Assembly: GCA_913020715.1 (NCBI GenBank)
Contig: CAJVZH010000001.1
Span: forward strand, 1-64,000
Direction of reading: 5' to 3'
Length of the DNA: 64,000 nt
DNA from: an uncultured Gammaproteobacteria bacterium
GTDB lineage: Bacteria > Pseudomonadota > Gammaproteobacteria > PS1 > Pseudothioglobaceae
This document shows, piece by piece, positions 1 through 64,000 of the stretch. A program made the position numbers and the translations under genes. A model generated the notes under the pieces. The model was not told the origin of the DNA. It saw nothing but the letters and a program-made list of their open reading frames with translations, and did no database searches. The first letter of the stretch is position 1. Every line of letters starts with the position of its first letter.

Positions 1-68
<68 letters not shown>

Positions 69-81
69 CTAAAGAGGGGCA

Positions 82-87
82 ATTATA
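82..87 (-). promoter_or_regulatory. -10 box of tRNA-fMet
   Basis: TATAAT on the minus strand lies 13 bases upstream of the mature tRNA 5' end. The bases just after it (TGCCCCTC) form a G+C-rich discriminator, a feature known from stringently controlled stable-RNA promoters. I see no good -35 box. Confidence 0.6.
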
Positions 88-261
88 CGCTTAAAAGAGC
101 TCTCCAATAAAAAACTTTTAGTGCCAATAATATTGATTAACAAATCGTTTACTTTGCTCAATAGTTTTTTCACAAGTCAACAAATGGCGCTTTAGTAAAT
201 ATGCCTTGCAAAATGAAAAATATCCACCATCAAATCTAAAATTATTAATGCAAAGGTCTCT

Positions 262-267
262 TATAAT
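262..267 (+). promoter_or_regulatory. -10 box directly before gshB (leaderless start)
   Basis: TATAAT ends six bases before the gshB ATG at 274. A typical sigma-70 start point would fall on the A of the ATG, leaving no leader. No clear -35 or Shine-Dalgarno sequence is present. Confidence 0.6.
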
Positions 268-273
268 ATTCAC

Positions 274-1230
274 ATGAAGAAAATAGCTCTGGCTGTGCTG
301 ATGGACGACATCGCTGGCATCAACCCAACAAAGGATTCATCCTTTGCAATGATGCTGGAAGCACAAAGTCGTGGCTGGGTTGTATACACCTTCGATAGCA
401 ACGATATGTATCACCAAGATGGCGCGGTTTTTGTCAATGCCCGCAAAACTTTTGTTGAGGATTCAAACGTCAACTGGCATTGTCGTGAAGACCCCAAAAC
501 AATTGCATTGAGTGATGTTGATGTCATCTTCATGCGCAAAGACCCGCCGTTTGACATGAATTACATCTACGCCACTTATCTTCTTGAGCAAGCCGAAAAC
601 AGTGGTGTTTTAGTGGTCAACAAGCCGAGCTCACTGCGCGATGCTAATGAAAAATTATTCGCTCTAAATTTCCCTCACTGCATCCCAAAAACGCTGGTGA
701 GCGCAGATATTGAGCAACTTTGCAGTTTTATTGAGGGCATGGGGGTGGGTGTTGTTAAACCACTAGACGGCATGGGCGGTACGGACATTTACAAGCTGCA
801 CAAAGGTGATGACAACATCGCTGACATCGTCTCAAGGCTGACCAATCAAGGGCAAAGGTTTATCATGGCGCAAGAATTTTTGAGTGAAATCAAAGACGGC
901 GATAAGCGTATTTTGCTCATTAATGGCAAGCCAGTTGATTACGCTTTGGCGCGCATTCCTGCCGAGGGCAACTTTAAAGGCAATCTAGCTGCAGGCGCAA
1001 CGGGGCGAGGCCAGCCACTCAGCGAACGCGATCGATACTTGTGCAAACAAATTGCACCGTTGTTGATTGAAAAAGGATTGTTATTTGTGGGTCTCGATGT
1101 CATTGGTGACTATATCACCGAGATCAACGTCACCAGCCCGACTTGCATTCGCGAACTGGACAAACAGTTTGATCTCAATATTTCTGCGCTACTTTTAGAC
1201 GAAGTCGAGACAAAACTAGCTTTGCGTTAA
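274..1230 (+). CDS. gshB: glutathione synthetase
   Basis: ATP-grasp ligase that joins gamma-glutamylcysteine and glycine to make glutathione, the second step of the cytosolic pathway. The 318-residue length is normal. The N-terminus (ending DSSFAMMLEAQ) matches the family start, so the ATG at 274 is well fixed. RKDPPFDMNYIY lies at about residues 88-99, the ATP-grasp loop KPLDGMGG at 162-169, and the C-terminal metal and substrate motif EINVTSPT near 287-294. It is a single-gene unit, convergent with the fluC gene, and the two 3' ends overlap by 15 bases. gshA is not in the window. Confidence 0.96.
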   Translation: MKKIALAVLMDDIAGINPTKDSSFAMMLEAQSRGWVVYTFDSNDMYHQDGAVFVNARKTFVEDSNVNWHCREDPKTIALSDVDVIFMRKDPPFDMNYIYATYLLEQAENSGVLVVNKPSSLRDANEKLFALNFPHCIPKTLVSADIEQLCSFIEGMGVGVVKPLDGMGGTDIYKLHKGDDNIADIVSRLTNQGQRFIMAQEFLSEIKDGDKRILLINGKPVDYALARIPAEGNFKGNLAAGATGRGQPLSERDRYLCKQIAPLLIEKGLLFVGLDVIGDYITEINVTSPTCIRELDKQFDLNISALLLDEVETKLALR

Positions 1231-1617
1231 GTCAAAACCGTATTTTGCCAGCATCACACCGAGTGCTGCAGCGAGTAACGAAAGGCCAACATTGAGCAAG
1301 ATGTTTAATAGGGCTTGCGAATAATGACCGCTACTGAGCATTTCCACCGACTCAAAAGACAGGGTCGACATTGTTGTCAGCGAACCTGTGAGCCCCACTA
1401 AAAGCATTAGGCGATACGTTTCGTTCAGCAGCGCCTTTTCTAGAATCATCACCACCAAAATACCGGCAATCAGCGAGCCCAAAACATTCGAAATTAATGT
1501 ACCGTAAGGCAGCGCCTTGCCCAGCCACTGCAGCGACAAAACACCCAAATAATAGCGGCAGCTAGCGCCGATAGTCGCGCCAACGCCAATTGCTAAAACT
1601 GTACCCACAGCGCTCAT
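1216..1617 (-). CDS. crcB: fluoride channel FluC/CrcB
   Basis: Small membrane protein of the Fluc family that exports fluoride as a dual-topology dimer. The 133 residues hold four hydrophobic segments, an N-terminal GxxIGASCRYY motif and the signature GLTGSLTTMSTLS at about residues 75-87, which carries the pore-lining polar residues. Its ATG overlaps the rarA stop codon (ATGA), so it is translated downstream of rarA. I see no fluoride riboswitch upstream. The pairing of rarA with crcB is common in proteobacteria. Confidence 0.93.
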   Translation of the reverse strand: MSAVGTVLAIGVGATIGASCRYYLGVLSLQWLGKALPYGTLISNVLGSLIAGILVVMILEKALLNETYRLMLLVGLTGSLTTMSTLSFESVEMLSSGHYSQALLNILLNVGLSLLAAALGVMLAKYGFDLTQS

Positions 1618-2867
1618 AATTTCTGCCTAAGTTGTTTCAATTTTTCCCCAATTTTAATCTCTAGGCCGCGATCGGTGGGCTGATAATAAACCTGTTCGCC
1701 CATTGCTTCAGGAAAATACGTTTGTCCAGCACTAAAACCACCGGGTTCATTATGCGCATAGCGATAACCCTCGCCATAACCCAGTTCTTCCATCAACTTG
1801 GTGCTAGCATTGCAAAGATGCGCCGGCACCTCTAGATCGCCCGTTTCCCGTGCCGCTTGCATCGCCTCATTAAAAGCCTTATAAACCGCGTTGGATTTCG
1901 GCGCGCAAGCACAAAAAACCGCTGCCTGTGCAATCGCCCTATTACCCTCTTTGTCGCCAACTCGTTCGTACACATCCCAGGCATTAAGGGTAATTTGCAA
2001 TGCCCTTGGGTCGGCATTGCCAACGTCCTCCGATGCGATCGCGAGCAATCGCCTGGCAATCACTTTCGCATCGCAGCCAGAAACCAACATTCTTGCCATC
2101 CAGTACAAAGCGCCGTCTGGCGAAGATCCACGAACCGCCTTATGAAAAGCAGAGAGCTGTTGGTAATAAATATCACCGCCTTTGTCGAAGGCGCTAATTT
2201 TTCCCTGTAAAACCTTGCCAACGTCTTTTTTATTTAACGGTTTATCATCGCCCTGAGAGAGCTGCTCAATGATGTTAATCAGTCTTCTAGCGTCACCACC
2301 GCTGGCTGCAATAACACTGTCCAGTGATCCGTCGTCTTCAAGTGCAATTTTCCTGTGCTCGATTGCTCTTGCTGCAACCACGCCGAGCTCCTGCTCATTT
2401 AATGAATTGAGGACATAAACCCTAAGTCTGGATAACAAAGCCCGATTAAGTTCAAACGAAGGATTCTCAGTGGTTGCGCCGATAAGCGTAATCAAGCCAG
2501 ATTCAATGTGAGGCAAAAACGCGTCTTGTTGCGACTTATTAAAACGATGAATTTCATCAACAAACAACACTGTGCTTTTGCCATGCTGTTGATAGCGTGC
2601 TGCGTGATCCAAGACAACCCTTAGCTCTTTGACACCATCCAAAACCGCCGACATTTGCTCAAAATGCGCGCCCACTTGCTTACAAATAATGCGCGCTAAA
2701 GTGGTTTTTCCCGTGCCAGAGGGGCCCCACAATACCATCGAGTGGAGTTGGTCTTCATTAAGCGACTTACCAAGTGGTTGGTCCGCACCAAGCAGATGTC
2801 TTTGCCCAACAAAATCCGTCAACGAATCTGGGCGCATAATCTCTGCTAGCGGCTTATAGGTAGACAT
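1614..2867 (-). CDS. rarA: replication-associated recombination protein RarA (MgsA)
   Basis: Clamp-loader-like AAA+ ATPase that acts at stalled replication forks and single-strand gaps. Length is 417 residues. Visible motifs are Walker A GPSGTGKTT at about 48-56, a Walker B/DEIH-type box (VDEIHRFNKSQQDAF) near 100-115, sensor 1 IGATTENPSF and the C-terminal tetramerisation domain beginning near 'VRGSSPDGALYWMARML'. The ATG overlaps the apbE stop by one base (TAATG), and its own stop overlaps crcB, so apbE-rarA-crcB form one transcript. In many gammaproteobacteria rarA lies next to ftsK and lolA. Here it is 6 kb away and lolA is absent. Confidence 0.96.
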   Translation of the reverse strand: MSTYKPLAEIMRPDSLTDFVGQRHLLGADQPLGKSLNEDQLHSMVLWGPSGTGKTTLARIICKQVGAHFEQMSAVLDGVKELRVVLDHAARYQQHGKSTVLFVDEIHRFNKSQQDAFLPHIESGLITLIGATTENPSFELNRALLSRLRVYVLNSLNEQELGVVAARAIEHRKIALEDDGSLDSVIAASGGDARRLINIIEQLSQGDDKPLNKKDVGKVLQGKISAFDKGGDIYYQQLSAFHKAVRGSSPDGALYWMARMLVSGCDAKVIARRLLAIASEDVGNADPRALQITLNAWDVYERVGDKEGNRAIAQAAVFCACAPKSNAVYKAFNEAMQAARETGDLEVPAHLCNASTKLMEELGYGEGYRYAHNEPGGFSAGQTYFPEAMGEQVYYQPTDRGLEIKIGEKLKQLRQKL

Positions 2868-3823
2868 TATTCTGCAAGATTAATTCTCTTTATTTGATAA
2901 TTATCATCTTTTATCACTATCAACAAAGCAGACAATTGTAATTCGTTTGCCAGCTCGATTGCCCTCTCGCTACCCATGGCCATCATGGCTGTGGCGTAGG
3001 CGTCAGCAAGGGCGCTTCGAGGGTGAATCACACTCACAGAAGCAAGATCGTTATTGGCTGGAAAGCCGCTTTTGGGGTCGAAAATATGCATGTATTTCTC
3101 GCCCTCCCAAATAAAATAATTGCGATAATTGCCGGAGGTGGCCACCGAGGCGTTATTAAGTGCAATTGGAATGGGCCGCTTATTATCCGGTCGCTCTACG
3201 CCAACAATCCATTCATCACCCTCATTTGTGCCTGAAGCATAAACCTCGCCACCAACTTCAACCAGGAAATCCTTCAACCCGGCTGCTTCAATAAGGCGCG
3301 CCACTTCGTCCACGGCATAGCCTTTAGCAATCGCCGAAAGATTCAAATGAATGTCTCTGGTTTTTTTAATTTGTCCACTGCCAAACTCGACATACTTTAT
3401 TGAGGAATTTTCGAAAGCAGCACCAACATCATCACGCTGTGGCACACTCGTGCGCCCACCCTTTGCACCAAACCCCCAAAGATCGATCAAGCGACCAATG
3501 CCCGGATCGAAAAAACCGCTTGTTTGAAGATAGATCGCCTCAGAGGTTTGCAATAACTGGAAAAACTCGTCAGAAACTTTGAGCCACTCACCAACTGGCG
3601 CCACGTTCAATCGTGAAATTTCCGAATCTGGCCGCCAAGTCGAAAAAAGCGCATTTATCTCTAATAGGCGTCGCTCAATTGCCTCGTGTTGCACGCGCTC
3701 ATCGCCCAAAACATTGATGCTATAGGTCGTGCCCATGCTTTCGCCAAGAATGTGCTCTGCCTTGTCCGTTTCGAGGCAGCCACTGAGCAGAAAAAATATC
3801 AGAATGAGACAGGTTTTACGCAT
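2867..3823 (-). CDS. apbE: FAD:protein FMN transferase, lipoprotein
   Basis: ApbE-family flavin transferase that attaches FMN covalently to threonine residues of exported or membrane redox subunits such as Nqr or Rnf. The N-terminus is a lipoprotein signal with lipobox LLSGC near residues 13-17, so the enzyme is periplasmic and membrane-tethered. Family motifs include GESMGTTYSINV, the flavin-binding NLSAIAKGYAVDEV and the C-terminal Mg-binding DAYATAMMAMG. It heads the apbE-rarA-crcB unit and is divergent from mltB, with only 12 bases between the two starts. No Nqr or Rnf genes are in the window. Confidence 0.94.
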   Translation of the reverse strand: MRKTCLILIFFLLSGCLETDKAEHILGESMGTTYSINVLGDERVQHEAIERRLLEINALFSTWRPDSEISRLNVAPVGEWLKVSDEFFQLLQTSEAIYLQTSGFFDPGIGRLIDLWGFGAKGGRTSVPQRDDVGAAFENSSIKYVEFGSGQIKKTRDIHLNLSAIAKGYAVDEVARLIEAAGLKDFLVEVGGEVYASGTNEGDEWIVGVERPDNKRPIPIALNNASVATSGNYRNYFIWEGEKYMHIFDPKSGFPANNDLASVSVIHPRSALADAYATAMMAMGSERAIELANELQLSALLIVIKDDNYQIKRINLAE

Positions 3824-3829
3824 TATAAT
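3824..3829 (+). promoter_or_regulatory. -10 box directly before mltB (leaderless start)
   Basis: TATAAT ends six bases before the mltB ATG at 3836 and overlaps the 5' end of the divergent apbE. The spacing puts the expected transcription start on the ATG itself. Confidence 0.55.
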
Positions 3830-3835
3830 TTGCCC

Positions 3836-5002
3836 ATGTTTTTACGCTTTATTTTCCTTGTTTTACTCTCTTCGAGCGTTTTAGCTAGCTCTCACTCTTT
3901 TGAAGACTTTCTAAACAATCTCCATCAACTTGCTACCGAGCAAGGCGTCTCAAAAGCCACTGTTGATCGGGCGTTTTATCAGCTCACGCCTAATCTCGAT
4001 ATATTGGAGTCCGACCGCTCTCAAGCGGAATTCAGCCAAAACTTTTGGAATTATCTTGGCAAAAGAGTCAGTCAATATCGCCTGGACAATGGTTATGATA
4101 CATTAAAACAAAACCGCTCATTACTTAACAAAACCTATCAACAGTACGGTGTTCCAGCGCACGTTCTAGTGTCTTTTTTGGGACTTGAGAGCAACTACGG
4201 CAACAACACCGGTAGCTACAGTTTGGTGCGCTCTCTGGCGACGCTTGCTTACGACCCTAGGCGGTCTGTTTTTTTTACCTCCGAGCTTATCGCACTGTTA
4301 AAACTTATTGACGACGGCAAGGTGCCGCTGGAGGCAACAGGCTCTTGGGCGGGTGCAATGGGCGCTGTGCAGTTTATGCCAAGCAATGTTATCGCCTACG
4401 GTGTTGATGCGGATAATGATGGCAAAATTGATTTATGGAATAATCAGGCCGACATTTTGGCCAGTGCTGCCAATTTCCTTGAGCATCTCGGCTGGAACCG
4501 CGGTGAAAAATGGGGTCGTGAGGTCACAATTTCTGAGGACTTTAACTACGAGTTTGTTGGATTAAAGACCAAGAAACAGCTTGATGAATGGCAGACGCTC
4601 GGCATTCGAAGCGCCAATCGCTCTAACTTGCCTGAGTCGAGTATGGCTGCTTCTCTGATTTTACCGATGGGCTATAAAGGGCCGGCTTTTCTTGTTTATC
4701 AAAACTTCCGCTCAATACTGGGCTGGAACCACTCCACTTTATACGCCCTGGCGGTTGGACACTTAGCTGACAGATTAAGTGGCGGTGGATCGTTATTGGC
4801 GACACCAATTGATGAGCCGTTGCTCAAAAGAGACGACGTAATGGCTATTCAGCAAACGCTAAGCTTGCTCGGCTATGACGCGGGCGAGGCTGATGGTATT
4901 GCGGGTCCAAAAACACGCGCCGCAGCTAAAGATTTTCAAAAAGATATCGGCATGGTTGCTGACGGCTACGTCGGCTACGAACTGTTTCAAAGATTGCAAT
5001 GA
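3836..5002 (+). CDS. mltB: lytic murein transglycosylase B with peptidoglycan-binding domain
   Basis: MltB-family enzyme that cleaves the MurNAc-GlcNAc bond of peptidoglycan in the periplasm. I place the start at the ATG at 3836, because the protein then opens with a signal peptide (MFLRFIFLVLLSSSVLASS). The longer upstream frame runs through apbE and has no family match. The catalytic glutamate lies in LESNYGNNTGSY, followed by GSWAGAMGAVQFMPSN. Residues from about 330 form a C-terminal PG_binding_1 repeat (AIQQTLSLLGYDAGEADGIA). Total 388 residues. The stop overlaps the ruvX ATG by four bases. Confidence 0.93.
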   Translation: MFLRFIFLVLLSSSVLASSHSFEDFLNNLHQLATEQGVSKATVDRAFYQLTPNLDILESDRSQAEFSQNFWNYLGKRVSQYRLDNGYDTLKQNRSLLNKTYQQYGVPAHVLVSFLGLESNYGNNTGSYSLVRSLATLAYDPRRSVFFTSELIALLKLIDDGKVPLEATGSWAGAMGAVQFMPSNVIAYGVDADNDGKIDLWNNQADILASAANFLEHLGWNRGEKWGREVTISEDFNYEFVGLKTKKQLDEWQTLGIRSANRSNLPESSMAASLILPMGYKGPAFLVYQNFRSILGWNHSTLYALAVGHLADRLSGGGSLLATPIDEPLLKRDDVMAIQQTLSLLGYDAGEADGIAGPKTRAAAKDFQKDIGMVADGYVGYELFQRLQ

Positions 5003-5427
5003 CCATTCAAACCTATTTGGGTTTTGATGTGGGCACAAAACGCACCGGTATAGCCATTGCCAACAGCTTAACAGCTCAAGCGAGTGGCATTGATACGGTA
5101 AGGCACAATAAAAATGGCTCCACTAACTGGGGCGCAATTGAGCAAATTATCGCCAAACACCCCGCCAACTTATTTGTTGTTGGCATGCCTTACGACAAAG
5201 AAGGCAAAGAGCAAGAAATGACTTTTATTGCGCGCTCGTTTGGCAAAAAAATGAGTGAGCGATTCGATACAGAAGTTGTCTTCGTAGACGAGTATTTATC
5301 TTCTTCAGAAGCAAAAAACCAATTAAAATGGCACTACGCGCACAGTAACGCCGATAGGGGCGATGTTGATATGCGCTCTGCTCAACTCATATTACAAACT
5401 TGGCTCAATGAATCCCGAATCGATTAG
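4999..5427 (+). CDS. ruvX: RuvX/YqgF family RNase H-fold nuclease
   Basis: RNase H-fold protein of the YqgF family, implicated in 16S rRNA 5' maturation and formerly predicted as a Holliday junction resolvase. Length is 142 residues. GFDVGTKRTGIAIA at 8-21 carries the first catalytic aspartate, VVGMPYDKEGK the second strand region, and VDEYLSSSEA plus DMRSAQLIL the C-terminal acidic motif. It is translationally coupled to mltB (ATGA overlap) and overlaps the pyrB start by 20 bases. The ruvX-pyrB order is common in gammaproteobacteria, usually with pyrR between them, which is missing here. Confidence 0.93.
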   Translation: MTIQTYLGFDVGTKRTGIAIANSLTAQASGIDTVRHNKNGSTNWGAIEQIIAKHPANLFVVGMPYDKEGKEQEMTFIARSFGKKMSERFDTEVVFVDEYLSSSEAKNQLKWHYAHSNADRGDVDMRSAQLILQTWLNESRID

Positions 5428-6370
5428 CAACGACCCACAGCTAGACGCCTCAGGAAAACTCATTCACCTATTGGGCTTAAAAGGCCTTCCAAAAACAAAG
5501 CTCGAGCACATACTTGATGTTGCTAACGACCTATTGGACAGCAAGGGCAATCTAAAAAAATCAAAGGCGCTTGACGATATGTCGGTGGCGAATTTATTTT
5601 TCGAGCCCTCAACTCGAACTCGAAACACCTTTGAAATTGCCGCCAAACGCACCAGCGCCAACACCATCAACGTTGATCTTGCCAACTCAGCAACCAAGAA
5701 AAACGAAACATTGATGGACACCATGCAAACGCTTAAGGCGATGCAAATCGACATGTTCGTCATCCGCCACAAAGAAAGTGGCTTGCCACACCGCATTGCT
5801 AGCAACATTGATGGTGTTGCCATTATTAACGCCGGTGATGGCACAAACGCCCACCCGACACAAGCACTTCTAGACATGCTGACCATTCGCCAACACAAAG
5901 GCTCATTTGATAATTTATCGGTAGCAATTATTGGTGATATTCGCCATTCACGTGTGGCACACTCAGATATGCAAGCATTAAGCGCCTTGGGTGTTAAAGA
6001 TATTCGCTTAGTTGCACCTGAAAACCTGCAATTTAACGGTGAGGCGCCCGAAGGTGTCAGCTGTTTTGATAACTTACAAGAAGGCATTGAGAATGTTGAC
6101 GTGGTGATGGCGCTTAGACTGCAAAAAGAGCGAATGATGTCAGCAGACATCCCAAATGAGCAAGTCTATTTTGAGACTTTCGGACTAACAGACAAAAAAC
6201 TAAAGCTCGCCAAACCAGATGCCATTGTTATGCACCCTGGCCCTGTCAATCGTGGCATCGAGCTTGACTCGGGCGTTGCAGATGGGCCTCAATCGGTTAT
6301 TCTACAGCAGGTAACTAACGGCATTGCCATTAGAATGGCGGTAATGGTTGTATTAGCGGGCAAGGCGTAA
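5408..6370 (+). CDS. pyrB: aspartate carbamoyltransferase catalytic subunit
   Basis: Makes carbamoyl-aspartate in de novo pyrimidine synthesis. The chosen ATG at 5408 gives 320 residues starting MNPESISND. The frame stays open further upstream but only inside ruvX. The carbamoyl-phosphate site FEPSTRTRNTF lies at about 65-75, HPTQALLD near 150, and the active-site loop MHPGPVNRG near 275. It follows the pattern of class A/B catalytic chains, which in this arrangement usually associate with an inactive PyrC-like chain. No pyrI or pyrC' is adjacent. The active-type pyrC is at 45.3 kb. Confidence 0.96.
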   Translation: MNPESISNDPQLDASGKLIHLLGLKGLPKTKLEHILDVANDLLDSKGNLKKSKALDDMSVANLFFEPSTRTRNTFEIAAKRTSANTINVDLANSATKKNETLMDTMQTLKAMQIDMFVIRHKESGLPHRIASNIDGVAIINAGDGTNAHPTQALLDMLTIRQHKGSFDNLSVAIIGDIRHSRVAHSDMQALSALGVKDIRLVAPENLQFNGEAPEGVSCFDNLQEGIENVDVVMALRLQKERMMSADIPNEQVYFETFGLTDKKLKLAKPDAIVMHPGPVNRGIELDSGVADGPQSVILQQVTNGIAIRMAVMVVLAGKA

Positions 6371-6373
6371 CTT

Positions 6374-6931
6374 ATGAGCGAAACAATTGACTACGATATC
6401 TTTAAAGACGTATTGCACGGCCTTAATACTGACGACACGATTAGCTCTGCGCACGGCATTCTCTGTGGCTTTGCCTGCGTTAAACCCGATGTCACTATCG
6501 ATAACTGGCTGAGCGAAGTTTTAGTCAATATCGATCTTAATAACCTTAGTGAAAAAGAGGCTTTTGGGCGCCTTGCTGAGATCTTCAACAACACCAACGA
6601 ACAACTTGCCGATCCAACACTGAATTTTTCATTGTTGATTGCGGACGACTCGCATACACTTCGTGAGCAAGCGTACACATTGGTTGAGTGGTGTCAAGGT
6701 TTCTTGGTTGGGCTCGGATTAAGCGAAGTTCAAGCCAGTGATGAAGAGGTGCTGGAAATGATAAAGGACATTAGTGAAATTTCGCAGCTGGACGCCGAAT
6801 TGCTAGAAAACGAAGACAACGCTGAAGATCTAAACGAAATCGTTGAATTTGTGAGAATGGCGGTGTTACTGATTCAAGAAACACTACAGCCCTCAAAACA
6901 AGACTACATTAGTCCTGACTTACTGCACTAG
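6374..6931 (+). CDS. YgfB/YecA (UPF0149) family protein
   Basis: All-helical UPF0149 family protein of 185 residues and uncertain function. Members regulate downstream genes in Pseudomonas or sit beside pepP. Family features are the opening helix segment DYDIFKDVLHGLN, the AHGILCGFAC motif near residue 26-35 and WCQGFLVGLGL near 100-110, followed by a highly acidic stretch. It starts three bases after pyrB without a Shine-Dalgarno sequence, so it probably relies on translation of pyrB. It is not in its usual place next to pepP/ubiH. Confidence 0.85.
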   Translation: MSETIDYDIFKDVLHGLNTDDTISSAHGILCGFACVKPDVTIDNWLSEVLVNIDLNNLSEKEAFGRLAEIFNNTNEQLADPTLNFSLLIADDSHTLREQAYTLVEWCQGFLVGLGLSEVQASDEEVLEMIKDISEISQLDAELLENEDNAEDLNEIVEFVRMAVLLIQETLQPSKQDYISPDLLH

Positions 6932-7170
6932 TTCCACCAGTCGCCAAAACAAGGCTCACTCGTATACTCAACACAACCAAGCTCGTTACTTGCTGTGCAC
7001 CTGACACTTTGCCCGCCAGAAGGGCTTTCTACACAGCGGCCATAGTCATAACTTTCGCCTAAAAACTGTTCAGCCCAATACCAGCCAGGGGCAATCTCTT
7101 TGCCGCTATAGGACGTACACGATTGCAATAGAAGACAGCACAAAATCAATGCCGAATTAAACAACTTCAA
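6928..7170 (-). CDS. small lipoprotein of unknown function
   Basis: 80-residue protein with a convincing lipoprotein signal: MKLFNSALILCCLLLQSC, with the lipobox cysteine at 18. The mature part is rich in cysteine (four) and aromatic residues (WYWAEQFLG, FGDWWN), which suggests a disulfide-stabilised envelope peptide. It converges on ygfB, with the stops overlapping by four bases. An upstream GGAGGG (7172-7177) serves as ribosome-binding site but lies very close to the ATG. I recognise no family. Confidence 0.65.
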   Translation of the reverse strand: MKLFNSALILCCLLLQSCTSYSGKEIAPGWYWAEQFLGESYDYGRCVESPSGGQSVRCTASNELGCVEYTSEPCFGDWWN

Positions 7171-7181
7171 AACCCCCTCCT

Positions 7182-7478
7182 TTACTGGTTGTACTTGTGC
7201 AACAAGCGCTCAAGAATATCGACAAACAAGTATATATCTTCAAATGAGTTGTACAGCGGCACTGCTGCAACTCGTATGACACTCGGATAGCGCCAATCAC
7301 AAATCACCCCGTTTTGCTCTAATTCGTCAAACACCTGCTTGCCATCAGCTATCAACATTTTAAGAGAAAGTTGGCAGCCTCTTTCTTCTAGGTTTTCAGG
7401 AGTTATCAACATTGCTTTAAATAAAGACTCGCAATTATTGACTTCATTGAATTGTGGGCTTGATATGATGACATGGCA
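7182..7478 (-). pseudogene. kynureninase C-terminal remnant
   Basis: The minus-strand frame encodes the last quarter of kynureninase (KynU), the PLP enzyme that cleaves kynurenine to anthranilate and alanine. Recognisable blocks are ITPENLEERGCQLSL, VFDELEQNGVICDWRYP and VIRVAAVPLYNSFEDIYLFV, all near-textbook for the family's C-terminus. Only about 76 residues follow the sole ATG (7412). The frame stays open upstream to a stop codon near 7476, but the catalytic lysine domain of a protein of about 420 residues is gone. It therefore looks like a deletion scar beside tRNA-Phe, not a working gene. Confidence 0.8.
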
Positions 7479-7482
7479 TCAT

Positions 7483-7527
7483 ACCAAAAAAAACCGAGTT
7501 AAAGCAATAGAGCTCGAACTCGGTTTT
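7483..7527 (-). terminator. rho-independent terminator of tRNA-Phe
   Basis: Arms AAAACCGAGTT and AACTCGGTTTT pair across a 16-base loop. On the minus strand the hairpin ends in a run of Ts, just downstream of tRNA-Phe. Confidence 0.75.
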
Positions 7528-7532
7528 GAAGA

Positions 7533-7608
7533 TGGTGGCCAAACCTGGAATTGAACCAGGGACACAGGGATTTTCAATCCCTTGCTCTACCAACTGAGCT
7601 ATTTGGCC
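7533..7608 (-). tRNA. tRNA-Phe (GAA), CCA encoded
   Basis: Complete cloverleaf on the minus strand. The acceptor arms GGCCAAA and TTTGGCC pair perfectly, the D-arm is AGCTCAGTTGGTAGAGC, the anticodon loop TTGAAAA gives GAA, the T-loop is GGTTCAATTCC, and a genomic CCA follows. Confidence 0.97.
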
Positions 7609-7619
7609 AAAAACGTGAA

Positions 7620-7625
7620 ATTATA
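7620..7625 (-). promoter_or_regulatory. -10 box of tRNA-Phe
   Basis: TATAAT on the minus strand, 11 bases upstream of the tRNA 5' end. The -35 region is not recognisable. Confidence 0.5.
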
Positions 7626-7668
7626 CACAAAATACAATCGAACTTTTCTCTCGATAATGCTTTGTTAT

Positions 7669-8661
<993 letters not shown>

Positions 8662-8685
8662 TCACACAAAAATCTCTAAACCACC

Positions 8686-10977
8686 TTGAAAAAAAATAAC
8701 AAACGGACAGTCGCACCGAAAAGCAAAAATAGCCGTTCTCGGGTGACTAACGAAGTCATTTTTATTTTGCTGGCGATGCTAGGCGTTGTTTACTTTATTG
8801 CCCTTGTTACCCATCTGCCCTCAGAAGACCCATGGACCGGCGACGTCGTTCTATCACAACCTGTTACTAATGCTGCAGGTGTGGTTGGCGCTTGGTTGAG
8901 TGACATCTCCTTTGCCGTTCTGGGCTATGTTGCCTATGTCATTCCAATATCTATTTTATGGCTGGGCTATAATTTTCATCGAGACGCAGCAATAGAAGAT
9001 AAAAGTCAGGCTATTTTTGTTGTTCGTCTGTTGTCGTATTTGGCGATGTTGGTTTTTACCACCGCACTCTTTAATCAATACATGCCAAGACCTGGTATTG
9101 GTGGTGGCTGGATTGGTGAAATGATGCATGAAATGCTTTTTAAAGAGCTTTTTGGCAATGTCTCCGCCGTTATCTATGTCGGCATTATTATGGTTGGCTT
9201 TAGTATTGCCACCAAAGCCTCTTGGGTCAAAATTGCGGGCGTTGTGTTTGGCGGGGTAAAAAACCAACACAGCAAATCCAAAGATCGTCGCCAACAAGCG
9301 ACCCAAAAGCGCACTGCCAAACAGGCGCTCAGACCTGCTCGACCGCCAAAACCCGTAAAAATTAAGGCAGCAAAGCCCGTTAAATCCAGGGCGACAGCCG
9401 CCTCTAAAGCGAAACCTGTCAAATCAAGCGAAACCAGCAACTTATACAAAGCCAGTACTAGCAGCGGACTGCCCGATCTTAACCTTCTTAACGAGGCGAG
9501 TGATGTCGAGGTGGGCTATAGCAACAACGAACTAACCTCTATGTCAGAGCAAGTTGAGCTAAAACTCAAAGATTTTGGCTTTGATGTTGCTATTACTGCG
9601 GTTACGCCAGGGCCGGTTGTCACTCAGTTTGAAATTTCTCTAGCGCCGGGCGTAAAGGTTAGTCAAATTATGAATCTTAACAAAGATTTGGCCCGAGCCT
9701 TATTGGTTGAAAGCGTTCGAATAGTTGACGTTATCCCTGGAAAACCTGTCATTGGCCTTGAGATCCCAAATAACGAACGCGAGATGATTAGCCTCAAAGA
9801 AATACTCTCTGCGGACGTCTTTACTAAATCCAAATCCATACTTTCTATGGGGCTTGGTAAAGACATTAATGGCAACCCGGTTGTTGCCGACTTATCCAAA
9901 ATGCCTCACTTACTTGTTGCCGGCGCAACCGGCATGGGCAAGTCCGTTGGCCTTAATGCAATAATTTTAAGTATTTTATATAAGGCCAAGCCCGAACAAG
10001 TTCGACTCATTATGATCGACCCAAAAATCGTTGAGCTGGCGTGTTACGCGGGCATTCCTCATCTGCTCGCGCCAGTTGTCACCGATATGAACGAGGCAGC
10101 CAGTGCGCTTTGGTGGTGTGTTAATGAGATGGAGCGTCGCTACACCTTGCTTGCCAAATTTGGCGTTAGAAACATTGAGTCGTTCAACGACAAATTACTG
10201 AAAGCAAAAAAAGCTGGCAAACCTTTACTAGATCCGTCGTTCAATCCAAACACGGCAGCTGAGGGAGAAAAAGCCCCAGAGCTAGATGAGCTGCCATTGA
10301 TTGTTATCGTCATCGACGAATACGCCGATATGCTAGGCGCACTCGCGCAAGAAGACCGTAACAAATCGAAACGTGTTGAAGGCTTAATTGTCCGAATTGC
10401 GCAAAAAGCGCGAGCCGCTGGTATTCATTTAATCATCGCAACACAACGTCCAAGTGTTGACGTCATTACGGGATTGATTAAATCTAACGTGCCAACGCGT
10501 ATTTCGTTTAAAGTCTCATCGAAAACCGACTCGCGCACGATTCTTGACCAGTCTGGCGCAGAACAATTACTCGGCATGGGCGATATGCTTTATATGGCAC
10601 CGGGTGTTTCGCATTTAAACCGCGTTCACGGTGCGTTTGTCGACGACGCTGAAATTTCTCGAGTCGTTAAAAACCTTAAAGAGAACTCAGAAACCAACTA
10701 TCTATCTGGTGTGCTTAACCCCCAAGAGGGTCTTAGCGGCTCTGCCAGTGATGGCACCTCACCATCGGGTGAAATGGATCCGCTTTACGATGAAGCGGTA
10801 CAAATTGTTACCTCAACACGCAGGGCTTCGATTTCAAGCCTGCAACGCCGAATGCGTATCGGTTACAACCGTGCCGCACGTATTATCGAAGACATGGAAG
10901 CCAGCGGCGTAGTAAGCACTATGAATAGCGCTGGTAACCGCCAGGTGCTAGCACCGGAGCCAATTGATTCCGAATAA
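8686..10977 (+). CDS. ftsK: DNA translocase FtsK
   Basis: Septal DNA pump that clears chromosome ends and activates XerCD at dif. The start codon is TTG at 8686, with no good ribosome-binding site. Residues from about 24 to 190 form four membrane spans, followed by a short Lys/Ala/Pro-rich linker (about 200-250), far shorter than in E. coli, which explains the 763-residue total. The motor domain has Walker A GATGMGKSVG near 411-420 and Walker B VIVIDEYADM near 538. A C-terminal gamma winged helix (about 700-755, SISSLQRRMRIGYNRAARI) would read polar KOPS sequences. lolA, usually next, is missing. Confidence 0.96.
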   Translation: MKKNNKRTVAPKSKNSRSRVTNEVIFILLAMLGVVYFIALVTHLPSEDPWTGDVVLSQPVTNAAGVVGAWLSDISFAVLGYVAYVIPISILWLGYNFHRDAAIEDKSQAIFVVRLLSYLAMLVFTTALFNQYMPRPGIGGGWIGEMMHEMLFKELFGNVSAVIYVGIIMVGFSIATKASWVKIAGVVFGGVKNQHSKSKDRRQQATQKRTAKQALRPARPPKPVKIKAAKPVKSRATAASKAKPVKSSETSNLYKASTSSGLPDLNLLNEASDVEVGYSNNELTSMSEQVELKLKDFGFDVAITAVTPGPVVTQFEISLAPGVKVSQIMNLNKDLARALLVESVRIVDVIPGKPVIGLEIPNNEREMISLKEILSADVFTKSKSILSMGLGKDINGNPVVADLSKMPHLLVAGATGMGKSVGLNAIILSILYKAKPEQVRLIMIDPKIVELACYAGIPHLLAPVVTDMNEAASALWWCVNEMERRYTLLAKFGVRNIESFNDKLLKAKKAGKPLLDPSFNPNTAAEGEKAPELDELPLIVIVIDEYADMLGALAQEDRNKSKRVEGLIVRIAQKARAAGIHLIIATQRPSVDVITGLIKSNVPTRISFKVSSKTDSRTILDQSGAEQLLGMGDMLYMAPGVSHLNRVHGAFVDDAEISRVVKNLKENSETNYLSGVLNPQEGLSGSASDGTSPSGEMDPLYDEAVQIVTSTRRASISSLQRRMRIGYNRAARIIEDMEASGVVSTMNSAGNRQVLAPEPIDSE

Positions 10978-11015
10978 GCCGACATCCATTTCTATATCAT
11001 AAAATAATAAGTGTT

Positions 11016-11045
11016 TTGAATACTGGTTAATAAATATTGTATATT
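11016..11045 (+). promoter_or_regulatory. candidate sigma-70 promoter for the PhyH-type gene
   Basis: TTGAAT (11016-11021) and TATATT (11040-11045) are 18 bases apart, upstream of the GTG start at 11090. Confidence 0.4.
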
Positions 11046-11089
11046 GGCAGATTATCTAACGATGGCGATTTCTAGAAGGGGGCGACAAA

Positions 11090-11956
11090 GTGCCAAATAA
11101 AAAACTAGTTGATCAGTTTCAAAATGATGGTTTCGTTGTTATTGAAAACGCACTAAGCGAATCTCAGCTATCATCCGTAAAAAAGGATTTAGGCGTGTGG
11201 GTGGAAGAAAGCAAAAAGCACGCTCAGCCCTTTGGTGAAATAATGGATGGCAGGCCGCGCTTCGATATAGAGCCAGTCACTCACACAGCTGAAAAGCCGG
11301 CTTTGAGAAGGATTACCTCTCCGGCTGAAATTTCCGAGGGCTGCCTGAACGTTGTAAAAGACAACCGTGCCCTAGATATAGTGACCCAGTTTTTTGGGCC
11401 AAACATTAAACACTGGGGCAACAAGATTAACCTCAAACTTCCGAGCTCTGGCACAGAAGTCAGATTTCATCAAGATTTCCCATTTGAGCCTCATTCGAAT
11501 GAAGACATTGTTACAGTGTTGTTTTTTCTTGACGATGTAACACTTGAAAATGGCCCCCTAGAAGTGGTGCCAGGGACGCACAAAGGCCCACTGTATTCAC
11601 TTTGGCATAACGACGTATTTACCGGCGCTGTTTCAGAAGAGGTTGAATTAGAGAATAAAAGCAAGGCGGTGAGCTGTTATGGCAAGGCAGGATCTGCATG
11701 CTTAATGCACTCGAAATTACTGCACGGTTCGGCCGCCAATAATTCCAGTGTGGCACGCTGCCTATACATTGTTTCCTACTCCGCAGAAGATGCAGTCTCT
11801 CTGGTGCCCAACCCCTTGCCAAGTAAACTTGACGGCATGATTGTTCGTGGCAAGCAAACCGGCAAGGTTCGATGTACAAACTACAGCGTTGAGCTGCCAG
11901 AATACCCCAAAGAGGTGTCGTTCTTTGGCCAGCAAGATAAGACGAAAAATATGTGA
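11090..11956 (+). CDS. phytanoyl-CoA dioxygenase (PhyH) family protein
   Basis: Predicted Fe(II)/2-oxoglutarate-dependent oxygenase of the PhyH superfamily. The GTG start at 11090 is supported by a strong AAGGGGG at 11076-11082. The opening QFQNDGFVVIENALS is the family N-terminus. The metal-binding HxD is in VRFHQDFPFEP at about 126-128, and the distal histidine is in SKLLHGSAANNSS near 211. GPLEVVPGTHKGP is a classic PhyH block. Length is 288 residues. The substrate cannot be inferred: family members hydroxylate acyl-CoAs, ectoine and many secondary metabolites. It is a single-gene unit between ftsK and the MORN gene. Confidence 0.85.
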   Translation: MPNKKLVDQFQNDGFVVIENALSESQLSSVKKDLGVWVEESKKHAQPFGEIMDGRPRFDIEPVTHTAEKPALRRITSPAEISEGCLNVVKDNRALDIVTQFFGPNIKHWGNKINLKLPSSGTEVRFHQDFPFEPHSNEDIVTVLFFLDDVTLENGPLEVVPGTHKGPLYSLWHNDVFTGAVSEEVELENKSKAVSCYGKAGSACLMHSKLLHGSAANNSSVARCLYIVSYSAEDAVSLVPNPLPSKLDGMIVRGKQTGKVRCTNYSVELPEYPKEVSFFGQQDKTKNM

Positions 11957-12071
11957 TTGGTCGTCAGCGAGGCCGCCCATACAAAAGCCTTCTTTACCCT
12001 TTAAAGCAATTAAGAAATTTTCAATTTCACATCGGCGTATAGTTGTCATTTTAGAATCAAAATGAATTTTC

Positions 12072-12788
12072 ATGCTTGTGTTTAAACCAACAGCAGCACT
12101 GCTATGTTTGCTGCTTGCACTCACTGCAACCACCCCTTCCTATGCCAACACTCGTGACATATTTCTTGACGGAATCAGCGATGTAGTAAAACTCCATCTG
12201 TCAAACGGCAGTGTATACGAAGGACAGGTTGTGGCGTGCATCATAAACGACAAACAAGATGTCTGTTTTGAAGGAAGAGGTGTTTTTACCCTCGCCAATG
12301 GCTACCGCTACGAGGGGGAATTTAAAGACAATAAGCCCAACGGGAAAGGTGTATTTACATCACGTGGCGGCGCACGCTATTCGGGTGAATTCAAGGGTGG
12401 TACGTTAGACGGCCAAGGTGTTAGGCTTTATGCTGATGGCAGACATTATAAAGGCCACTACAAGGGCAGCCAACGGCATGGCTTCGGCGTGATGGTCTAC
12501 CGAGACGGGTCTCAATATAGTGGTGAATTCAAAAATGACAAGCGTGATGGCCAGGGCATTATGACCCACCCAGACGGTAGGCACTACGAGGGCAGCTATA
12601 AAAACAATAAGCGTGACGGATATGGTGTTATGACTTACCAAGATGGCGGGCTTTATCAAGAGGGATCGCGCTACGAAGGTGAATTCAAAAACGATCAGCG
12701 ACACGGTCAAGGTGTTATGGTCTATTTAGATGACGGAAGACGCTTGGCAGGCGAGTTTAAAGAGAATGTATTTATTGGCATGCAATAA
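12072..12788 (+). CDS. secreted MORN-repeat protein
   Basis: 238 residues with a signal peptide (ending TTPSYA near residue 25) and about seven MORN repeats of roughly 23 residues, of the form YEGEFKDNKPNGKGVF, between about residues 45 and 230. The repeats form an extended beta-hairpin ladder, usually a scaffold or lipid-binding surface. I cannot assign a function. An overlapping ATG at 12062 is out of frame. The gene ends in a strong terminator and is the last gene before the island boundary. Confidence 0.8.
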   Translation: MLVFKPTAALLCLLLALTATTPSYANTRDIFLDGISDVVKLHLSNGSVYEGQVVACIINDKQDVCFEGRGVFTLANGYRYEGEFKDNKPNGKGVFTSRGGARYSGEFKGGTLDGQGVRLYADGRHYKGHYKGSQRHGFGVMVYRDGSQYSGEFKNDKRDGQGIMTHPDGRHYEGSYKNNKRDGYGVMTYQDGGLYQEGSRYEGEFKNDQRHGQGVMVYLDDGRRLAGEFKENVFIGMQ

Positions 12789-12815
12789 AAAAAGCTCGCT
12801 TTGCGAGCTTTTTTT
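12787..12815 (+). terminator. rho-independent terminator after the MORN gene
   Basis: Perfect stem AAAAAGCTCGC / GCGAGCTTTTT with a three-base loop, followed by Ts. The stem is nearly symmetric and could work in both directions. Confidence 0.9.
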
Positions 12816-13372
12816 ATTAAATATGGTGCCGACACGAGGACTTGAATAAACCACTACAACACTTGGTACCAAAGGCTTTTTTAAATCACTATAATAAAAT
12901 TGTACTGATGTTTGTACTACTTGATTGTATTTGCTTCTTGTTTCAACACTCAATCAGCAAGATGAATTGTGCCGAATCAATGGCTTAGTTAGTTATTTAC
13001 TATATTTTTAATAAAGATTTAATAGGGCTACTAGACCGTGTCCTGTAAGTCATTGATTTAACAGGATAAATAACCATAGTAAATGTATGGGTATTCACCA
13101 CCCCTCACATATTTATTTACACTTTTAGACCGAAGGCAACACCTACTATTCCTTAGCAATAAAAACACTTTAAACGCAGTCGTACTAACTCTTATGGCAT
13201 GGTTTGAGCCTGTTTCTACCCGTTAACAACCCCTTGTTTTGGGTGGCTTCGGGGATACATGGGGGCCCATCCAGCAGTGTTTGTTACTATTGTTATACTA
13301 TCCCTCACACATCAGAAAGGTTTGGGTTCTTATGTATACTTGAATTCCAATTAACAATCAATCTTATATTAC
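12816..13372. other. gene-free left end of the tRNA-Thr island
   Basis: These 557 bases hold no convincing gene. They contain the att-like repeat (12823-12846), two TTGTACT repeats at 12900-12906 and 12912-12918 that could be recombinase arm sites, an inverted repeat TCCTGT-N14-ACAGGA near 13038-13063, two CCCTCACA motifs (13102, 13302) and a TATACT box at 13335-13340 that may serve the gene at 13373. A 62-codon frame at 13204-13392 has no recognisable content. No integrase remnant is readable. Confidence 0.6.
12823..12846 (+). repeat. att-like direct repeat of the tRNA-Thr 3' end
   Basis: The 18 bases ATGGTGCCGACACGAGGA, one mismatch, then TTGAA reproduce positions 24804-24827, the T-arm and acceptor 3' end of tRNA-Thr, in the same orientation. 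The rest of the tRNA is absent. This is the pattern left by site-specific integration at a tRNA 3' end. Confidence 0.82.
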
Positions 13373-14263
13373 ATGGCCTCAATATTGTGTAACGGTGAGA
13401 GTATTCAAAGCATTACCGCTCAATATGCCTCAAATACCACTACACCACTACTTCTCACTTTTCCACATAGTGGTGGAAATTATCCAGATGATTTTTTACC
13501 TAACCCCTCTTTATCGTTTGAGACAATAGATTTTCCAAATGATAAGTACGTTGATGAGCTTTTTGATTCTCATAGCTCATTAGGGCTTCCAGCTATAAGG
13601 GCTAATTTCCCTCGTACATACATCGATGTTAATCGTCATCAACACAATATTGACCCTAGCATGATGGAAACCCAAGAATCATGGTATGGCCATTTTTTAT
13701 CTACCGATTCTCAAAAAGAAAATGGTGCAACATTGTTCTGGTCGAAGACAAAATTAGGTCGTTATGATTTGTATGACCGTAAATTGTCTCAAGATGAAAT
13801 GAAACAACGTATAGCAACTTGTTATGTGCCATTTCATCAAGCGCTAGCATCTAGTATTGAAGATATGAAAAAGAAATTCAAGATGGCATACATTCTGGAT
13901 TGTCATTCTTATGCTGAGTTTAGCTCTAAATTTCGAGGTGGTGCGAGGCGACCGCAAATTGATGTTTTGAACCGCCACGGTCAATCCTGTAACCCTCAGT
14001 TTACTGAATGTGTTGCTGATGCTTTTTCTGATTGTGGCTATGACGTAACGCTTAATAATATTTACACAGGTGGTGAAATGTTACTTCGCTATGGTTGGCC
14101 ACAAATCAATCAGCATGCTTTGCAATTTGAAATAAGACGAGATTTATACATGGATGAAGAGTCTCGACAAAAATCAGGCCAATTTACTAAAATGCAAAAT
14201 GATTGCACCAAGGTTTTAAGCTCAGTTAAACAGCATATTGACAATTTGTGTGGCGCCTATTAA
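13373..14263 (+). CDS. N-formylglutamate amidohydrolase family protein (copy 1)
   Basis: Cytosolic zinc-dependent amidohydrolase of the FGase (HutG-like) family, which classically deformylates N-formyl-L-glutamate. Length is 296 residues. Family blocks are TFPHSGGNYPDDF (about 29-41, first metal ligand), DFPNDKYVDELF, LDCHSY near 178-183 and the C-terminal EIRRDLYMDEE near 251-261. It is plainly paralogous to the protein at 20767-21657, the blocks being collinear. No other histidine-degradation genes are near, so the substrate may be a different N-formyl or N-acyl amino acid or peptide. There is no Shine-Dalgarno sequence, and codon composition is A+T-rich compared with the flanks. Confidence 0.85.
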   Translation: MASILCNGESIQSITAQYASNTTTPLLLTFPHSGGNYPDDFLPNPSLSFETIDFPNDKYVDELFDSHSSLGLPAIRANFPRTYIDVNRHQHNIDPSMMETQESWYGHFLSTDSQKENGATLFWSKTKLGRYDLYDRKLSQDEMKQRIATCYVPFHQALASSIEDMKKKFKMAYILDCHSYAEFSSKFRGGARRPQIDVLNRHGQSCNPQFTECVADAFSDCGYDVTLNNIYTGGEMLLRYGWPQINQHALQFEIRRDLYMDEESRQKSGQFTKMQNDCTKVLSSVKQHIDNLCGAY

Positions 14264-14285
14264 TAATTCATGTTTAATAAGTGTT

Positions 14286-14311
14286 GTTATTATTGGCTAA
14301 CCATTAATAAC
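14286..14311. repeat. strong dyad in the 14.3-kb intergenic region
   Basis: GTTATTATTGG and CCATTAATAAC pair across a CTAA loop with one mismatch. The stem sits between two convergent genes (stops at 14263 and 14437). It lacks a T-tract on either side, so a terminator role is only possible, not shown. Confidence 0.5.
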
Positions 14312-14436
14312 CCCCTCACACAAGAAAAAAACTTTCAGAAACTCCATCAATTGTTGAAAATTCTAACCGCATGAAGTGGTGTTTGTGTGTTGCTCAAGAT
14401 TTATGAAAAGTGAAAATTAAACTAGCTTGAACTACC

Positions 14437-15207
14437 TCAGGGGAATAACTCAAGAGCTAACTCGGGCAAAGCCAAAGACAGGAAGGCAACCACCTCGTCT
14501 TTACTTGTAATTCTAGAGTTTCTAGGAAACTCAAAATGAAGGGCTGGTTTAATCTTACTGAGAGAGCCCCTCGCCTTAGATGAGGTGGCATGGTAGTAAA
14601 TATAGTCAATATTTTCAATAGCAATTGATTGTGTTAGTTTTGTTGAGGATATGGCGTTTTGAAGTATTAGTTTAACTCGCTTCGCTTGATCGCCATTAAT
14701 GCCGACTGTCGCAATTTCGATTCTGTTTTTACTTTCGTTTCTACTATTTCCATGAACTTCCACGTAGAGTTTGGGCGCCTTATTTAACAAATATATTTGA
14801 CTTAAATACTCTTCATATACGTGCAAAGCACGAGTGGTGGGAGCTTCTTTGTTGCTTGTGCCACTGAGCTTTTCTGTTGGTCTGGTGACATTAATATAGT
14901 GGCCTTTAGAGCGAAAATCTTGAGCAATAAGGCAACTCCACAAGATATTAGTGCAGACCTCACGAACAATAATTTCGGTCATTAGGTCATACCCTCCGTG
15001 GGGTGCTGTAATTATGTAATGTGAATTGTTGTTTTGAGCAATAAACTGCCCAAACGATAAGGCCTCTTCGTGTGCAGAAACAAGGTTGTTAGAATCCGCA
15101 ACAGCCTCAATCACAAAAAAGAGAGAGTAAAAAGCGGCTACCGTAAACGCTATAAATCTAGGCCGCCTTGAGTGAGACGAAAACTCCGCTAACTTTTTGA
15201 CAAACAT
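14437..15207 (-). CDS. exported FGase-like (N-formylglutamate amidohydrolase fold) hydrolase
   Basis: 256 residues with an N-terminal hydrophobic segment (about 17-37, FIAFTVAAFYSLFFVIEAVA) that reads as a signal peptide or anchor, so the catalytic part should be periplasmic. The remaining motifs follow the FGase layout: TAPHGGYDLMTE near 68-79 (metal ligands), YVEVHGNSRNES near 148 and HFEFPRNSR near 226-234. It is much diverged from the two cytosolic copies in the same island. It lies 32 bases downstream of the ABC ATPase gene in the same direction and probably closes that operon. Processing of the imported substrate outside the membrane is an inference. Confidence 0.65.
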   Translation of the reverse strand: MFVKKLAEFSSHSRRPRFIAFTVAAFYSLFFVIEAVADSNNLVSAHEEALSFGQFIAQNNNSHYIITAPHGGYDLMTEIIVREVCTNILWSCLIAQDFRSKGHYINVTRPTEKLSGTSNKEAPTTRALHVYEEYLSQIYLLNKAPKLYVEVHGNSRNESKNRIEIATVGINGDQAKRVKLILQNAISSTKLTQSIAIENIDYIYYHATSSKARGSLSKIKPALHFEFPRNSRITSKDEVVAFLSLALPELALELFP

Positions 15208-15239
15208 AAAAAATTGCTGTTAACGATAATTGTATTGTC

Positions 15240-16934
15240 CTATGGGTTAAACACCGGCATGGCTGACAGAAGAGATTGAGTGTATGGGCTTTTTGGTTGC
15301 TTGAAAATATTTTCGTTTGTGTTCATTTCCATAGACTCGCCATCTTTCATAACAATCACTTGGTCGCACATTTGACGAATTACCGCTAGATCATGACTCA
15401 CAAATAATAAAGTTAGTGAGAACTGCTCTTGAAGATCCTTTAGTAAATTAAGCAGACTCGCCTGCACAGAAACATCTAGGGCCGAAGTTGGTTCGTCACA
15501 AAAAATAAAGTCAGGCCTATAACTTAGTGCCCTTGCAATACCTATTCTTTGCCGTTCGCCACCAGAAAAGGCATGGGGCAACTTGTCGGCATCTTGTTTT
15601 TTTAGGCCAACCAGAGACATAAGGTCTTGAGCTAATGACTTGGCTTTATTGCCATCAATTAGCTTATGTGCTTTTAAACCATAAGTAATATTTTCTCCTG
15701 CACTCATGCGCGGGTTAAGGGATGAGTATGGGTCTTGAAAAATACATTGCATTGACAGACAATGTTTCTGACGCTCTTTATTATCTATTATTGATTTAAG
15801 GTCTTTGCCTCGGTATATGACACTGCCCTCGGTTATGTCTTCCAGGCCTAGAATCATGCGTCCAATGGTTGATTTTCCAGAGCCTGACTCTCCAACAATT
15901 CCAACTGTTTCTCCGCGATTAACCGTAAAACTTACATTATTAACAGCTGTAAACAAGTCTTTTGGTTTGAACATACTAGAGGGAGTAATAAAGACTTTTG
16001 AAAGATTACAAACCTCTAATATAGGGTCCTTAGTTAAAGTCTCTGATTTTTCTTTTGCGCGTAAGTATTGAAGGCCTGCGGATGTGTCCTCTGCGTTGTC
16101 TTGTTGATTTAATGCGAAACGGTGAAGGCGTTTTTCTATAAGAGGCACTGATGCCATTAAGGCTTTAGTGTAGTCCTGTGTTGGCCTCTGAAGCACGCTA
16201 CTTGTTACCCCTTGCTCAACATGTTTGCCATTCTTTAAAACGTAAACATAGTCACATGTTTCGGCTACAACACCAATATCGTGAGTAATCAGAATAATCG
16301 CCACTTGCTCCTGTTTGCTAAGCTTGATTAGTGTTTGTAGCACCGATTGTTGCACAGTAACATCTAGAGCAGTTGTTGGCTCGTCTGCAATAATAAGCTT
16401 TGGTTTGGCGGCGATAGCTATGGCAAAAACTATTCTTTGGCAAAGCCCGCCCGACAATTGATGCGGGTACTTCTTTAAGCGATCTTCTGCAAAGCTAACA
16501 TCTGATTGCTCTAGCAGACCAATGGCGTGTTTATAAGCGCTTTTCCCGCGCATACTGGTGTTTGCCTCTATGGCCTCTATAACTTGCTCACCTATTGTAA
16601 GCACCGGATTAAGAGCGGTCATCGGATTTTGGTATATGTAACCAACCTCTTCGCCGCGTATAGATGTATATTGCTCCTCACTAAGACCAATAAGAGGCTT
16701 GTCGAGTAATGTGATATCGCCGCTTACCACTTTTGCCGGTGGATCCAGAAGCCCGAGAACGGCTTTACCAATGGTTGATTTACCAGCACCGCTTTCACCG
16801 ACTATTCCTATAATTTGGCTCGTGCTTAAGTTAATTGAAACTCGATCAAGAGCCTTAAACTCGTCCTTTCCCTCGGGCCCACAAGGATAAGTAACCGTTA
16901 AATCCTTAATTTTTAGAAGAGGTGTCTTGCTCAT
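15240..16934 (-). CDS. fused double ATP-binding protein of a dipeptide-type ABC importer
   Basis: 564 residues comprising two ABC ATPase domains in tandem, equivalent to DppD plus DppF joined as in YejF or GsiA. Domain 1 has Walker A GESGAGKST (about 43-51), LSGGLCQRI and Walker B LIIADEPTTALD. Domain 2 has Walker A GESGSGKST (about 346), FSGGERQRIGIARAL and IFCDEPTSALD. Each is followed by an oligopeptide-type C-terminal extension (SVLQRPTQDYTKALMASVP and its counterpart). The ATG overlaps the permease stop, so it is cotranslated with the permease genes at 16931-18811. Confidence 0.93.
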   Translation of the reverse strand: MSKTPLLKIKDLTVTYPCGPEGKDEFKALDRVSINLSTSQIIGIVGESGAGKSTIGKAVLGLLDPPAKVVSGDITLLDKPLIGLSEEQYTSIRGEEVGYIYQNPMTALNPVLTIGEQVIEAIEANTSMRGKSAYKHAIGLLEQSDVSFAEDRLKKYPHQLSGGLCQRIVFAIAIAAKPKLIIADEPTTALDVTVQQSVLQTLIKLSKQEQVAIILITHDIGVVAETCDYVYVLKNGKHVEQGVTSSVLQRPTQDYTKALMASVPLIEKRLHRFALNQQDNAEDTSAGLQYLRAKEKSETLTKDPILEVCNLSKVFITPSSMFKPKDLFTAVNNVSFTVNRGETVGIVGESGSGKSTIGRMILGLEDITEGSVIYRGKDLKSIIDNKERQKHCLSMQCIFQDPYSSLNPRMSAGENITYGLKAHKLIDGNKAKSLAQDLMSLVGLKKQDADKLPHAFSGGERQRIGIARALSYRPDFIFCDEPTSALDVSVQASLLNLLKDLQEQFSLTLLFVSHDLAVIRQMCDQVIVMKDGESMEMNTNENIFKQPKSPYTQSLLSAMPVFNP

Positions 16935-17836
16935 TGTTGATCCTGAGATTTTAAGTATGGGTTGTTGTGTTCACGAACACGGTCAGCAACTACGTTAATA
17001 CACAGAACTAACAAGACCAAAACTGTACCTGGAAAAATACTAATCCACCACTTACCAGACAACAGGTAGTCGTTTCCGTTAGCAATCAACAGCCCCAATG
17101 ACGGCTCGGTGATTGGCACGCCCACACCGAGGAATGACAACGTTGCCTCGGCACCTATACAGCCAGAAAGTGACATTGGCACCATAACTAACACCGGTGC
17201 AATACTGTTTGGGAGAAGAAAATGCAGCATAATTCTCCAGCGTGGAAGTCCTGATATTTCCGCCGCGTCGATGTACTCTTTTTTCATTTCCGAGAGGGCG
17301 GAAGAACGAGTTAGTCTTGCTTTGCTAGCCCAAACACCAATAATAAGTGCGTAAATAATCTTGTCTACTCCGGTTCCGAGTATGGCCAGCATCATGAGAG
17401 CCAGCAAGATGCCTGGAAAACTAACTTTTAAATCAACGGCACGCATAATAACACTCTCTACCCAGCCACCTTTGAGCGCCGCTAAAAGTCCAAGCACTAC
17501 GCCAATTGAAGTTCCAATGGCTACAGCCATAAACGCAACAAATAAACTTAATCGCAAACCGTACATCACTGTTGACAGGATGTCGCGCCCCACTGCGTCT
17601 GTACCAAGCCATGCAGTTGTACCGTTACCAAGCTTGGATAATGGAGGCAGAAGGCCGTCCATGATATCTAAAACCATCAAATCGTAAGGGTTTTGTGGAG
17701 CAATCCAAGGCGCAAAAACGGCAATAAATACAAACAATATAAACCCAATCAAACCGGCGATAGCAATTGGGTGGCCCGAGAAAATTGGCTTGAGCGTCTC
17801 GCCCAATATTGATAATTTTTCTATAAATTTACTCAT
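16931..17836 (-). CDS. dipeptide-type ABC transporter permease (DppC-like)
   Basis: Inner-membrane permease of 301 residues with the OppC/DppC N-terminal segment (ending APWIAPQNPYDLM), the WLGTDAVGRDILSTVMYG block and a BPD_transp_1 domain. The cytoplasmic EAA loop reads AAEISGLPRWRIMLHFLLPN near residues 196-215. Six membrane segments are evident. It lies six bases after the DppB-like gene and overlaps the ATPase gene by four bases, which gives a tight operon. Confidence 0.93.
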   Translation of the reverse strand: MSKFIEKLSILGETLKPIFSGHPIAIAGLIGFILFVFIAVFAPWIAPQNPYDLMVLDIMDGLLPPLSKLGNGTTAWLGTDAVGRDILSTVMYGLRLSLFVAFMAVAIGTSIGVVLGLLAALKGGWVESVIMRAVDLKVSFPGILLALMMLAILGTGVDKIIYALIIGVWASKARLTRSSALSEMKKEYIDAAEISGLPRWRIMLHFLLPNSIAPVLVMVPMSLSGCIGAEATLSFLGVGVPITEPSLGLLIANGNDYLLSGKWWISIFPGTVLVLLVLCINVVADRVREHNNPYLKSQDQQ

Positions 17837-17842
17837 AGTTAG

Positions 17843-18811
17843 CTACTTTTGGTGGCGAATACGTGGATCTAGAAATGCATACATGACATCCACAATAAAA
17901 TTAATAAAGACAAACATCAAGGTAATTAAGATTAGATAAGCAACAACAACGGGTCTATCCACCATATGAATGGAGTCTAGTAGTAATTTACCAATACCTG
18001 GCCAAGAAAATATTGTTTCAGTCACAGTAGAGAACGCTATAAGCCCTCCAACCTCTAAGCCAGTGATGGTAACAATTGGAATTAAAATATTGCGCAACAA
18101 GTGTCGTCTAATGATTCGACTCCTACTTATACCCTTTGCTCTGGCATATACCATGTACTCTTGATACAAAATCTCTTGAGTCCCAGACTTAGCAAGTCTT
18201 TGCTGCATACAGATTTTGTAAATCGCGAGATTAACTGCCGGGAGGGCCATGTGGCGCAAGCCGTCAAGCGATAACAAAGACCACTCGATACCAAACATTG
18301 TGTTGGTGAGACCTCTGCCAGAGGCTGGCAGCCACTGCAAAAAAACTGCAAACACCATGATTAAAATTATAGCTTGCCAAAAATTGGGTGTCGAATAACC
18401 CACCGTTGTGAAAAAACTTATTACTTTTGAGGCTCGAGAGTTGCTTTTTATGCCTGAAAATATTCCAAGAGGAATTCCAATGCCCAGGCCAATAACCATT
18501 GCCAGAAGGGCGATTTCTAGGGTCGCAGGAAGACGCTCAGTAATGAGATCTAGCACTGGCCTATTGTAGACAAACGAGGTGCCAAAGTCCCCTTTAACTA
18601 TATCGCTTGCAAAATTAAAGTATTGCTCAGGAAGTGGCTTGTCAATCCCCAGCTCAATAGCCAAGTCGATTTTGTCCTGCTCGGTCCAATCCTCACCCGC
18701 CAACATTTCAACTGGATCACCAACTACGTACATACCAAGAAAAACGATTAACGACATGATGACTGCCAATATACAGCTTTGCCAAAGACGCTTACAAATG
18801 TATGTAATCAT
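17843..18811 (-). CDS. dipeptide-type ABC transporter permease (DppB-like)
   Basis: 322-residue partner permease. It starts MITYICKRLWQSCILAVIMS, a typical DppB first helix, followed by the periplasmic segment ELGIDKPLPEQYFNFASDIVKGDFGTSF. The EAA loop is ARAKGISRSRIIRRHLLRN near 219-237, and it ends in the usual FLDPRIR motif. It is separated from the solute-binding-protein gene by 204 bases that include a terminator-like hairpin, which probably lowers its expression relative to the binding protein. Confidence 0.93.
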   Translation of the reverse strand: MITYICKRLWQSCILAVIMSLIVFLGMYVVGDPVEMLAGEDWTEQDKIDLAIELGIDKPLPEQYFNFASDIVKGDFGTSFVYNRPVLDLITERLPATLEIALLAMVIGLGIGIPLGIFSGIKSNSRASKVISFFTTVGYSTPNFWQAIILIMVFAVFLQWLPASGRGLTNTMFGIEWSLLSLDGLRHMALPAVNLAIYKICMQQRLAKSGTQEILYQEYMVYARAKGISRSRIIRRHLLRNILIPIVTITGLEVGGLIAFSTVTETIFSWPGIGKLLLDSIHMVDRPVVVAYLILITLMFVFINFIVDVMYAFLDPRIRHQK

Positions 18812-18945
18812 GAACTGTGTGTACCTCTAACTATAAATTTTTTCATATAATTTAGGCGCCAAAATGTGCGCCGAAGTTTTGTTTGTTCATTTTATAAAAA
18901 TGATTGTAACTCTTCTTTATTAAACTTTAGGTTTAAGCGACTCAT

Positions 18946-18987
18946 AAAAAACCCCTCACAAATGTATCACGACACTTGTGAAGGGGC
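18946..18987 (-). terminator. attenuating terminator between binding protein and permease genes
   Basis: On the minus strand, arms CCCCTTCACAA and TTGTGAGGGG pair with one bulge around a 14-base loop and are followed directly by six Ts. Because the operon continues, partial termination is the likely role. Confidence 0.7.
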
Positions 18988-19015
18988 TTGTTGTTAGATA
19001 CCTTGTTACAGGCCT

Positions 19016-20617
19016 CTAGTTTTTGCTCGCCATATCAGCAAACGTGCGTTCATCCGGGCGACCAGCAACAGTTATGTCGCTTGTATGAGCCCAGGTGCTA
19101 TGCTGGTAGTACAGAGGGATTCCTGGTAAATCCTCAACCGCAACACGCATGGCTGCTTGGTTATACTCCAAGGCTTTGGCCTCGTTTGTTTCCACTGCCC
19201 ATGCCGTCATAGCTGCATCAAACTCTGAACTAGAGTAGTTAGAGTAGTTACTACCACCTAGATTTAGAGGCTTATTCTTAGTACCAAACGCATAGGAAAT
19301 CATCTGTGCAGGACCTTGAGGGTGACCCCATCCATACATAAATACACCTAACTCACGAGCTGAGCGGCCCTTTCTAAATAAAGACCAAGGTTCAGCCACC
19401 AAATTCACTGTGATACCAATTCGAGTGAAGTACTGAGCTATAGCCTGACCAACTCGGGTGCCGTTTTGATACTTTCCAGATGGCATTCTGAGGTCGATAG
19501 TTATACTGTCAGCGTAACCAGCTTCAGCTAGTAATTTCTTTGCTAACTCAGGATCGTACGCCATATCTGGCATTGAGGAATCTGCGCCATCTTGATAGCT
19601 TGGTGCAAACTGACTGGCAACGGTTGCATTGCCATTAAACAACTTGTCTACAATTGCCGCTCTATTGATAGATAATGAAAGTGCTTTTCTTACCCTTATG
19701 TCTTTCAGCGGGTTACTTCCGTCTGCTGTTGACACACCTGGTGCTACATCACTACCCACATCCAATATCAAGAAAATAGACCTCCAAGAAGGCTCAGTTG
19801 AGAAACTATAGGCAGGGTTGCCTTCCAAAGCCAGCAGGTCTTCACCAGTTGGGTTCTCAATCAAGTCGTAATCTCCAGCAAGCAATCCAGCCATACGGGC
19901 GCCAGAGTTCTCTACCGAACGAATTTCTACACGCTCCCAGTTACCTGGCTCACCCCAATACTCATCGTTACGCACCAAGTCGGCATCGCCGGTGATGGAG
20001 AACGATTCGTATTTGTATTTACCTGTTCCATTAGCGTATTTACCAGATTCAAACTCAGCTTTAGTAGGGTATCGAGTAATACCGCAGTCGCCAGTATTGT
20101 CAAACTTAAGTGTCGGCCCAAGATCGGCATCACCACTATCTAGGATAGACAGAGATTTAAGTTTTTGGATGAGTATTGGGTACAGGCCTACAGTTTTGAA
20201 GGCTACGGTATAGTCATCAATCGCCACCACGTCAGTTACTGGGCCCATCGCACTTGTGAGCATGTTTTTCTTTCCGTCGACCCTATACATCATACGGCAC
20301 GAGCTATAAACAACATCTTCAGCAGTGAAGTCAGCACCATTATGGAATTTAACACCCTCCCTAAGGTTGACTACAAGTGTCGTGTCATCGGTCCAGCCGT
20401 AAGACGTGGCCAACAGCTTGTCATTGGTACGCGAAACAAGACCTTCATAAATGTGTTCATTTAATGAGGCAGTTGCAGAGGCGCTGCTTTTAAATGGGTC
20501 TATCGTTGAAGGTGAGACCTGAAACGCCATTCGTAACGTGTCAGCATAGACACTACTTGCCATCAAAGCGGTACAAATACCGGTGAGCCAAGCAGTTTTG
20601 TTAATTGTAAATTTCAT
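19016..20617 (-). CDS. periplasmic peptide-binding protein of the ABC importer (SBP family 5)
   Basis: Solute-binding protein of the Opp/Dpp type (SBP_bac_5). The start is placed at the ATG at 20617, because it gives a signal peptide (cleaved near SVYA/DTLRMAF) and is preceded by AGGAG eight bases upstream. The frame open further upstream is not supported. Mature features are STIDPFKSSASATASLNEHIYEGL, the VVNLREGVKFHNGADFTAEDVVYS block and AGYADSITIDLRMPSG. Total 533 residues. Ligands of this family include dipeptides, oligopeptides, opines, glutathione and nickel chelates. The sequence does not tell which. Confidence 0.92.
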   Translation of the reverse strand: MKFTINKTAWLTGICTALMASSVYADTLRMAFQVSPSTIDPFKSSASATASLNEHIYEGLVSRTNDKLLATSYGWTDDTTLVVNLREGVKFHNGADFTAEDVVYSSCRMMYRVDGKKNMLTSAMGPVTDVVAIDDYTVAFKTVGLYPILIQKLKSLSILDSGDADLGPTLKFDNTGDCGITRYPTKAEFESGKYANGTGKYKYESFSITGDADLVRNDEYWGEPGNWERVEIRSVENSGARMAGLLAGDYDLIENPTGEDLLALEGNPAYSFSTEPSWRSIFLILDVGSDVAPGVSTADGSNPLKDIRVRKALSLSINRAAIVDKLFNGNATVASQFAPSYQDGADSSMPDMAYDPELAKKLLAEAGYADSITIDLRMPSGKYQNGTRVGQAIAQYFTRIGITVNLVAEPWSLFRKGRSARELGVFMYGWGHPQGPAQMISYAFGTKNKPLNLGGSNYSNYSSSEFDAAMTAWAVETNEAKALEYNQAAMRVAVEDLPGIPLYYQHSTWAHTSDITVAGRPDERTFADMASKN

Positions 20618-20732
20618 TGTATTGCTCCTTTTTTTATTGTTATTGGCCCCAATGGCACTTCGAGTGTTTGGGGGCATTTTCGATAATAATCACTCAATCT
20701 TCATACTTCAATCTTATTAACCCAAGCTTTAT

Positions 20733-20755
20733 TTATATAAGTTGTACTTATGAAT
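20733..20755. promoter_or_regulatory. second LysR-type site upstream of the binding-protein gene
   Basis: The sequence TATATAA-N7-TTATGAA around 20734-20754 contains the dyad ATAAG-N5-CTTAT and the T-N11-A core. It shares TATATAA-N7-TTAT with the operator at 21737-21761. It lies 120-140 bases upstream of the binding-protein ATG. Confidence 0.5.
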
Positions 20756-20766
20756 TGACCAGATAT

Positions 20767-21657
20767 TTAGTCATGCATTTTGCTCTCTGTAAAGGCTTTT
20801 ATCTGTTTCAAGGCCTCCCCACAATCATTTTGTACTTTTTGAAATCTTGAATTTCTCTCTCTATTTTCTTCATTCATATATAGGTCACGACGAATTTCAA
20901 CCTGGAGAATGTGTTGGTTAATTTCTGGCCAGCCATATCTTAAGATAACCTCACCACCAACAAAGCGAGTGTTAATTGTTACATCGTAACCTTGAGCGCT
21001 ATAAGCATCGGCTACGCATTCCGTAAATTCCGAAGAGCAGCTTTGCCCGCGTCGATCTCCAATATCAATTTGAGGGCGTTGTGTGCCTCCACGCAACTTG
21101 CTGTCAAACTGCGTCATTGAATGACAATCAAGAATATATGCACAGCCATGATGCTTTTTCATTAGCTCAACTTGTTCTGTCATTTGTTGATGGTAAGGAA
21201 CAAAACACTTTGCCAGTCTCTGTTTTAATTCAACATGCCTTAGGCTACGAGAGTATAAATCGTATATTTCTTTAGTCTTCGACCAAAACAACGTTGTGCC
21301 GGTTTTAAGGCCCGTTGGCTGTAGGCGACCGTACCAAGTTTCACCTTCGGCAAGCATCTTTTCATCAATATCGTGTTGATGGCGATTTACATCTATATAT
21401 GCTCTAGGGAAATTTGCATGAACGGAAGCTAACTTTAAATCGCTTCGTGCTTGATACAGCTCATCAACATATTTATCGTTGGGGAAATCAAGCACCTCAA
21501 AAGGCAGATCTGGGTTTGGGTCAAAGTCGTCAGGGTAGTTTTCACCGCTATGGGGAAAGCTTAGCAGTAATGGAGAGCTGCACCCATTTAAAATAACATC
21601 ACTATTTTGGACATTCACACTTTCAATGGCTTGACCACCAACTTGAATTGTTGCCAC
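20767..21657 (-). CDS. N-formylglutamate amidohydrolase family protein (copy 2)
   Basis: 296-residue paralogue of the protein at 13373-14263, with the same order of blocks: SFPHSGENYPDDFDP near 33-47, DFPNDKYVDELY, DVNRHQHDID, LDCHSM near 181-186 and EIRRDLYMNEENR near 255-267. It is predicted to be cytosolic. It is divergent from the LysR gene and lies upstream of, and in line with, the ABC operon. The shared intergenic operator suggests direct control by that regulator. The physiological substrate is unknown. Confidence 0.86.
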   Translation of the reverse strand: MATIQVGGQAIESVNVQNSDVILNGCSSPLLLSFPHSGENYPDDFDPNPDLPFEVLDFPNDKYVDELYQARSDLKLASVHANFPRAYIDVNRHQHDIDEKMLAEGETWYGRLQPTGLKTGTTLFWSKTKEIYDLYSRSLRHVELKQRLAKCFVPYHQQMTEQVELMKKHHGCAYILDCHSMTQFDSKLRGGTQRPQIDIGDRRGQSCSSEFTECVADAYSAQGYDVTINTRFVGGEVILRYGWPEINQHILQVEIRRDLYMNEENRERNSRFQKVQNDCGEALKQIKAFTESKMHD

Positions 21658-21736
21658 TAAGCACCTCTTTTATTAAACATTGCTGATAGATTAGTCTTTG
21701 ATTTTAAGCTTCGCAACCCTATTAAAACACATTTAC

Positions 21737-21761
21737 ACTATATAAGATTAAGTTATATAGT
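21737..21761. promoter_or_regulatory. LysR operator, perfect palindrome
   Basis: ACTATATAA-N7-TTATATAGT is a perfect 9-bp inverted repeat containing the LysR-type T-N11-A core. It lies between the divergent FGase copy 2 and the LysR gene, 80 bases from the former and 36 from the latter, where autoregulatory LysR sites normally sit. Confidence 0.75.
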
Positions 21762-21797
21762 AAAAAGTAAATATCTATTTATACATTATTGCAGCTT

Positions 21798-22751
21798 ATG
21801 GCTAAAAATCAAAAAATTAATCGGTTTAAGTATATTGAAGCCTTCTCTGAGGTTATTTCAAGTGGTAGTGTTTCAGCTGCTGCGAAAAATCTAGGGGTCT
21901 CCCAACCTGCGGTTAGTCAGTTGATCAAAAAACTAGAAGATGCTGTTGGTGTGCCGTTATTCATACGCCGAAATGGCTTGATTTTCCCAACGGCTAGAGC
22001 TGACAGTTTGCGTGACGATGTTGAGCAATTATTAACGCAGCTCGATAAGATTCAAATGCAGCTCAATTTTGGGCGCTCGAATGAACTTACGCTTAACCCC
22101 CTTAGATTTACTGCAAGCTTGTCATTTGTAAACGAGATTATGCCTCTGGTAATTGCTCATATCCACAATCTCAAGCCAGAAATGTTGTTCTACGTTAACT
22201 CACTACCGGTTGCCGGCATGACGCAAGCACTATTGGGAGGTAACGTTGACTTTGCCCTTAATACTAAGCAGCCTGACCATTCAAACATCATTAGTAAAAA
22301 ACTGCTTTCGGCCAGAGAAGTTTTTGTGATGCCCACAAACCATCCGCTGGCGGCCAAATCAAAATTGTCGTTAGAAGATATAGACAATGAAAAAATGATT
22401 CTTTCCTCCAAGACAGACCCTTCTTATGAGACGCACAGAGCCTTATTGTATAAACACAGAGTGCGCTTTCAGAAGGTCTTAGAATCCCCGTTTTCCACTC
22501 TATCCTTATCAATGATTCCTCAGTTACAAGCCTTATCAATAACCAATGTATTGATTGCAGAACTTGTGTGTCAACATAATGATGACATTACTTGGCGATA
22601 TGTGGATGAATTCACACACGAAACAGATTTTTATTTATCAATGCCGCCATGGCTTAATGAATCAACAACAGAGAAACTCTTTTTAAGTAGTTTTAAAGAC
22701 TGCTTAAAAGAAACAACTGACAAACTCGATATTGAAGTTATTGACACTTAA
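21798..22751 (+). CDS. LysR-type transcriptional regulator
   Basis: 317-residue LTTR if started at the ATG at 21798. A TTG three codons upstream is possible. The N-terminal winged HTH includes FSEVISSGSVSAAAKNLGVSQPAVSQLIKKLE at about residues 14-45, typical of the family, then the linker helix and an inducer-binding domain (LRFTASLSFVNEI onward). It is divergent from FGase copy 2 across the palindromic operator. By position it is the likely regulator of the island's uptake and hydrolysis genes. The effector is unknown. Confidence 0.93.
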   Translation: MAKNQKINRFKYIEAFSEVISSGSVSAAAKNLGVSQPAVSQLIKKLEDAVGVPLFIRRNGLIFPTARADSLRDDVEQLLTQLDKIQMQLNFGRSNELTLNPLRFTASLSFVNEIMPLVIAHIHNLKPEMLFYVNSLPVAGMTQALLGGNVDFALNTKQPDHSNIISKKLLSAREVFVMPTNHPLAAKSKLSLEDIDNEKMILSSKTDPSYETHRALLYKHRVRFQKVLESPFSTLSLSMIPQLQALSITNVLIAELVCQHNDDITWRYVDEFTHETDFYLSMPPWLNESTTEKLFLSSFKDCLKETTDKLDIEVIDT

Positions 22752-22861
22752 CATAACGAAATCTAATGAGCTTTTAATATCAAATAATAATATTGCAATC
22801 CCCAAGATCATGCCTTAATCTGTCCGTTAACTCCTTAAAGCGATAGCTATCACCAAAAAAT

Positions 22862-23566
22862 ATGAAACTTTGTATTCTCCATATTGGCTTTGCAAGCACT
22901 GACATTACTAAGCGCCACTTACCCTCTCCCCTGCGTTTTCAAAACCTACTCAAGCCCTTCCTCCCAAAGGCAAGCTGGACAACCATTAATTGCCTGGAGG
23001 ATGGCCTACCTACCGAGGTAGATGCCTATGACGGCTACTTAATCACGGGTGGAAAATACTCAGTTTTTGAAGATCTAGATTGGCAATACAGCTTGTTCGA
23101 TTTTATTAAATCACTATTCAATGCCAGTAAGCCCCTTGTGGGTATCTGCTACGGCCACCAAGCCATCGCCCACGCACTGGGTGGACAAGTAGAAAGGTCC
23201 GGAAAGGGTTGGGGGGTTGGCGTTAAACAAACAAGCATTGTCGACCAGCCAAGCTGGTTAGAACACCCTCTTAAAGTTATTGATCTGCTTTCAATGCATC
23301 AAGACCAAGTTAGTAAAATACCTGTGGAAGCAAAATGCTTTTTAAGTGACCCGTTCTGTCAGTTTGCCGGCTATTATATCGATAACAGGATTTTAGCCAT
23401 TCAACAACATCCTGAATTTACACCAGAACTTTGTAAAGATTTAATTGTTGGGCGCAAAGAACGGATAGGCGATCGCTATGAATCTGCCATTAAGTCACTA
23501 ACTACTCAACATCAAGGCAAGATCGCAGGCCAATGGATAGCTAACTTTTTCAAGGAAGACACTTGA
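22862..23566 (+). CDS. class I glutamine amidotransferase domain protein (GuaA-like GATase)
   Basis: 234-residue stand-alone GATase class I domain. The nucleophile elbow GICYGHQ lies at about 95-101 and the remaining triad is in QQHPEF near 182-187. A second hallmark, GGKYSVFED, follows YLITGG. Such free-standing domains hydrolyse glutamine or gamma-glutamyl amides, but many are uncharacterised. It starts 110 bases after the LysR stop, in the same direction, without an obvious ribosome-binding site, and converges on the transaminase gene. A role in splitting gamma-glutamyl compounds would fit the island but is inference. Confidence 0.82.
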   Translation: MKLCILHIGFASTDITKRHLPSPLRFQNLLKPFLPKASWTTINCLEDGLPTEVDAYDGYLITGGKYSVFEDLDWQYSLFDFIKSLFNASKPLVGICYGHQAIAHALGGQVERSGKGWGVGVKQTSIVDQPSWLEHPLKVIDLLSMHQDQVSKIPVEAKCFLSDPFCQFAGYYIDNRILAIQQHPEFTPELCKDLIVGRKERIGDRYESAIKSLTTQHQGKIAGQWIANFFKEDT

Positions 23567-23587
23567 TGTGCCAGATTGAGCGAATCA

Positions 23588-24442
23588 TCACTGATTAACT
23601 TTTATCGCCTGATAGTGCTCATAAATTGACCGCCACACCTCTCCAACCATGCCTGATCCGACCTTAAGCCTGTCCACAAGAGTGATAGGAACAACTTCGC
23701 GCGTTGAACTGGTTACCCAAACCTCGTCTGCTTCAAGCAAGTCATTTTTGCTAAATTCTTTTTCAACTGTTTGTATACCGCAGGCAGTTGCACAGCTCAG
23801 AACAGCCTCTCGAGTAATGCCTGGCAATATGTAGCTACCTTTTGGGTGTGTATATAGGCACTCATTTTTTACAATAAATACGTTAGAGCTGGAGCATTCA
23901 GTAACAATCCCATTTCGACATAAAATAACCTCTTCTATCTCTAGATTTTTAGCCATCTGGGCATACATAATATTTGGTAGCAGTGAGGTGGCCTTTGTAT
24001 TGCACTGACTCCAACGAATATCATCTTGAGTGATTGCTTCAGCACCTTTAAGAAGCTCTTTTTTGGATCGAGTATTAAACGCCGAGGATTGGATGTAGAT
24101 TGTTGGATCAATATCACCATAAGTGTGCTTTCTATCTTGGTCACAGCCCCTAGTAATTTGCAAATAGACAGCTTGATTGTTGTTCTCTGGATTAAGCTCA
24201 ATCACTTTATGAATAATGGATTTCCACTCGTTGAGAGAATAGGGGTTTTGAATTTGAATTGATTTAAGCCCTTTTTGCAAACGACTAAGGTGCGAGTCAA
24301 GACCAAAAACATGTCTATTGTACGACGGAAATACCTCGTAAACGCCATCACCGAATAGAAAGCCTCGATCCATAACGGAAACAAAAGCTTTGTTTTTATC
24401 CACAAAACTGCCATTTAAATAAACTTTAGGTTGGTTAGGCAT
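23588..24442 (-). CDS. D-amino-acid transaminase (class IV PLP aminotransferase)
   Basis: Fold-type IV aminotransferase most like D-alanine aminotransferase, which interconverts D-amino acids and 2-oxoacids. The ATG at 24442 gives 284 residues starting MPNQPKVYLNGSFV. An open extension upstream lacks family similarity. Markers are VMDRGFLFGDGVYEVFPSY near 24-42, the PLP lysine in CNTKATSLLPN near 146, and TECSSSNVFIV and LPGITREAVL in the cofactor-phosphate region. An L-branched-chain or aminodeoxychorismate lyase role is less likely given the DRGFLFGDG and RHTYG-like segments. D-amino acid handling suggests peptidoglycan-derived or bacterial peptide substrates. Confidence 0.85.
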   Translation of the reverse strand: MPNQPKVYLNGSFVDKNKAFVSVMDRGFLFGDGVYEVFPSYNRHVFGLDSHLSRLQKGLKSIQIQNPYSLNEWKSIIHKVIELNPENNNQAVYLQITRGCDQDRKHTYGDIDPTIYIQSSAFNTRSKKELLKGAEAITQDDIRWSQCNTKATSLLPNIMYAQMAKNLEIEEVILCRNGIVTECSSSNVFIVKNECLYTHPKGSYILPGITREAVLSCATACGIQTVEKEFSKNDLLEADEVWVTSSTREVVPITLVDRLKVGSGMVGEVWRSIYEHYQAIKVNQ

Positions 24443-24643
24443 ATGGGCCACTTTAGTAAAACAAACGCCTACAGAATATACACAACAGGAAATACCTGCA
24501 ATATTATTAGGGGTTGTTAGGGACATATAAGCTATTGTTATGCCCTCCCTCCCACAAGAAACGAAATCTGGATTTCTATGTGAACAGCTGTCAAGATTGC
24601 TCTAAACTAGCAACGGTATGAAAACAACCTCAGGATAATAATT

Positions 24644-24769
24644 ATGGCTTTACGCAGTTTAAAAAACTTTATTATCTACTCGATCGGCATAACTGTTGTA
24701 TCCGTTGCGTACTATGTTTATGCCTATCTTGTCTATCCCCCTATCGCAGAAAAGGGATTTCGGGCATAA
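24644..24769 (+). CDS. 41-residue single-span membrane peptide
   Basis: A short frame starting MALRSLKNFIIYSIGITVV. It has a positively charged N-terminus, one membrane span of about 22 residues (9-31) and a short tail PPIAEKGFRA. AGGA lies nine bases before the ATG, and a hairpin follows the stop by a few bases, so it looks like a real small gene with its own unit. It is the last island gene before tRNA-Thr. I recognise no family. Confidence 0.6.
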   Translation: MALRSLKNFIIYSIGITVVSVAYYVYAYLVYPPIAEKGFRA

Positions 24770-24797
24770 AAAAGACGCCCTGAGACGTCTTGATTAT
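24770..24797 (+). terminator. probable terminator after the 41-residue gene
   Basis: Stem AAGACG / CGTCTT with an eight-base loop, followed by TGATTATTTA. The stem is short, so termination may be incomplete. Confidence 0.5.
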
Positions 24798-24803
24798 TTA
24801 ATG

Positions 24804-24827
24804 ATGGTGCCGACACGAGGATTTGAA
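24804..24827 (+). repeat. att-like repeat inside tRNA-Thr 3' end
   Basis: This is the tRNA-borne copy of the 24-base direct repeat (23 of 24 identical to 12823-12846). It covers CCA, the acceptor 3' strand and part of the T-arm. The tRNA points so that its 3' end faces the island, as expected for integration at a tRNA end. Confidence 0.82.
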
Positions 24828-24880
24828 CCACGGACCTACTGATTACAAATCAGTTGCACTACCAGCTGTGCTATGTCGGC
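24805..24880 (-). tRNA. tRNA-Thr (TGT), CCA encoded
   Basis: Complete cloverleaf on the minus strand. The acceptor GCCGACA pairs with TGTCGGC, the D-arm contains AGCTGGTAGTGC, the anticodon stem-loop ACTGATTTGTAATCAGT gives anticodon TGT, the T-loop is GGTTCAAATCC, and CCA is encoded. The intact gene at the island edge shows that integration restored the tRNA. Confidence 0.97.
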
Positions 24881-24891
24881 ATAAGGGCGAA

Positions 24892-24922
24892 ATTATACAG
24901 CAAAGGGTTTTTTGACTGCAAA
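24892..24922 (-). promoter_or_regulatory. promoter of tRNA-Thr
   Basis: On the minus strand TTGCAG is followed 18 bases later by TATAAT (24892-24897). The -10 box ends 11 bases before the tRNA 5' end. Confidence 0.6.
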
Positions 24923-24943
24923 TTTTTTTTACTTAAAAAACAA

Positions 24944-25642
24944 TTATCTTTTACGATATTTTAGGCCCAGTCTAATACCGATACCCGCCAAAACAAGAGC
25001 CATCAAAAACCACTGTATTGCATAGCCAATGTGCTTGCCTATACTGCCCGTATAAGGCTTCCATTGTCTAACGAAGCCATGGTCACTCTCGGGGCTTAAT
25101 AAGCCAAGCACAAGGGTAAAATCTAGATCTGAAAGGGCACTCATTTCCATCAAGTCCAGAGACTGCAATAATATTGGAAATTCTGTATCTATTTCGCTCT
25201 CACCCAGTTCCATGCGCTTAACTGGCAGGGATATTTGCACTTTAATTTCTGTCGTATCTGTTGACAGCTCAACATTGGTTAGCTTGTCGCGCTGCCCATA
25301 CCACGGCATAAAGCCACGATTGATTAGAATCGCTGTACCAGAGTTATCAATAATGAAGGGTGTTAATACATAATAGCCAGACGTTTGTTGAACAATTTGG
25401 TTGTCGTAGATAAATTGTTTTTCTGGCAAATAATGGCCGTTTAGTCGCAGGTGATAATACTCTTTTGCCTCAAGCCCATCAAGCGAAGTGACCAGTTCAA
25501 CAGCCCCCGTATTGGCGACCCCTATCGCTTTCTCAATAGCGCGTTTTTCGTCCGCACGATCCAACTGCCAAAAGCCTAATGAAGTTAAAAATACAACCAT
25601 GATGGTAATCAAGGCTGCGGGCAGTAGAAACTTGAAGCTCAT
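24944..25642 (-). CDS. SURF1 family cytochrome oxidase assembly protein
   Basis: 232-residue inner-membrane protein with a membrane span at each end (about 5-25 and 210-228). It helps deliver heme A to subunit I of aa3-type oxidases. Family blocks are LGFWQLDRADEKRAIE near 22-37, the GHYLPEKQFIYDNQ motif, ILINRGFMPW near 113 and the C-terminal HIGYAIQWFLMALVLAGIG. Its ATG adjoins the DUF2909 stop. It is the last cox-cluster gene before tRNA-Thr. Confidence 0.92.
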   Translation of the reverse strand: MSFKFLLPAALITIMVVFLTSLGFWQLDRADEKRAIEKAIGVANTGAVELVTSLDGLEAKEYYHLRLNGHYLPEKQFIYDNQIVQQTSGYYVLTPFIIDNSGTAILINRGFMPWYGQRDKLTNVELSTDTTEIKVQISLPVKRMELGESEIDTEFPILLQSLDLMEMSALSDLDFTLVLGLLSPESDHGFVRQWKPYTGSIGKHIGYAIQWFLMALVLAGIGIRLGLKYRKR

Positions 25643-25857
25643 TACTGCGTTGGCAACATGGTAGTATTCGGCTCAATCCACCCCATAAAGCCGGAAAACA
25701 TCAAAAGTGCAAACAAAAACACCGACAGGCCGATGCGAATTCGAAGCGATTTAAACATTTTCTCAGAGCCTTCTTTGCCACCCTTCACCATACCAATCAA
25801 TGCCGAGCCAAGGCTAAACAAAATAACAACAATGATTGCAATAACTATATAACCCAT
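25642..25857 (-). CDS. DUF2909 twin-transmembrane small protein
   Basis: 71 residues with two membrane helices (about 3-24 and 45-62) joined by the basic loop KGGKEGSEKMFKSLRIRIGLS. This is the DUF2909 layout found between coxIII and SURF1 in Pseudomonas-like oxidase clusters. Function is unknown, presumably oxidase biogenesis. It is translationally coupled to SURF1. A strong terminator lies just upstream, so it depends on read-through or its own weak promoter. Confidence 0.85.
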   Translation of the reverse strand: MGYIVIAIIVVILFSLGSALIGMVKGGKEGSEKMFKSLRIRIGLSVFLFALLMFSGFMGWIEPNTTMLPTQ

Positions 25858-25875
25858 AATTCTCTCAACTAAATT

Positions 25876-25903
25876 AAAAAAGGCCCCAGAAAGGGGCCTT
25901 TTA
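25876..25903 (-). terminator. strong terminator after coxIII
   Basis: Perfect ten-base stem AAAAGGCCCC / GGGGCCTTTT with a five-base loop and a T-run on the minus strand. It lies between ctaE and DUF2909, so it separates the structural subunits from the DUF2909-SURF1 pair. Confidence 0.88.
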
Positions 25904-25920
25904 TTGATCCACTGGCTAAA

Positions 25921-26826
25921 TTATATCCAGTAAACAAAAACGAATAGACCCAGCCACACAACGTCTACAAAGTGCCAATACCAAGCAACGCCTTCAAAAG
26001 CGAAGTGGTTGTCAGAATCAAAATGACCTTTCTGGATTCTGTATAGAATCACAGTCAACATAATAACACCAATCGTTACGTGGAATCCGTGGAAACCAGT
26101 CAATAGGTAGAACGTAGAGCCGTAGATACCAGAAGTTAGTTTTAAGCCGTCGTGGTATGCGTGGCCGTATTCCGCGATTTGGAAGCCAAGGAATGCAGCG
26201 CCTAAAGCAATCGTAGCAAGCATCCAGAACACCAATGCATTACGATGACCTTTGCGTAGTGCATGGTGAGCGTAAGTCAGTGTTACGCCCGAAGTTAGTA
26301 GAAGGCCCGTGTTTAGTGCTGGCAACCCCCAAGTATCAACAAGCTTAAAGCCAGAAGAGAACTCAACACCGGATTGACCAACAGCGCCTGGCGTGTTGAT
26401 TAAGGGCCAAGTTGCCTGGAAACCTTCCCAAATATACTTTGATGTTTCCAATGCTTCAGTAGCGCCACTGAACATGTTGTTGTCTGCACCGCCCAACCAT
26501 GGAACACTAAGAATTCTTGCATAGAACAACGCGCCAAAGAAGGCTGCGAAGAACATGACCTCAGAGAAGATAAACCAACTCATGCCCCAACGGAACGACT
26601 TGTCTACTTGCTTGTTGTACATACCGTTAACACTCTCGTTAACTACCGTACCCAACCAGCCGAATAGCATAAAGACAATAATTGCCATGCCTAGACCCAT
26701 TACTGAACCACCCCACTCAACGCCGTGCATTTGATTGGCAAAACCAACAAATAGCGTAGAAACACCGATTGAACCAATAATTGGCCAGTAAGTGCCATGA
26801 GGTACATAATAATCTTGATTGCTCAT
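25921..26826 (-). CDS. ctaE: cytochrome c oxidase subunit III
   Basis: 301-residue membrane subunit of the aa3/caa3 oxidase with seven predicted spans. Recognisable blocks are YYVPHGTYWPIIGSIG at the N-terminus, WFIFSEVMFFAAFFGALFY, LTYAHHALRKGHRN and the C-terminal TGFHGFHVTIGVIML and WYWHFVDVVWLGLFV. GAGGAA precedes the ATG by six bases. It lies 15 bases after cox11 and ends before a strong terminator. Confidence 0.97.
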   Translation of the reverse strand: MSNQDYYVPHGTYWPIIGSIGVSTLFVGFANQMHGVEWGGSVMGLGMAIIVFMLFGWLGTVVNESVNGMYNKQVDKSFRWGMSWFIFSEVMFFAAFFGALFYARILSVPWLGGADNNMFSGATEALETSKYIWEGFQATWPLINTPGAVGQSGVEFSSGFKLVDTWGLPALNTGLLLTSGVTLTYAHHALRKGHRNALVFWMLATIALGAAFLGFQIAEYGHAYHDGLKLTSGIYGSTFYLLTGFHGFHVTIGVIMLTVILYRIQKGHFDSDNHFAFEGVAWYWHFVDVVWLGLFVFVYWI

Positions 26827-26841
26827 TTTTCTTCCTCTCTT

Positions 26842-27375
26842 TTAACTTTCTAACTTAAAAAAATTGTAGGACAGACTTACGTCTTGTATGTCCTCATCCA
26901 TCTCTGGTTCAATCACAAAACGAAGTGTCATTTCGACCTCTTCGTGTGGCTTGAACACCTGCCTAGTAAAACAAAAACACTCTAATTTCTTAAAGTAAAG
27001 TGCCGCATCCGTAGGCGCAACACTGGGAACTGCTTGGCCGACAACTTCATAATCGGTGTTGTTTTTGGCAATATAACTTGTTGTATAAAACTTGCCGGGC
27101 ACAACATCCATCGATGCCACCTTGGGTCCAAACTGTACCGGGAACCCCGGCATGGTCGATGCAAAAAAACTTACTTCAACCAAACGCTCTTCATCTACCT
27201 CGTATTGTTGCTCTGTCTCTACTGTGCCTGTTGTGCCATTAAACCCTGTGATATCACACAAGACCTCGTAAAGAGGAGGCATTACAAACACCGCAAAAAG
27301 AAGCATCAAAATGGGTGCTGAAACCAGCGTAATCCAAAACCGTTTTGTTATTTTCTTTCTTTCTAACTCGGCCAT
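26842..27375 (-). CDS. ctaG: cytochrome c oxidase assembly protein CtaG/Cox11
   Basis: 177-residue copper chaperone that delivers Cu to the CuB site of subunit I. There is one N-terminal membrane span (about 12-32), then a periplasmic immunoglobulin-like domain with the copper-binding motif CFCF in KLECFCFTRQ near residue 131-140 and FVIEPEMDED near the end. The ATG overlaps the stop of the 33-residue gene upstream (TAATG). Confidence 0.95.
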   Translation of the reverse strand: MAELERKKITKRFWITLVSAPILMLLFAVFVMPPLYEVLCDITGFNGTTGTVETEQQYEVDEERLVEVSFFASTMPGFPVQFGPKVASMDVVPGKFYTTSYIAKNNTDYEVVGQAVPSVAPTDAALYFKKLECFCFTRQVFKPHEEVEMTLRFVIEPEMDEDIQDVSLSYNFFKLES

Positions 27376-27476
27376 TAAGCGTTAAGCCAGATGGTCGCTG
27401 TATATATTCCTATGACAACAACGCCGACCAATACTGCGGTCAAGACGGCGCCGTTATTATTCTTCTTATCCGACAT
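27375..27476 (-). CDS. 33-residue cytochrome oxidase small membrane protein
   Basis: A tiny frame, MSDKKNNNGAVLTAV onward, ending YTATIWLNA. It has a polar, lysine-rich head and one membrane span of about 20 residues. Its ATG overlaps the coxI stop and its stop overlaps the cox11 start, each by one base (TAATG), so coupling on both sides argues strongly that it is translated. Short 'cytochrome oxidase small assembly proteins' are known at this place in some proteobacterial clusters. Assignment to that group rests on position and architecture. Confidence 0.75.
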   Translation of the reverse strand: MSDKKNNNGAVLTAVLVGVVVIGIYTATIWLNA

Positions 27477-29077
27477 TAACTATGCTGTGACTCTTCAAGA
27501 ATTACTGCACGAGCTGGCGGCGTATTAAAGCTGTGATAAGGCGCAGGAGAAGGTAGTGTCCACTCCAGGCCTTTTGCACTATCCCAAGGGCGTGCCTCAG
27601 AAGGCGTACCATTGCGAATACAGTCAATAACAATGTAAGTCAGCAAGATAAACGACAAACCGAATGAGAATGCGCCGATTGAAGAAATATAGTTAAAGTC
27701 CGCAAACTGTAGTGAGTAGTCAGGAATACGACGAGGCATACCAGCAAGACCCAAGAAGTGTTGTGGGAAGAACAATACGTTAACTGAAATCATTGCCCAC
27801 CAGAAGTGGAATTTTGCTAATTTCTCGTTATACATATTGCCACACCATTTTGGCAACCAGTAGAACGTCGCTGCAATGATTGACCACAAAGCGCCCGTTA
27901 CCAGTACGTAGTGGAAGTGCGCAACAACGAAGTATGTGTCGTGGTACTGAATGTCCGCAGGAGCGATACCTAACATCAAGCCCGAGAAGCCGCCGATTGT
28001 AAACAAGAATACAAAAGAAAGCGCCCAAAGCATTGGTGTCTCGAATGTCATTGAGCCTTTCCACATAGTGGCAACCCAGTTAAAGACTTTCACACCTGTT
28101 GGTACGGCAATTAACATCGTCGCGTACATAAAGTACAATTCACCTGCAACAGGCATGCCTGTTAAGAACATGTGATGAGCCCATACGATGTATGACAAGA
28201 AAGCAATTGATGCTGTCGCGTATACCATTGACGAGTAACCAAATAGAGGTTTACGAGCAAAGGTTGGAATAATATGAGAAACCACACCAAATGCCGGCAA
28301 AATCATAATATATACTTCAGGGTGCCCGAAGAACCAGAAGATGTGCTGGAACATGACTGGGTCGCCACCACCGGTTGCATCGAAGAACGCCGTGCCGAAG
28401 TTACGATCAGTAAGCATCATTGTTACCGCGCCAGCCAATACTGGCATCGCACCGATAAGAAGGAATGATGTAATCAACCAAGTCCATACGAAAAGAGGCA
28501 TGTCCATTAATCTCATTTCAGGCGCACGCATGTTAAGCACTGTTGCGATAATGTTAATCGCACCCATGATTGATGAGAATCCTAACAGGTGAACCGCGAA
28601 AATAAAGAAGTCGGTTGAGTCAGGTGCAAACGTTGTAGACAACGGCGCATAGAACGTCCAACCAAATGCCGGCGCTCCGCCTTCCATAAAGAACGTGCTA
28701 AGCAGAATGCCGCCAGCAAATGGCAGAATCCAGAAACTCCAGTTGTTCATGCGAGGTAGGGCCATATCAGGCGCACCAACCATCATAGGAATCAACCAGT
28801 TACCCAAACCAACGAAGGCAGGCATAATCGCACCAAACACCATGATTAAACCGTGCATAGTCGTTAGCTGATTAAAGAACTGTGGATCCATCAATTGTAG
28901 ACCCGGCTGTAATAGCTCTGCACGAATGCCCATCGCAAACGCACCGCCAATTAGTAGCATCGCAAAAGCGAACCACATGTAAAGCGAACCGATGTCTTTA
29001 TGGTTTGTTGTCTTAACCCATCTTAACAGGCCTTTTTCGGGGCCGTGATGATCGTCGTGTGCTGCAGTATAACTCAT
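27476..29077 (-). CDS. ctaD: cytochrome c oxidase subunit I
   Basis: 533-residue catalytic subunit of the heme-copper oxidase (A family). It carries the heme a ligand histidine in MHGLIMVFGA, the CuB/Tyr crosslink region WFFGHPEVYIMILPAFG, the HH pair in VWAHHMFLTG, and the heme a3 and heme a histidines in DTYFVVAHFHYVLV. The K-channel and D-channel landmarks of A1-type oxidases appear to be present. It lies 15 bases after subunit II and overlaps the 33-residue gene. Confidence 0.98.
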   Translation of the reverse strand: MSYTAAHDDHHGPEKGLLRWVKTTNHKDIGSLYMWFAFAMLLIGGAFAMGIRAELLQPGLQLMDPQFFNQLTTMHGLIMVFGAIMPAFVGLGNWLIPMMVGAPDMALPRMNNWSFWILPFAGGILLSTFFMEGGAPAFGWTFYAPLSTTFAPDSTDFFIFAVHLLGFSSIMGAINIIATVLNMRAPEMRLMDMPLFVWTWLITSFLLIGAMPVLAGAVTMMLTDRNFGTAFFDATGGGDPVMFQHIFWFFGHPEVYIMILPAFGVVSHIIPTFARKPLFGYSSMVYATASIAFLSYIVWAHHMFLTGMPVAGELYFMYATMLIAVPTGVKVFNWVATMWKGSMTFETPMLWALSFVFLFTIGGFSGLMLGIAPADIQYHDTYFVVAHFHYVLVTGALWSIIAATFYWLPKWCGNMYNEKLAKFHFWWAMISVNVLFFPQHFLGLAGMPRRIPDYSLQFADFNYISSIGAFSFGLSFILLTYIVIDCIRNGTPSEARPWDSAKGLEWTLPSPAPYHSFNTPPARAVILEESQHS

Positions 29078-29092
29078 ATGTTTCTCCTTAGA

Positions 29093-30226
29093 TTAGCGTG
29101 CAGATGTAACATCTGATGGTTGAACAATCGAGCCCGTGTTGCCAAACGCTCTTCTTTCGTAAGTAATCACGGCGGCCAGGTCAGAGTCGCCCAACATCTT
29201 GAATGATGGCATGCCGTTTTTACCGTTAATTACAATATTTAAATGTTCGTCAGCATCATTGCCGTTAGAAATGCTTGAACCTTTAATTGCTGGGCCATAG
29301 CCGCCGCTACCGTCGGTCATATGACAACCAGCACAGTTGGTGTTGTACAAAGTCTCACCCTGTGCCATTAGGTCGTCTTCAGACCATTGTTGTGTTGCGG
29401 CCTCGGCTGCAGCCGCTGCTGCGCCTTGTTGCTCAGCAACCCAGGCTGCGTAATCTGCTTTAGAGACAACATCAACCACGATTGGCATAAAGCCGTGCTC
29501 TTTGCCGCAAAGCTCAGCACACTGACCTCTGTAAGTACCAATTACCGTAGGCTTTGCCCATGCATCATTGATAAAGCCAGGATTAGCGTCTTGCTTAACC
29601 GCAAACGCTGGAACCCACCAATTGTGGATCACGTCGTTAGATGTAATTAAGAAACGAATTGTTGTGTCAACAGGCACAACCAAGTGGTTATCCACTGAAA
29701 GTAAATAAGTATCGCCATCTGCATCAAGCGCTTCGCGCTTGGCATCAGAACCTTTTTTACGGTCATCGATGGCGTCTTTTGATGATTGTGATAGGTTTGA
29801 AATAAAGCCAATGCCTTCTTCAGGGTAGTCATACTGCCACTTCCACTGATGGCCAGTAACCTTAATTGTCATGTCAGCCTTGTCTAGCACCTCAATTTCA
29901 ATCAACGTCTTGGACGCTGGGATTGCCATTAAAACTAGAATTACTATTGGTACACCCGTCCAAATAAACTCAACCAGTGTGCTTTCATGAAAATGCGCTG
30001 CCTTGTGGCCTTTTGATTTTCTGTGAACAATAATTGCATAAAACATCGCGCCAAAAACCACTACGCCAATAACAACACACACCCAAAACACCATCATATG
30101 TAAGTCGTAAATATCCTGACTTACCTCAGTAATACCTTGTGTCATGTTTAGTCCGTACTCTGCTAATGCAGCCTTAGAACTCACCAGTGCAGCCAATGCA
30201 CTTGTCAGCGTCAATAATCTTTTCAT
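29093..30226 (-). CDS. ctaC: cytochrome c oxidase subunit II with fused cytochrome c domain (caa3 type)
   Basis: 377 residues: signal peptide (ending AALAEYG), two membrane spans (about 43-68, 85-107), the CuA cupredoxin domain with CAELCGKEHGFMPIVVD near 236-252, then an Ala-rich linker and a C-terminal class I cytochrome c with CAGCH near 298-302 and an axial-ligand candidate methionine in KNGMPSFKML. The fusion marks a caa3-type oxidase that can take electrons directly from the bc1 complex or a small cytochrome c. GGAGG lies five bases before the ATG. It is the first gene of the oxidase operon. Confidence 0.97.
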   Translation of the reverse strand: MKRLLTLTSALAALVSSKAALAEYGLNMTQGITEVSQDIYDLHMMVFWVCVVIGVVVFGAMFYAIIVHRKSKGHKAAHFHESTLVEFIWTGVPIVILVLMAIPASKTLIEIEVLDKADMTIKVTGHQWKWQYDYPEEGIGFISNLSQSSKDAIDDRKKGSDAKREALDADGDTYLLSVDNHLVVPVDTTIRFLITSNDVIHNWWVPAFAVKQDANPGFINDAWAKPTVIGTYRGQCAELCGKEHGFMPIVVDVVSKADYAAWVAEQQGAAAAAAEAATQQWSEDDLMAQGETLYNTNCAGCHMTDGSGGYGPAIKGSSISNGNDADEHLNIVINGKNGMPSFKMLGDSDLAAVITYERRAFGNTGSIVQPSDVTSAR

Positions 30227-30277
30227 AGATCCTCCAAAAATAATCTAGCTTGCTGTTTCAATCAAAAAATGTGCTAA

Positions 30278-30306
30278 ATGATACCTGTTTATTGCTATTT
30301 AACCAA
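30278..30306 (-). promoter_or_regulatory. candidate promoter of the oxidase operon
   Basis: TTGGTT and TATCAT are exactly 17 bases apart on the minus strand and give a leader of about 45 bases to ctaC with a GGAGG site. A 13-base palindrome ATCAACAGTTGAT lies farther upstream at 30350-30362 and may be a regulator site. Confidence 0.5.
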
Positions 30307-30463
30307 GCCTTAATTCACTTTTTATGCCAATACCAGGTGAAGTTTTTTCATCAACAGTTGATTTTATTGAAGACAGAAGCCCGATGTGGGGGGTTTCATA
30401 AATAGCCCTTGCGCAAAAGCCCTGCTTCATTAAAATAATTCTTATTCGACAATCGCAATTCCT

Positions 30464-31441
30464 ATGTATATAAAAACACTATCAATCGCACTTGTTTTAG
30501 CTCTCATTGTTGTTGTTCTTGGTGCTTACACCCGTCTCGCCGATGCTGGTCTGGGCTGTCCTGACTGGCCGGGTTGTTATGGCCAGTTAATTGTTCCTGA
30601 CGTCGCCGATGGCACAACCATTGAGGGCTATGATCGCCCGGTCGAGGCCGCTAAAGGCTGGAAAGAGATGGTCCATCGTTACGCCGCATCAACGCTAGGC
30701 CTACTTATTGTTGTGTTGTTCTTTTTTGCCGCGTTTCGCAGATCGACAAGACCCCAATCGGCTGGATTGCCGGGGTTTTTGGTGTTGTTGGTTATTTTTC
30801 AAGGGGCGCTTGGAATGTGGACGGTAACCGAGCTGGTGCACCCTGGAATTGTTTCAATGCACCTTATTGGAGGCTTTTCAACCACTTGTTTGCTGCTTTG
30901 GCTGTTGCTTAACCAACAACCTCCGAGTCGACACCATCAGCACATCTTAAAACGGCACAAACTGATTTTGATTACAACTTTTGCGCTTCTTTGTCTGCAA
31001 ATATTTCTTGGTGGCTGGACCAGCACCAACTATGCGGCGCTTTCTTGTGGCGAATTCTTCCCGACTTGCTTAGGCGAGTGGTGGCCAGGAAGCATGAACT
31101 TTGCCGATGCCTTCTTCTGGGGTCCGCTTGGGATTGACTATGAGTTTGGCGTTCTTGATCACGACAGCCGAAGCGCTATTCAAATGCTGCATAGAGTTGG
31201 CGCCCTTGTTGTTACCACGGCCATCGTAATCCTAATTGTGAGCATGAAAAACTACCCAAGACTAAAGGGCGGCCTGATGCTGGTAATGCTTATGCTGGTA
31301 TTGCAGATAACACTCGGCATACTTAACGTTGTGCTTTCGTTGCCGATGGTTGTTGCGGTACTGCACAACGCTGTTGCACTTGGGCTGTTGTTGAGCTTTG
31401 TAGCACTTATGCATAAGGTTTTTAGAAAAACAATTAGCTAA
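30464..31441 (+). CDS. ctaA: heme A synthase (CtaA/Cox15)
   Basis: 325-residue membrane monooxygenase that converts heme O to heme A. It shows eight spans. Paired heme-ligand histidines lie in EMVHRYAASTLG, VSMHLIGGF, MLHRVGALVV and VLHNAVALGLL. The N-terminal block TRLADAGLGCPDWPGCYG (about 23-40) is diagnostic. It is divergent from the oxidase operon and followed by SCO after 13 bases. Confidence 0.96.
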   Translation: MYIKTLSIALVLALIVVVLGAYTRLADAGLGCPDWPGCYGQLIVPDVADGTTIEGYDRPVEAAKGWKEMVHRYAASTLGLLIVVLFFFAAFRRSTRPQSAGLPGFLVLLVIFQGALGMWTVTELVHPGIVSMHLIGGFSTTCLLLWLLLNQQPPSRHHQHILKRHKLILITTFALLCLQIFLGGWTSTNYAALSCGEFFPTCLGEWWPGSMNFADAFFWGPLGIDYEFGVLDHDSRSAIQMLHRVGALVVTTAIVILIVSMKNYPRLKGGLMLVMLMLVLQITLGILNVVLSLPMVVAVLHNAVALGLLLSFVALMHKVFRKTIS

Positions 31442-31454
31442 CCAGGACTCCCTA

Positions 31455-32126
31455 ATGAACAAAATCACAACAACGCTTGCGGCTATCGCGGCAATTATCA
31501 TACTAGCGCTTGTCGCTTTTTTCTTTACAAGCTCAAAAAATATTGACGAATTAAAGCGCTCAGTTGCGCCAACAGCCTCGCTTTACCCGGAGGCAAGAGT
31601 GGTTTCAAATGTGCTGAATTTTGTAGACGACAACTCAAACGCCGTTCACCTCTCTGAAGTGTCGAGCAATAAATGGGTGTTGATGTATTTTGGCTACGCC
31701 TCTTGCCCCGATGTTTGTCCGATGGACTTAGGCAAGATCAGCCAAACTCTGCAGAAAATGGAACAAAAGGATGACTTGCAGGTTGTTTTTGTGTCTGTCG
31801 ACCCGAACAGAGATGTTGGCAAACTGAATTCGTTTGCCAAGGGGTTTAATGGGGGTTTTGTAGGGCTTAGCGCCTTTGAAGACGGGCTTAGAACAATAAG
31901 CAAAAAGCTGGGGGTTTATCATCAAGTGGTTGCAGCACAGAAAAAATCCAAATCGCATTCGCACGACGAACACTCAAGCGAAGAGCACGAGCATTACGAA
32001 GTGGATCACACCACCAGTTATCTGCTGCTTAATCCAAAATTGGCATTAACCGCAATTCTTTCTAGTCCGCACGAGCCCGATGCAATGGCAAAGGCGCTCG
32101 ACGAGATCATAACAACGCTACGATAG
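31455..32126 (+). CDS. SCO1/SenC family copper chaperone with His-rich insert
   Basis: 223-residue membrane-anchored thioredoxin-fold protein that metallates or reduces the CuA site of subunit II. One N-terminal span (about 5-24) is followed by the Cu-binding CPDVCPMDLG near residues 85-94 and the distal histidine in YEVDHTTSYLL near 179. Just before that histidine lies a His/Glu/Lys-rich stretch (about 158-178: KSKSHSHDEHSSEEHEH), longer than usual and a possible metal-buffering loop. AGGA precedes the start. It runs 9 bases into the convergent DUF2970 gene. Confidence 0.93.
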   Translation: MNKITTTLAAIAAIIILALVAFFFTSSKNIDELKRSVAPTASLYPEARVVSNVLNFVDDNSNAVHLSEVSSNKWVLMYFGYASCPDVCPMDLGKISQTLQKMEQKDDLQVVFVSVDPNRDVGKLNSFAKGFNGGFVGLSAFEDGLRTISKKLGVYHQVVAAQKKSKSHSHDEHSSEEHEHYEVDHTTSYLLLNPKLALTAILSSPHEPDAMAKALDEIITTLR

Positions 32127-32309
32127 AGCGAAACGGACAGCGGTGATAATAACGCCGATAAAAATTGCCACCATTATGAGGGCGACGACAATGTAGGCCA
32201 ACGGCCCTTGTTTCTCTGTTTTTTCGAAGTCTTTGGTTAGGTTGTCTTTTTTGCCAACACCCACCATGGCAGAAGCGACCGCTTTAAACACTTGTAACAA
32301 ACCCTTCAC
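32118..32309 (-). CDS. DUF2970 single-span small protein
   Basis: 63 residues of the DUF2970 family: LLQVFKAVASAMVGVGKKDNLTKDFE, then a membrane span from about 37 to 60. The family accompanies oxidase clusters in beta- and gammaproteobacteria and has unknown function. It lies 12 bases downstream of ctaB in the same direction and overlaps the SCO 3' end on the other strand. Confidence 0.82.
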   Translation of the reverse strand: MKGLLQVFKAVASAMVGVGKKDNLTKDFEKTEKQGPLAYIVVALIMVAIFIGVIITAVRFALS

Positions 32310-32321
32310 ACCAGAAGCCTT

Positions 32322-33197
32322 TTAAAAGCTTACAAGCAAGTAGTGATCAACCAACAACGCCACAAACAAAATCATTAGGTAATTGACCGAGTACATAAAT
32401 GTGCTGAAGGCAATTTTAGAGTTTTCTGGCTCACGATAAATCTTGATAGCGTATCCCAAAAAGATAAGCCCCAACACCACAGCTGACGCCAAATAAATGA
32501 GGCCGCTCATGCCAGTCAAATAAGGCAACAAAGTCACCACAAACAGTAAAGCTGTGTATAGCAATATTTGCACTCTTGTGTATTCAAGGCCGTGTGTTAC
32601 TGGCAACATAGGTACCCCGACTTTTCTATACTCTTCAACTCGATGAATCGCTAACGCCCAAAAGTGTGGTGGCGTCCAGATAAAGACAATCAAAAACAAC
32701 AACATGGCGTATTCGATACCGGCCGATCCCGCAACTGCTGTCCAGCCCAACACCGGTGGCGCAGCGCCCGCAGCGCCGCCAATGACAATATTTTGTGGTG
32801 TTGCGCGTTTCAGGTACATGGTGTAGATTACCGCATAGCCAATAAGGGAAATAAAAGTCAGCACAGCTGTCAATAGATTGACATACACCAGCAAAAGGCC
32901 AAGACCAACAACGCCCAAAAATATTGCCCAGATTAGCGCCTGGGTGCGGCTTACCTTGCCTTGTGGCAAAGGACGCTGATCGGTGCGAGACATCTGCAGG
33001 TCAATCTTCTCATCAACAATATGATTAAACACCGCGGCCGATGCGGCCGATAGACCAATACCTGCAGAAGCAACAATAACCAGTGCCAGGCTCGGCAAAT
33101 AAGGCTGGGCAAGCAACATGCCGACAACCGCTGTTAACAAAATCAAGGCAACAACTTTTAATTTACACAGTCCCAGTAGGTCGCTTAAAGATGGCAT
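32322..33197 (-). CDS. ctaB: protoheme IX farnesyltransferase (heme O synthase)
   Basis: 291-residue UbiA-family prenyltransferase that converts heme B to heme O, feeding CtaA. The prenyl-diphosphate site is NHIVDEKIDLQMSRTDQRPLP at about 58-78, with the second motif WTPPHFWALAIHRVEEYRKVGVPMLP near 174-199. It has about eight membrane spans. It follows the upstream assembly gene by five bases. Confidence 0.96.
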   Translation of the reverse strand: MPSLSDLLGLCKLKVVALILLTAVVGMLLAQPYLPSLALVIVASAGIGLSAASAAVFNHIVDEKIDLQMSRTDQRPLPQGKVSRTQALIWAIFLGVVGLGLLLVYVNLLTAVLTFISLIGYAVIYTMYLKRATPQNIVIGGAAGAAPPVLGWTAVAGSAGIEYAMLLFLIVFIWTPPHFWALAIHRVEEYRKVGVPMLPVTHGLEYTRVQILLYTALLFVVTLLPYLTGMSGLIYLASAVVLGLIFLGYAIKIYREPENSKIAFSTFMYSVNYLMILFVALLVDHYLLVSF

Positions 33198-33202
33198 GGG
33201 GG

Positions 33203-33739
33203 TTATCCTATTCTTGAGTATTTAAATAAGCGCTTTAAATCTTTAAGAACGCGCTTGATGTCAAAAGCGTTCGGCTGATAATGAAGCATAATGTTTCCAA
33301 GCGGGTCAATTAAGAAAATCGATCTTTGTGGATAGGCTTGCAACTTAGTTTTCACGGAGTCACCGATAATCGTTGCACTGATCAAGCCTTCGTCAATCTC
33401 GTTAGGGCCAGAACCGTCCGCAATAATAGCAATTCTTTGCAGGCGACGCATATCGGCATTCATCAAGATGCGTGTATCTTTGATATTATTAATGCTTGTG
33501 TTACAAGCTGCGTCACAGCTCTGGTCAACATAGGCCAAAGTCCATAACCCCTGCAACGTGTTGTCGCCTTCTAGGTCAATATCGGCTTGTTCGGTGGCAA
33601 TGATGGGCTGCACAAGCTCACCATAATTAACCGTGCTATCAACGCCTTCATCGACAACATAATAGTAGGCCATAGTACCGAGCACAATAGGCAATACAAA
33701 CATCGCCAACAACACCCACAATTCTTTTCTTGCTGTCAT
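33203..33739 (-). CDS. SCO-like membrane-anchored protein of the oxidase cluster
   Basis: 178 residues with one N-terminal span (about 9-27) and a thioredoxin-like periplasmic part: GLWTLAYVDQSCDAACNTSI near 65-84 with a CxxxC pair, and SIFLIDPLGNIMLHYQPN near 140-157, ending DLKRLFKYSRIG. This matches the uncharacterised protein found with ctaA/ctaB in Pseudomonas-type cox clusters. The CxxxC suggests a copper or disulfide role for oxidase assembly, but no distal histidine equivalent is clear. The promoter is TATAAT at 33774-33779 with an AAGGGA site near the ATG. Confidence 0.8.
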   Translation of the reverse strand: MTARKELWVLLAMFVLPIVLGTMAYYYVVDEGVDSTVNYGELVQPIIATEQADIDLEGDNTLQGLWTLAYVDQSCDAACNTSINNIKDTRILMNADMRRLQRIAIIADGSGPNEIDEGLISATIIGDSVKTKLQAYPQRSIFLIDPLGNIMLHYQPNAFDIKRVLKDLKRLFKYSRIG

Positions 33740-33805
33740 TTTTTCCCTTAGGGCTTGCGTAAAAAGAGTAATATTATACGTTGAATAGGCTTAAAACTCA
33801 AACAC

Positions 33806-34579
33806 TTAGAGTCTAACCTCGATGCCGTGATCGCGCATCGCCTGCTTGGCTTGCGCCACTGTATATTCACCAAAATGAAAAATGCTTGCCGCCAAAACGG
33901 CGTCTGCGCCGCCTTTTAAGACACCCTCCGCAAGATGCTCCAAGTTGCCAACACCACCCGAGGCAATAACCGGTACGTCCACCGCATCGGATATTGCGCG
34001 CGTCAACAGCAAATCAAAGCCGTCTTTGGTGCCGTCTCTGTCCATCGATGTTAACAGTACCTCGCCTGCGCCGAAATCGCCTTCGGTCATTTTCACAGCC
34101 CATTCAATAGCATCAATGCCAGTTGTGTTGCGCCCACCGTGGGTAAAAATCTCCCATGTCGGCGGATTATCTGAGACGCGCTTAGCGTCAATGGCAATAA
34201 CAATGCACTGCGAACCAAATCGTTCACTTAGCTCGTTAATAAGTCCAGGGTTAAATATGGCTGCAGAATTAACCGCAACTTTGTCGGCGCCAGCATTAAG
34301 CATCGCCCGAACATCCTCAGCTTTACGTATGCCGCCACCCACTGTTAAAGGAATAAACACCTGCTCAGCGATTTTTTCAACCATGTGCACCGTGGTATCA
34401 CGGCCTTCATGCGAGGCAGTAATATCTAGAAAGGTAATCTCGTCTGCGCCCTCGCCATCGTAACGCTTAGCAACCTCAATAGGGTCGCCCGCGTCTTTGA
34501 TATCAACGAATTGCACGCCTTTGACAACACGGCCATCACGAACATCTAAACAAGGAATAATGCGCTTTGCTAAACTCAT
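33806..34579 (-). CDS. hisF: imidazole glycerol phosphate synthase cyclase subunit
   Basis: 257-residue TIM-barrel enzyme that, with the glutaminase HisH, makes imidazole glycerol phosphate in histidine synthesis. The N-terminus [22 protein letters not shown] holds catalytic D12-type aspartate, with [10 protein letters not shown] near 80 and the second catalytic aspartate in [13 protein letters not shown] near 175. It stands alone, not beside hisA/hisH/hisIE. The family-fixed ATG lies eight bases after a TATAAT box. Confidence 0.97.
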
Positions 34580-34587
34580 GGGGCAAC

Positions 34588-34593
34588 ATTATA
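34588..34593 (-). promoter_or_regulatory. -10 box close to hisF start
   Basis: TATAAT on the minus strand ends eight bases before the hisF ATG. It leaves a leader of zero to two bases. Confidence 0.55.
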
Positions 34594-34645
34594 CCCACGG
34601 AGGTGAGAAAACGGCATGGCGTCGTAGCAAAACCCAGCTAATAGG

Positions 34646-34651
34646 TATAAT
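34646..34651 (+). promoter_or_regulatory. -10 box close to uppS start
   Basis: TATAAT ends eight bases before the uppS ATG. It is the mirror of the hisF box in the same 80-base divergent region. No -35 consensus is visible. Confidence 0.55.
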
Positions 34652-34659
34652 TGCGCACC

Positions 34660-35403
34660 ATGAGCTCAGAAGACCAAGCACCTCTGAATACAAATTCAGC
34701 GCTAAAGCATATTGCCATCATCATGGACGGCAACGGCCGTTGGGCAAAAGCAAAACACCTGCCGCGAGCGCACGGCCACCAAAAAGGCGTACAAACGGTG
34801 CGTGAAATTGTCAAACACTGTGCCAAAATTGGCGTTGGTAATTTGACTTTATTTGCCTTTAGTAGTGAGAATATGAAGCGCTCATCAGAAGAGGTGGGGG
34901 TGCTGTTTAAACTGTTTCTTACCGTACTAAAACAGGAAACAAAAAAACTAAACGACAACAATATTCGCTTAAAAATTATTGGCGACATGTCTGTCTTTAG
35001 CGCAGAAATTCAAGCGCTCGCCAGTGATGCGGAGAAACTCCTGAGCCACAACACTGGCCTAACTCTTGTTATTGCCGCCAATTACGGTGGCCAATGGGAC
35101 ATTGCCCAAGCGGCCAAAAAAATTGCCACGCTGGCCTCTGAGGGTCAAATACAGGTTGACGATATCGATATCGACATTTTTGAAAAACACACCGCTCTTG
35201 CCGGCCTGCCAAAGGTTGACCTATTAATTCGCACCAGTGGCGAAATCAGAATTAGCAACTTTTTGCTTTGGGATATTGCCTATAGCGAGTTGTTTTTTAC
35301 CAACACACTGTGGCCTGACTTTGGCCCCGATGAACTTGACGAAGCGATTCTTGACTTTCATTCGCGCGACCGTCGCTTTGGCGCACGAAAGGACGAGAAC
35401 TAA
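34660..35403 (+). CDS. uppS: undecaprenyl diphosphate synthase
   Basis: cis-Prenyltransferase that makes the C55 lipid carrier for peptidoglycan. The ATG at 34660 gives 247 residues. The TTG at 34651 is a less likely start. IAIIMDGNGRWAKA near 20-33 has the catalytic aspartate and phosphate loop, FAFSSENMKRS follows, and the C-terminal signature is LIRTSGEIRISNFLLWDIAYSE. Its stop overlaps the cdsA ATG by one base. The uppS-cdsA-dxr order is conserved. Confidence 0.96.
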   Translation: MSSEDQAPLNTNSALKHIAIIMDGNGRWAKAKHLPRAHGHQKGVQTVREIVKHCAKIGVGNLTLFAFSSENMKRSSEEVGVLFKLFLTVLKQETKKLNDNNIRLKIIGDMSVFSAEIQALASDAEKLLSHNTGLTLVIAANYGGQWDIAQAAKKIATLASEGQIQVDDIDIDIFEKHTALAGLPKVDLLIRTSGEIRISNFLLWDIAYSELFFTNTLWPDFGPDELDEAILDFHSRDRRFGARKDEN

Positions 35404-36209
35404 TGCTCATTAAGCGCATTGCAACAGCGGCTGTTTTGGTGCCTTTGGTTGTGCTCGGCGCTCTAAACCTTGACAACCATCTATTCAGTCTTGCTTTGGC
35501 GCTAATTGTGGCGCTTGGTGCCTGGGAATACTCACGACTCATCCAAATCAAACGGTCGCCTTTAAGGGCGCTCTATAGCGCGGTGGTTGTTTTGGCGGCA
35601 CTTTCTAGCGCTCTTTGTGGGCCGCTGTTAATGCCCTTGCTGCTCGTCTCAGCAGTATGGTGGTTGTTCAATATTGCCTGGATTCTACTTTACCCAAAAT
35701 ATTCTAGCTGCTGGTATTCGAGCTGGGCCGTTCGCTTAGCAAACGGTTTTTTCATCTTTGTGCCGATGCTTGCTGCGCTTGCTGCAATGCAAAACGAAAG
35801 CAGTGAGCTAGTGCTTTTATTGCTGGCGCTCATTTGGTCTGCTGACAGCGGCGCTTTTTTTGTTGGCAAAGCCATCGGTAAACACAAGCTGTGCGTCAAA
35901 GTAAGCCCCGGAAAAACCATTGAAGGCGCTATTGGCGGAATCATCACAACCGTTGCAGTGATGATGATATATGTCGCCTTTCAAGTGGATGGCGCCTCGA
36001 TGGGGCAATACTTCCAATACACTATTTTGGCCTTGTTGGTTGCAGTTTCATCGATTGTGGGCGACTTATTTGAAAGCCTCTTTAAGCGAATTTCAAATAT
36101 CAAAGACAGTGGCAACTTGCTGCCGGGGCACGGCGGTATTTTTGACAGAATTGACAGCTTGACCGCAGCAGCGCCAATCTTTTATTTGGCCCACGAGCTG
36201 CTCATATGA
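35403..36209 (+). CDS. cdsA: phosphatidate cytidylyltransferase
   Basis: 268-residue membrane enzyme that makes CDP-diacylglycerol for phospholipids. About seven spans. The C-terminal signature SIVGDLFESLFKRISNIKDSGNLLPGHGGIFDRIDS at about 218-253 has the conserved Asp pair and glycines. It is coupled to uppS (one-base overlap) and to dxr (four-base overlap). Confidence 0.96.
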   Translation: MLIKRIATAAVLVPLVVLGALNLDNHLFSLALALIVALGAWEYSRLIQIKRSPLRALYSAVVVLAALSSALCGPLLMPLLLVSAVWWLFNIAWILLYPKYSSCWYSSWAVRLANGFFIFVPMLAALAAMQNESSELVLLLLALIWSADSGAFFVGKAIGKHKLCVKVSPGKTIEGAIGGIITTVAVMMIYVAFQVDGASMGQYFQYTILALLVAVSSIVGDLFESLFKRISNIKDSGNLLPGHGGIFDRIDSLTAAAPIFYLAHELLI

Positions 36210-37360
36210 AAAACATTACCATCCTAGGCGCTACTGGCTCAATTGGCCTTAGCACACTAAGTGTTGTCAGCCTCCACCCTGACAAATACCAAGTTTTCGC
36301 CATAAGCGCCAATACAAACTGGCAAAAAATGCTAGAGCTTTGTCATGTCCATAAGCCGCATTACGCAGTAATGGTCGACGTCGACGCCGCGGAGAAATTA
36401 CAAAACACCTTAAACTCTGAAACAATTGTTTTAAGCGGCGAAGTCGCTTTGGCTGAACTGGCTGCCCACGAGCAAACCGACTATTTAATGGCCGCCATTG
36501 TTGGTGCAGCAGGCATGGCCTCTACGCTCGCTGCCGCCAAAGCTGGAAAACGAATCATGCTGGCCAACAAAGAGTCTTTAGTGCTGGCAGGCGACCTATT
36601 GATGGACGCAGTCAAGCATTCTGGCGCCGAACTTATTCCGGTTGACTCTGAGCACAGTGCTATTTTCCAATGCCTGCAGGGAGGCACAAAGGGGCTTAGC
36701 AAAATTCAGCTGACCGCTTCTGGCGGGCCTTTTTTGGGCGTGCCACTGGCAAAGCTGGCGGGCGTTACACCGGACGAGGCCTGCGCCCACCCCAACTGGT
36801 CCATGGGTCGAAAAATTTCTGTTGATTCGGCGACAATGATGAACAAGGGGCTTGAGGTGATAGAGGCGCATTTCTTATTCGGCCTCTCCCATGAGAATAT
36901 AGATGTAGTGGTTCACCCACAAAGCATTATTCATTCTTTTGCTTATTTTAATGATGGCAGTGTGCTCTCACAACTGGGGCTGCCCGATATGCGTACAGCA
37001 ATATCGTATGCACTCTCGCACCCTCAGCGACACAACTCCGGCGTGGGCACGCTTGACCTTACTCAACAAAAACCATTGCAATTTTACACGCCAGACTTAG
37101 CTTCCTTTTCGTGTCTGCGTCTCGCTTACGAAGCGTTGAAGACAGGGCAAAGTGCCGTGGGCACATTAAATGCTGCCAACGAAATAGCAGTCGATGCCTT
37201 CTTAAACAACAAAATCAGTTTTTTAGATATTAGCAGCACGCTTGAAAAAACACTAGAGGCAGTGCCGGTTGTCTCACTTGACACGCTTGACGACGTTATG
37301 GAAAATGACCAACTTTCAAGACAGGTGGCCAAATCCATCATCGAAGCAACTTGTGCTTAA
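36206..37360 (+). CDS. dxr: 1-deoxy-D-xylulose 5-phosphate reductoisomerase
   Basis: 384-residue enzyme that makes MEP in the non-mevalonate isoprenoid pathway. The NADPH motif GATGSIGLSTL lies at 6-16, NKESLVLAG near 117-125, metal-binding DSEHSAIFQCLQGG near 142-155, and the flexible loop and substrate region ASGGPFLG and HPNWSMGRKISVDSATMMNKG follow. It supplies precursors for the UppS product encoded two genes upstream. In most gammaproteobacteria rseP and bamA follow. Here an M23 peptidase does. Confidence 0.97.
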   Translation: MKNITILGATGSIGLSTLSVVSLHPDKYQVFAISANTNWQKMLELCHVHKPHYAVMVDVDAAEKLQNTLNSETIVLSGEVALAELAAHEQTDYLMAAIVGAAGMASTLAAAKAGKRIMLANKESLVLAGDLLMDAVKHSGAELIPVDSEHSAIFQCLQGGTKGLSKIQLTASGGPFLGVPLAKLAGVTPDEACAHPNWSMGRKISVDSATMMNKGLEVIEAHFLFGLSHENIDVVVHPQSIIHSFAYFNDGSVLSQLGLPDMRTAISYALSHPQRHNSGVGTLDLTQQKPLQFYTPDLASFSCLRLAYEALKTGQSAVGTLNAANEIAVDAFLNNKISFLDISSTLEKTLEAVPVVSLDTLDDVMENDQLSRQVAKSIIEATCA

Positions 37361-38495
37361 AATAAACAAAAGCTTTTTACGTATCCTGTTGCTGGCCTTT
37401 CTTGGTGGCCTCAGTGCGTTATACGCCTTACCAAGTCACGCCGACGGCAAGCATGAGTTTCATTTTGAAGTGTCTCGTGGCGACGTCTTTTACAGGTTCT
37501 TTTTCACAGCTGGCCTTAACGGTGAATTGTTAAATAAAATGATGAAGTCGGACGAGCGCGCCTCTCGCCTTAGTCGCATCGCCCCTGGAGACAAGTTCAA
37601 AATTACCCTTGACGACAACCACGACCTGAAGAAAATTATCTTCCAGCCACTCGACGCCAACCCCCTGCTGATCACTTATAGCAAGCAAAAATTCCGTTTT
37701 GTCAGTGTCAATATTCAGCCAACCGAGCCTCTAACACACTCCACAATTGTGATTAGCAAGTCGCTCAATTACGACGGCAAAAAAGCCGGCATTGAGCCAG
37801 AGGTAATTGATTTAATTATTGCAAACTTCACCTGGGCAATGGACTTTAGTCGTGACCTGCAAAAAGGCGACAAGTTCATTTTGGCCTGGGATGGTGGCAG
37901 CACACCAAGCGCCATAATTTACGTTGGCGCCCGCAAAACCATTGCTCTTTTTGCTTACACCAGTGCGGTCACCGGCAAAAATTATTACGATATTAGCGGA
38001 AAAACACTTAACGACACCTTTGACTTTGCAGGTCTTAAATATTCTCGAATTAGCTCCAGCTTTACCAAAAGCCGCTGGCATCCAGTACTCAAAAAATACC
38101 GCTCCCACAAGGGCACAGATTTTGCCGCGCCCAAGGGCAGGCCGGTTTATGCTACCGCTAAAGGCACGGTTAAACATGTCGCTGTCGTTCGTGGTTATGG
38201 CAATGTGGTCTACTTGAGTCACGGCACCGAAATTGTAACGCTTTACGCCCACCTCTCAAAATTCGCCGCAGGCTTAAAAACTTCGCAAAAAATTAAAAAA
38301 GGCCAACTGGTAGGCTACGTTGGCAGCACTGGACTCGCAACCGGGCCACACCTTCATTATGAAATTCGTATTAACGGCGTTCACCAAGATGCTGAGAAGG
38401 TTAAACTACCAAAGCAACTCAGTATTCCAACCAATGCCCTCAGCAGCTTTAAAAACAAAGCCAAAAGCTTGCTCGAGCAACTGGGCATAAAATAA
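37353..38495 (+). CDS. exported M23 (LytM) family metallopeptidase with OapA-like domain
   Basis: 380-residue putative murein endopeptidase. I choose the GTG at 37353, giving a signal/anchor (FLRILLLAFLGGLSALYALPSHA). Earlier codons lie inside dxr and lack family support. An N-terminal OapA/LysM-like region precedes the M23 domain, whose zinc motifs are HKGTDFAAP (HxxxD) and HLHYE (HxH), near residues 254 and 330. It resembles MepM/YebA-type enzymes that cut peptidoglycan cross-links. It overlaps the dxr 3' end by eight bases. Confidence 0.88.
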   Translation: MLKINKSFLRILLLAFLGGLSALYALPSHADGKHEFHFEVSRGDVFYRFFFTAGLNGELLNKMMKSDERASRLSRIAPGDKFKITLDDNHDLKKIIFQPLDANPLLITYSKQKFRFVSVNIQPTEPLTHSTIVISKSLNYDGKKAGIEPEVIDLIIANFTWAMDFSRDLQKGDKFILAWDGGSTPSAIIYVGARKTIALFAYTSAVTGKNYYDISGKTLNDTFDFAGLKYSRISSSFTKSRWHPVLKKYRSHKGTDFAAPKGRPVYATAKGTVKHVAVVRGYGNVVYLSHGTEIVTLYAHLSKFAAGLKTSQKIKKGQLVGYVGSTGLATGPHLHYEIRINGVHQDAEKVKLPKQLSIPTNALSSFKNKAKSLLEQLGIK

Positions 38496-38586
38496 CACCA
38501 CAATTTATGCACTCTGCGCTCTGAAGGGGGCGACATTAAAGCCGCATTCGATTAAAATAAAAGCTTTATGTTTCACATGAATCATT

Positions 38587-39462
38587 ATGCAAGCACTTCT
38601 TCAAGCCTCGATTGACCTGCCACTTTTGCACCGTGGAAAAGTTAGAGATATTTTTGCTATTGATGAGTCTACAATGCTCATGGTCACCACCGATCGCCTC
38701 TCGGCCTTTGACGTGGTTTTTGATCAACCGATTCCACAAAAAGGCGCGGTTTTAACATCGGTTGCTAATTATTGGTTCAACAAAACCGAGCATATTATTC
38801 CCAACCACTTGACGGGCATTGCCCTCGAAGACGTGCTTTCCAAGGACGAGGCTGAGCAACTTGAGGGTCGCGCCATAGTCGTTAAAAAATTGCGGCCAAT
38901 AGCGGTTGAAGCGGTTGTTAGGGGCTACCTAATTGGCTCCGGCTGGAAAGAGTATCAAGCCACCGGTTCGGTTTGCAGCATTAAACTACCGAGCGATTTA
39001 CAGCTAGCCCAGCAACTGACATCACCTCTTTATACGCCGTCTTCTAAGGCTGCGGTTGGCGAACACGACGTCAATATCTCTTTCGAAGAAACCGAAAACA
39101 TGCTCGGATCGGAACTGGCCAATCAAGTGAAAGAAGTCAGTTTACGCATTTATCAATTTGCCGCAGAACATGCGTTTGCTCGCGGCGTCATTATTGCCGA
39201 CACCAAGTTTGAATTTGGCCTCGACGAGGGCGGCCAGTTAACGCTAATGGATGAGGTGTTGACGCCTGATTCGTCAAGATTTTGGGCAAAAGACACCTAC
39301 CAAGTTGGTCACAGCCCAAAAAGCTACGACAAGCAAATTATTAGAGACTACCTAGAAACCCTTGATTGGGGGAAAACACCGCCAGCACCCACCCTGCCTG
39401 ACGAGATTTTGCAAAAAACCGCGGCAAAGTACCAAGAAGTTAAATCGATTTTATGCGCCTGA
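38587..39462 (+). CDS. purC: SAICAR synthetase
   Basis: 291-residue purine-pathway ligase (phosphoribosylaminoimidazole-succinocarboxamide synthase). It belongs to the longer type (about 290-300 residues), not the 237-residue E. coli type. Markers are LLHRGKVRDIFAID near 14-27, TTDRLSAFDVVFDQPIPQKG, VEAVVRGYLIGSGWKEY near 117-131 and LTLMDEVLTPDSSRFW near 219-234. It overlaps the next gene by ten bases. Confidence 0.96.
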   Translation: MQALLQASIDLPLLHRGKVRDIFAIDESTMLMVTTDRLSAFDVVFDQPIPQKGAVLTSVANYWFNKTEHIIPNHLTGIALEDVLSKDEAEQLEGRAIVVKKLRPIAVEAVVRGYLIGSGWKEYQATGSVCSIKLPSDLQLAQQLTSPLYTPSSKAAVGEHDVNISFEETENMLGSELANQVKEVSLRIYQFAAEHAFARGVIIADTKFEFGLDEGGQLTLMDEVLTPDSSRFWAKDTYQVGHSPKSYDKQIIRDYLETLDWGKTPPAPTLPDEILQKTAAKYQEVKSILCA

Positions 39463-40253
39463 GCGGCCATATAGAAAAAATGGAAACATCGCTTTTGGGC
39501 GATGCGGCACAATATCAGCTTGCCTTTGACGACCAGATTGTTGAGTTGAATGCGCTTGTTGGACAACACATTGAGCTAACCTTCAACCAGACAATACAAT
39601 GCTCTAACTGCGACAGAGTGACGCCTAAAAGCTACTCTCAAGGTTTTTGCTTTCCTTGTGCACGATCTCTAGCAAGATGCGACCTTTGTATTATGAGACC
39701 AGAAACTTGCCATTTTCATCTTGGCACTTGTCGTGAACCCAAATGGGGCGAGGCGCACTGTTTTGCGCCACACATTGTCTACCTCGCCAACTCTTCAGGC
39801 CTTAAAGTCGGCATCACCAGAAAAACCAACATGCCCGGTCGCTGGATTGATCAAGGCGCAATCGGAGCAATACCCATACTTGAGGTGAATACTCGATTGG
39901 AGTCGGGTCAGGTAGAGGTTGCTCTAAAAGCGCACGTTAGCGACAAAACGAATTGGCGCAAAATGCTCAAAAATGAAACCGAGAATGTCGATTTGGTCGA
40001 AGCCAAAAATACCTTATTGGCCGAAATTCCAGAACTGATAGACGAACTTGGCGCCACTCGCCTTAATGACGATGTCGTTAATATTGACTACCCTGTGCTA
40101 CAATACCCCAGCAAGATTATCTCTTTAAACTTTGACAAGACGCCGGTGATATCGGGTATTTTGAATGGAATAAAGGGGCAATATTTATTGCTTGATGGTG
40201 GCGTGCTCAACATTAGAAAGTTCGGCTCATACCACGTAACTCTGTCAACTTGA
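39453..40253 (+). CDS. DUF2797 protein with zinc ribbons and GIY-YIG-like region
   Basis: 266 residues of the uncharacterised DUF2797 family. Two cysteine clusters (CSNCDRVTPKSYSQGFCFPC near 50-69, CDLCIMRPETCHFHLGTC near 75-92) would bind zinc. They precede APHIVYLANSSGLKVGITRK, near 108-127, and MPGRWIDQGA, which resemble a GIY-YIG nuclease core (VYL...GLKVGIT). Catalysis is unproven. It overlaps purC and is probably cotranscribed with it. Confidence 0.8.
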   Translation: MRLSGHIEKMETSLLGDAAQYQLAFDDQIVELNALVGQHIELTFNQTIQCSNCDRVTPKSYSQGFCFPCARSLARCDLCIMRPETCHFHLGTCREPKWGEAHCFAPHIVYLANSSGLKVGITRKTNMPGRWIDQGAIGAIPILEVNTRLESGQVEVALKAHVSDKTNWRKMLKNETENVDLVEAKNTLLAEIPELIDELGATRLNDDVVNIDYPVLQYPSKIISLNFDKTPVISGILNGIKGQYLLLDGGVLNIRKFGSYHVTLST

Positions 40254-40280
40254 TAACCCGCATTAATTAAACAAGATTGT

Positions 40281-41468
40281 ATGAACGAAGATTTCCCGCG
40301 AATTAAACGCCTACCCACTTATGTATTCGCGATCACCAATGGTCTCAAAGCAAAAGCCAGGGCAAAAGGCGAAGACATTATTGATTTTGGTATGGGCAAC
40401 CCAGACCAGCCAACCCCCAAGCACATTGTTGATAAATTGGTTGAGGTTGCCCAACGCAGCGACACTCACCGCTACTCTATGTCTCGCGGCATTCCACGCT
40501 TAAGGCGTGCGATTACCAATTGGTACAAAGAGCGCTATGATATCGATCTTGACCCCGAAACCGAGGCAATTGTCACACTTGGCTCAAAAGAAGGGCTTGC
40601 CAATCTAGCCCAAGCGATGGTCGGCAAAGGTGATACAGTACTAGTACCAAGTCCAGCCTACCCAATTCACCCGTACGGTTTTGTAATCGCTGGAGCGGAC
40701 ATTCGTCGCGTGCCTTGCGGCCCTGGCTATGACTTTTTCTCAGAGCTTGAAAAGGCGATTAAAGACACTTGGCCGAAGCCCAAGGCTTTGGTTTTAAACT
40801 ACCCATCTAACCCCACTTCGGAGTGTGTCGAGCTGGAATTTTTTGAACGCGTTATTAAAATTGCCAAAGAGCATGAAATCTGGGTAGTTCAAGACTTGGC
40901 CTACGCTGATATTGTCTATGACGGCTACAAGGCGCCGAGTATTTTTGAAGTGCCGGGTGCAAAAGACATTGCGGTTGAGTTCTTCTCGCTATCAAAAAGC
41001 TACAATATGCCCGGCTGGCGTGTCGGCTTTATGGTCGGCAACTCAACACTGGTTGGCGCACTTGCAAAAATAAAATCTTATTTGGACTATGGTATTTTCA
41101 CCCCAATACAGGTGGCCGCCATTGAGGCGCTTGAAGGCGACCAAACTTGCGTATCTGAAATTCGTGACATGTACCAACACCGTCGTGACGTGCTCTGCGG
41201 GGGGTTAAAAAATATCGGTTGGGACATACCGCCACCGAAAGCAACCATGTTTATTTGGGCAAAAATTCCAGAATTTTATCGCCACATGGGCTCGCTAGAG
41301 TTTTGCAAGGAGCTTCTTAAACGAGCGAAAGTTGGTGTGTCGCCGGGCATTGGCTTTGGTGATTATGGCGATGATTATGTGCGCATCTGCCTCATTGAGA
41401 ACGAGCAAAGAACACGTCAAGCCATTCGCGGTATTCGCGCCATGTTCAAGGAAGATGGCCTTTTATGA
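40281..41468 (+). CDS. alaC: glutamate-pyruvate aminotransferase AlaC
   Basis: 395-residue class I PLP aminotransferase making alanine from pyruvate and glutamate. The whole chain follows E. coli AlaC closely: [47 protein letters not shown] and the PLP lysine in [18 protein letters not shown] near 236-253, ending [14 protein letters not shown]. The usual downstream hom-thrC are absent. Instead a P-loop protein and metA follow with overlapping ends. Confidence 0.95.
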
Positions 41469-42301
41469 AGCTTGACAAAGCTCAATTCGGGGCGCTGAAA
41501 AACAAGCGCATCACCCTTCTTGGAATGTCGGGTGTCGGTAAGACGCACCTAGCTAGATTGATTGGTCAATCTGGCGACTGGTTTCATTTTTCCGGCGACT
41601 ACCATATTGGCGCAACGCATTTAAAAGATGAAATTGTCGATAATATTGCGCTCAAGATGAAAAAAGACCCTTGGCTGCAAAAACTGCTGAACAATCACTC
41701 GATTAGCGTTAACTCACAAGTCACTTTTGACAATCTCGAGCCAATTTCGGCCTTTCTCGGCAAAGCGGGCAACCCCGAAGAAGGCGGACTGCCAATTAAT
41801 GAATTTATTCGGCGCCAAGCTAAGTTTTGCGAGGCCGAAATTCGGGCGATGAATGATGTGCCAAAATTTATTGAAAGAGCGCTAAACCAAGGTCACGAAC
41901 ACTTTATTAATGATGCGGGTGGCAGCTTGTGTGAACTGGGCGATGAGCGCGTCTATCAAACACTTGCCGAGCACACTTTGATTCTTTATATTAAAACATC
42001 AAGCGCCAACGAAAAAATGCTTATTGAGCGCGCTCAGCGACGCCCCAAACCGCTGTATTATCAAACAGGGTTTTTGCAATCTGCGCTGAATGAATATCTT
42101 GCTGAAAACAAGCTTAGCTACGTAGCACAAATAAGCCCCGATGCGTTTGTTCGTTGGGTATTTCCAAAACTGGTTGCCAACCGCTTGCCGAAATATCAAA
42201 AAATTGCTGATCAATACGGCTATACCCTTAATAGCGACGACCTCTACCAGTGCAAAACAGCCGACGACGTGTTTAATTTAATTGACGAGGCACTCGACTG
42301 A
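41465..42301 (+). CDS. uncharacterised P-loop ATPase between alaC and metA
   Basis: 278 residues with Walker [16 protein letters not shown] near 18-32 and a kinase-like core (shikimate-kinase-like fold by motif only). Distinctive blocks are [48 protein letters not shown] near 145-156 and [10 protein letters not shown] associate this architecture with a family annotated only as 'ATPase' in Alphaproteobacteria. Its presence here may reflect transfer. It overlaps alaC by four bases and adjoins metA, so it is part of an amino-acid operon. Function is unknown. Confidence 0.75.
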
Positions 42302-42302
42302 T

Positions 42303-43361
42303 ATGCCATTAATTGCCCACTCCGACCTGCCATCGTTTCAACGCCTTAAAGATCAAGGGGAGACCATTCTTTCTAAGGACAGAGCCCAGCACCAAGTTAT
42401 TCGTGAATTGCACATTGGTCTATTGAACATGATGCCAGATGCAGCACTTGAGGCCACCGAGCGTCAATTTTTTCGACTCATTGGCCACTCAAACGAAATT
42501 GCTCAGTTCTACGTGCACCCTTTTTCTCTTTCAAGCGTCGAGCGTGGCGAGAAGGCGGCAGAACACCTAAGCAAACACTACAAAACGTTTGATGAAATCA
42601 AGACCATTGGTCTTGATGCGCTCATCATTACTGGCGCCAACGTATCCCATCCAGATCTTCAGCTTGCGCCGTTTTACGAGCAGCTCAAGGAAGTGGTTGA
42701 GTGGTCTTATGAAAACGTTACTTCAACCTTGTGCTCTTGTTTGGCAACACACGCAGTGCTGGAATTTCGCTACGGACAGACGCGACAACCCATCGGAGAC
42801 AAGTGCTGGGGGGTATTTCCGCACCACCTTGTCGACAGACACCACCCACTACTCAGCGGTGTCAACACGCGTTTTGACATCCCGCACTCGCGTTTTAATG
42901 CCGTTTCTGAGGCGCAGTTCGAAAAAGCCGGTGTGAAAATTTTAGCCAAAAGCACTGAAGGCGTGCACTTGGCGGTCAGCCCAGACCTCTTTAGACTGGT
43001 GTTCTTCCAGGGCCACCCCGAGTACGACACTGTTAGCCTACTAAAAGAATACAAGCGTGAAGTGATGCTGTATCTCAGTGGCGAGCGAGAGGATTACCCG
43101 CCAATGCCGGACAACTATTTGAGCGCACAAAACCAAGCCATTCTAAGTGAGTATCAAGCTAAGCTGGCCTCGGGCGAAATGACCATCAAAGATTTCCCCG
43201 AATCTCTCATTGCACAAACGCTAGACAACACCTGGCATGACAGCACAACAGCCATTATCAACAACTGGATTGGCTGTGTCTATCAGGTTACACATGAAGA
43301 TATTGACAAGCCATTTATGGATGGCATCAATCCACAAGACCCTCTTAACTTAAAGGAGTGA
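42303..43361 (+). CDS. metA: homoserine O-succinyltransferase family protein (MetA)
   Basis: First committed enzyme of methionine synthesis, acylating homoserine. Starting at the ATG at 42303 the protein has 352 residues. The class I amidotransferase-like triad is visible: cysteine in STLCSCLATHA near 144-154, and histidine and glutamate in FFQGHPEYDTVSLLKEY near 241-257. LLNMMPDAALEATERQF is the MetA N-terminal hallmark. MetA members can use acetyl- or succinyl-CoA, so acyl specificity is not certain. The stop overlaps the mutY GTG. Confidence 0.92.
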   Translation: MPLIAHSDLPSFQRLKDQGETILSKDRAQHQVIRELHIGLLNMMPDAALEATERQFFRLIGHSNEIAQFYVHPFSLSSVERGEKAAEHLSKHYKTFDEIKTIGLDALIITGANVSHPDLQLAPFYEQLKEVVEWSYENVTSTLCSCLATHAVLEFRYGQTRQPIGDKCWGVFPHHLVDRHHPLLSGVNTRFDIPHSRFNAVSEAQFEKAGVKILAKSTEGVHLAVSPDLFRLVFFQGHPEYDTVSLLKEYKREVMLYLSGEREDYPPMPDNYLSAQNQAILSEYQAKLASGEMTIKDFPESLIAQTLDNTWHDSTTAIINNWIGCVYQVTHEDIDKPFMDGINPQDPLNLKE

Positions 43362-44371
43362 GTGCGCTCGCCAAAGACTTACTCGCCTGGTTCGAGGTCA
43401 GTGGCAGAAAAAACCTTCCTTGGCAATCGAATCCGAGCAACATCTATCATATCTGGGTGTCGGAGGTCATGCTACAACAAACCCAAGTGGCGACCGTTAT
43501 AAGCTACTTTAACACTTTTATTGCTCAATTTCCAACACTAAGAAAGCTGGCCGATGCCGATATTGATGAAGTGTTGGCGCTGTGGGCGGGGCTTGGTTAT
43601 TACTCTCGAGCGAGAAACCTACACAAAAGCGCTCAAATTATCTTGGCTAAGTTTGACGGCGATTTCCCGCTGGTGTTCACTGACGTGCTAAGTCTGCCTG
43701 GAGTTGGCGAGTCCACTGCCGGGGCCATTTTGTCGCTTGGAGCAAAACAACGCCACCCCATTCTCGATGGTAATGTTAAGCGCGTACTCAGTCGCTACCG
43801 ACAAATAGAGGGCCACTACAGTGCCGCATCGGTGCTTAAAATACTGTGGCAAGAGGCTGATTTTCACACCCCTAACAAGGCCAACGCAAAATACACACAA
43901 GCTATTATGGATTTGGGCGCAACCGTTTGCACTCGCAGCAAACCAAAATGCAACGCCTGCCCTATCAGCCAGCACTGTCAAGCCAATTTATGCCAAACAC
44001 AAAACAAATACCCTCACAAAAAACCAAGAAAATTAAAACCAACCAAATCCACAGCGATGCTGATTTTTCAAAACGAAAAAGGTGGGGTTTTTCTTAACAA
44101 AAGACCAGACAAAGGCATTTGGGGCGGGCTCTGGAGTTTGGTTGAATGTGACGACAGCGACTCCGACATCACAAAAACAATAAAATCGCACAACACTTTG
44201 GCAAAGATTGAAAAAACACTTCCCCAGTTTAAACACAGCTTTAGCCACTACCATCTACTCATCAGGCCTGTATTAATCTCTTCGCCAGGCTTGAGGCGCG
44301 GCTATGAGAATCCAGACAAGTTTAACAAGGGCGTACCGACGCCTGTGAAAAAAATACTTTCACAGCTTTAA
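43358..44371 (+). CDS. mutY: A/G-specific adenine DNA glycosylase
   Basis: 337-residue base-excision enzyme removing A opposite 8-oxoG. The start is a GTG overlapping the metA stop, with AAGGAG upstream. Motifs are the catalytic glutamate in SEVMLQQTQVATV near 32-44, the helix-hairpin-helix LPGVGESTAGAIL near 112-124 with catalytic aspartate in PILDGNVKRVL, the 4Fe-4S ligands C-x6-C-x2-C-x5-C (CTRSKPKCNACPISQHC) near 190-206, and a C-terminal NUDIX-like oxoG sensor that is somewhat short. Confidence 0.95.
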   Translation: MSALAKDLLAWFEVSGRKNLPWQSNPSNIYHIWVSEVMLQQTQVATVISYFNTFIAQFPTLRKLADADIDEVLALWAGLGYYSRARNLHKSAQIILAKFDGDFPLVFTDVLSLPGVGESTAGAILSLGAKQRHPILDGNVKRVLSRYRQIEGHYSAASVLKILWQEADFHTPNKANAKYTQAIMDLGATVCTRSKPKCNACPISQHCQANLCQTQNKYPHKKPRKLKPTKSTAMLIFQNEKGGVFLNKRPDKGIWGGLWSLVECDDSDSDITKTIKSHNTLAKIEKTLPQFKHSFSHYHLLIRPVLISSPGLRRGYENPDKFNKGVPTPVKKILSQL

Positions 44372-44399
44372 TCGTTTAATTGACTCGATTTCCTATGCG

Positions 44400-44405
44400 T
44401 AAAAT
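44400..44405 (+). promoter_or_regulatory. -10 box directly before ribF (leaderless start)
   Basis: TAAAAT ends six bases before the ribF ATG, whose position is fixed by the family N-terminus. Confidence 0.5.
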
Positions 44406-44411
44406 AACCCT

Positions 44412-45326
44412 ATGCATTTAATTCGCGGCCTTCACAACCTTAAAAAGCTCAGTGGCTGTGCGCTCACCATTGGCAACTTTGACGGCGTTCACTCTGGCCA
44501 CCAGGAAATTATTCGTCGCCTTACAGGCAAAGCCAAAGAGCTTGGTGTGCCTTCAGTTGTTATTTCTTTTTCTGTCACTCCGCAGACTTTTTTTGGGCGC
44601 CCAAAAGCACGGCTCAGTAATTTTAGAGACAAGCATATTTTGTTAGAGTCTTTGGGTGTAGACAAACACCTGCTGATTCGTTTTAACAAGGCCTTTTCTG
44701 AAACCAGTGCGAACTCCTTCATAGAAAAAATCATTGTGGAGCAATTAAATGCTCGCTACTGTTTAATTGGCGACGACTTCCGTTTTGGCAAGGGCCGTCT
44801 TGGTGATTTTTCCCTGTTGGAGGAGTATGCAAAATTAAGCGACTTTTCAGCCAACAAGCTTGGTGACATTCGAATAAAAGGTCAACGCGTTAGTAGCTCC
44901 GCGATTCGAAGCTGTCTTGCGCTTGGGGAGTTCGACAACGCTGAACAGCTTCTAGGAAGGCCATACTCCATTAGTGGCCTTATTGCGCATGGTGCCAAGC
45001 AAGGGCGCACCATCGGCTTTCCAACAATTAACATTGGCATTCGCAGAAATCTCAGCCCAGTACTGGGTGTCTTTGCCGTACTGGTTGAAATAAACAATGT
45101 CACTTATTACGGTGTTTGCAACGTCGGTAAACGACCAACCGTTGGCGGCGAAAAAACCCTATTAGAAGTTTTTCTTTTCGACTTTGACCAAGAGGTTTAT
45201 GGCGAACACGCCACGGTAATATTCAAATGCCGAGTGCGCGAAGAAAAGAAGTTCGCCTCTTTTGACGAGTTAAAAACACAAATCGCTGAAGACGTCAAAA
45301 GCGCTAAACGCTTTTTTAATATTTAA
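44412..45326 (+). CDS. ribF: bifunctional riboflavin kinase/FMN adenylyltransferase
   Basis: 304-residue enzyme making FMN and FAD. The N-terminal adenylyltransferase has LTIGNFDGVHSGHQEII (about 18-34) and DDFRFGKGRLGDFSLL near 121-136. The linker KGQRVSSSAIRSCL leads to the C-terminal kinase domain with QGRTIGFPTINIG near 196-208 and GVCNVGKRPTVGG near 231. Single-gene unit, convergent with pyrC. Its usual neighbours ileS-lspA are absent. Confidence 0.96.
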   Translation: MHLIRGLHNLKKLSGCALTIGNFDGVHSGHQEIIRRLTGKAKELGVPSVVISFSVTPQTFFGRPKARLSNFRDKHILLESLGVDKHLLIRFNKAFSETSANSFIEKIIVEQLNARYCLIGDDFRFGKGRLGDFSLLEEYAKLSDFSANKLGDIRIKGQRVSSSAIRSCLALGEFDNAEQLLGRPYSISGLIAHGAKQGRTIGFPTINIGIRRNLSPVLGVFAVLVEINNVTYYGVCNVGKRPTVGGEKTLLEVFLFDFDQEVYGEHATVIFKCRVREEKKFASFDELKTQIAEDVKSAKRFFNI

Positions 45327-45332
45327 TCAATT

Positions 45333-46370
45333 CTAAGGCTGTATTCGCCAAGTAATTTCATCGCCTGAGAGAAAGGGCTGCACCTCTGAGCCGGCAAAAT
45401 CATAGCTTTCTGGCACTGTCCAGGGCTGCTTTTTTAGTGTTATTGTTTCTGAGTTACGCGGCAAACCGTAAAAATCAGGGCCAAATTTCGAGGCAAAACC
45501 CTCAAGCTTTTCTATCGCACCAAGGCTATCAAAAGCCATTGCATAAAGCTCTATTGCGGCGTGTGCGCTAAAAATACCTGCACAACCGCAGGCCGACTCT
45601 TTGGCGTGCTTGTCGTGTGGCGCCGAATCTGTGCCTAAGAAAAATTTTGGATTTTCCGAGGTCGCCGCCTTAAGTAGGGCGTTTTGATGGGGCTGTTTGC
45701 GTTTAAGAATTGGCAAACAATAATAATGAGGTTTGATGCCGCCCACCAACATGTGGTTTCTGTTTGCAAGCAAATGATGCGGTGTAATTGTCGCCCCAAC
45801 ATTCCCTGGTGCGCTTAATACATAGTCAACCGCATCTTTTGTCGTGATGTGCTCAAGCACAATTTTAAGCTCGGGAAAATCTTTGACAATTTGCGCCAAG
45901 ACTGTTTCAATAAATACCGCTTCTCGGTCAAAAACATCAATCTCTGGATCGGTCACTTCACCGTGCAACAACAAGGGCATGTCAGCCTTTTGCATAGCCT
46001 CAAGTGCTGGGTAAATGTGCGTCACGTCGGTAACACCGCTGTCCGAATTAGTGGTTGCACCAGCCGGGTAAAGCTTTGCTGCATAAACCTCAGGAGCAGC
46101 CACAGCCTCTTGAATTTCAAGTGCGCTGGTGTTGTCTGTAAGATACAAAACCATCAGCGGCTTAAAAGCACTCTCAGCAGGTAGCGCGCTAACAATTTCG
46201 CTGTGATAGGCCTGCGCTTGCGCCGCACTTTTAACGGGTGGTGTGAGGTTTGGCATTACAATTGCTCTGCCCATTTGCGCTGCACTCATGCCCACAACAG
46301 ATCGCATCGCATCACCACTACGCAGGTGTAGATGCCAATCGTCCGGCTTAATAATGCTAATGCTTTCCAT
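45333..46370 (-). CDS. pyrC: dihydroorotase (class II, E. coli type)
   Basis: 345-residue zinc enzyme of pyrimidine synthesis that cyclises carbamoyl-aspartate. I use the ATG at 46370. A TTG three codons upstream is possible. Metal motif [11 protein letters not shown] lies near 10-20, then MPLLLHGEV, the [10 protein letters not shown] histidine and [14 protein letters not shown] near 247-260. Carboxylated lysine is expected in [13 protein letters not shown]. It has all catalytic residues, unlike the inactive PyrC' chain that often partners PyrB. Confidence 0.95.
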
Positions 46371-46416
46371 TGGTTTCAACTAAAGCACGAGTGGTGGGGC
46401 CTGATTATTTGGCACA

Positions 46417-49044
46417 CTAACCGTGACATTGTTTAAATTTTTTGCCAGAACCACAAGGGCAAGGGTCGTTTCTGCCAACTTTGTTTACTGTTTTTGGCCG
46501 CTGTACAACTGGGGCTGGCTTTTTCGGCTTAGCGGCCTCAGCGGCCGGCTTACCTGTGGGCTCTTCCTTTGCGGGCTGGACGTTAACACGACAAAGGGCT
46601 TTCACCATTTCAATGTTAATCGTATCAAGCAATGCCGTAAACATTTCGAAAGACTCTCGCTTGTATTCTTGCACAGGATTCTTTTGACCATAGCCACGCA
46701 AATTAACGCTCTGCCTTAGGTAATCCATTGCAGCCAGATGTTCTTTCCAAAAATGATCCAACGCCCGAAGCATCACTGCCTTCTCAAAAGTTCGCATGGT
46801 CTCACTTCCCACCACATCTTCTTTCGATTGGTGCACTGCGGCCAGGGCGTCTAGAATTGTCTTTAGAATTTTGTCAACATCGTGGCCAGAGTCGATTGTT
46901 TTTTGCAAAGGCATGTCAACACCAAAGTCTGCCTTTAAGGCCACTTGTAGGCCGTCAACATCCCAGTCTTCCTCGGCTACTGCCGCTGAAACGTGGCGAT
47001 CAAATAAATCGCCAATCACGCCCTTTCTGGTTTCGATAAAACACTCTTTGACGTTTTCGACATCCATCAACTCATTTCTAAGTCCGTAAATCACCTTGCG
47101 CTGGTCGTTAGCAACATCATCATACTCAAGCAGGTGTTTGCGTGCGTCATAATGCATACCCTCAATTTTGCGCTGAGAGCTTTCCATTGTCTTGTTTAGC
47201 ATGCCATGCTCTAGGGCCGCACCTTCTTTCATGCCGAGTCCTTTCATAAACTTTGCCTGCCTTTCAGAGGTAAAAAGCTTCAGCTGGCTATCCTCAAGTG
47301 ACAAATAAAAACGGGTAGAGCCCGCATCCCCTTGTCGGCCAGATCGACCTCTAAGCTGATTGTCAACGCGACGAGATTCGTTTCGCTCGGTGCCAATAAT
47401 GTTCAAACCGCCGACTTTGATTACCTTCTCGTGCTTCTCAATCCACTCACTCGATTGCTCTTCACCTTCACTTGGTCTGCCGCCAAGCACAATGTCTGTT
47501 CCTCGGCCAGCCATATTGGTGGCAATAGTTACAGCCCCTGGTGCACCAGCATTAGCAATAATTTCAGCTTCACGCTGATGTTGTTTGGCGTTTAACACCT
47601 CGTGAGAAACTTTGTTTTTTGTTAGCAGCGAAGAAATAGCTTCTGAGGTTTCGATACTGCTTGTGCCAACCAAAACAGGCTGTTGCGTCTCTTGGCATTT
47701 TTTAACGTCGGCAACAATCGCCTCGAACTTTTCATCTGTTGTGCCAAAAACCAAGTCTGATTGATCAATACGAGCAGATTTGGTATTTGGCGGCACAACA
47801 ACTACATCTAGTCCGTAAATCTCATGTAACTCTACGGCTTCAGTTTCCGCAGTGCCGGTCATTCCAGCAAGTTTTTCGTACAACCTAAAGAAGTTTTGAT
47901 AAGTAATGCCGGCCAGTGTTTGGTTTTCTCTTTTAATACTAACGCCTTCTTTGGCCTCAAGCGCCTGGTGCAGACCCTCAGACCAGCGCCTACCCTCCAT
48001 TGTTCGACCGGTAAACTCGTCAACAATAATAACCTCGTCACCTTTTACAATGTACTCGTCGTCGACATGAAATAGGTTGTGCGCACGCAAACCAGAAAGA
48101 AGATGCTGCATAAGCATAATATTGGCAGAGTCGTACAAACTAGACCCTTCGTCCAGCAGGTCAGCCGCAATAAGCAATCTCTCTGCCTTAATATGGCCGT
48201 CGTCAGTTAGGTACGCCTGTTTGTGCTTTCTGTTAAGGGTGAAGTCGCCTGGCGTGTTGACCACAACCTCTTTGCCTTCACCCGTCTCAACCTGCTCAGA
48301 GAACTGAGGGGCCATTTTATTGATTGCGCCATAAACAGCGGCATGGTCATCCGCCGGACCAGAAATAACCAGCGGCGTTCTTGCTTCGTCAATTAGAATA
48401 GAGTCAACCTCATCAATAATTGCGTAGTTGTGCTTTTTTTGTGCCTTTTGCTCTTCTGAAAAGGTCATGTTATCCCGCAGATAGTCAAAACCAAGCTCGT
48501 TATTTGTGGCATAAGTAATGTCACAAGCATAGGCGGCAACCTTGTCTTCCGGCGCCATACCAGAAACAACGGTGCCGACCGTTAGGCCTAAAAAGTTATA
48601 AATCTTGCCCATCCACTCAGCGTCACGAGTGGCTAAATAGTCATTGACCGTAACCACGTGCACGCCTTCGCCGCCAAGCGAATTTAAGTAGGCGGGCAGT
48701 GTTGCGACCAGTGTTTTTCCCTCACCAGTGCCCATTTCAGCAATACAGCCCTGGTTAAGCACCATACCGCCAATCAGCTGCACGTCATAGTGACGAATGC
48801 CGAGCACCCTTTGGCCCGCCTCCCTGACAACGGCAAATGCCTCTGGCAAAATATCGTCTAAAGACGCGCCCTGGGTCAACCTATCGCGAAAATCTTGTGT
48901 TTTGGCACTAAGCTCATCGTCTGTTAATGTTTGAAGTTTGGCTTCAAAAGCGTTAATTTCAGCCACAATATGGGCGTATTTTTTAACCACTCGCTCCTTG
49001 CGGGAGCCAACAACCTTTGTTAAAACTTTATCTATAATACTCAT
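46417..49044 (-). CDS. secA: preprotein translocase ATPase SecA
   Basis: 875-residue motor of the Sec translocon. Motifs in order: Walker A region MGTGEGKTLVATLPAYLN near 102-119, DEVDSILIDEARTPLIISG-type block near 209-225, the preprotein crosslinking domain, ATNMAGRGTDIVLGG near 505-519, the helical wing and scaffold, and a C-terminal zinc-binding tail NDPCPCGSGKKFKQCHG that binds SecB and lipids. It is divergent from the DciA-like gene. Confidence 0.98.
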   Translation of the reverse strand: MSIIDKVLTKVVGSRKERVVKKYAHIVAEINAFEAKLQTLTDDELSAKTQDFRDRLTQGASLDDILPEAFAVVREAGQRVLGIRHYDVQLIGGMVLNQGCIAEMGTGEGKTLVATLPAYLNSLGGEGVHVVTVNDYLATRDAEWMGKIYNFLGLTVGTVVSGMAPEDKVAAYACDITYATNNELGFDYLRDNMTFSEEQKAQKKHNYAIIDEVDSILIDEARTPLVISGPADDHAAVYGAINKMAPQFSEQVETGEGKEVVVNTPGDFTLNRKHKQAYLTDDGHIKAERLLIAADLLDEGSSLYDSANIMLMQHLLSGLRAHNLFHVDDEYIVKGDEVIIVDEFTGRTMEGRRWSEGLHQALEAKEGVSIKRENQTLAGITYQNFFRLYEKLAGMTGTAETEAVELHEIYGLDVVVVPPNTKSARIDQSDLVFGTTDEKFEAIVADVKKCQETQQPVLVGTSSIETSEAISSLLTKNKVSHEVLNAKQHQREAEIIANAGAPGAVTIATNMAGRGTDIVLGGRPSEGEEQSSEWIEKHEKVIKVGGLNIIGTERNESRRVDNQLRGRSGRQGDAGSTRFYLSLEDSQLKLFTSERQAKFMKGLGMKEGAALEHGMLNKTMESSQRKIEGMHYDARKHLLEYDDVANDQRKVIYGLRNELMDVENVKECFIETRKGVIGDLFDRHVSAAVAEEDWDVDGLQVALKADFGVDMPLQKTIDSGHDVDKILKTILDALAAVHQSKEDVVGSETMRTFEKAVMLRALDHFWKEHLAAMDYLRQSVNLRGYGQKNPVQEYKRESFEMFTALLDTINIEMVKALCRVNVQPAKEEPTGKPAAEAAKPKKPAPVVQRPKTVNKVGRNDPCPCGSGKKFKQCHG

Positions 49045-49086
49045 CTAACTATAAAAAATTCAAAAAACATACGCATTTTCTCACAG

Positions 49087-49392
49087 ATGGCTTACAAACC
49101 TACAACAAACCTAACAAATTTTAAACCGGCGGGCGCTCTTGGCGGCTTGTTTGAAAAAGCCAGAACGCACAACCATCTAAATGACCAGCTTCAAGTGTTG
49201 CTGGAGGCGCAATTCAAAGGCCTGGCCCTGTGTCTGGTGAAAGGCGACTGTGTGACATTAATCGCACCCAATCAAGCAATCGCCTATCGGGCAAACAAAC
49301 AACAGGCGGCGTTGTTGACTATTGTTCAACAGATTCAAGGCCTCGCAAACACGACCAAGCTGTTGATAAAGGTGAATAAAAAAGGGGTGTGA
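49087..49392 (+). CDS. DUF721 (DciA-like) small protein
   Basis: 101 residues matching the DUF721 domain: LGGLFEKARTHNHLNDQLQVLLEAQFKG, then CLVKGDCVTLIAPNQAIAYRANKQQAALL. DciA is the ancestral loader of the replicative helicase DnaB, and a short DUF721 gene divergent from or next to secA is its standard place in gammaproteobacteria. Lacking a C-terminal extension, it is near the minimal size for the family. Confidence 0.8.
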   Translation: MAYKPTTNLTNFKPAGALGGLFEKARTHNHLNDQLQVLLEAQFKGLALCLVKGDCVTLIAPNQAIAYRANKQQAALLTIVQQIQGLANTTKLLIKVNKKGV

Positions 49393-49481
49393 GGCACTGG
49401 TATGTAATTTTTTACTTTAAATCAGAGGGTGTTTACTTTATAATTAGACGGTTTTTTACTTAAAAATCGAGCAAAACCCCT

Positions 49482-50096
49482 ATGTCAGAACAAACTATTG
49501 ACCTTAAGAAAAGGCGCTTTTTAACGCAGGCAACAAGTGTTGTTGGTGCCGTTGGTGTGGGCTTTGTAGCCTGGCCATTCATCTCGACTTGGAAGCCTTC
49601 AGCGAGAGCAAAAGCCGCTGGTGCGCCCGTTGATGTCGATATCTCAAAATTAGAAGCGGGGCAATTAGTGCGTGTTTTGTGGCGTAAAAAGCCGGTGTGG
49701 ATTTTCAGACGTGGCACAGAAGCCAATGCAGCACTCAGCTCGCCCGAGCTTGAGGCGATGTTAGCCGATCCAAGTAGCTCGGAAAACTCAAAGTCTCAAC
49801 AGCCTGCTTACGCAAAAAACACTCACCGCACAATTGAGGGCAATGAAGAGGTGGCTGTTATTGTTGGTGTTTGTACACACTTGGGTTGCTCGCCTACGTA
49901 CAGACCCGAGCCGGGCGCTGCCGACCTGGGTGGCGAAAGCTGGAAGGGCGGTTTTTACTGCCCATGTCATGGCTCAAAATTTGACCTTGCGGGTCGTGTT
50001 TACGCGGGCGTTCCTGCACCGACTAACTTGGTTATACCACCATATCATTTTGTCTCTGATACGCTTATCCGTATCGGTGTAGACCCAGCCGCATAA
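49482..50096 (+). CDS. petA: ubiquinol-cytochrome c reductase iron-sulfur subunit (Rieske)
   Basis: 204-residue Rieske protein of the bc1 complex. The Tat-type leader KKRRFLTQATSVVGAVGVGFVAWPF near 9-33 also anchors it in the membrane. The 2Fe-2S ligands are in CTHLGC near 131-136 and CPCHGSKFD near 158-166. The operon petA-petB-petC follows with 11- and 3-base gaps. A TATAAT at 49439-49444 lies 38 bases upstream of the ATG. Confidence 0.97.
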   Translation: MSEQTIDLKKRRFLTQATSVVGAVGVGFVAWPFISTWKPSARAKAAGAPVDVDISKLEAGQLVRVLWRKKPVWIFRRGTEANAALSSPELEAMLADPSSSENSKSQQPAYAKNTHRTIEGNEEVAVIVGVCTHLGCSPTYRPEPGAADLGGESWKGGFYCPCHGSKFDLAGRVYAGVPAPTNLVIPPYHFVSDTLIRIGVDPAA

Positions 50097-50107
50097 GAGG
50101 AAAAATC

Positions 50108-51331
50108 ATGAAAAACAAACAAAGTTGGATCGACCAAAGATTCCCCCTTACGAAAGTCTGGAACGAGCACTTAGCCGAATACTACACACCAAGAAACTTT
50201 AATTTCTGGTACTTTTTTGGCTCACTAGCCATGTTGGTATTAGTCATGCAATTGGTTACTGGTATTTTCCTTACAATGCACTTTAAACCTGATGCCGCCA
50301 ACGCGTTTGCCTCGGTTGAATACATCATGCGTGATGTGGAATGGGGCTGGCTAATGCGTTATCTACATTCAACAGGCGCCTCTGCATTCTTTGTGGTGAT
50401 TTATCTACACATGTATCGTGGCCTGCTTTACGGCTCATACAAAGCGCCGAGAGAATTAATCTGGGTTCTTGGCATGGTGCTCTACATTGCCTTGATGGCT
50501 GAGGCCTTCATGGGTTACGTACTGCCTTGGGGTCAAATGTCTTTTTGGGGCGCTCAAGTGATTATTTCACTGTTTGGCTCGGTGCCGGTGATTGGCCCAG
50601 ACCTTTTGGTGTGGATCTTAGGTGACTACGCTGTTGGCGATCCTGCACTCAATAGATTCTTCTCCTTGCACGTTGTTGCGCTGCCATTAATTTTGGTGGT
50701 TTTGGTGTTCTTGCATATTGTTGCATTGCACGCTGTAGGCTCAAACAACCCAGACGGCATCGAGATTAAAAAGAACAAAGATAAAGACGGCATTCCTAAG
50801 GATGGCATTCCGTTCCACCCTTACTACAGCGTTAAAGACATTATGGGTGTTGTTGCCTTCTTGATGATTTTCTGCGCGGTGGTGTTCTTTGCCCCGGCAA
50901 TGAACGGTTACTTCCTAGAAAACGCCAACTTTGTTTTGGCCAACCCACTGAAGACGCCAGACCATATTGCGCCGCTATGGTATTTAACACCTTTCTATTC
51001 TGTACTAAGAGCGATTCCACCAATGTTTGGTTCGCAGTTCCCGGGTGTTTTGGGTATGGGTGCAGCACTGGTTATTCTGGTGGCTTTACCATGGCTAGAC
51101 AGAAGTCCTGTTAAGTCAATTCGCTACCGCAGTGCGCCATTCAAGTGGGCATTGGGTGTTTTTGTGATTAGCTTTATCATGCTTGGTTGGCTGGGTATGC
51201 AGCCTGTAAACGAGCTAAATGCGTTCTTGGCAAGACTGTTCACCATACTTTATTTTGCCTTCTTTATATTAATGCCTTGGTATACCTCAATTGGCAAAAC
51301 CAAGCCAGTGCCAGAGAGGACGACGGAGTAA
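50108..51331 (+). CDS. petB: cytochrome b of the bc1 complex
   Basis: 407-residue membrane subunit with two b hemes and the quinone sites. Heme-ligand histidines occur in MRYLHSTGASAFFVVIYLHMYRGL and in RFFSLHVVALPLILVVLVFLHIVALH. The Qo-site PEWY-equivalent reads PLWYLTPFY near 294-302. AGAGGA precedes the ATG by six bases. Confidence 0.98.
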   Translation: MKNKQSWIDQRFPLTKVWNEHLAEYYTPRNFNFWYFFGSLAMLVLVMQLVTGIFLTMHFKPDAANAFASVEYIMRDVEWGWLMRYLHSTGASAFFVVIYLHMYRGLLYGSYKAPRELIWVLGMVLYIALMAEAFMGYVLPWGQMSFWGAQVIISLFGSVPVIGPDLLVWILGDYAVGDPALNRFFSLHVVALPLILVVLVFLHIVALHAVGSNNPDGIEIKKNKDKDGIPKDGIPFHPYYSVKDIMGVVAFLMIFCAVVFFAPAMNGYFLENANFVLANPLKTPDHIAPLWYLTPFYSVLRAIPPMFGSQFPGVLGMGAALVILVALPWLDRSPVKSIRYRSAPFKWALGVFVISFIMLGWLGMQPVNELNAFLARLFTILYFAFFILMPWYTSIGKTKPVPERTTE

Positions 51332-51334
51332 ACC

Positions 51335-52018
51335 ATGAAAACATTAAGTAAATTACAACTATCAATCGCCGCTATTGCGCTCTCTTTCAATGTCGTTGCT
51401 TCACCAAGTGTGCAACTGGAAGAGGCCAACACCGATATTACCGACACAGCCTCACTACAAAACGGCGCCAAGTTATTTATGAACTACTGTTCTGGTTGTC
51501 ACGCCATTAGCTTTATGCGCTACAACCGCATCGGTTCAGACCTTGGTCTTAGTGATGCAGATATCGAGGCCAATCTCATGTTTGCCGGCGATAAGGTGGG
51601 TGAAAATATCACCACTACCATGCCTGAAAAAGGTGCTGCGGCTTGGTTTGGTGGCACGCCACCAGACTTATCTTTGGTGTCAAGATCCAAGGGTACCGAC
51701 TGGATTTATAGCTACCTAAAAGGTTTTTATGCCGATGAGTCGCGTGTGTTTGGTGTTAACAACCACGTGCTTGAAAACGCCTCAATGCCAGACGCGCTTT
51801 GGTCGCTCAGAGAGGGTCAATCAGAGGAAGCTTTTGACAGTGATGTCAGGGACATTACCAACTTTCTAGATTACGTTGGTGAGCCGGCAAAACTAATCCG
51901 CACAGATCTTGGTAAAAAAGTTCTGTTCTTCCTTGCTATTTTATTTGTACTAGCCTACCTCCTAAAGAAAGAATACTGGAAGGATGTGAAGTATGGCATA
52001 TGGCGCAAAAGAGATTAA
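51335..52018 (+). CDS. petC: cytochrome c1 of the bc1 complex
   Basis: 227-residue periplasmic heme c subunit. It has a signal peptide (about 1-22), the heme motif CSGCHAI near 48-54, the axial-ligand methionine likely in NASMPDALW near 149, and a C-terminal anchor VLFFLAILFVLAYLLKKEYWKDV. GGAG lies upstream of its ATG, and a terminator follows. Confidence 0.96.
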   Translation: MKTLSKLQLSIAAIALSFNVVASPSVQLEEANTDITDTASLQNGAKLFMNYCSGCHAISFMRYNRIGSDLGLSDADIEANLMFAGDKVGENITTTMPEKGAAAWFGGTPPDLSLVSRSKGTDWIYSYLKGFYADESRVFGVNNHVLENASMPDALWSLREGQSEEAFDSDVRDITNFLDYVGEPAKLIRTDLGKKVLFFLAILFVLAYLLKKEYWKDVKYGIWRKRD

Positions 52019-52046
52019 TTTCTGATACAATTTAACCTACTATTTT

Positions 52047-52079
52047 GCAGCAGCTCCTCGCGAGATGCTGCTTTACTTT
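52047..52079 (+). terminator. terminator of the petABC operon
   Basis: GCAGCA and TGCTGC pair, with an inner CTC/GAG extension, and are followed by TTTACTTTTCT. Confidence 0.7.
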
Positions 52080-52092
52080 TCTAAATACTATT

Positions 52093-52722
52093 ATGCTAAC
52101 AAAACCCAATCCAGCTTCAACCACTCTTTATGCTGCAACGCAGGAGTTAGAATCCCATGCGGTGCGTTTTATCATGGCGCACAAGTCAATCGAACGCGAC
52201 GTCATCGAGCTAGAATTTGATGACATGCCCGAAGAGGTGTTAGAACTTAACCCGTGCCAAACAATGCCAACTCTTTTTGATAGAGGTATGGTTTTGTATG
52301 ATCTGTCGGTCATCATGGAGTACTTGGATGAGCGCTTCCCGTTCCCACCACTTCTGCCTGTTGACCCAATTGAAAAAGCAGAAAAACGCCTATTAATCTA
52401 CCGTTTCACGCGCGCAGAAGGCTGTTGGTATGAGCTGGTTGACACCATTCTTAATGGCGACAAAAAAGCGGCTGACGCGGCAAGAAAAACACTCAATGGC
52501 AACCTGATTGAGCTTATTCCTTTGTTTGCTCACCAGCCATACTTTAAGAGCGACACAATGACTTTGGTTGACGTTTGTCTAGCCCCTGTACTGTGGCGCC
52601 TTGGTATTCTGGGCATTAAGTTGGGCGATAAAGCCAAGCCAATCCTAAATTACGCCGCTAGACTTTTCGACAAAGAAGGTTTCCAAGAGGGCCTTACTTT
52701 TTGCGAGAAAGATTTTAACTAA
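52093..52722 (+). CDS. sspA: stringent starvation protein A
   Basis: 209-residue glutathione-S-transferase-fold protein that binds RNA polymerase and modulates stress and stationary-phase promoters. I use the ATG at 52093, because the chain then opens as the thioredoxin fold (LYAATQELESHAVRFIMAHKSI). LELNPCQTMPTLFDRGMVLYDLSVIMEYLDERFP near 50-83 is typical. No glutathione-site serine is evident, in line with a non-enzymatic role. sspB follows after nine bases. petABC-sspAB is a conserved order. Confidence 0.94.
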   Translation: MLTKPNPASTTLYAATQELESHAVRFIMAHKSIERDVIELEFDDMPEEVLELNPCQTMPTLFDRGMVLYDLSVIMEYLDERFPFPPLLPVDPIEKAEKRLLIYRFTRAEGCWYELVDTILNGDKKAADAARKTLNGNLIELIPLFAHQPYFKSDTMTLVDVCLAPVLWRLGILGIKLGDKAKPILNYAARLFDKEGFQEGLTFCEKDFN

Positions 52723-52731
52723 TAACCCCTG

Positions 52732-53091
52732 ATGAATAACGTTGTCCCCTATCTCATTCGTGCTTATTGCGAATGGATGGAGGACGGCAACCTTACGCCG
52801 CACATTCTTGTTAATTGTGACATACCGGGTGTAGTCGTTCCCGAAGGATTGTCCAAAGAAGGGAAAATTGTTCTCAACATGTCCTCAACCGCAACAACAG
52901 ATCGACTGATGACAAACGAGGCCGTTAGCTTTAAAGCAAGATTTGGCGGCCAGTCGCAAGAAATTATTGTACCCTGTCATGCGGTACTCACCATTTATGC
53001 TCAGGAAAATGGCGAAGGTATGTTTTTCGATGCCAAAACCGAAGATGTGCCTAAAGAGGATGAAAAGCCGAACCTTACCCTTCTAGATTAA
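52732..53091 (+). CDS. sspB: ClpXP adaptor SspB
   Basis: 119-residue adaptor that hands ssrA-tagged proteins to ClpXP. The folded substrate-binding domain spans about 5-100, with PYLIRAYCEWMEDGNLTPHILVN and IVLNMSSTATTDRL. Then an acidic linker ends in the short ClpX-binding tail KPNLTLLD. The linker is shorter than in E. coli SspB. It converges on bioD with a nine-base overlap. Confidence 0.93.
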   Translation: MNNVVPYLIRAYCEWMEDGNLTPHILVNCDIPGVVVPEGLSKEGKIVLNMSSTATTDRLMTNEAVSFKARFGGQSQEIIVPCHAVLTIYAQENGEGMFFDAKTEDVPKEDEKPNLTLLD

Positions 53092-53724
53092 GTTTTTAAT
53101 ATCAGCCCAAAACCGATCCAAAGCTGTCAACGAAAAGCCAACCAAGGGCACCTTTGTATAAGCTCTAAGCGCCCCAAGATTTGATAGTGTGTTGCTCTCA
53201 ACCTGATTAAGCACTACACAGGCAACCCGAAGATTGTTCTTGTGGGCGGCGTCAATTGTCAATAATGCCTGCGAAATAGCGCCAAGCTCATCACGCACCA
53301 CCACAATCAAGGGTAAATTAAGCGCCGAAGCCAAATCGGCATTTAACACCCGCTCTGCTATTGGCGAATAAAAGCCGCCGGCACCCTCAACAAGAACATA
53401 GTCGTCGCCGGTATTTTTCCTACATGCCACAACAAGCTGCTCCAGGCCTAACTTTTTTCCGGCCTCGTTACTGGCTTTTTCTGGGCTGGCCTCCAGTTCA
53501 AAACAATAGGGGCAGACAGTAGAGAGTGGCTCACTATTTCCACAAGCCTCAGACAGCGCTATTGCATCCCTTGGGGCAAATTTAGCATCAACAATAGGAC
53601 AGTCGGATTCCACTGGCTTTCTAACCCTAACCTTGCGCTCTTCGCTTAATCGTCGGACGATTTCGACGGCAACGGTGGTTTTTCCGACCTCTGTATTGCT
53701 AGCAGTTATAAAGATACCGTTCAT
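53083..53724 (-). CDS. bioD: dethiobiotin synthetase
   Basis: 213-residue biotin-pathway ligase that closes the ureido ring of dethiobiotin. P-loop ITASNTEVGKTTVAVEI lies at 6-22, substrate lysine region VRKPVESDCP near 34-43, and VLVEGAGGFYSPI near 107-119. No other bio genes are near. The start is fixed by the family and sits six bases after a TAAAAT box. Confidence 0.94.
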   Translation of the reverse strand: MNGIFITASNTEVGKTTVAVEIVRRLSEERKVRVRKPVESDCPIVDAKFAPRDAIALSEACGNSEPLSTVCPYCFELEASPEKASNEAGKKLGLEQLVVACRKNTGDDYVLVEGAGGFYSPIAERVLNADLASALNLPLIVVVRDELGAISQALLTIDAAHKNNLRVACVVLNQVESNTLSNLGALRAYTKVPLVGFSLTALDRFWADIKNLI

Positions 53725-53730
53725 GGCAGC

Positions 53731-53736
53731 ATTTTA
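53731..53736 (-). promoter_or_regulatory. -10 box directly before bioD (leaderless start)
   Basis: TAAAAT on the minus strand ends six bases before the bioD ATG. The next upstream codons cannot extend the protein in a way the family supports. Confidence 0.5.
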
Positions 53737-53771
53737 GCCGAAGTTCACCGATGAATACCCATTCATAAAAG

Positions 53772-53777
53772 TATAAT
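53772..53777 (+). promoter_or_regulatory. -10 box directly before pyrD (leaderless start)
   Basis: TATAAT ends seven bases before the ATG at 53785, leaving a leader of zero to one base. Confidence 0.55.
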
Positions 53778-53784
53778 AGCCCCC

Positions 53785-54714
53785 ATGCAAAGCAATCTAA
53801 AAGTAAACTTTTGTGGTCTCTCACTAAACTCGCCAATCGTACTTCTTTCTGGCTGTGTCGGCTTTGGTGAAGAGTACACCCGAATAAAGGGTTTTTCAAA
53901 TGCCGATGTTGGCGCGGTCTGCCTTAAAGGTACAACGCTAGAGCCGCGTTTGGGCAACAAACCGCATCGAGTTATCGAAACCCCAAGCGGCATGATTAAC
54001 GCCATCGGCCTGCAAAACCCGGGCACCGACGTTGTAATTAACGACATTATGCCCGCGCTTGATAAAACCGAGACAAAATTTATTACCAATATTTCCGGCT
54101 CTTCGGTGGAGGAGTACGGTGAAATTGCCAAGCGTTTTGATGATAGCGATATTGATGCAATTGAAATTAACATTTCGTGTCCGAACGTCAAAGAGGGTGG
54201 TGTGGCTTTTGGTAACGACCCAGACATGTCTTACCGAGTGGTTGATATTTGTCGAAAAAACACCACAAAACCACTGATTACCAAGCTATCCCCCAACCAA
54301 ACAGATATTGCCAACAGTGCACAACGTTGCATTGATGCGGGAACTGATGGCTTAGCTGTGATCAACACTCTAATGGGAATGGCGGTTGACACCAAAACCG
54401 GCAGAGCCGTTATTGGTAATAACCAAGGTGGTGTTTCTGGGCCGGCAATTAAACCGATTGCGCTACTTAAAGTACACCAAGTGTACCAAGTCAGCAAAAA
54501 ATACAATGTACCAATTATTGGCCAAGGCGGCATTGCCACGGTAAATGACGCTCTCGAATTTATTATTGCTGGCGCCACAACCATTGGCCTGGGTACAGCG
54601 CTTTTTTATGATCCACTTCTTTGCCCAATCATCAACAATGGCATCAGCCATTACCTTAAAGAACACAATCTGGCCAACATCGAAGCATTGGTTGGCACCC
54701 TCAAACTTAACTAA
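53785..54714 (+). CDS. pyrD: dihydroorotate dehydrogenase, class 1B-type catalytic subunit
   Basis: 309-residue FMN barrel that oxidises dihydroorotate to orotate. The catalytic base is a cysteine in EINISCPNVKEGG near 131-143, and GQGGIATVNDALEFIIAGATTIGLGTA near 246-272 is the FMN-phosphate region. This is the class 1 (cytosolic) pattern, not the membrane class 2 enzyme with a catalytic serine that is usual in gammaproteobacteria. The length fits subclass 1B, whose members normally pair with the Fe-S/FAD protein PyrK and use NAD. No pyrK is in the window, so its electron acceptor is open. Confidence 0.88.
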   Translation: MQSNLKVNFCGLSLNSPIVLLSGCVGFGEEYTRIKGFSNADVGAVCLKGTTLEPRLGNKPHRVIETPSGMINAIGLQNPGTDVVINDIMPALDKTETKFITNISGSSVEEYGEIAKRFDDSDIDAIEINISCPNVKEGGVAFGNDPDMSYRVVDICRKNTTKPLITKLSPNQTDIANSAQRCIDAGTDGLAVINTLMGMAVDTKTGRAVIGNNQGGVSGPAIKPIALLKVHQVYQVSKKYNVPIIGQGGIATVNDALEFIIAGATTIGLGTALFYDPLLCPIINNGISHYLKEHNLANIEALVGTLKLN

Positions 54715-57192
<2,478 letters not shown>

Positions 57193-57209
57193 CAAACCCA
57201 ACAAACAGC

Positions 57210-58070
57210 TTACCTATCAAGCATTTTTGCAATCTGCTCACGTAGGATCAACTCCATAACAAAACCCATTTTGCCACCTGGCACAACCAGTGTGTTTGGG
57301 CGGGACATAAACGAACCCGTAATCATGCCTTGTAAGTTAAGAAAATCACAGAACTTGTGATCCTTAAATCGAACAACAACAAAACTCTCGTCCAGTGTTG
57401 GGATGTCTCTAGCGATAAACGGATTAGATGTATCAACCGTCGGCACACGCTGGAAATTGATGTCTGTTTTTGAGAACTGCGGGGTAATGTAGTTAATGTA
57501 ATCCCACATTCTTCTATGGATCGTGTCGACCGTCGCCTCGGCTGAATACCCGCGCTTCTCCTTGTCTCGGTGAATTTTTTGGATCCACTCTAAGTTAACA
57601 ACAGGCACTACGCCAATCAACAAGTCAACGTATTTTGAAACATCGATATCACCGTATTCGACACCGCCATGAAGACCCTCGTAAAACAACAAATCACTAC
57701 CCTTACCCACCTCTTCCCACGGGGTGAATTCGCCCGGGTTTTGCCCAAATGGCCCCGCCTCTTCTTCGTTGTGAAGATAGTAACGACGTCGACAAAGGCC
57801 CTTTTCACCGTAGGCTTTAAATGTTTTTTCGATTTCATCAAAGTGGTTTGCCTCGGGACCAAAATGGCTAAAATATTTGTTGCCCTGAGCTTCTTCTTTG
57901 GCCATAACTCTTTTCATTTCTTCACGATCGTGGCGATGAAAACTATCGCCTTCGATGATAATAGGCTCGACCTTTAGTCGGCTAAAAATATGATGAAAAG
58001 CACCCTTTACGGTGGATGTTCCTGCGCCCGAAGAGCCAGTAATAGCAATAACTGGGTGTTTTTTTGACAT
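57210..58070 (-). CDS. phosphoribulokinase
   Basis: 286-residue P-loop kinase of the proteobacterial PRK family, converting ribulose-5-phosphate to RuBP. The ATG at 58070 is preceded by AGGGA and starts the family N-terminus MSKKHPVIAITGSSGAGTST. Other motifs are EGDSFHRHDREEMK near 38-51, HFGPEANHFDEIEK, RRRYYLHNEEEA and VPTVDTSNPFIARDIP near 220. The pattern is closer to my memory of CbbP from autotrophs than to E. coli PrkB, which has no known role. No RuBisCO gene is in the window, so the metabolic role is inference. Confidence 0.85.
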   Translation of the reverse strand: MSKKHPVIAITGSSGAGTSTVKGAFHHIFSRLKVEPIIIEGDSFHRHDREEMKRVMAKEEAQGNKYFSHFGPEANHFDEIEKTFKAYGEKGLCRRRYYLHNEEEAGPFGQNPGEFTPWEEVGKGSDLLFYEGLHGGVEYGDIDVSKYVDLLIGVVPVVNLEWIQKIHRDKEKRGYSAEATVDTIHRRMWDYINYITPQFSKTDINFQRVPTVDTSNPFIARDIPTLDESFVVVRFKDHKFCDFLNLQGMITGSFMSRPNTLVVPGGKMGFVMELILREQIAKMLDR

Positions 58071-58155
58071 AATATCCCTATATTTGATTACCTCTATTAT
58101 CTTTGATAAGCAGCACAAGCAGTGGCAAATATATTCAAACCCAATTGAAAAAAGA

Positions 58156-60552
<2,397 letters not shown>

Positions 60553-60569
60553 TCAATATAAATAAATCG

Positions 60570-60590
60570 ATTATACCACGAGGACGTGGT
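60570..60590 (-). promoter_or_regulatory. gyrB -10 box abutted by an inverted repeat
   Basis: TATAAT (60570-60575, minus strand) lies 23 bases before the gyrB ATG. Immediately upstream, ACCACG-N4-CGTGGT (60575-60590) forms a perfect six-base dyad in the -35/-10 spacer, where a repressor or supercoil-sensitive structure could act. No good -35 is visible. Confidence 0.5.
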
Positions 60591-60681
60591 TTATCGTTAA
60601 TCCATCCCTGTTTTTTGGGTGTTTTCTTTGCAATTGTTTGCAACATAATTTAGCAACACTGTGGTTACCAAATAAAAGAGC

Positions 60682-61764
60682 TTACTGGCTAATAATTCCG
60701 CTGTTGATTTGAAATGCGGTTGTGTTTTCTGGGGGAAAATTTAGGGGGGTATTACCAATATCGGTGATAAATATTTGCACGTCTAGTGCTGACAAGAATT
60801 GCAAGGCTTGGTTTATTTTGTGCTGATCCAGTTCCGATGAAATGTCATCGATTAAGACCACGGGTTTAATGTTTTTTTCAACCAACAACAGCACTTGCAC
60901 CATCCAATAAACCAGAGACAAGGTTTTTTGTTCGCCTCGAGAAAGGTGGTTTTCGGTTTTATTGTTCAAAAAATAATCAATATTCGCCTTGTGCGGGCCA
61001 CACCCGAGGTGCTTAATTCGAACAAAGTTTTGAGTATTTGTCGATAAATAACCAAACACACTGTCATAGTTGAGTGGGTCAACACCTTTTGCCCAACCGT
61101 TTTGAAAACGCATGGACAAGTCATTGGCTTGTTGAAAAAAATCAACCTTACTGGCCTTGATCGCCTTTTCGACTGTGTCGTTTAAGGCCTGAATATACTC
61201 AATTCTTGCCTTTGAAATATCAATCGATAAGTGGGTGAGTTTTGATAACCAATACTCAAGCTCTTTTGTATTGTTTTTTACAAGCAACAGGTTGATGTTT
61301 TTAAGTGTTTTGTTGTAAGCCTTGTAGGTTGTTAATAAGTTGGGTTTTATATGAAACACCCCCCAGTCAAGATAAGACCTTTTAAGTTTTGGCGCACCAC
61401 CAACAACAAAACCTCGGTCGGGGGAGATTATTTGTGTGGGCAGTAACTGACTTAATTGGCTGTTGTTTTGCGCCTTTTGTTGGTTAATTGCAATTTCAGA
61501 GCGACTGTTTGTTTTTTTTAATAAAACCCTAACGTCGTCGATAATAGCGCCAACTTGCAACAAGTCACTGTCAAAAGGTATTATGTCTTTGGTTTTTTTT
61601 GTTTTAAATGAGCGGTTGTGGCCCAAATAATACAAGGCTTCAATAAAGTTGGTTTTTCCTTGGGCGTTTTTACCCAAAAGAAGGTTGATGTTTTTATTGG
61701 GCTCTAGATACTGATTTGATAAATTACGAAACCGATGAATATGGAGTTTCTCAACAATTGCCAT
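60682..61764 (-). CDS. recF: recombination protein RecF
   Basis: 360-residue SMC-like ATPase that helps load RecA at single-strand gaps. Walker A LLGKNAQGKTNFIEALYYLGHNRSFK near 29-54, signature LSRGEQKTLSLVYWMVQ near 273-289, and Walker B PVVLIDDISSELDQHKI near 300-316. It is noticeably A+T-rich. It lies 17 bases after dnaN without a clear Shine-Dalgarno sequence. Confidence 0.96.
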   Translation of the reverse strand: MAIVEKLHIHRFRNLSNQYLEPNKNINLLLGKNAQGKTNFIEALYYLGHNRSFKTKKTKDIIPFDSDLLQVGAIIDDVRVLLKKTNSRSEIAINQQKAQNNSQLSQLLPTQIISPDRGFVVGGAPKLKRSYLDWGVFHIKPNLLTTYKAYNKTLKNINLLLVKNNTKELEYWLSKLTHLSIDISKARIEYIQALNDTVEKAIKASKVDFFQQANDLSMRFQNGWAKGVDPLNYDSVFGYLSTNTQNFVRIKHLGCGPHKANIDYFLNNKTENHLSRGEQKTLSLVYWMVQVLLLVEKNIKPVVLIDDISSELDQHKINQALQFLSALDVQIFITDIGNTPLNFPPENTTAFQINSGIISQ

Positions 61765-61781
61765 AATTGATAAACACCAAA

Positions 61782-62885
61782 CTAAATTCGCATCGGCATG
61801 ACAACATACTGGTAATTTTCACTTTCAAGGGCACTAATCATACAAGATTGATTTTCACCGCCAGGAACAACCATGTTTACCTCGTTAGAGGTTAGTTTTT
61901 CGAGGATGGAGATTAGGTAGTGAATATTAAAAGCGATTTCAATCTCTTTTTCTTGGTTTTTAACATCCAACTGAGTTTTTGCTTGACCGCGCTCAGAGTG
62001 AGAGAAAATGTTAAGCTTTCCTTCCCTGAAAACAAGTTTGACACCTTTTGTGCGCTCTTCAACAAAGATTGAAGCTTGTTGTAAACTGGATAAGAAGTCG
62101 ACCCTGTTGATAATAACGGTATTGCTAAAGTCGGTTGGAATTACCTGCTTATAATTGGGGAAATTTCCATCAATTAAACGACTTATAATTTTTGTATTGG
62201 TGTCTACCAGTGAAAAATAATTATCCGAAAGGTGGATTTCAGCGGTCTCTTGATTACTTTTATTAAGCAGTTTGGTTAATTCAATTACTGCTTTTCTAGG
62301 GAGGATAACCGTTCTTTTTTCTTCGAGTTTGTTGCTTTGCTTAACTTCACCAATTGAAAGCCGGTGACCATCAGTTGCAACAACAGTTAAAGAATCTTTG
62401 TTTAATTCAAAATAAAGGCCGTTTAAGTATGCACGAATATCTTGATTACCCATTGAAAAACTTGTGTTTTCAATCAAAGCTTTGAGGTCATCTTGCTTGA
62501 CTTTAATGGTGCTTGTGTTTTGGGTTTTTGGCAGAGTAGGGAAATCTTGATGATCGAAGGTGTTTAACTCAAAGGTGTTGTTGTTAGCGTTGAGGTAAAT
62601 CTTGGTTTCTTCAATTTTAAATTGAATCTTGGTTTTTTCTGGAAGTTTTCTTACAATATCAATTAAGTCTTTTGCGTAAATTGTAAAACCTACATCTGTA
62701 TCGCTCTCTATTTTTCTTGAGGCGCTGATTTCTAACTCCATGTCAGTGGTGGTTAGTGTTAACAACCTATCTTTAAGTTGGATCAATACGTGGGACAAAA
62801 TAGGCAGCGTTTGCTTTTTCTCAACAACGCCAATCACTGTTTGTAATGGATCTAGTAATTCTTCTACACTGAGTTCGGTGTTCAT
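61782..62885 (-). CDS. dnaN: DNA polymerase III beta sliding clamp
   Basis: 367-residue clamp. Three beta domains are recognisable: the start through SHVLIQLKDRLLTLTTTDMELEI, the middle with FSMGNQDIRAYLNGLYFEL and VATDGHRLSIGEV near 166-178, and the C-terminal NYQYVVMPMRI, which ends in the classic MPMRI-type tail that closes the hydrophobic pocket. It follows dnaA in the same orientation. Confidence 0.98.
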   Translation of the reverse strand: MNTELSVEELLDPLQTVIGVVEKKQTLPILSHVLIQLKDRLLTLTTTDMELEISASRKIESDTDVGFTIYAKDLIDIVRKLPEKTKIQFKIEETKIYLNANNNTFELNTFDHQDFPTLPKTQNTSTIKVKQDDLKALIENTSFSMGNQDIRAYLNGLYFELNKDSLTVVATDGHRLSIGEVKQSNKLEEKRTVILPRKAVIELTKLLNKSNQETAEIHLSDNYFSLVDTNTKIISRLIDGNFPNYKQVIPTDFSNTVIINRVDFLSSLQQASIFVEERTKGVKLVFREGKLNIFSHSERGQAKTQLDVKNQEKEIEIAFNIHYLISILEKLTSNEVNMVVPGGENQSCMISALESENYQYVVMPMRI

Positions 62886-63086
62886 AAGCGGTCTAATTAA
62901 AAAGTTATTATTATTATTAGGGGCCTTTTTTTCTGTTGATAAGTATTATTTTTATTTAAACAACAAACCCTTATCGTGTGTGTAACTTGTTGGTATTTTG
63001 CCCTGTAAATTTTTAACTTGTTGGTAAAGTCTGTTTATTATAAGTTGTTTTGTAAGTTATCAACAGAGCAGTTTGTTTTATCTTGT
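62886..63086. promoter_or_regulatory. dnaA-dnaN intergenic region with DnaA-box-like sites and a 13-bp direct repeat
   Basis: TTATCAACA, one mismatch from the DnaA box, occurs on the minus strand at 62934-62942 and on the plus strand at 63057-63065. TAACTTGTTGGTA is repeated at 62983-62995 and 63014-63026, exactly 31 bases apart. The region is extremely A+T-rich. A dnaN promoter controlled by DnaA is likely. I do not see a cluster dense enough to call the origin here, and the dnaA upstream region lies outside the window. Confidence 0.5.
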
Positions 63087-64000
63087 TTATAAGTTAGTAA
63101 GCTTCATTTTAAGGTTGTCAAAATCGTTTTTGATGTCGTCATTATCAGCCATCATTTTTTTTAATTTTTCGCAGGAGTACAGTACAGTGGAGTGGTCTCG
63201 GTTGCCGAAGTTATGGCCAATTTTTGCAAGTGACAGACTGGTTAGCTCGTGGCACATGCAGATAGCCATTTGTCTCGCTCTAACCAAGTGTTGTTTGCGT
63301 GAATTGGAGATTAAGTCCGACAGGGTAATACCGTAATATTTACTCACTGTTTTTTGTATTTCATTGATTTCAATGAGGCGCTTTTTTGGACTGATTAGGT
63401 CGCCCAAGGCGCTTTCTACAACCTCTTTGGAGATCATGGAGCGGTCAATTTTAGAAAAATCAACAAAGGCCTTGAGTTTTAACAGAGCACCCTCTAGGTC
63501 ACGAACGTTGGAGGTTACGTGGCCGGCGATAAACAGCGCCACATCTTCGCTAAGAGCTAGTGAAATTTGTGGATTTTGTGATTTTTTTAATAAAATGGCC
63601 GCGCGCATTTCTAGCTCGGGCGCCGCAAGCTGCAAATTTAGACCTTGAGAAAATCGAGTTTTAAGTCGGTTTTCAAGGTCTTTGATGCTTTTTGGGGGTT
63701 GGTCACAGGTGAAAATAATTTGCCTTTTGGTGCTAAAGAGAAAATTGAAAATATGAAAAAACTCTTCTTGAGATTTGTCTTTGCCAGCAATAAGGTGGAT
63801 GTCGTCAACCAGCAATAAGTCGGCAGACTGATAATACAACTTAACCTTTTCAATGGTGTTATGGCGTAGGCTGGTGGTGATATTCCTAACAAAATCCATG
63901 AGCGGTACGTAGATAATTTTGGCGCGTGGGTTTCTTTCAAGCGCCAAGTGGCCTGCAGCCTGCATTAGGTGTGTTTTTCCAAGCCCAGATTCGCCGTAAA
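63087..64000 (-). CDS. dnaA: chromosomal replication initiator DnaA (N-terminus beyond window)
   Basis: 304 codons of DnaA are visible, from Walker A YGESGLGKTHLMQAAGH at the window edge through Walker B LLLVDDIHLIAGKDKSQEEFFHIFN, sensor motifs, and the C-terminal DNA-binding domain IV with SNSRKQHLVRARQMAICMCHELTSLSLAKIG and the signature FGNRDHSTVLYSCEKL. Domains I and II and the start codon are outside the window. The protein ends at a stop at 63087. Confidence 0.98.
   Translation of the reverse strand, partial: YGESGLGKTHLMQAAGHLALERNPRAKIIYVPLMDFVRNITTSLRHNTIEKVKLYYQSADLLLVDDIHLIAGKDKSQEEFFHIFNFLFSTKRQIIFTCDQPPKSIKDLENRLKTRFSQGLNLQLAAPELEMRAAILLKKSQNPQISLALSEDVALFIAGHVTSNVRDLEGALLKLKAFVDFSKIDRSMISKEVVESALGDLISPKKRLIEINEIQKTVSKYYGITLSDLISNSRKQHLVRARQMAICMCHELTSLSLAKIGHNFGNRDHSTVLYSCEKLKKMMADNDDIKNDFDNLKMKLTNL

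Follow-up and report, generated by a model that had tools for sequence, protein, structure and literature searches.

Does a protein that appears to leave the cytoplasm belong to the FGases? The stretch of DNA analysed here, 64,000 nucleotides from an uncultured marine gammaproteobacterium and hereafter called the window, carries at 14437..15207 on the minus strand a single open reading frame that begins with ATG and specifies a protein of 256 amino acids (the target). An earlier note had read this protein as a diverged member of the FGase fold with a signal peptide, perhaps of a new periplasmic subfamily. The question is whether it is a true FGase with an added export signal, a member of a related family, or a protein of another kind that resembles these by coincidence.

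Our preferred reading, to which we assign a probability of about 0.5, is that the target is an exported zinc amidohydrolase of the superfamily of FGases, gamma-PGA hydrolases and M14 carboxypeptidases, too diverged for the models of the named families. Membership of that broad fold superfamily, taken by itself, is likely. Placements as an FGase, as a gamma-PGA hydrolase or as an Amidase_3-type amidase overlap with the superfamily reading, so that the odds given below do not sum to 1.

The gene and its probable export signal

The target gene starts 32 bp downstream of the stop codon of an ABC transporter ATPase gene (15240-16934). Between this genome and two other genomes of the genus, the mature part of the protein gives dN/dS values of 0.15 and 0.09; it is therefore the product of a real gene whose mature part is under purifying selection. 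We annotate it as an exported zinc-amidohydrolase-like protein. For residues 1-37 the values are 0.78 and 1.25, calculated on only about 26 synonymous sites, which, set against the low values of the mature part, fits an N-terminus that is constrained in its general character only.

These 37 residues (15097..15207, minus strand) resemble a signal peptide: a 15-residue hydrophobic core with a mean Kyte-Doolittle value of 2.33 is preceded by a net charge of +4, and small residues stand at -3 and -1 of a possible cleavage site between AVA and DS. A positive start, a hydrophobic core and a small-x-small-like site recur in all four family members, including the one in genome G370 that is 33% identical to the target, and such an N-terminus is thus present in two distant lineages. 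A crude export rule, which was built on the N-terminal features of the target and misses many exported proteins (12 of 30 Amidase_3 proteins are positive), is positive for all four family members (window, L005, L004 and L006), for 1 of 21 FGases and for 0 of 6 gamma-PGA hydrolases. Judged from these sequence features, the target is very probably exported, and the hydrophobic N-terminal segment described in the earlier note is borne out. The two cysteines of the mature domain, C85 and C92 (14932..14955, minus strand), are its only ones and are invariant in 4/4 members, which would suit a disulfide formed outside the cytoplasm.

Distribution of the family

Three of the 83 genomes searched in its order carry the target. 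They all belong to one genus (this genome, G000, together with G023 and G030), of which 29 genomes were covered. Identity to the target is 92% in G030, 74% in G023 and 33% in G370, the last being the one further clear relative in a spread of 369 genomes across the class (E 9e-35). Weak matches in G125 and G088 from the same spread contain internal stops and were put down to chance. Another in G186 (46 residues, E 0.003), from a second 369-genome search of the class of G370 that was probably the same draw as the first, was also dropped as chance. In the order of G370, one of three genomes has a relative. A search of 398 genomes of the phylum gave no relative beyond the window's own, and none turned up in phages, plasmids or viral contigs, the one phage match having E 0.6; FGases, too, were not found on the viral contigs. 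As sampled here, the family comprises four sequences in two independent lineages.

In G370 the relative lies on the strand opposite to its neighbours, flanked on one side by two glutathione-synthetase-like ATP-grasp genes and on the other by a MATCAP gene; a second MATCAP gene stands further up, so that this cluster (L009) holds two genes of each kind. No PF05013 match was found in G370, which is 93% complete. Of 28 loci with an FGase gene that were drawn from the class, three have a MATCAP gene within the 1.5 kb flank.

Conserved residues and the families they resemble

Alignment points to four blocks on the minus strand: PHGGYD (residues 69-74; 14986..15003), NVTRP (residues 106-110; 14878..14892), EVHGNS (residues 150-155; 14743..14760) and FEFPRNSR (residues 225-232; 14512..14535). 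The three blocks named in the earlier note, PHGGYD, EVHGNSR (150-156) and EFPRNSR (226-232), are indeed present. P69, H70, G71, Y73 and D74 are invariant in all four family members, as are the E, H and G of the second of these three blocks and the E and last R of the third; the set H70, D74, R109, H152, E226 and R232 is invariant throughout. NVTRP is replaced by NVNRP in L004 and L006, and E78 is absent from L006. We propose that H70, D74 and H152 are the ligands of a zinc ion, the part of D74 being a guess; that E226 may act as the general base that activates water; and that R109, perhaps with R232 at E+6, would grip a carboxylate of the substrate.

The reading closest to the earlier note is that the target is a true, diverged FGase with an acquired signal peptide, which would work in the periplasm and strip amino acids of formyl or other small acyl groups. 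When MAFFT aligned the target with 21 FGases without constraints, H70, D74, R109, H152 and E226 fell on conserved FGase columns. Column shuffles also matched five columns in 2/200 and 7/445 cases, and hit exactly these residues in 0/445 (445 of 700 planned shuffles were counted). The order H, D, R, H, E is that of the FGases, the R109 of NV[TN]RP, D74 and the helix ahead of the second His align with them, and NR, found in 20 of 21 FGases, corresponds to [NT]R in the target family. However, the spacing between His and Asp is 4 in the target and about 22-27 residues in FGases, and the C-terminal E-x5-R, seen in 0/21 of them, is that of the gamma-PGA hydrolases. When the target was aligned with the two FGases of the window alone, the second His motif was misplaced. 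It should be noted that the FGase set derives from 28 loci, of which 27 were extracted (the partial L035 was omitted) and six dropped: L018, L027 and L036 had been read from the wrong strand, L014 had a long false N-terminus, the match of L032 was cut short, and L039 was divergent and without the motifs, its omission making the FGase columns look more conserved.

A second reading takes the target as a periplasmic gamma-glutamyl hydrolase akin to the gamma-PGA hydrolases (PghP/PghL, PF05908), cutting gamma-glutamyl peptides before uptake. According to the PghL study, the zinc ligands are His41, Glu46 and His102, Glu165 is catalytic and Arg171 binds substrate (PMC6506827). Aligned with six gamma-PGA hydrolases, the target places H70, the acid, H152, E226 and R232 on these ligand, catalytic and substrate residues. 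The APHG block with a nearby acid, the HG at the second His and the Glu with Arg at +6 (E-x5-R in 6/6 sampled members) are shared. Yet the acid is an Asp at +4 in the target and a Glu at +5 in PF05908, the substrate-binding block LH[ILV][TS]S is replaced at the same alignment place by NV[TN]RP, and an export signal was found in none of the six. The match of 9 of 58 conserved columns, reached by 24/200 shuffles, is not clearly above chance, and an alignment with one viral gamma-PGA hydrolase misplaces the motifs.

M14 carboxypeptidases carry the zinc motif HxxE. The target lacks it, having H70-G-[GS]-Y instead, although the plan of its putative catalytic site (His, acid, Arg, His, Glu) resembles the one on which PMC6506827 compares PghL with carboxypeptidase A.

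By its sequence, then, the target looks like a mosaic: its Arg recalls the FGases, its APHG block and its E-x5-R end recall the gamma-PGA hydrolases, and there is some resemblance to Amidase_3. The structural neighbours of PghL are PghP and next the FGase structures 2odf and 2q7s (PMC6506827); this indicates that gamma-PGA hydrolases and FGases share a fold, so that a mosaic residue set is not contradictory.

Library and profile searches

No library match of the target family lies above the cut-off of any family. Pfam gave 0 families at E<=10 for the window protein. The PF05013 gathering score of 28.9 bits was not reached by the target, whereas its two neighbouring FGases score 200 and 196.2 bits. 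PF05908 (gathering score 22 bits) is matched below its threshold by one of the four members, by elimination L005, at E 0.04; its bits are put near 14.0, the value that gives E 0.054 elsewhere. Other weak matches, each of a single member, are Amidase_3 (PF01520; L006, E 0.054, 14.0 bits against a gathering score of 27), DUF3986 (E 0.036) and a PHROG endolysin (E 0.013). L046 and L047, which are weak PF05908 matches, look by eye like short-chain dehydrogenases and were dropped.

In profile comparisons with hhalign, the gamma-PGA hydrolases were the sole family above the controls (29.3, maximum of 40 controls 16.8), but this match spans just 12 columns around APHGG. The score against FGases, 18.3, is inside the control range (maximum of 40 controls 20.8). 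With family HMMs, the score of the window protein was reached by 11 of 1000 shuffles for gamma-PGA hydrolases, 69 for FGases and 139 for amidases; for L006 the respective counts were 15, 1 and 6. The products of the two p-values are 0.00025, 0.0003 and, for Amidase_3, 0.0025. Ten control clusters of open reading frames gave 0.0008, 0.009 and larger values, so that the three related families beat nine of the ten, while the tenth beats Amidase_3 and approaches the other two. These controls are 10 of 12 clusters from the collected loci; the two that were set aside carry motifs of the FGases or the target, and some of the ten may be antisense frames. The profile statistics for placing the target in a family are weak.

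Taken together with the residues above, these results make a true FGase unlikely: of the reading in the earlier note, export and a residue set like that of zinc hydrolases are supported, whereas membership of the FGase family is not, given the lack of a Pfam match and the hhalign score inside the controls. A gamma-PGA hydrolase proper is likewise improbable.

Structure models

AlphaFold was run on three-row alignments and returned a mean pLDDT of 47.3 for the full-length target and 46.2 from residue 46 on. The models are too poor for deciding the fold or the metal geometry. By eye, the order of elements in the first model may fit the superfamily: beta63-67, alpha75-88, beta93-95, alpha123-140, beta146-152, beta162-168, alpha172-187, beta196-200, alpha210-218, beta222-226 and alpha236-254. 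The His and Glu motifs of this model are found where strands end. Foldseek (first model) and VIA-align (both models) returned biotin ligases, aspartokinase regulatory domains and other unrelated folds, with Z below 7, and neither an FGase nor a gamma-PGA hydrolase was among the matches listed (best 50 each). The amidases that appear, 7rag against the first model (Z 4.9, rmsd 4.7, 134 residues) and 4rn7 against the second (Z 5.1, rmsd 4.5, 127 residues), are at noise level, since unrelated folds tie their Z values at comparable coverage (1txn, 133 residues; 2hmf, 127). As the models are poor, the fold-search lists carry no information.

Other folds and amidases

Could the target be no zinc enzyme at all, but an exported protein with a different fold whose motifs match by coincidence? 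No family cut-off is passed, the poor models match other folds, and the motif statistics are modest. Moreover, the lowest E-value of all belongs to an NCBIfam model of a single-stranded DNA-binding protein (E 0.0033, 17.8 of 230 bits, residues 157-235), and the same residues match the PDB sequences of such proteins at E 0.04. This match is not worse than the library matches that favour the superfamily reading; it was taken as chance because a four-row profile does not recover it. Against a coincidence stand the invariance of the matched His, Asp, Arg and Glu residues in all four sequences, the fact that the same five residues arose in 0/445 shuffles, and the nine of ten control clusters outscored by the three related families. 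We regard this explanation as rather improbable.

Amidase_3 belongs to the broad fold superfamily of FGases, gamma-PGA hydrolases and M14 carboxypeptidases, and its second zinc ligand is a Glu in the first helix. A diverged N-acetylmuramoyl-L-alanine amidase of this kind, acting on muropeptides or peptidoglycan, would share with the target a probable export signal (by the crude rule) and, by eye, HGG-x-D, VTR, IHG and PAxxxE blocks in similar order, to which the weak L006 and endolysin matches may be added; but it is very unlikely, as the segment from residue 74 to residue 106 lacks a Glu common to the four members, the alignment with 30 amidases matches 8 columns (reached by 18/100 shuffles), the window score was reached by 139 of 1000 shuffles, hhalign gives 18.0 (control maximum 18.5), the structural hits tie with unrelated folds, and another Amidase_3 gene exists in the genome.

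The transporter operon and its neighbours

Upstream of the target, on the same strand, lies an operon headed by an FGase gene (FGase1, PF05013; 20767..21657), followed by genes for a solute-binding protein (SBP_bac_5; 19016..20677), permease 1 (17843..18811), permease 2 (16931..17836) and a double ATPase of the oligopeptide/dipeptide type (15240..16934). The binding protein and the ATPase were identified by library matches and the permeases by eye; we take permease 1 to be DppB/OppB-like and permease 2 to be DppC/OppC-like. On the plus strand, a LysR-type regulator gene (21789..22751) diverges from the operon, and a gene for a class-I glutamine amidotransferase-like protein (PF00117; 22862..23566) follows, both by library match. 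A second FGase, FGase2 (PF05013 by Pfam; 13373..14263, plus strand), is convergent with the target. Neither operon FGase qualifies as HutG, the scores being 116.8 bits (FGase1) and 102 bits against a cut-off of 278.75. In G030, a separate protein exceeds that cut-off (294.3 bits) and lies in what by eye is a hut-like cluster.

The core of FGase1, binding protein, two permeases and ATPase is found in the carriers of the target and in G010, G017, G027, G029, G021 and G011, the ATPase gene of the last being shorter (509 aa). In these six, the sequence reads past the ATPase gene and no target stands behind it. The third carrier, G023, has its target on another contig, behind a gene that by eye resembles an NADH:flavin oxidoreductase, and the contig with its operon ends inside the ATPase gene. 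The statement that the target ends the transporter operon hence holds for this genome and G030, and fails for G023 and the six other operons. As a fixed member of the operon it was rejected; it is an add-on. Since six operons lack the target and G370 lacks PF05013, transporter and FGase are not its obligate partners.

FGase2 occurs in the same 3 of 29 genomes of the genus as the target, and FGase1 in 10 of 29. G023 carries the target, FGase2 and the transporter operon on a separate contig each. Its transporter shares 96-97% identity with the transporters of G010, G017 and G029, genomes in which neither the target nor FGase2 was found, and 84-85% with those of G000 and G030. The operon of G023 thus groups with non-carriers, apart from G000 and G030, and the pair of target and FGase2 appears at two distinct positions in the operon tree. 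This co-occurrence, which favours an FGase-related role for the target, points to a shared function; it amounts to about two events, as G000 and G030 are sisters, and several non-carriers are incomplete (G010 77%, G017 81%, G029 89%). Between G000 and G023, dS is 0.46 for FGase2, 0.97 for the target and 0.96 for the binding protein; with FGase2 lower than the other two, joint movement is not required. The low value of FGase2 relative to the binding protein hints at a transfer of FGase2.

Two neighbours would suit gamma-glutamyl chemistry and thereby a gamma-PGA-hydrolase-like activity: the class-I glutamine amidotransferase-like gene near FGase1, which stands directly ahead of it in G023, G017 and G009 (the contig of G009 ends in FGase1), and a GGACT-like gene behind the ATPase gene of G027 (L105, 9412-9852). 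The operon of G027 also contains an aminotransferase gene (L105, 3002-3853) that is 63% identical to a D-amino-acid-transaminase-like gene at 23588-24526 of the window; together with the GGACT-like gene it hints at amino acids of the D or gamma-glutamyl kind. A Streptomyces protein of the FGase family has been predicted to cut gamma-glutamylglycine (PMC6529630; also PMC9397018), which would fit a gamma-glutamyl hydrolase as well.

Some further genes deserve mention. In G023 (L090, 7197-9172) and G006 (L089, 7504-9498), an FGase gene is followed by what by eye is a carboxylate-amine ligase-like gene, split into two open reading frames in G006. Near the target of G030 there is a gene for an MttB-family methyltransferase (L005, 8955-10475; PF06253 628 bits, trimeth_pyl 327.7 of 525 bits). 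In the window, 12072-12788 encodes a signal-peptide-like protein of repeated Y-x-GEFK-type units, MORN-like by eye.

Proposed role and significance

If the target is an exported zinc amidohydrolase, as we prefer, it would act in the periplasm, where C85 and C92 may be joined in a disulfide. With H70, D74 and H152 binding zinc, E226 activating water and R109, perhaps aided by R232, holding a carboxylate, it might cut an amide beside a free carboxylate, for example in a blocked amino acid or in a gamma-glutamyl or N-acyl peptide. The SBP_bac_5 transporter could then import the product, and the cytosolic FGase1 and FGase2 could complete its processing. This division of labour, with periplasmic cleavage, import and cytosolic finishing, is possible, although we would not count on it.

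The target family is probably a small exported branch of a known superfamily that has so far gone undescribed; in a literature search on N-formylglutamate amidohydrolase, the titles and abstract openings described no exported FGase. A more far-reaching proposal is tentative and, on balance, unlikely: that the family, an FGase/gamma-PGA-hydrolase mosaic of exported zinc amidohydrolases, forms the periplasmic half of a two-compartment pathway by which blocked (N-acyl or gamma-glutamyl) amino acids would be scavenged in the ocean, and whose cytosolic half would be a dedicated FGase together with the dipeptide-type ABC transporter. If true, FGase-type chemistry would take place outside the cytoplasm, paired with a transporter and a cytosolic FGase, and there would be a testable route by which bacteria with small genomes use blocked amino acids.
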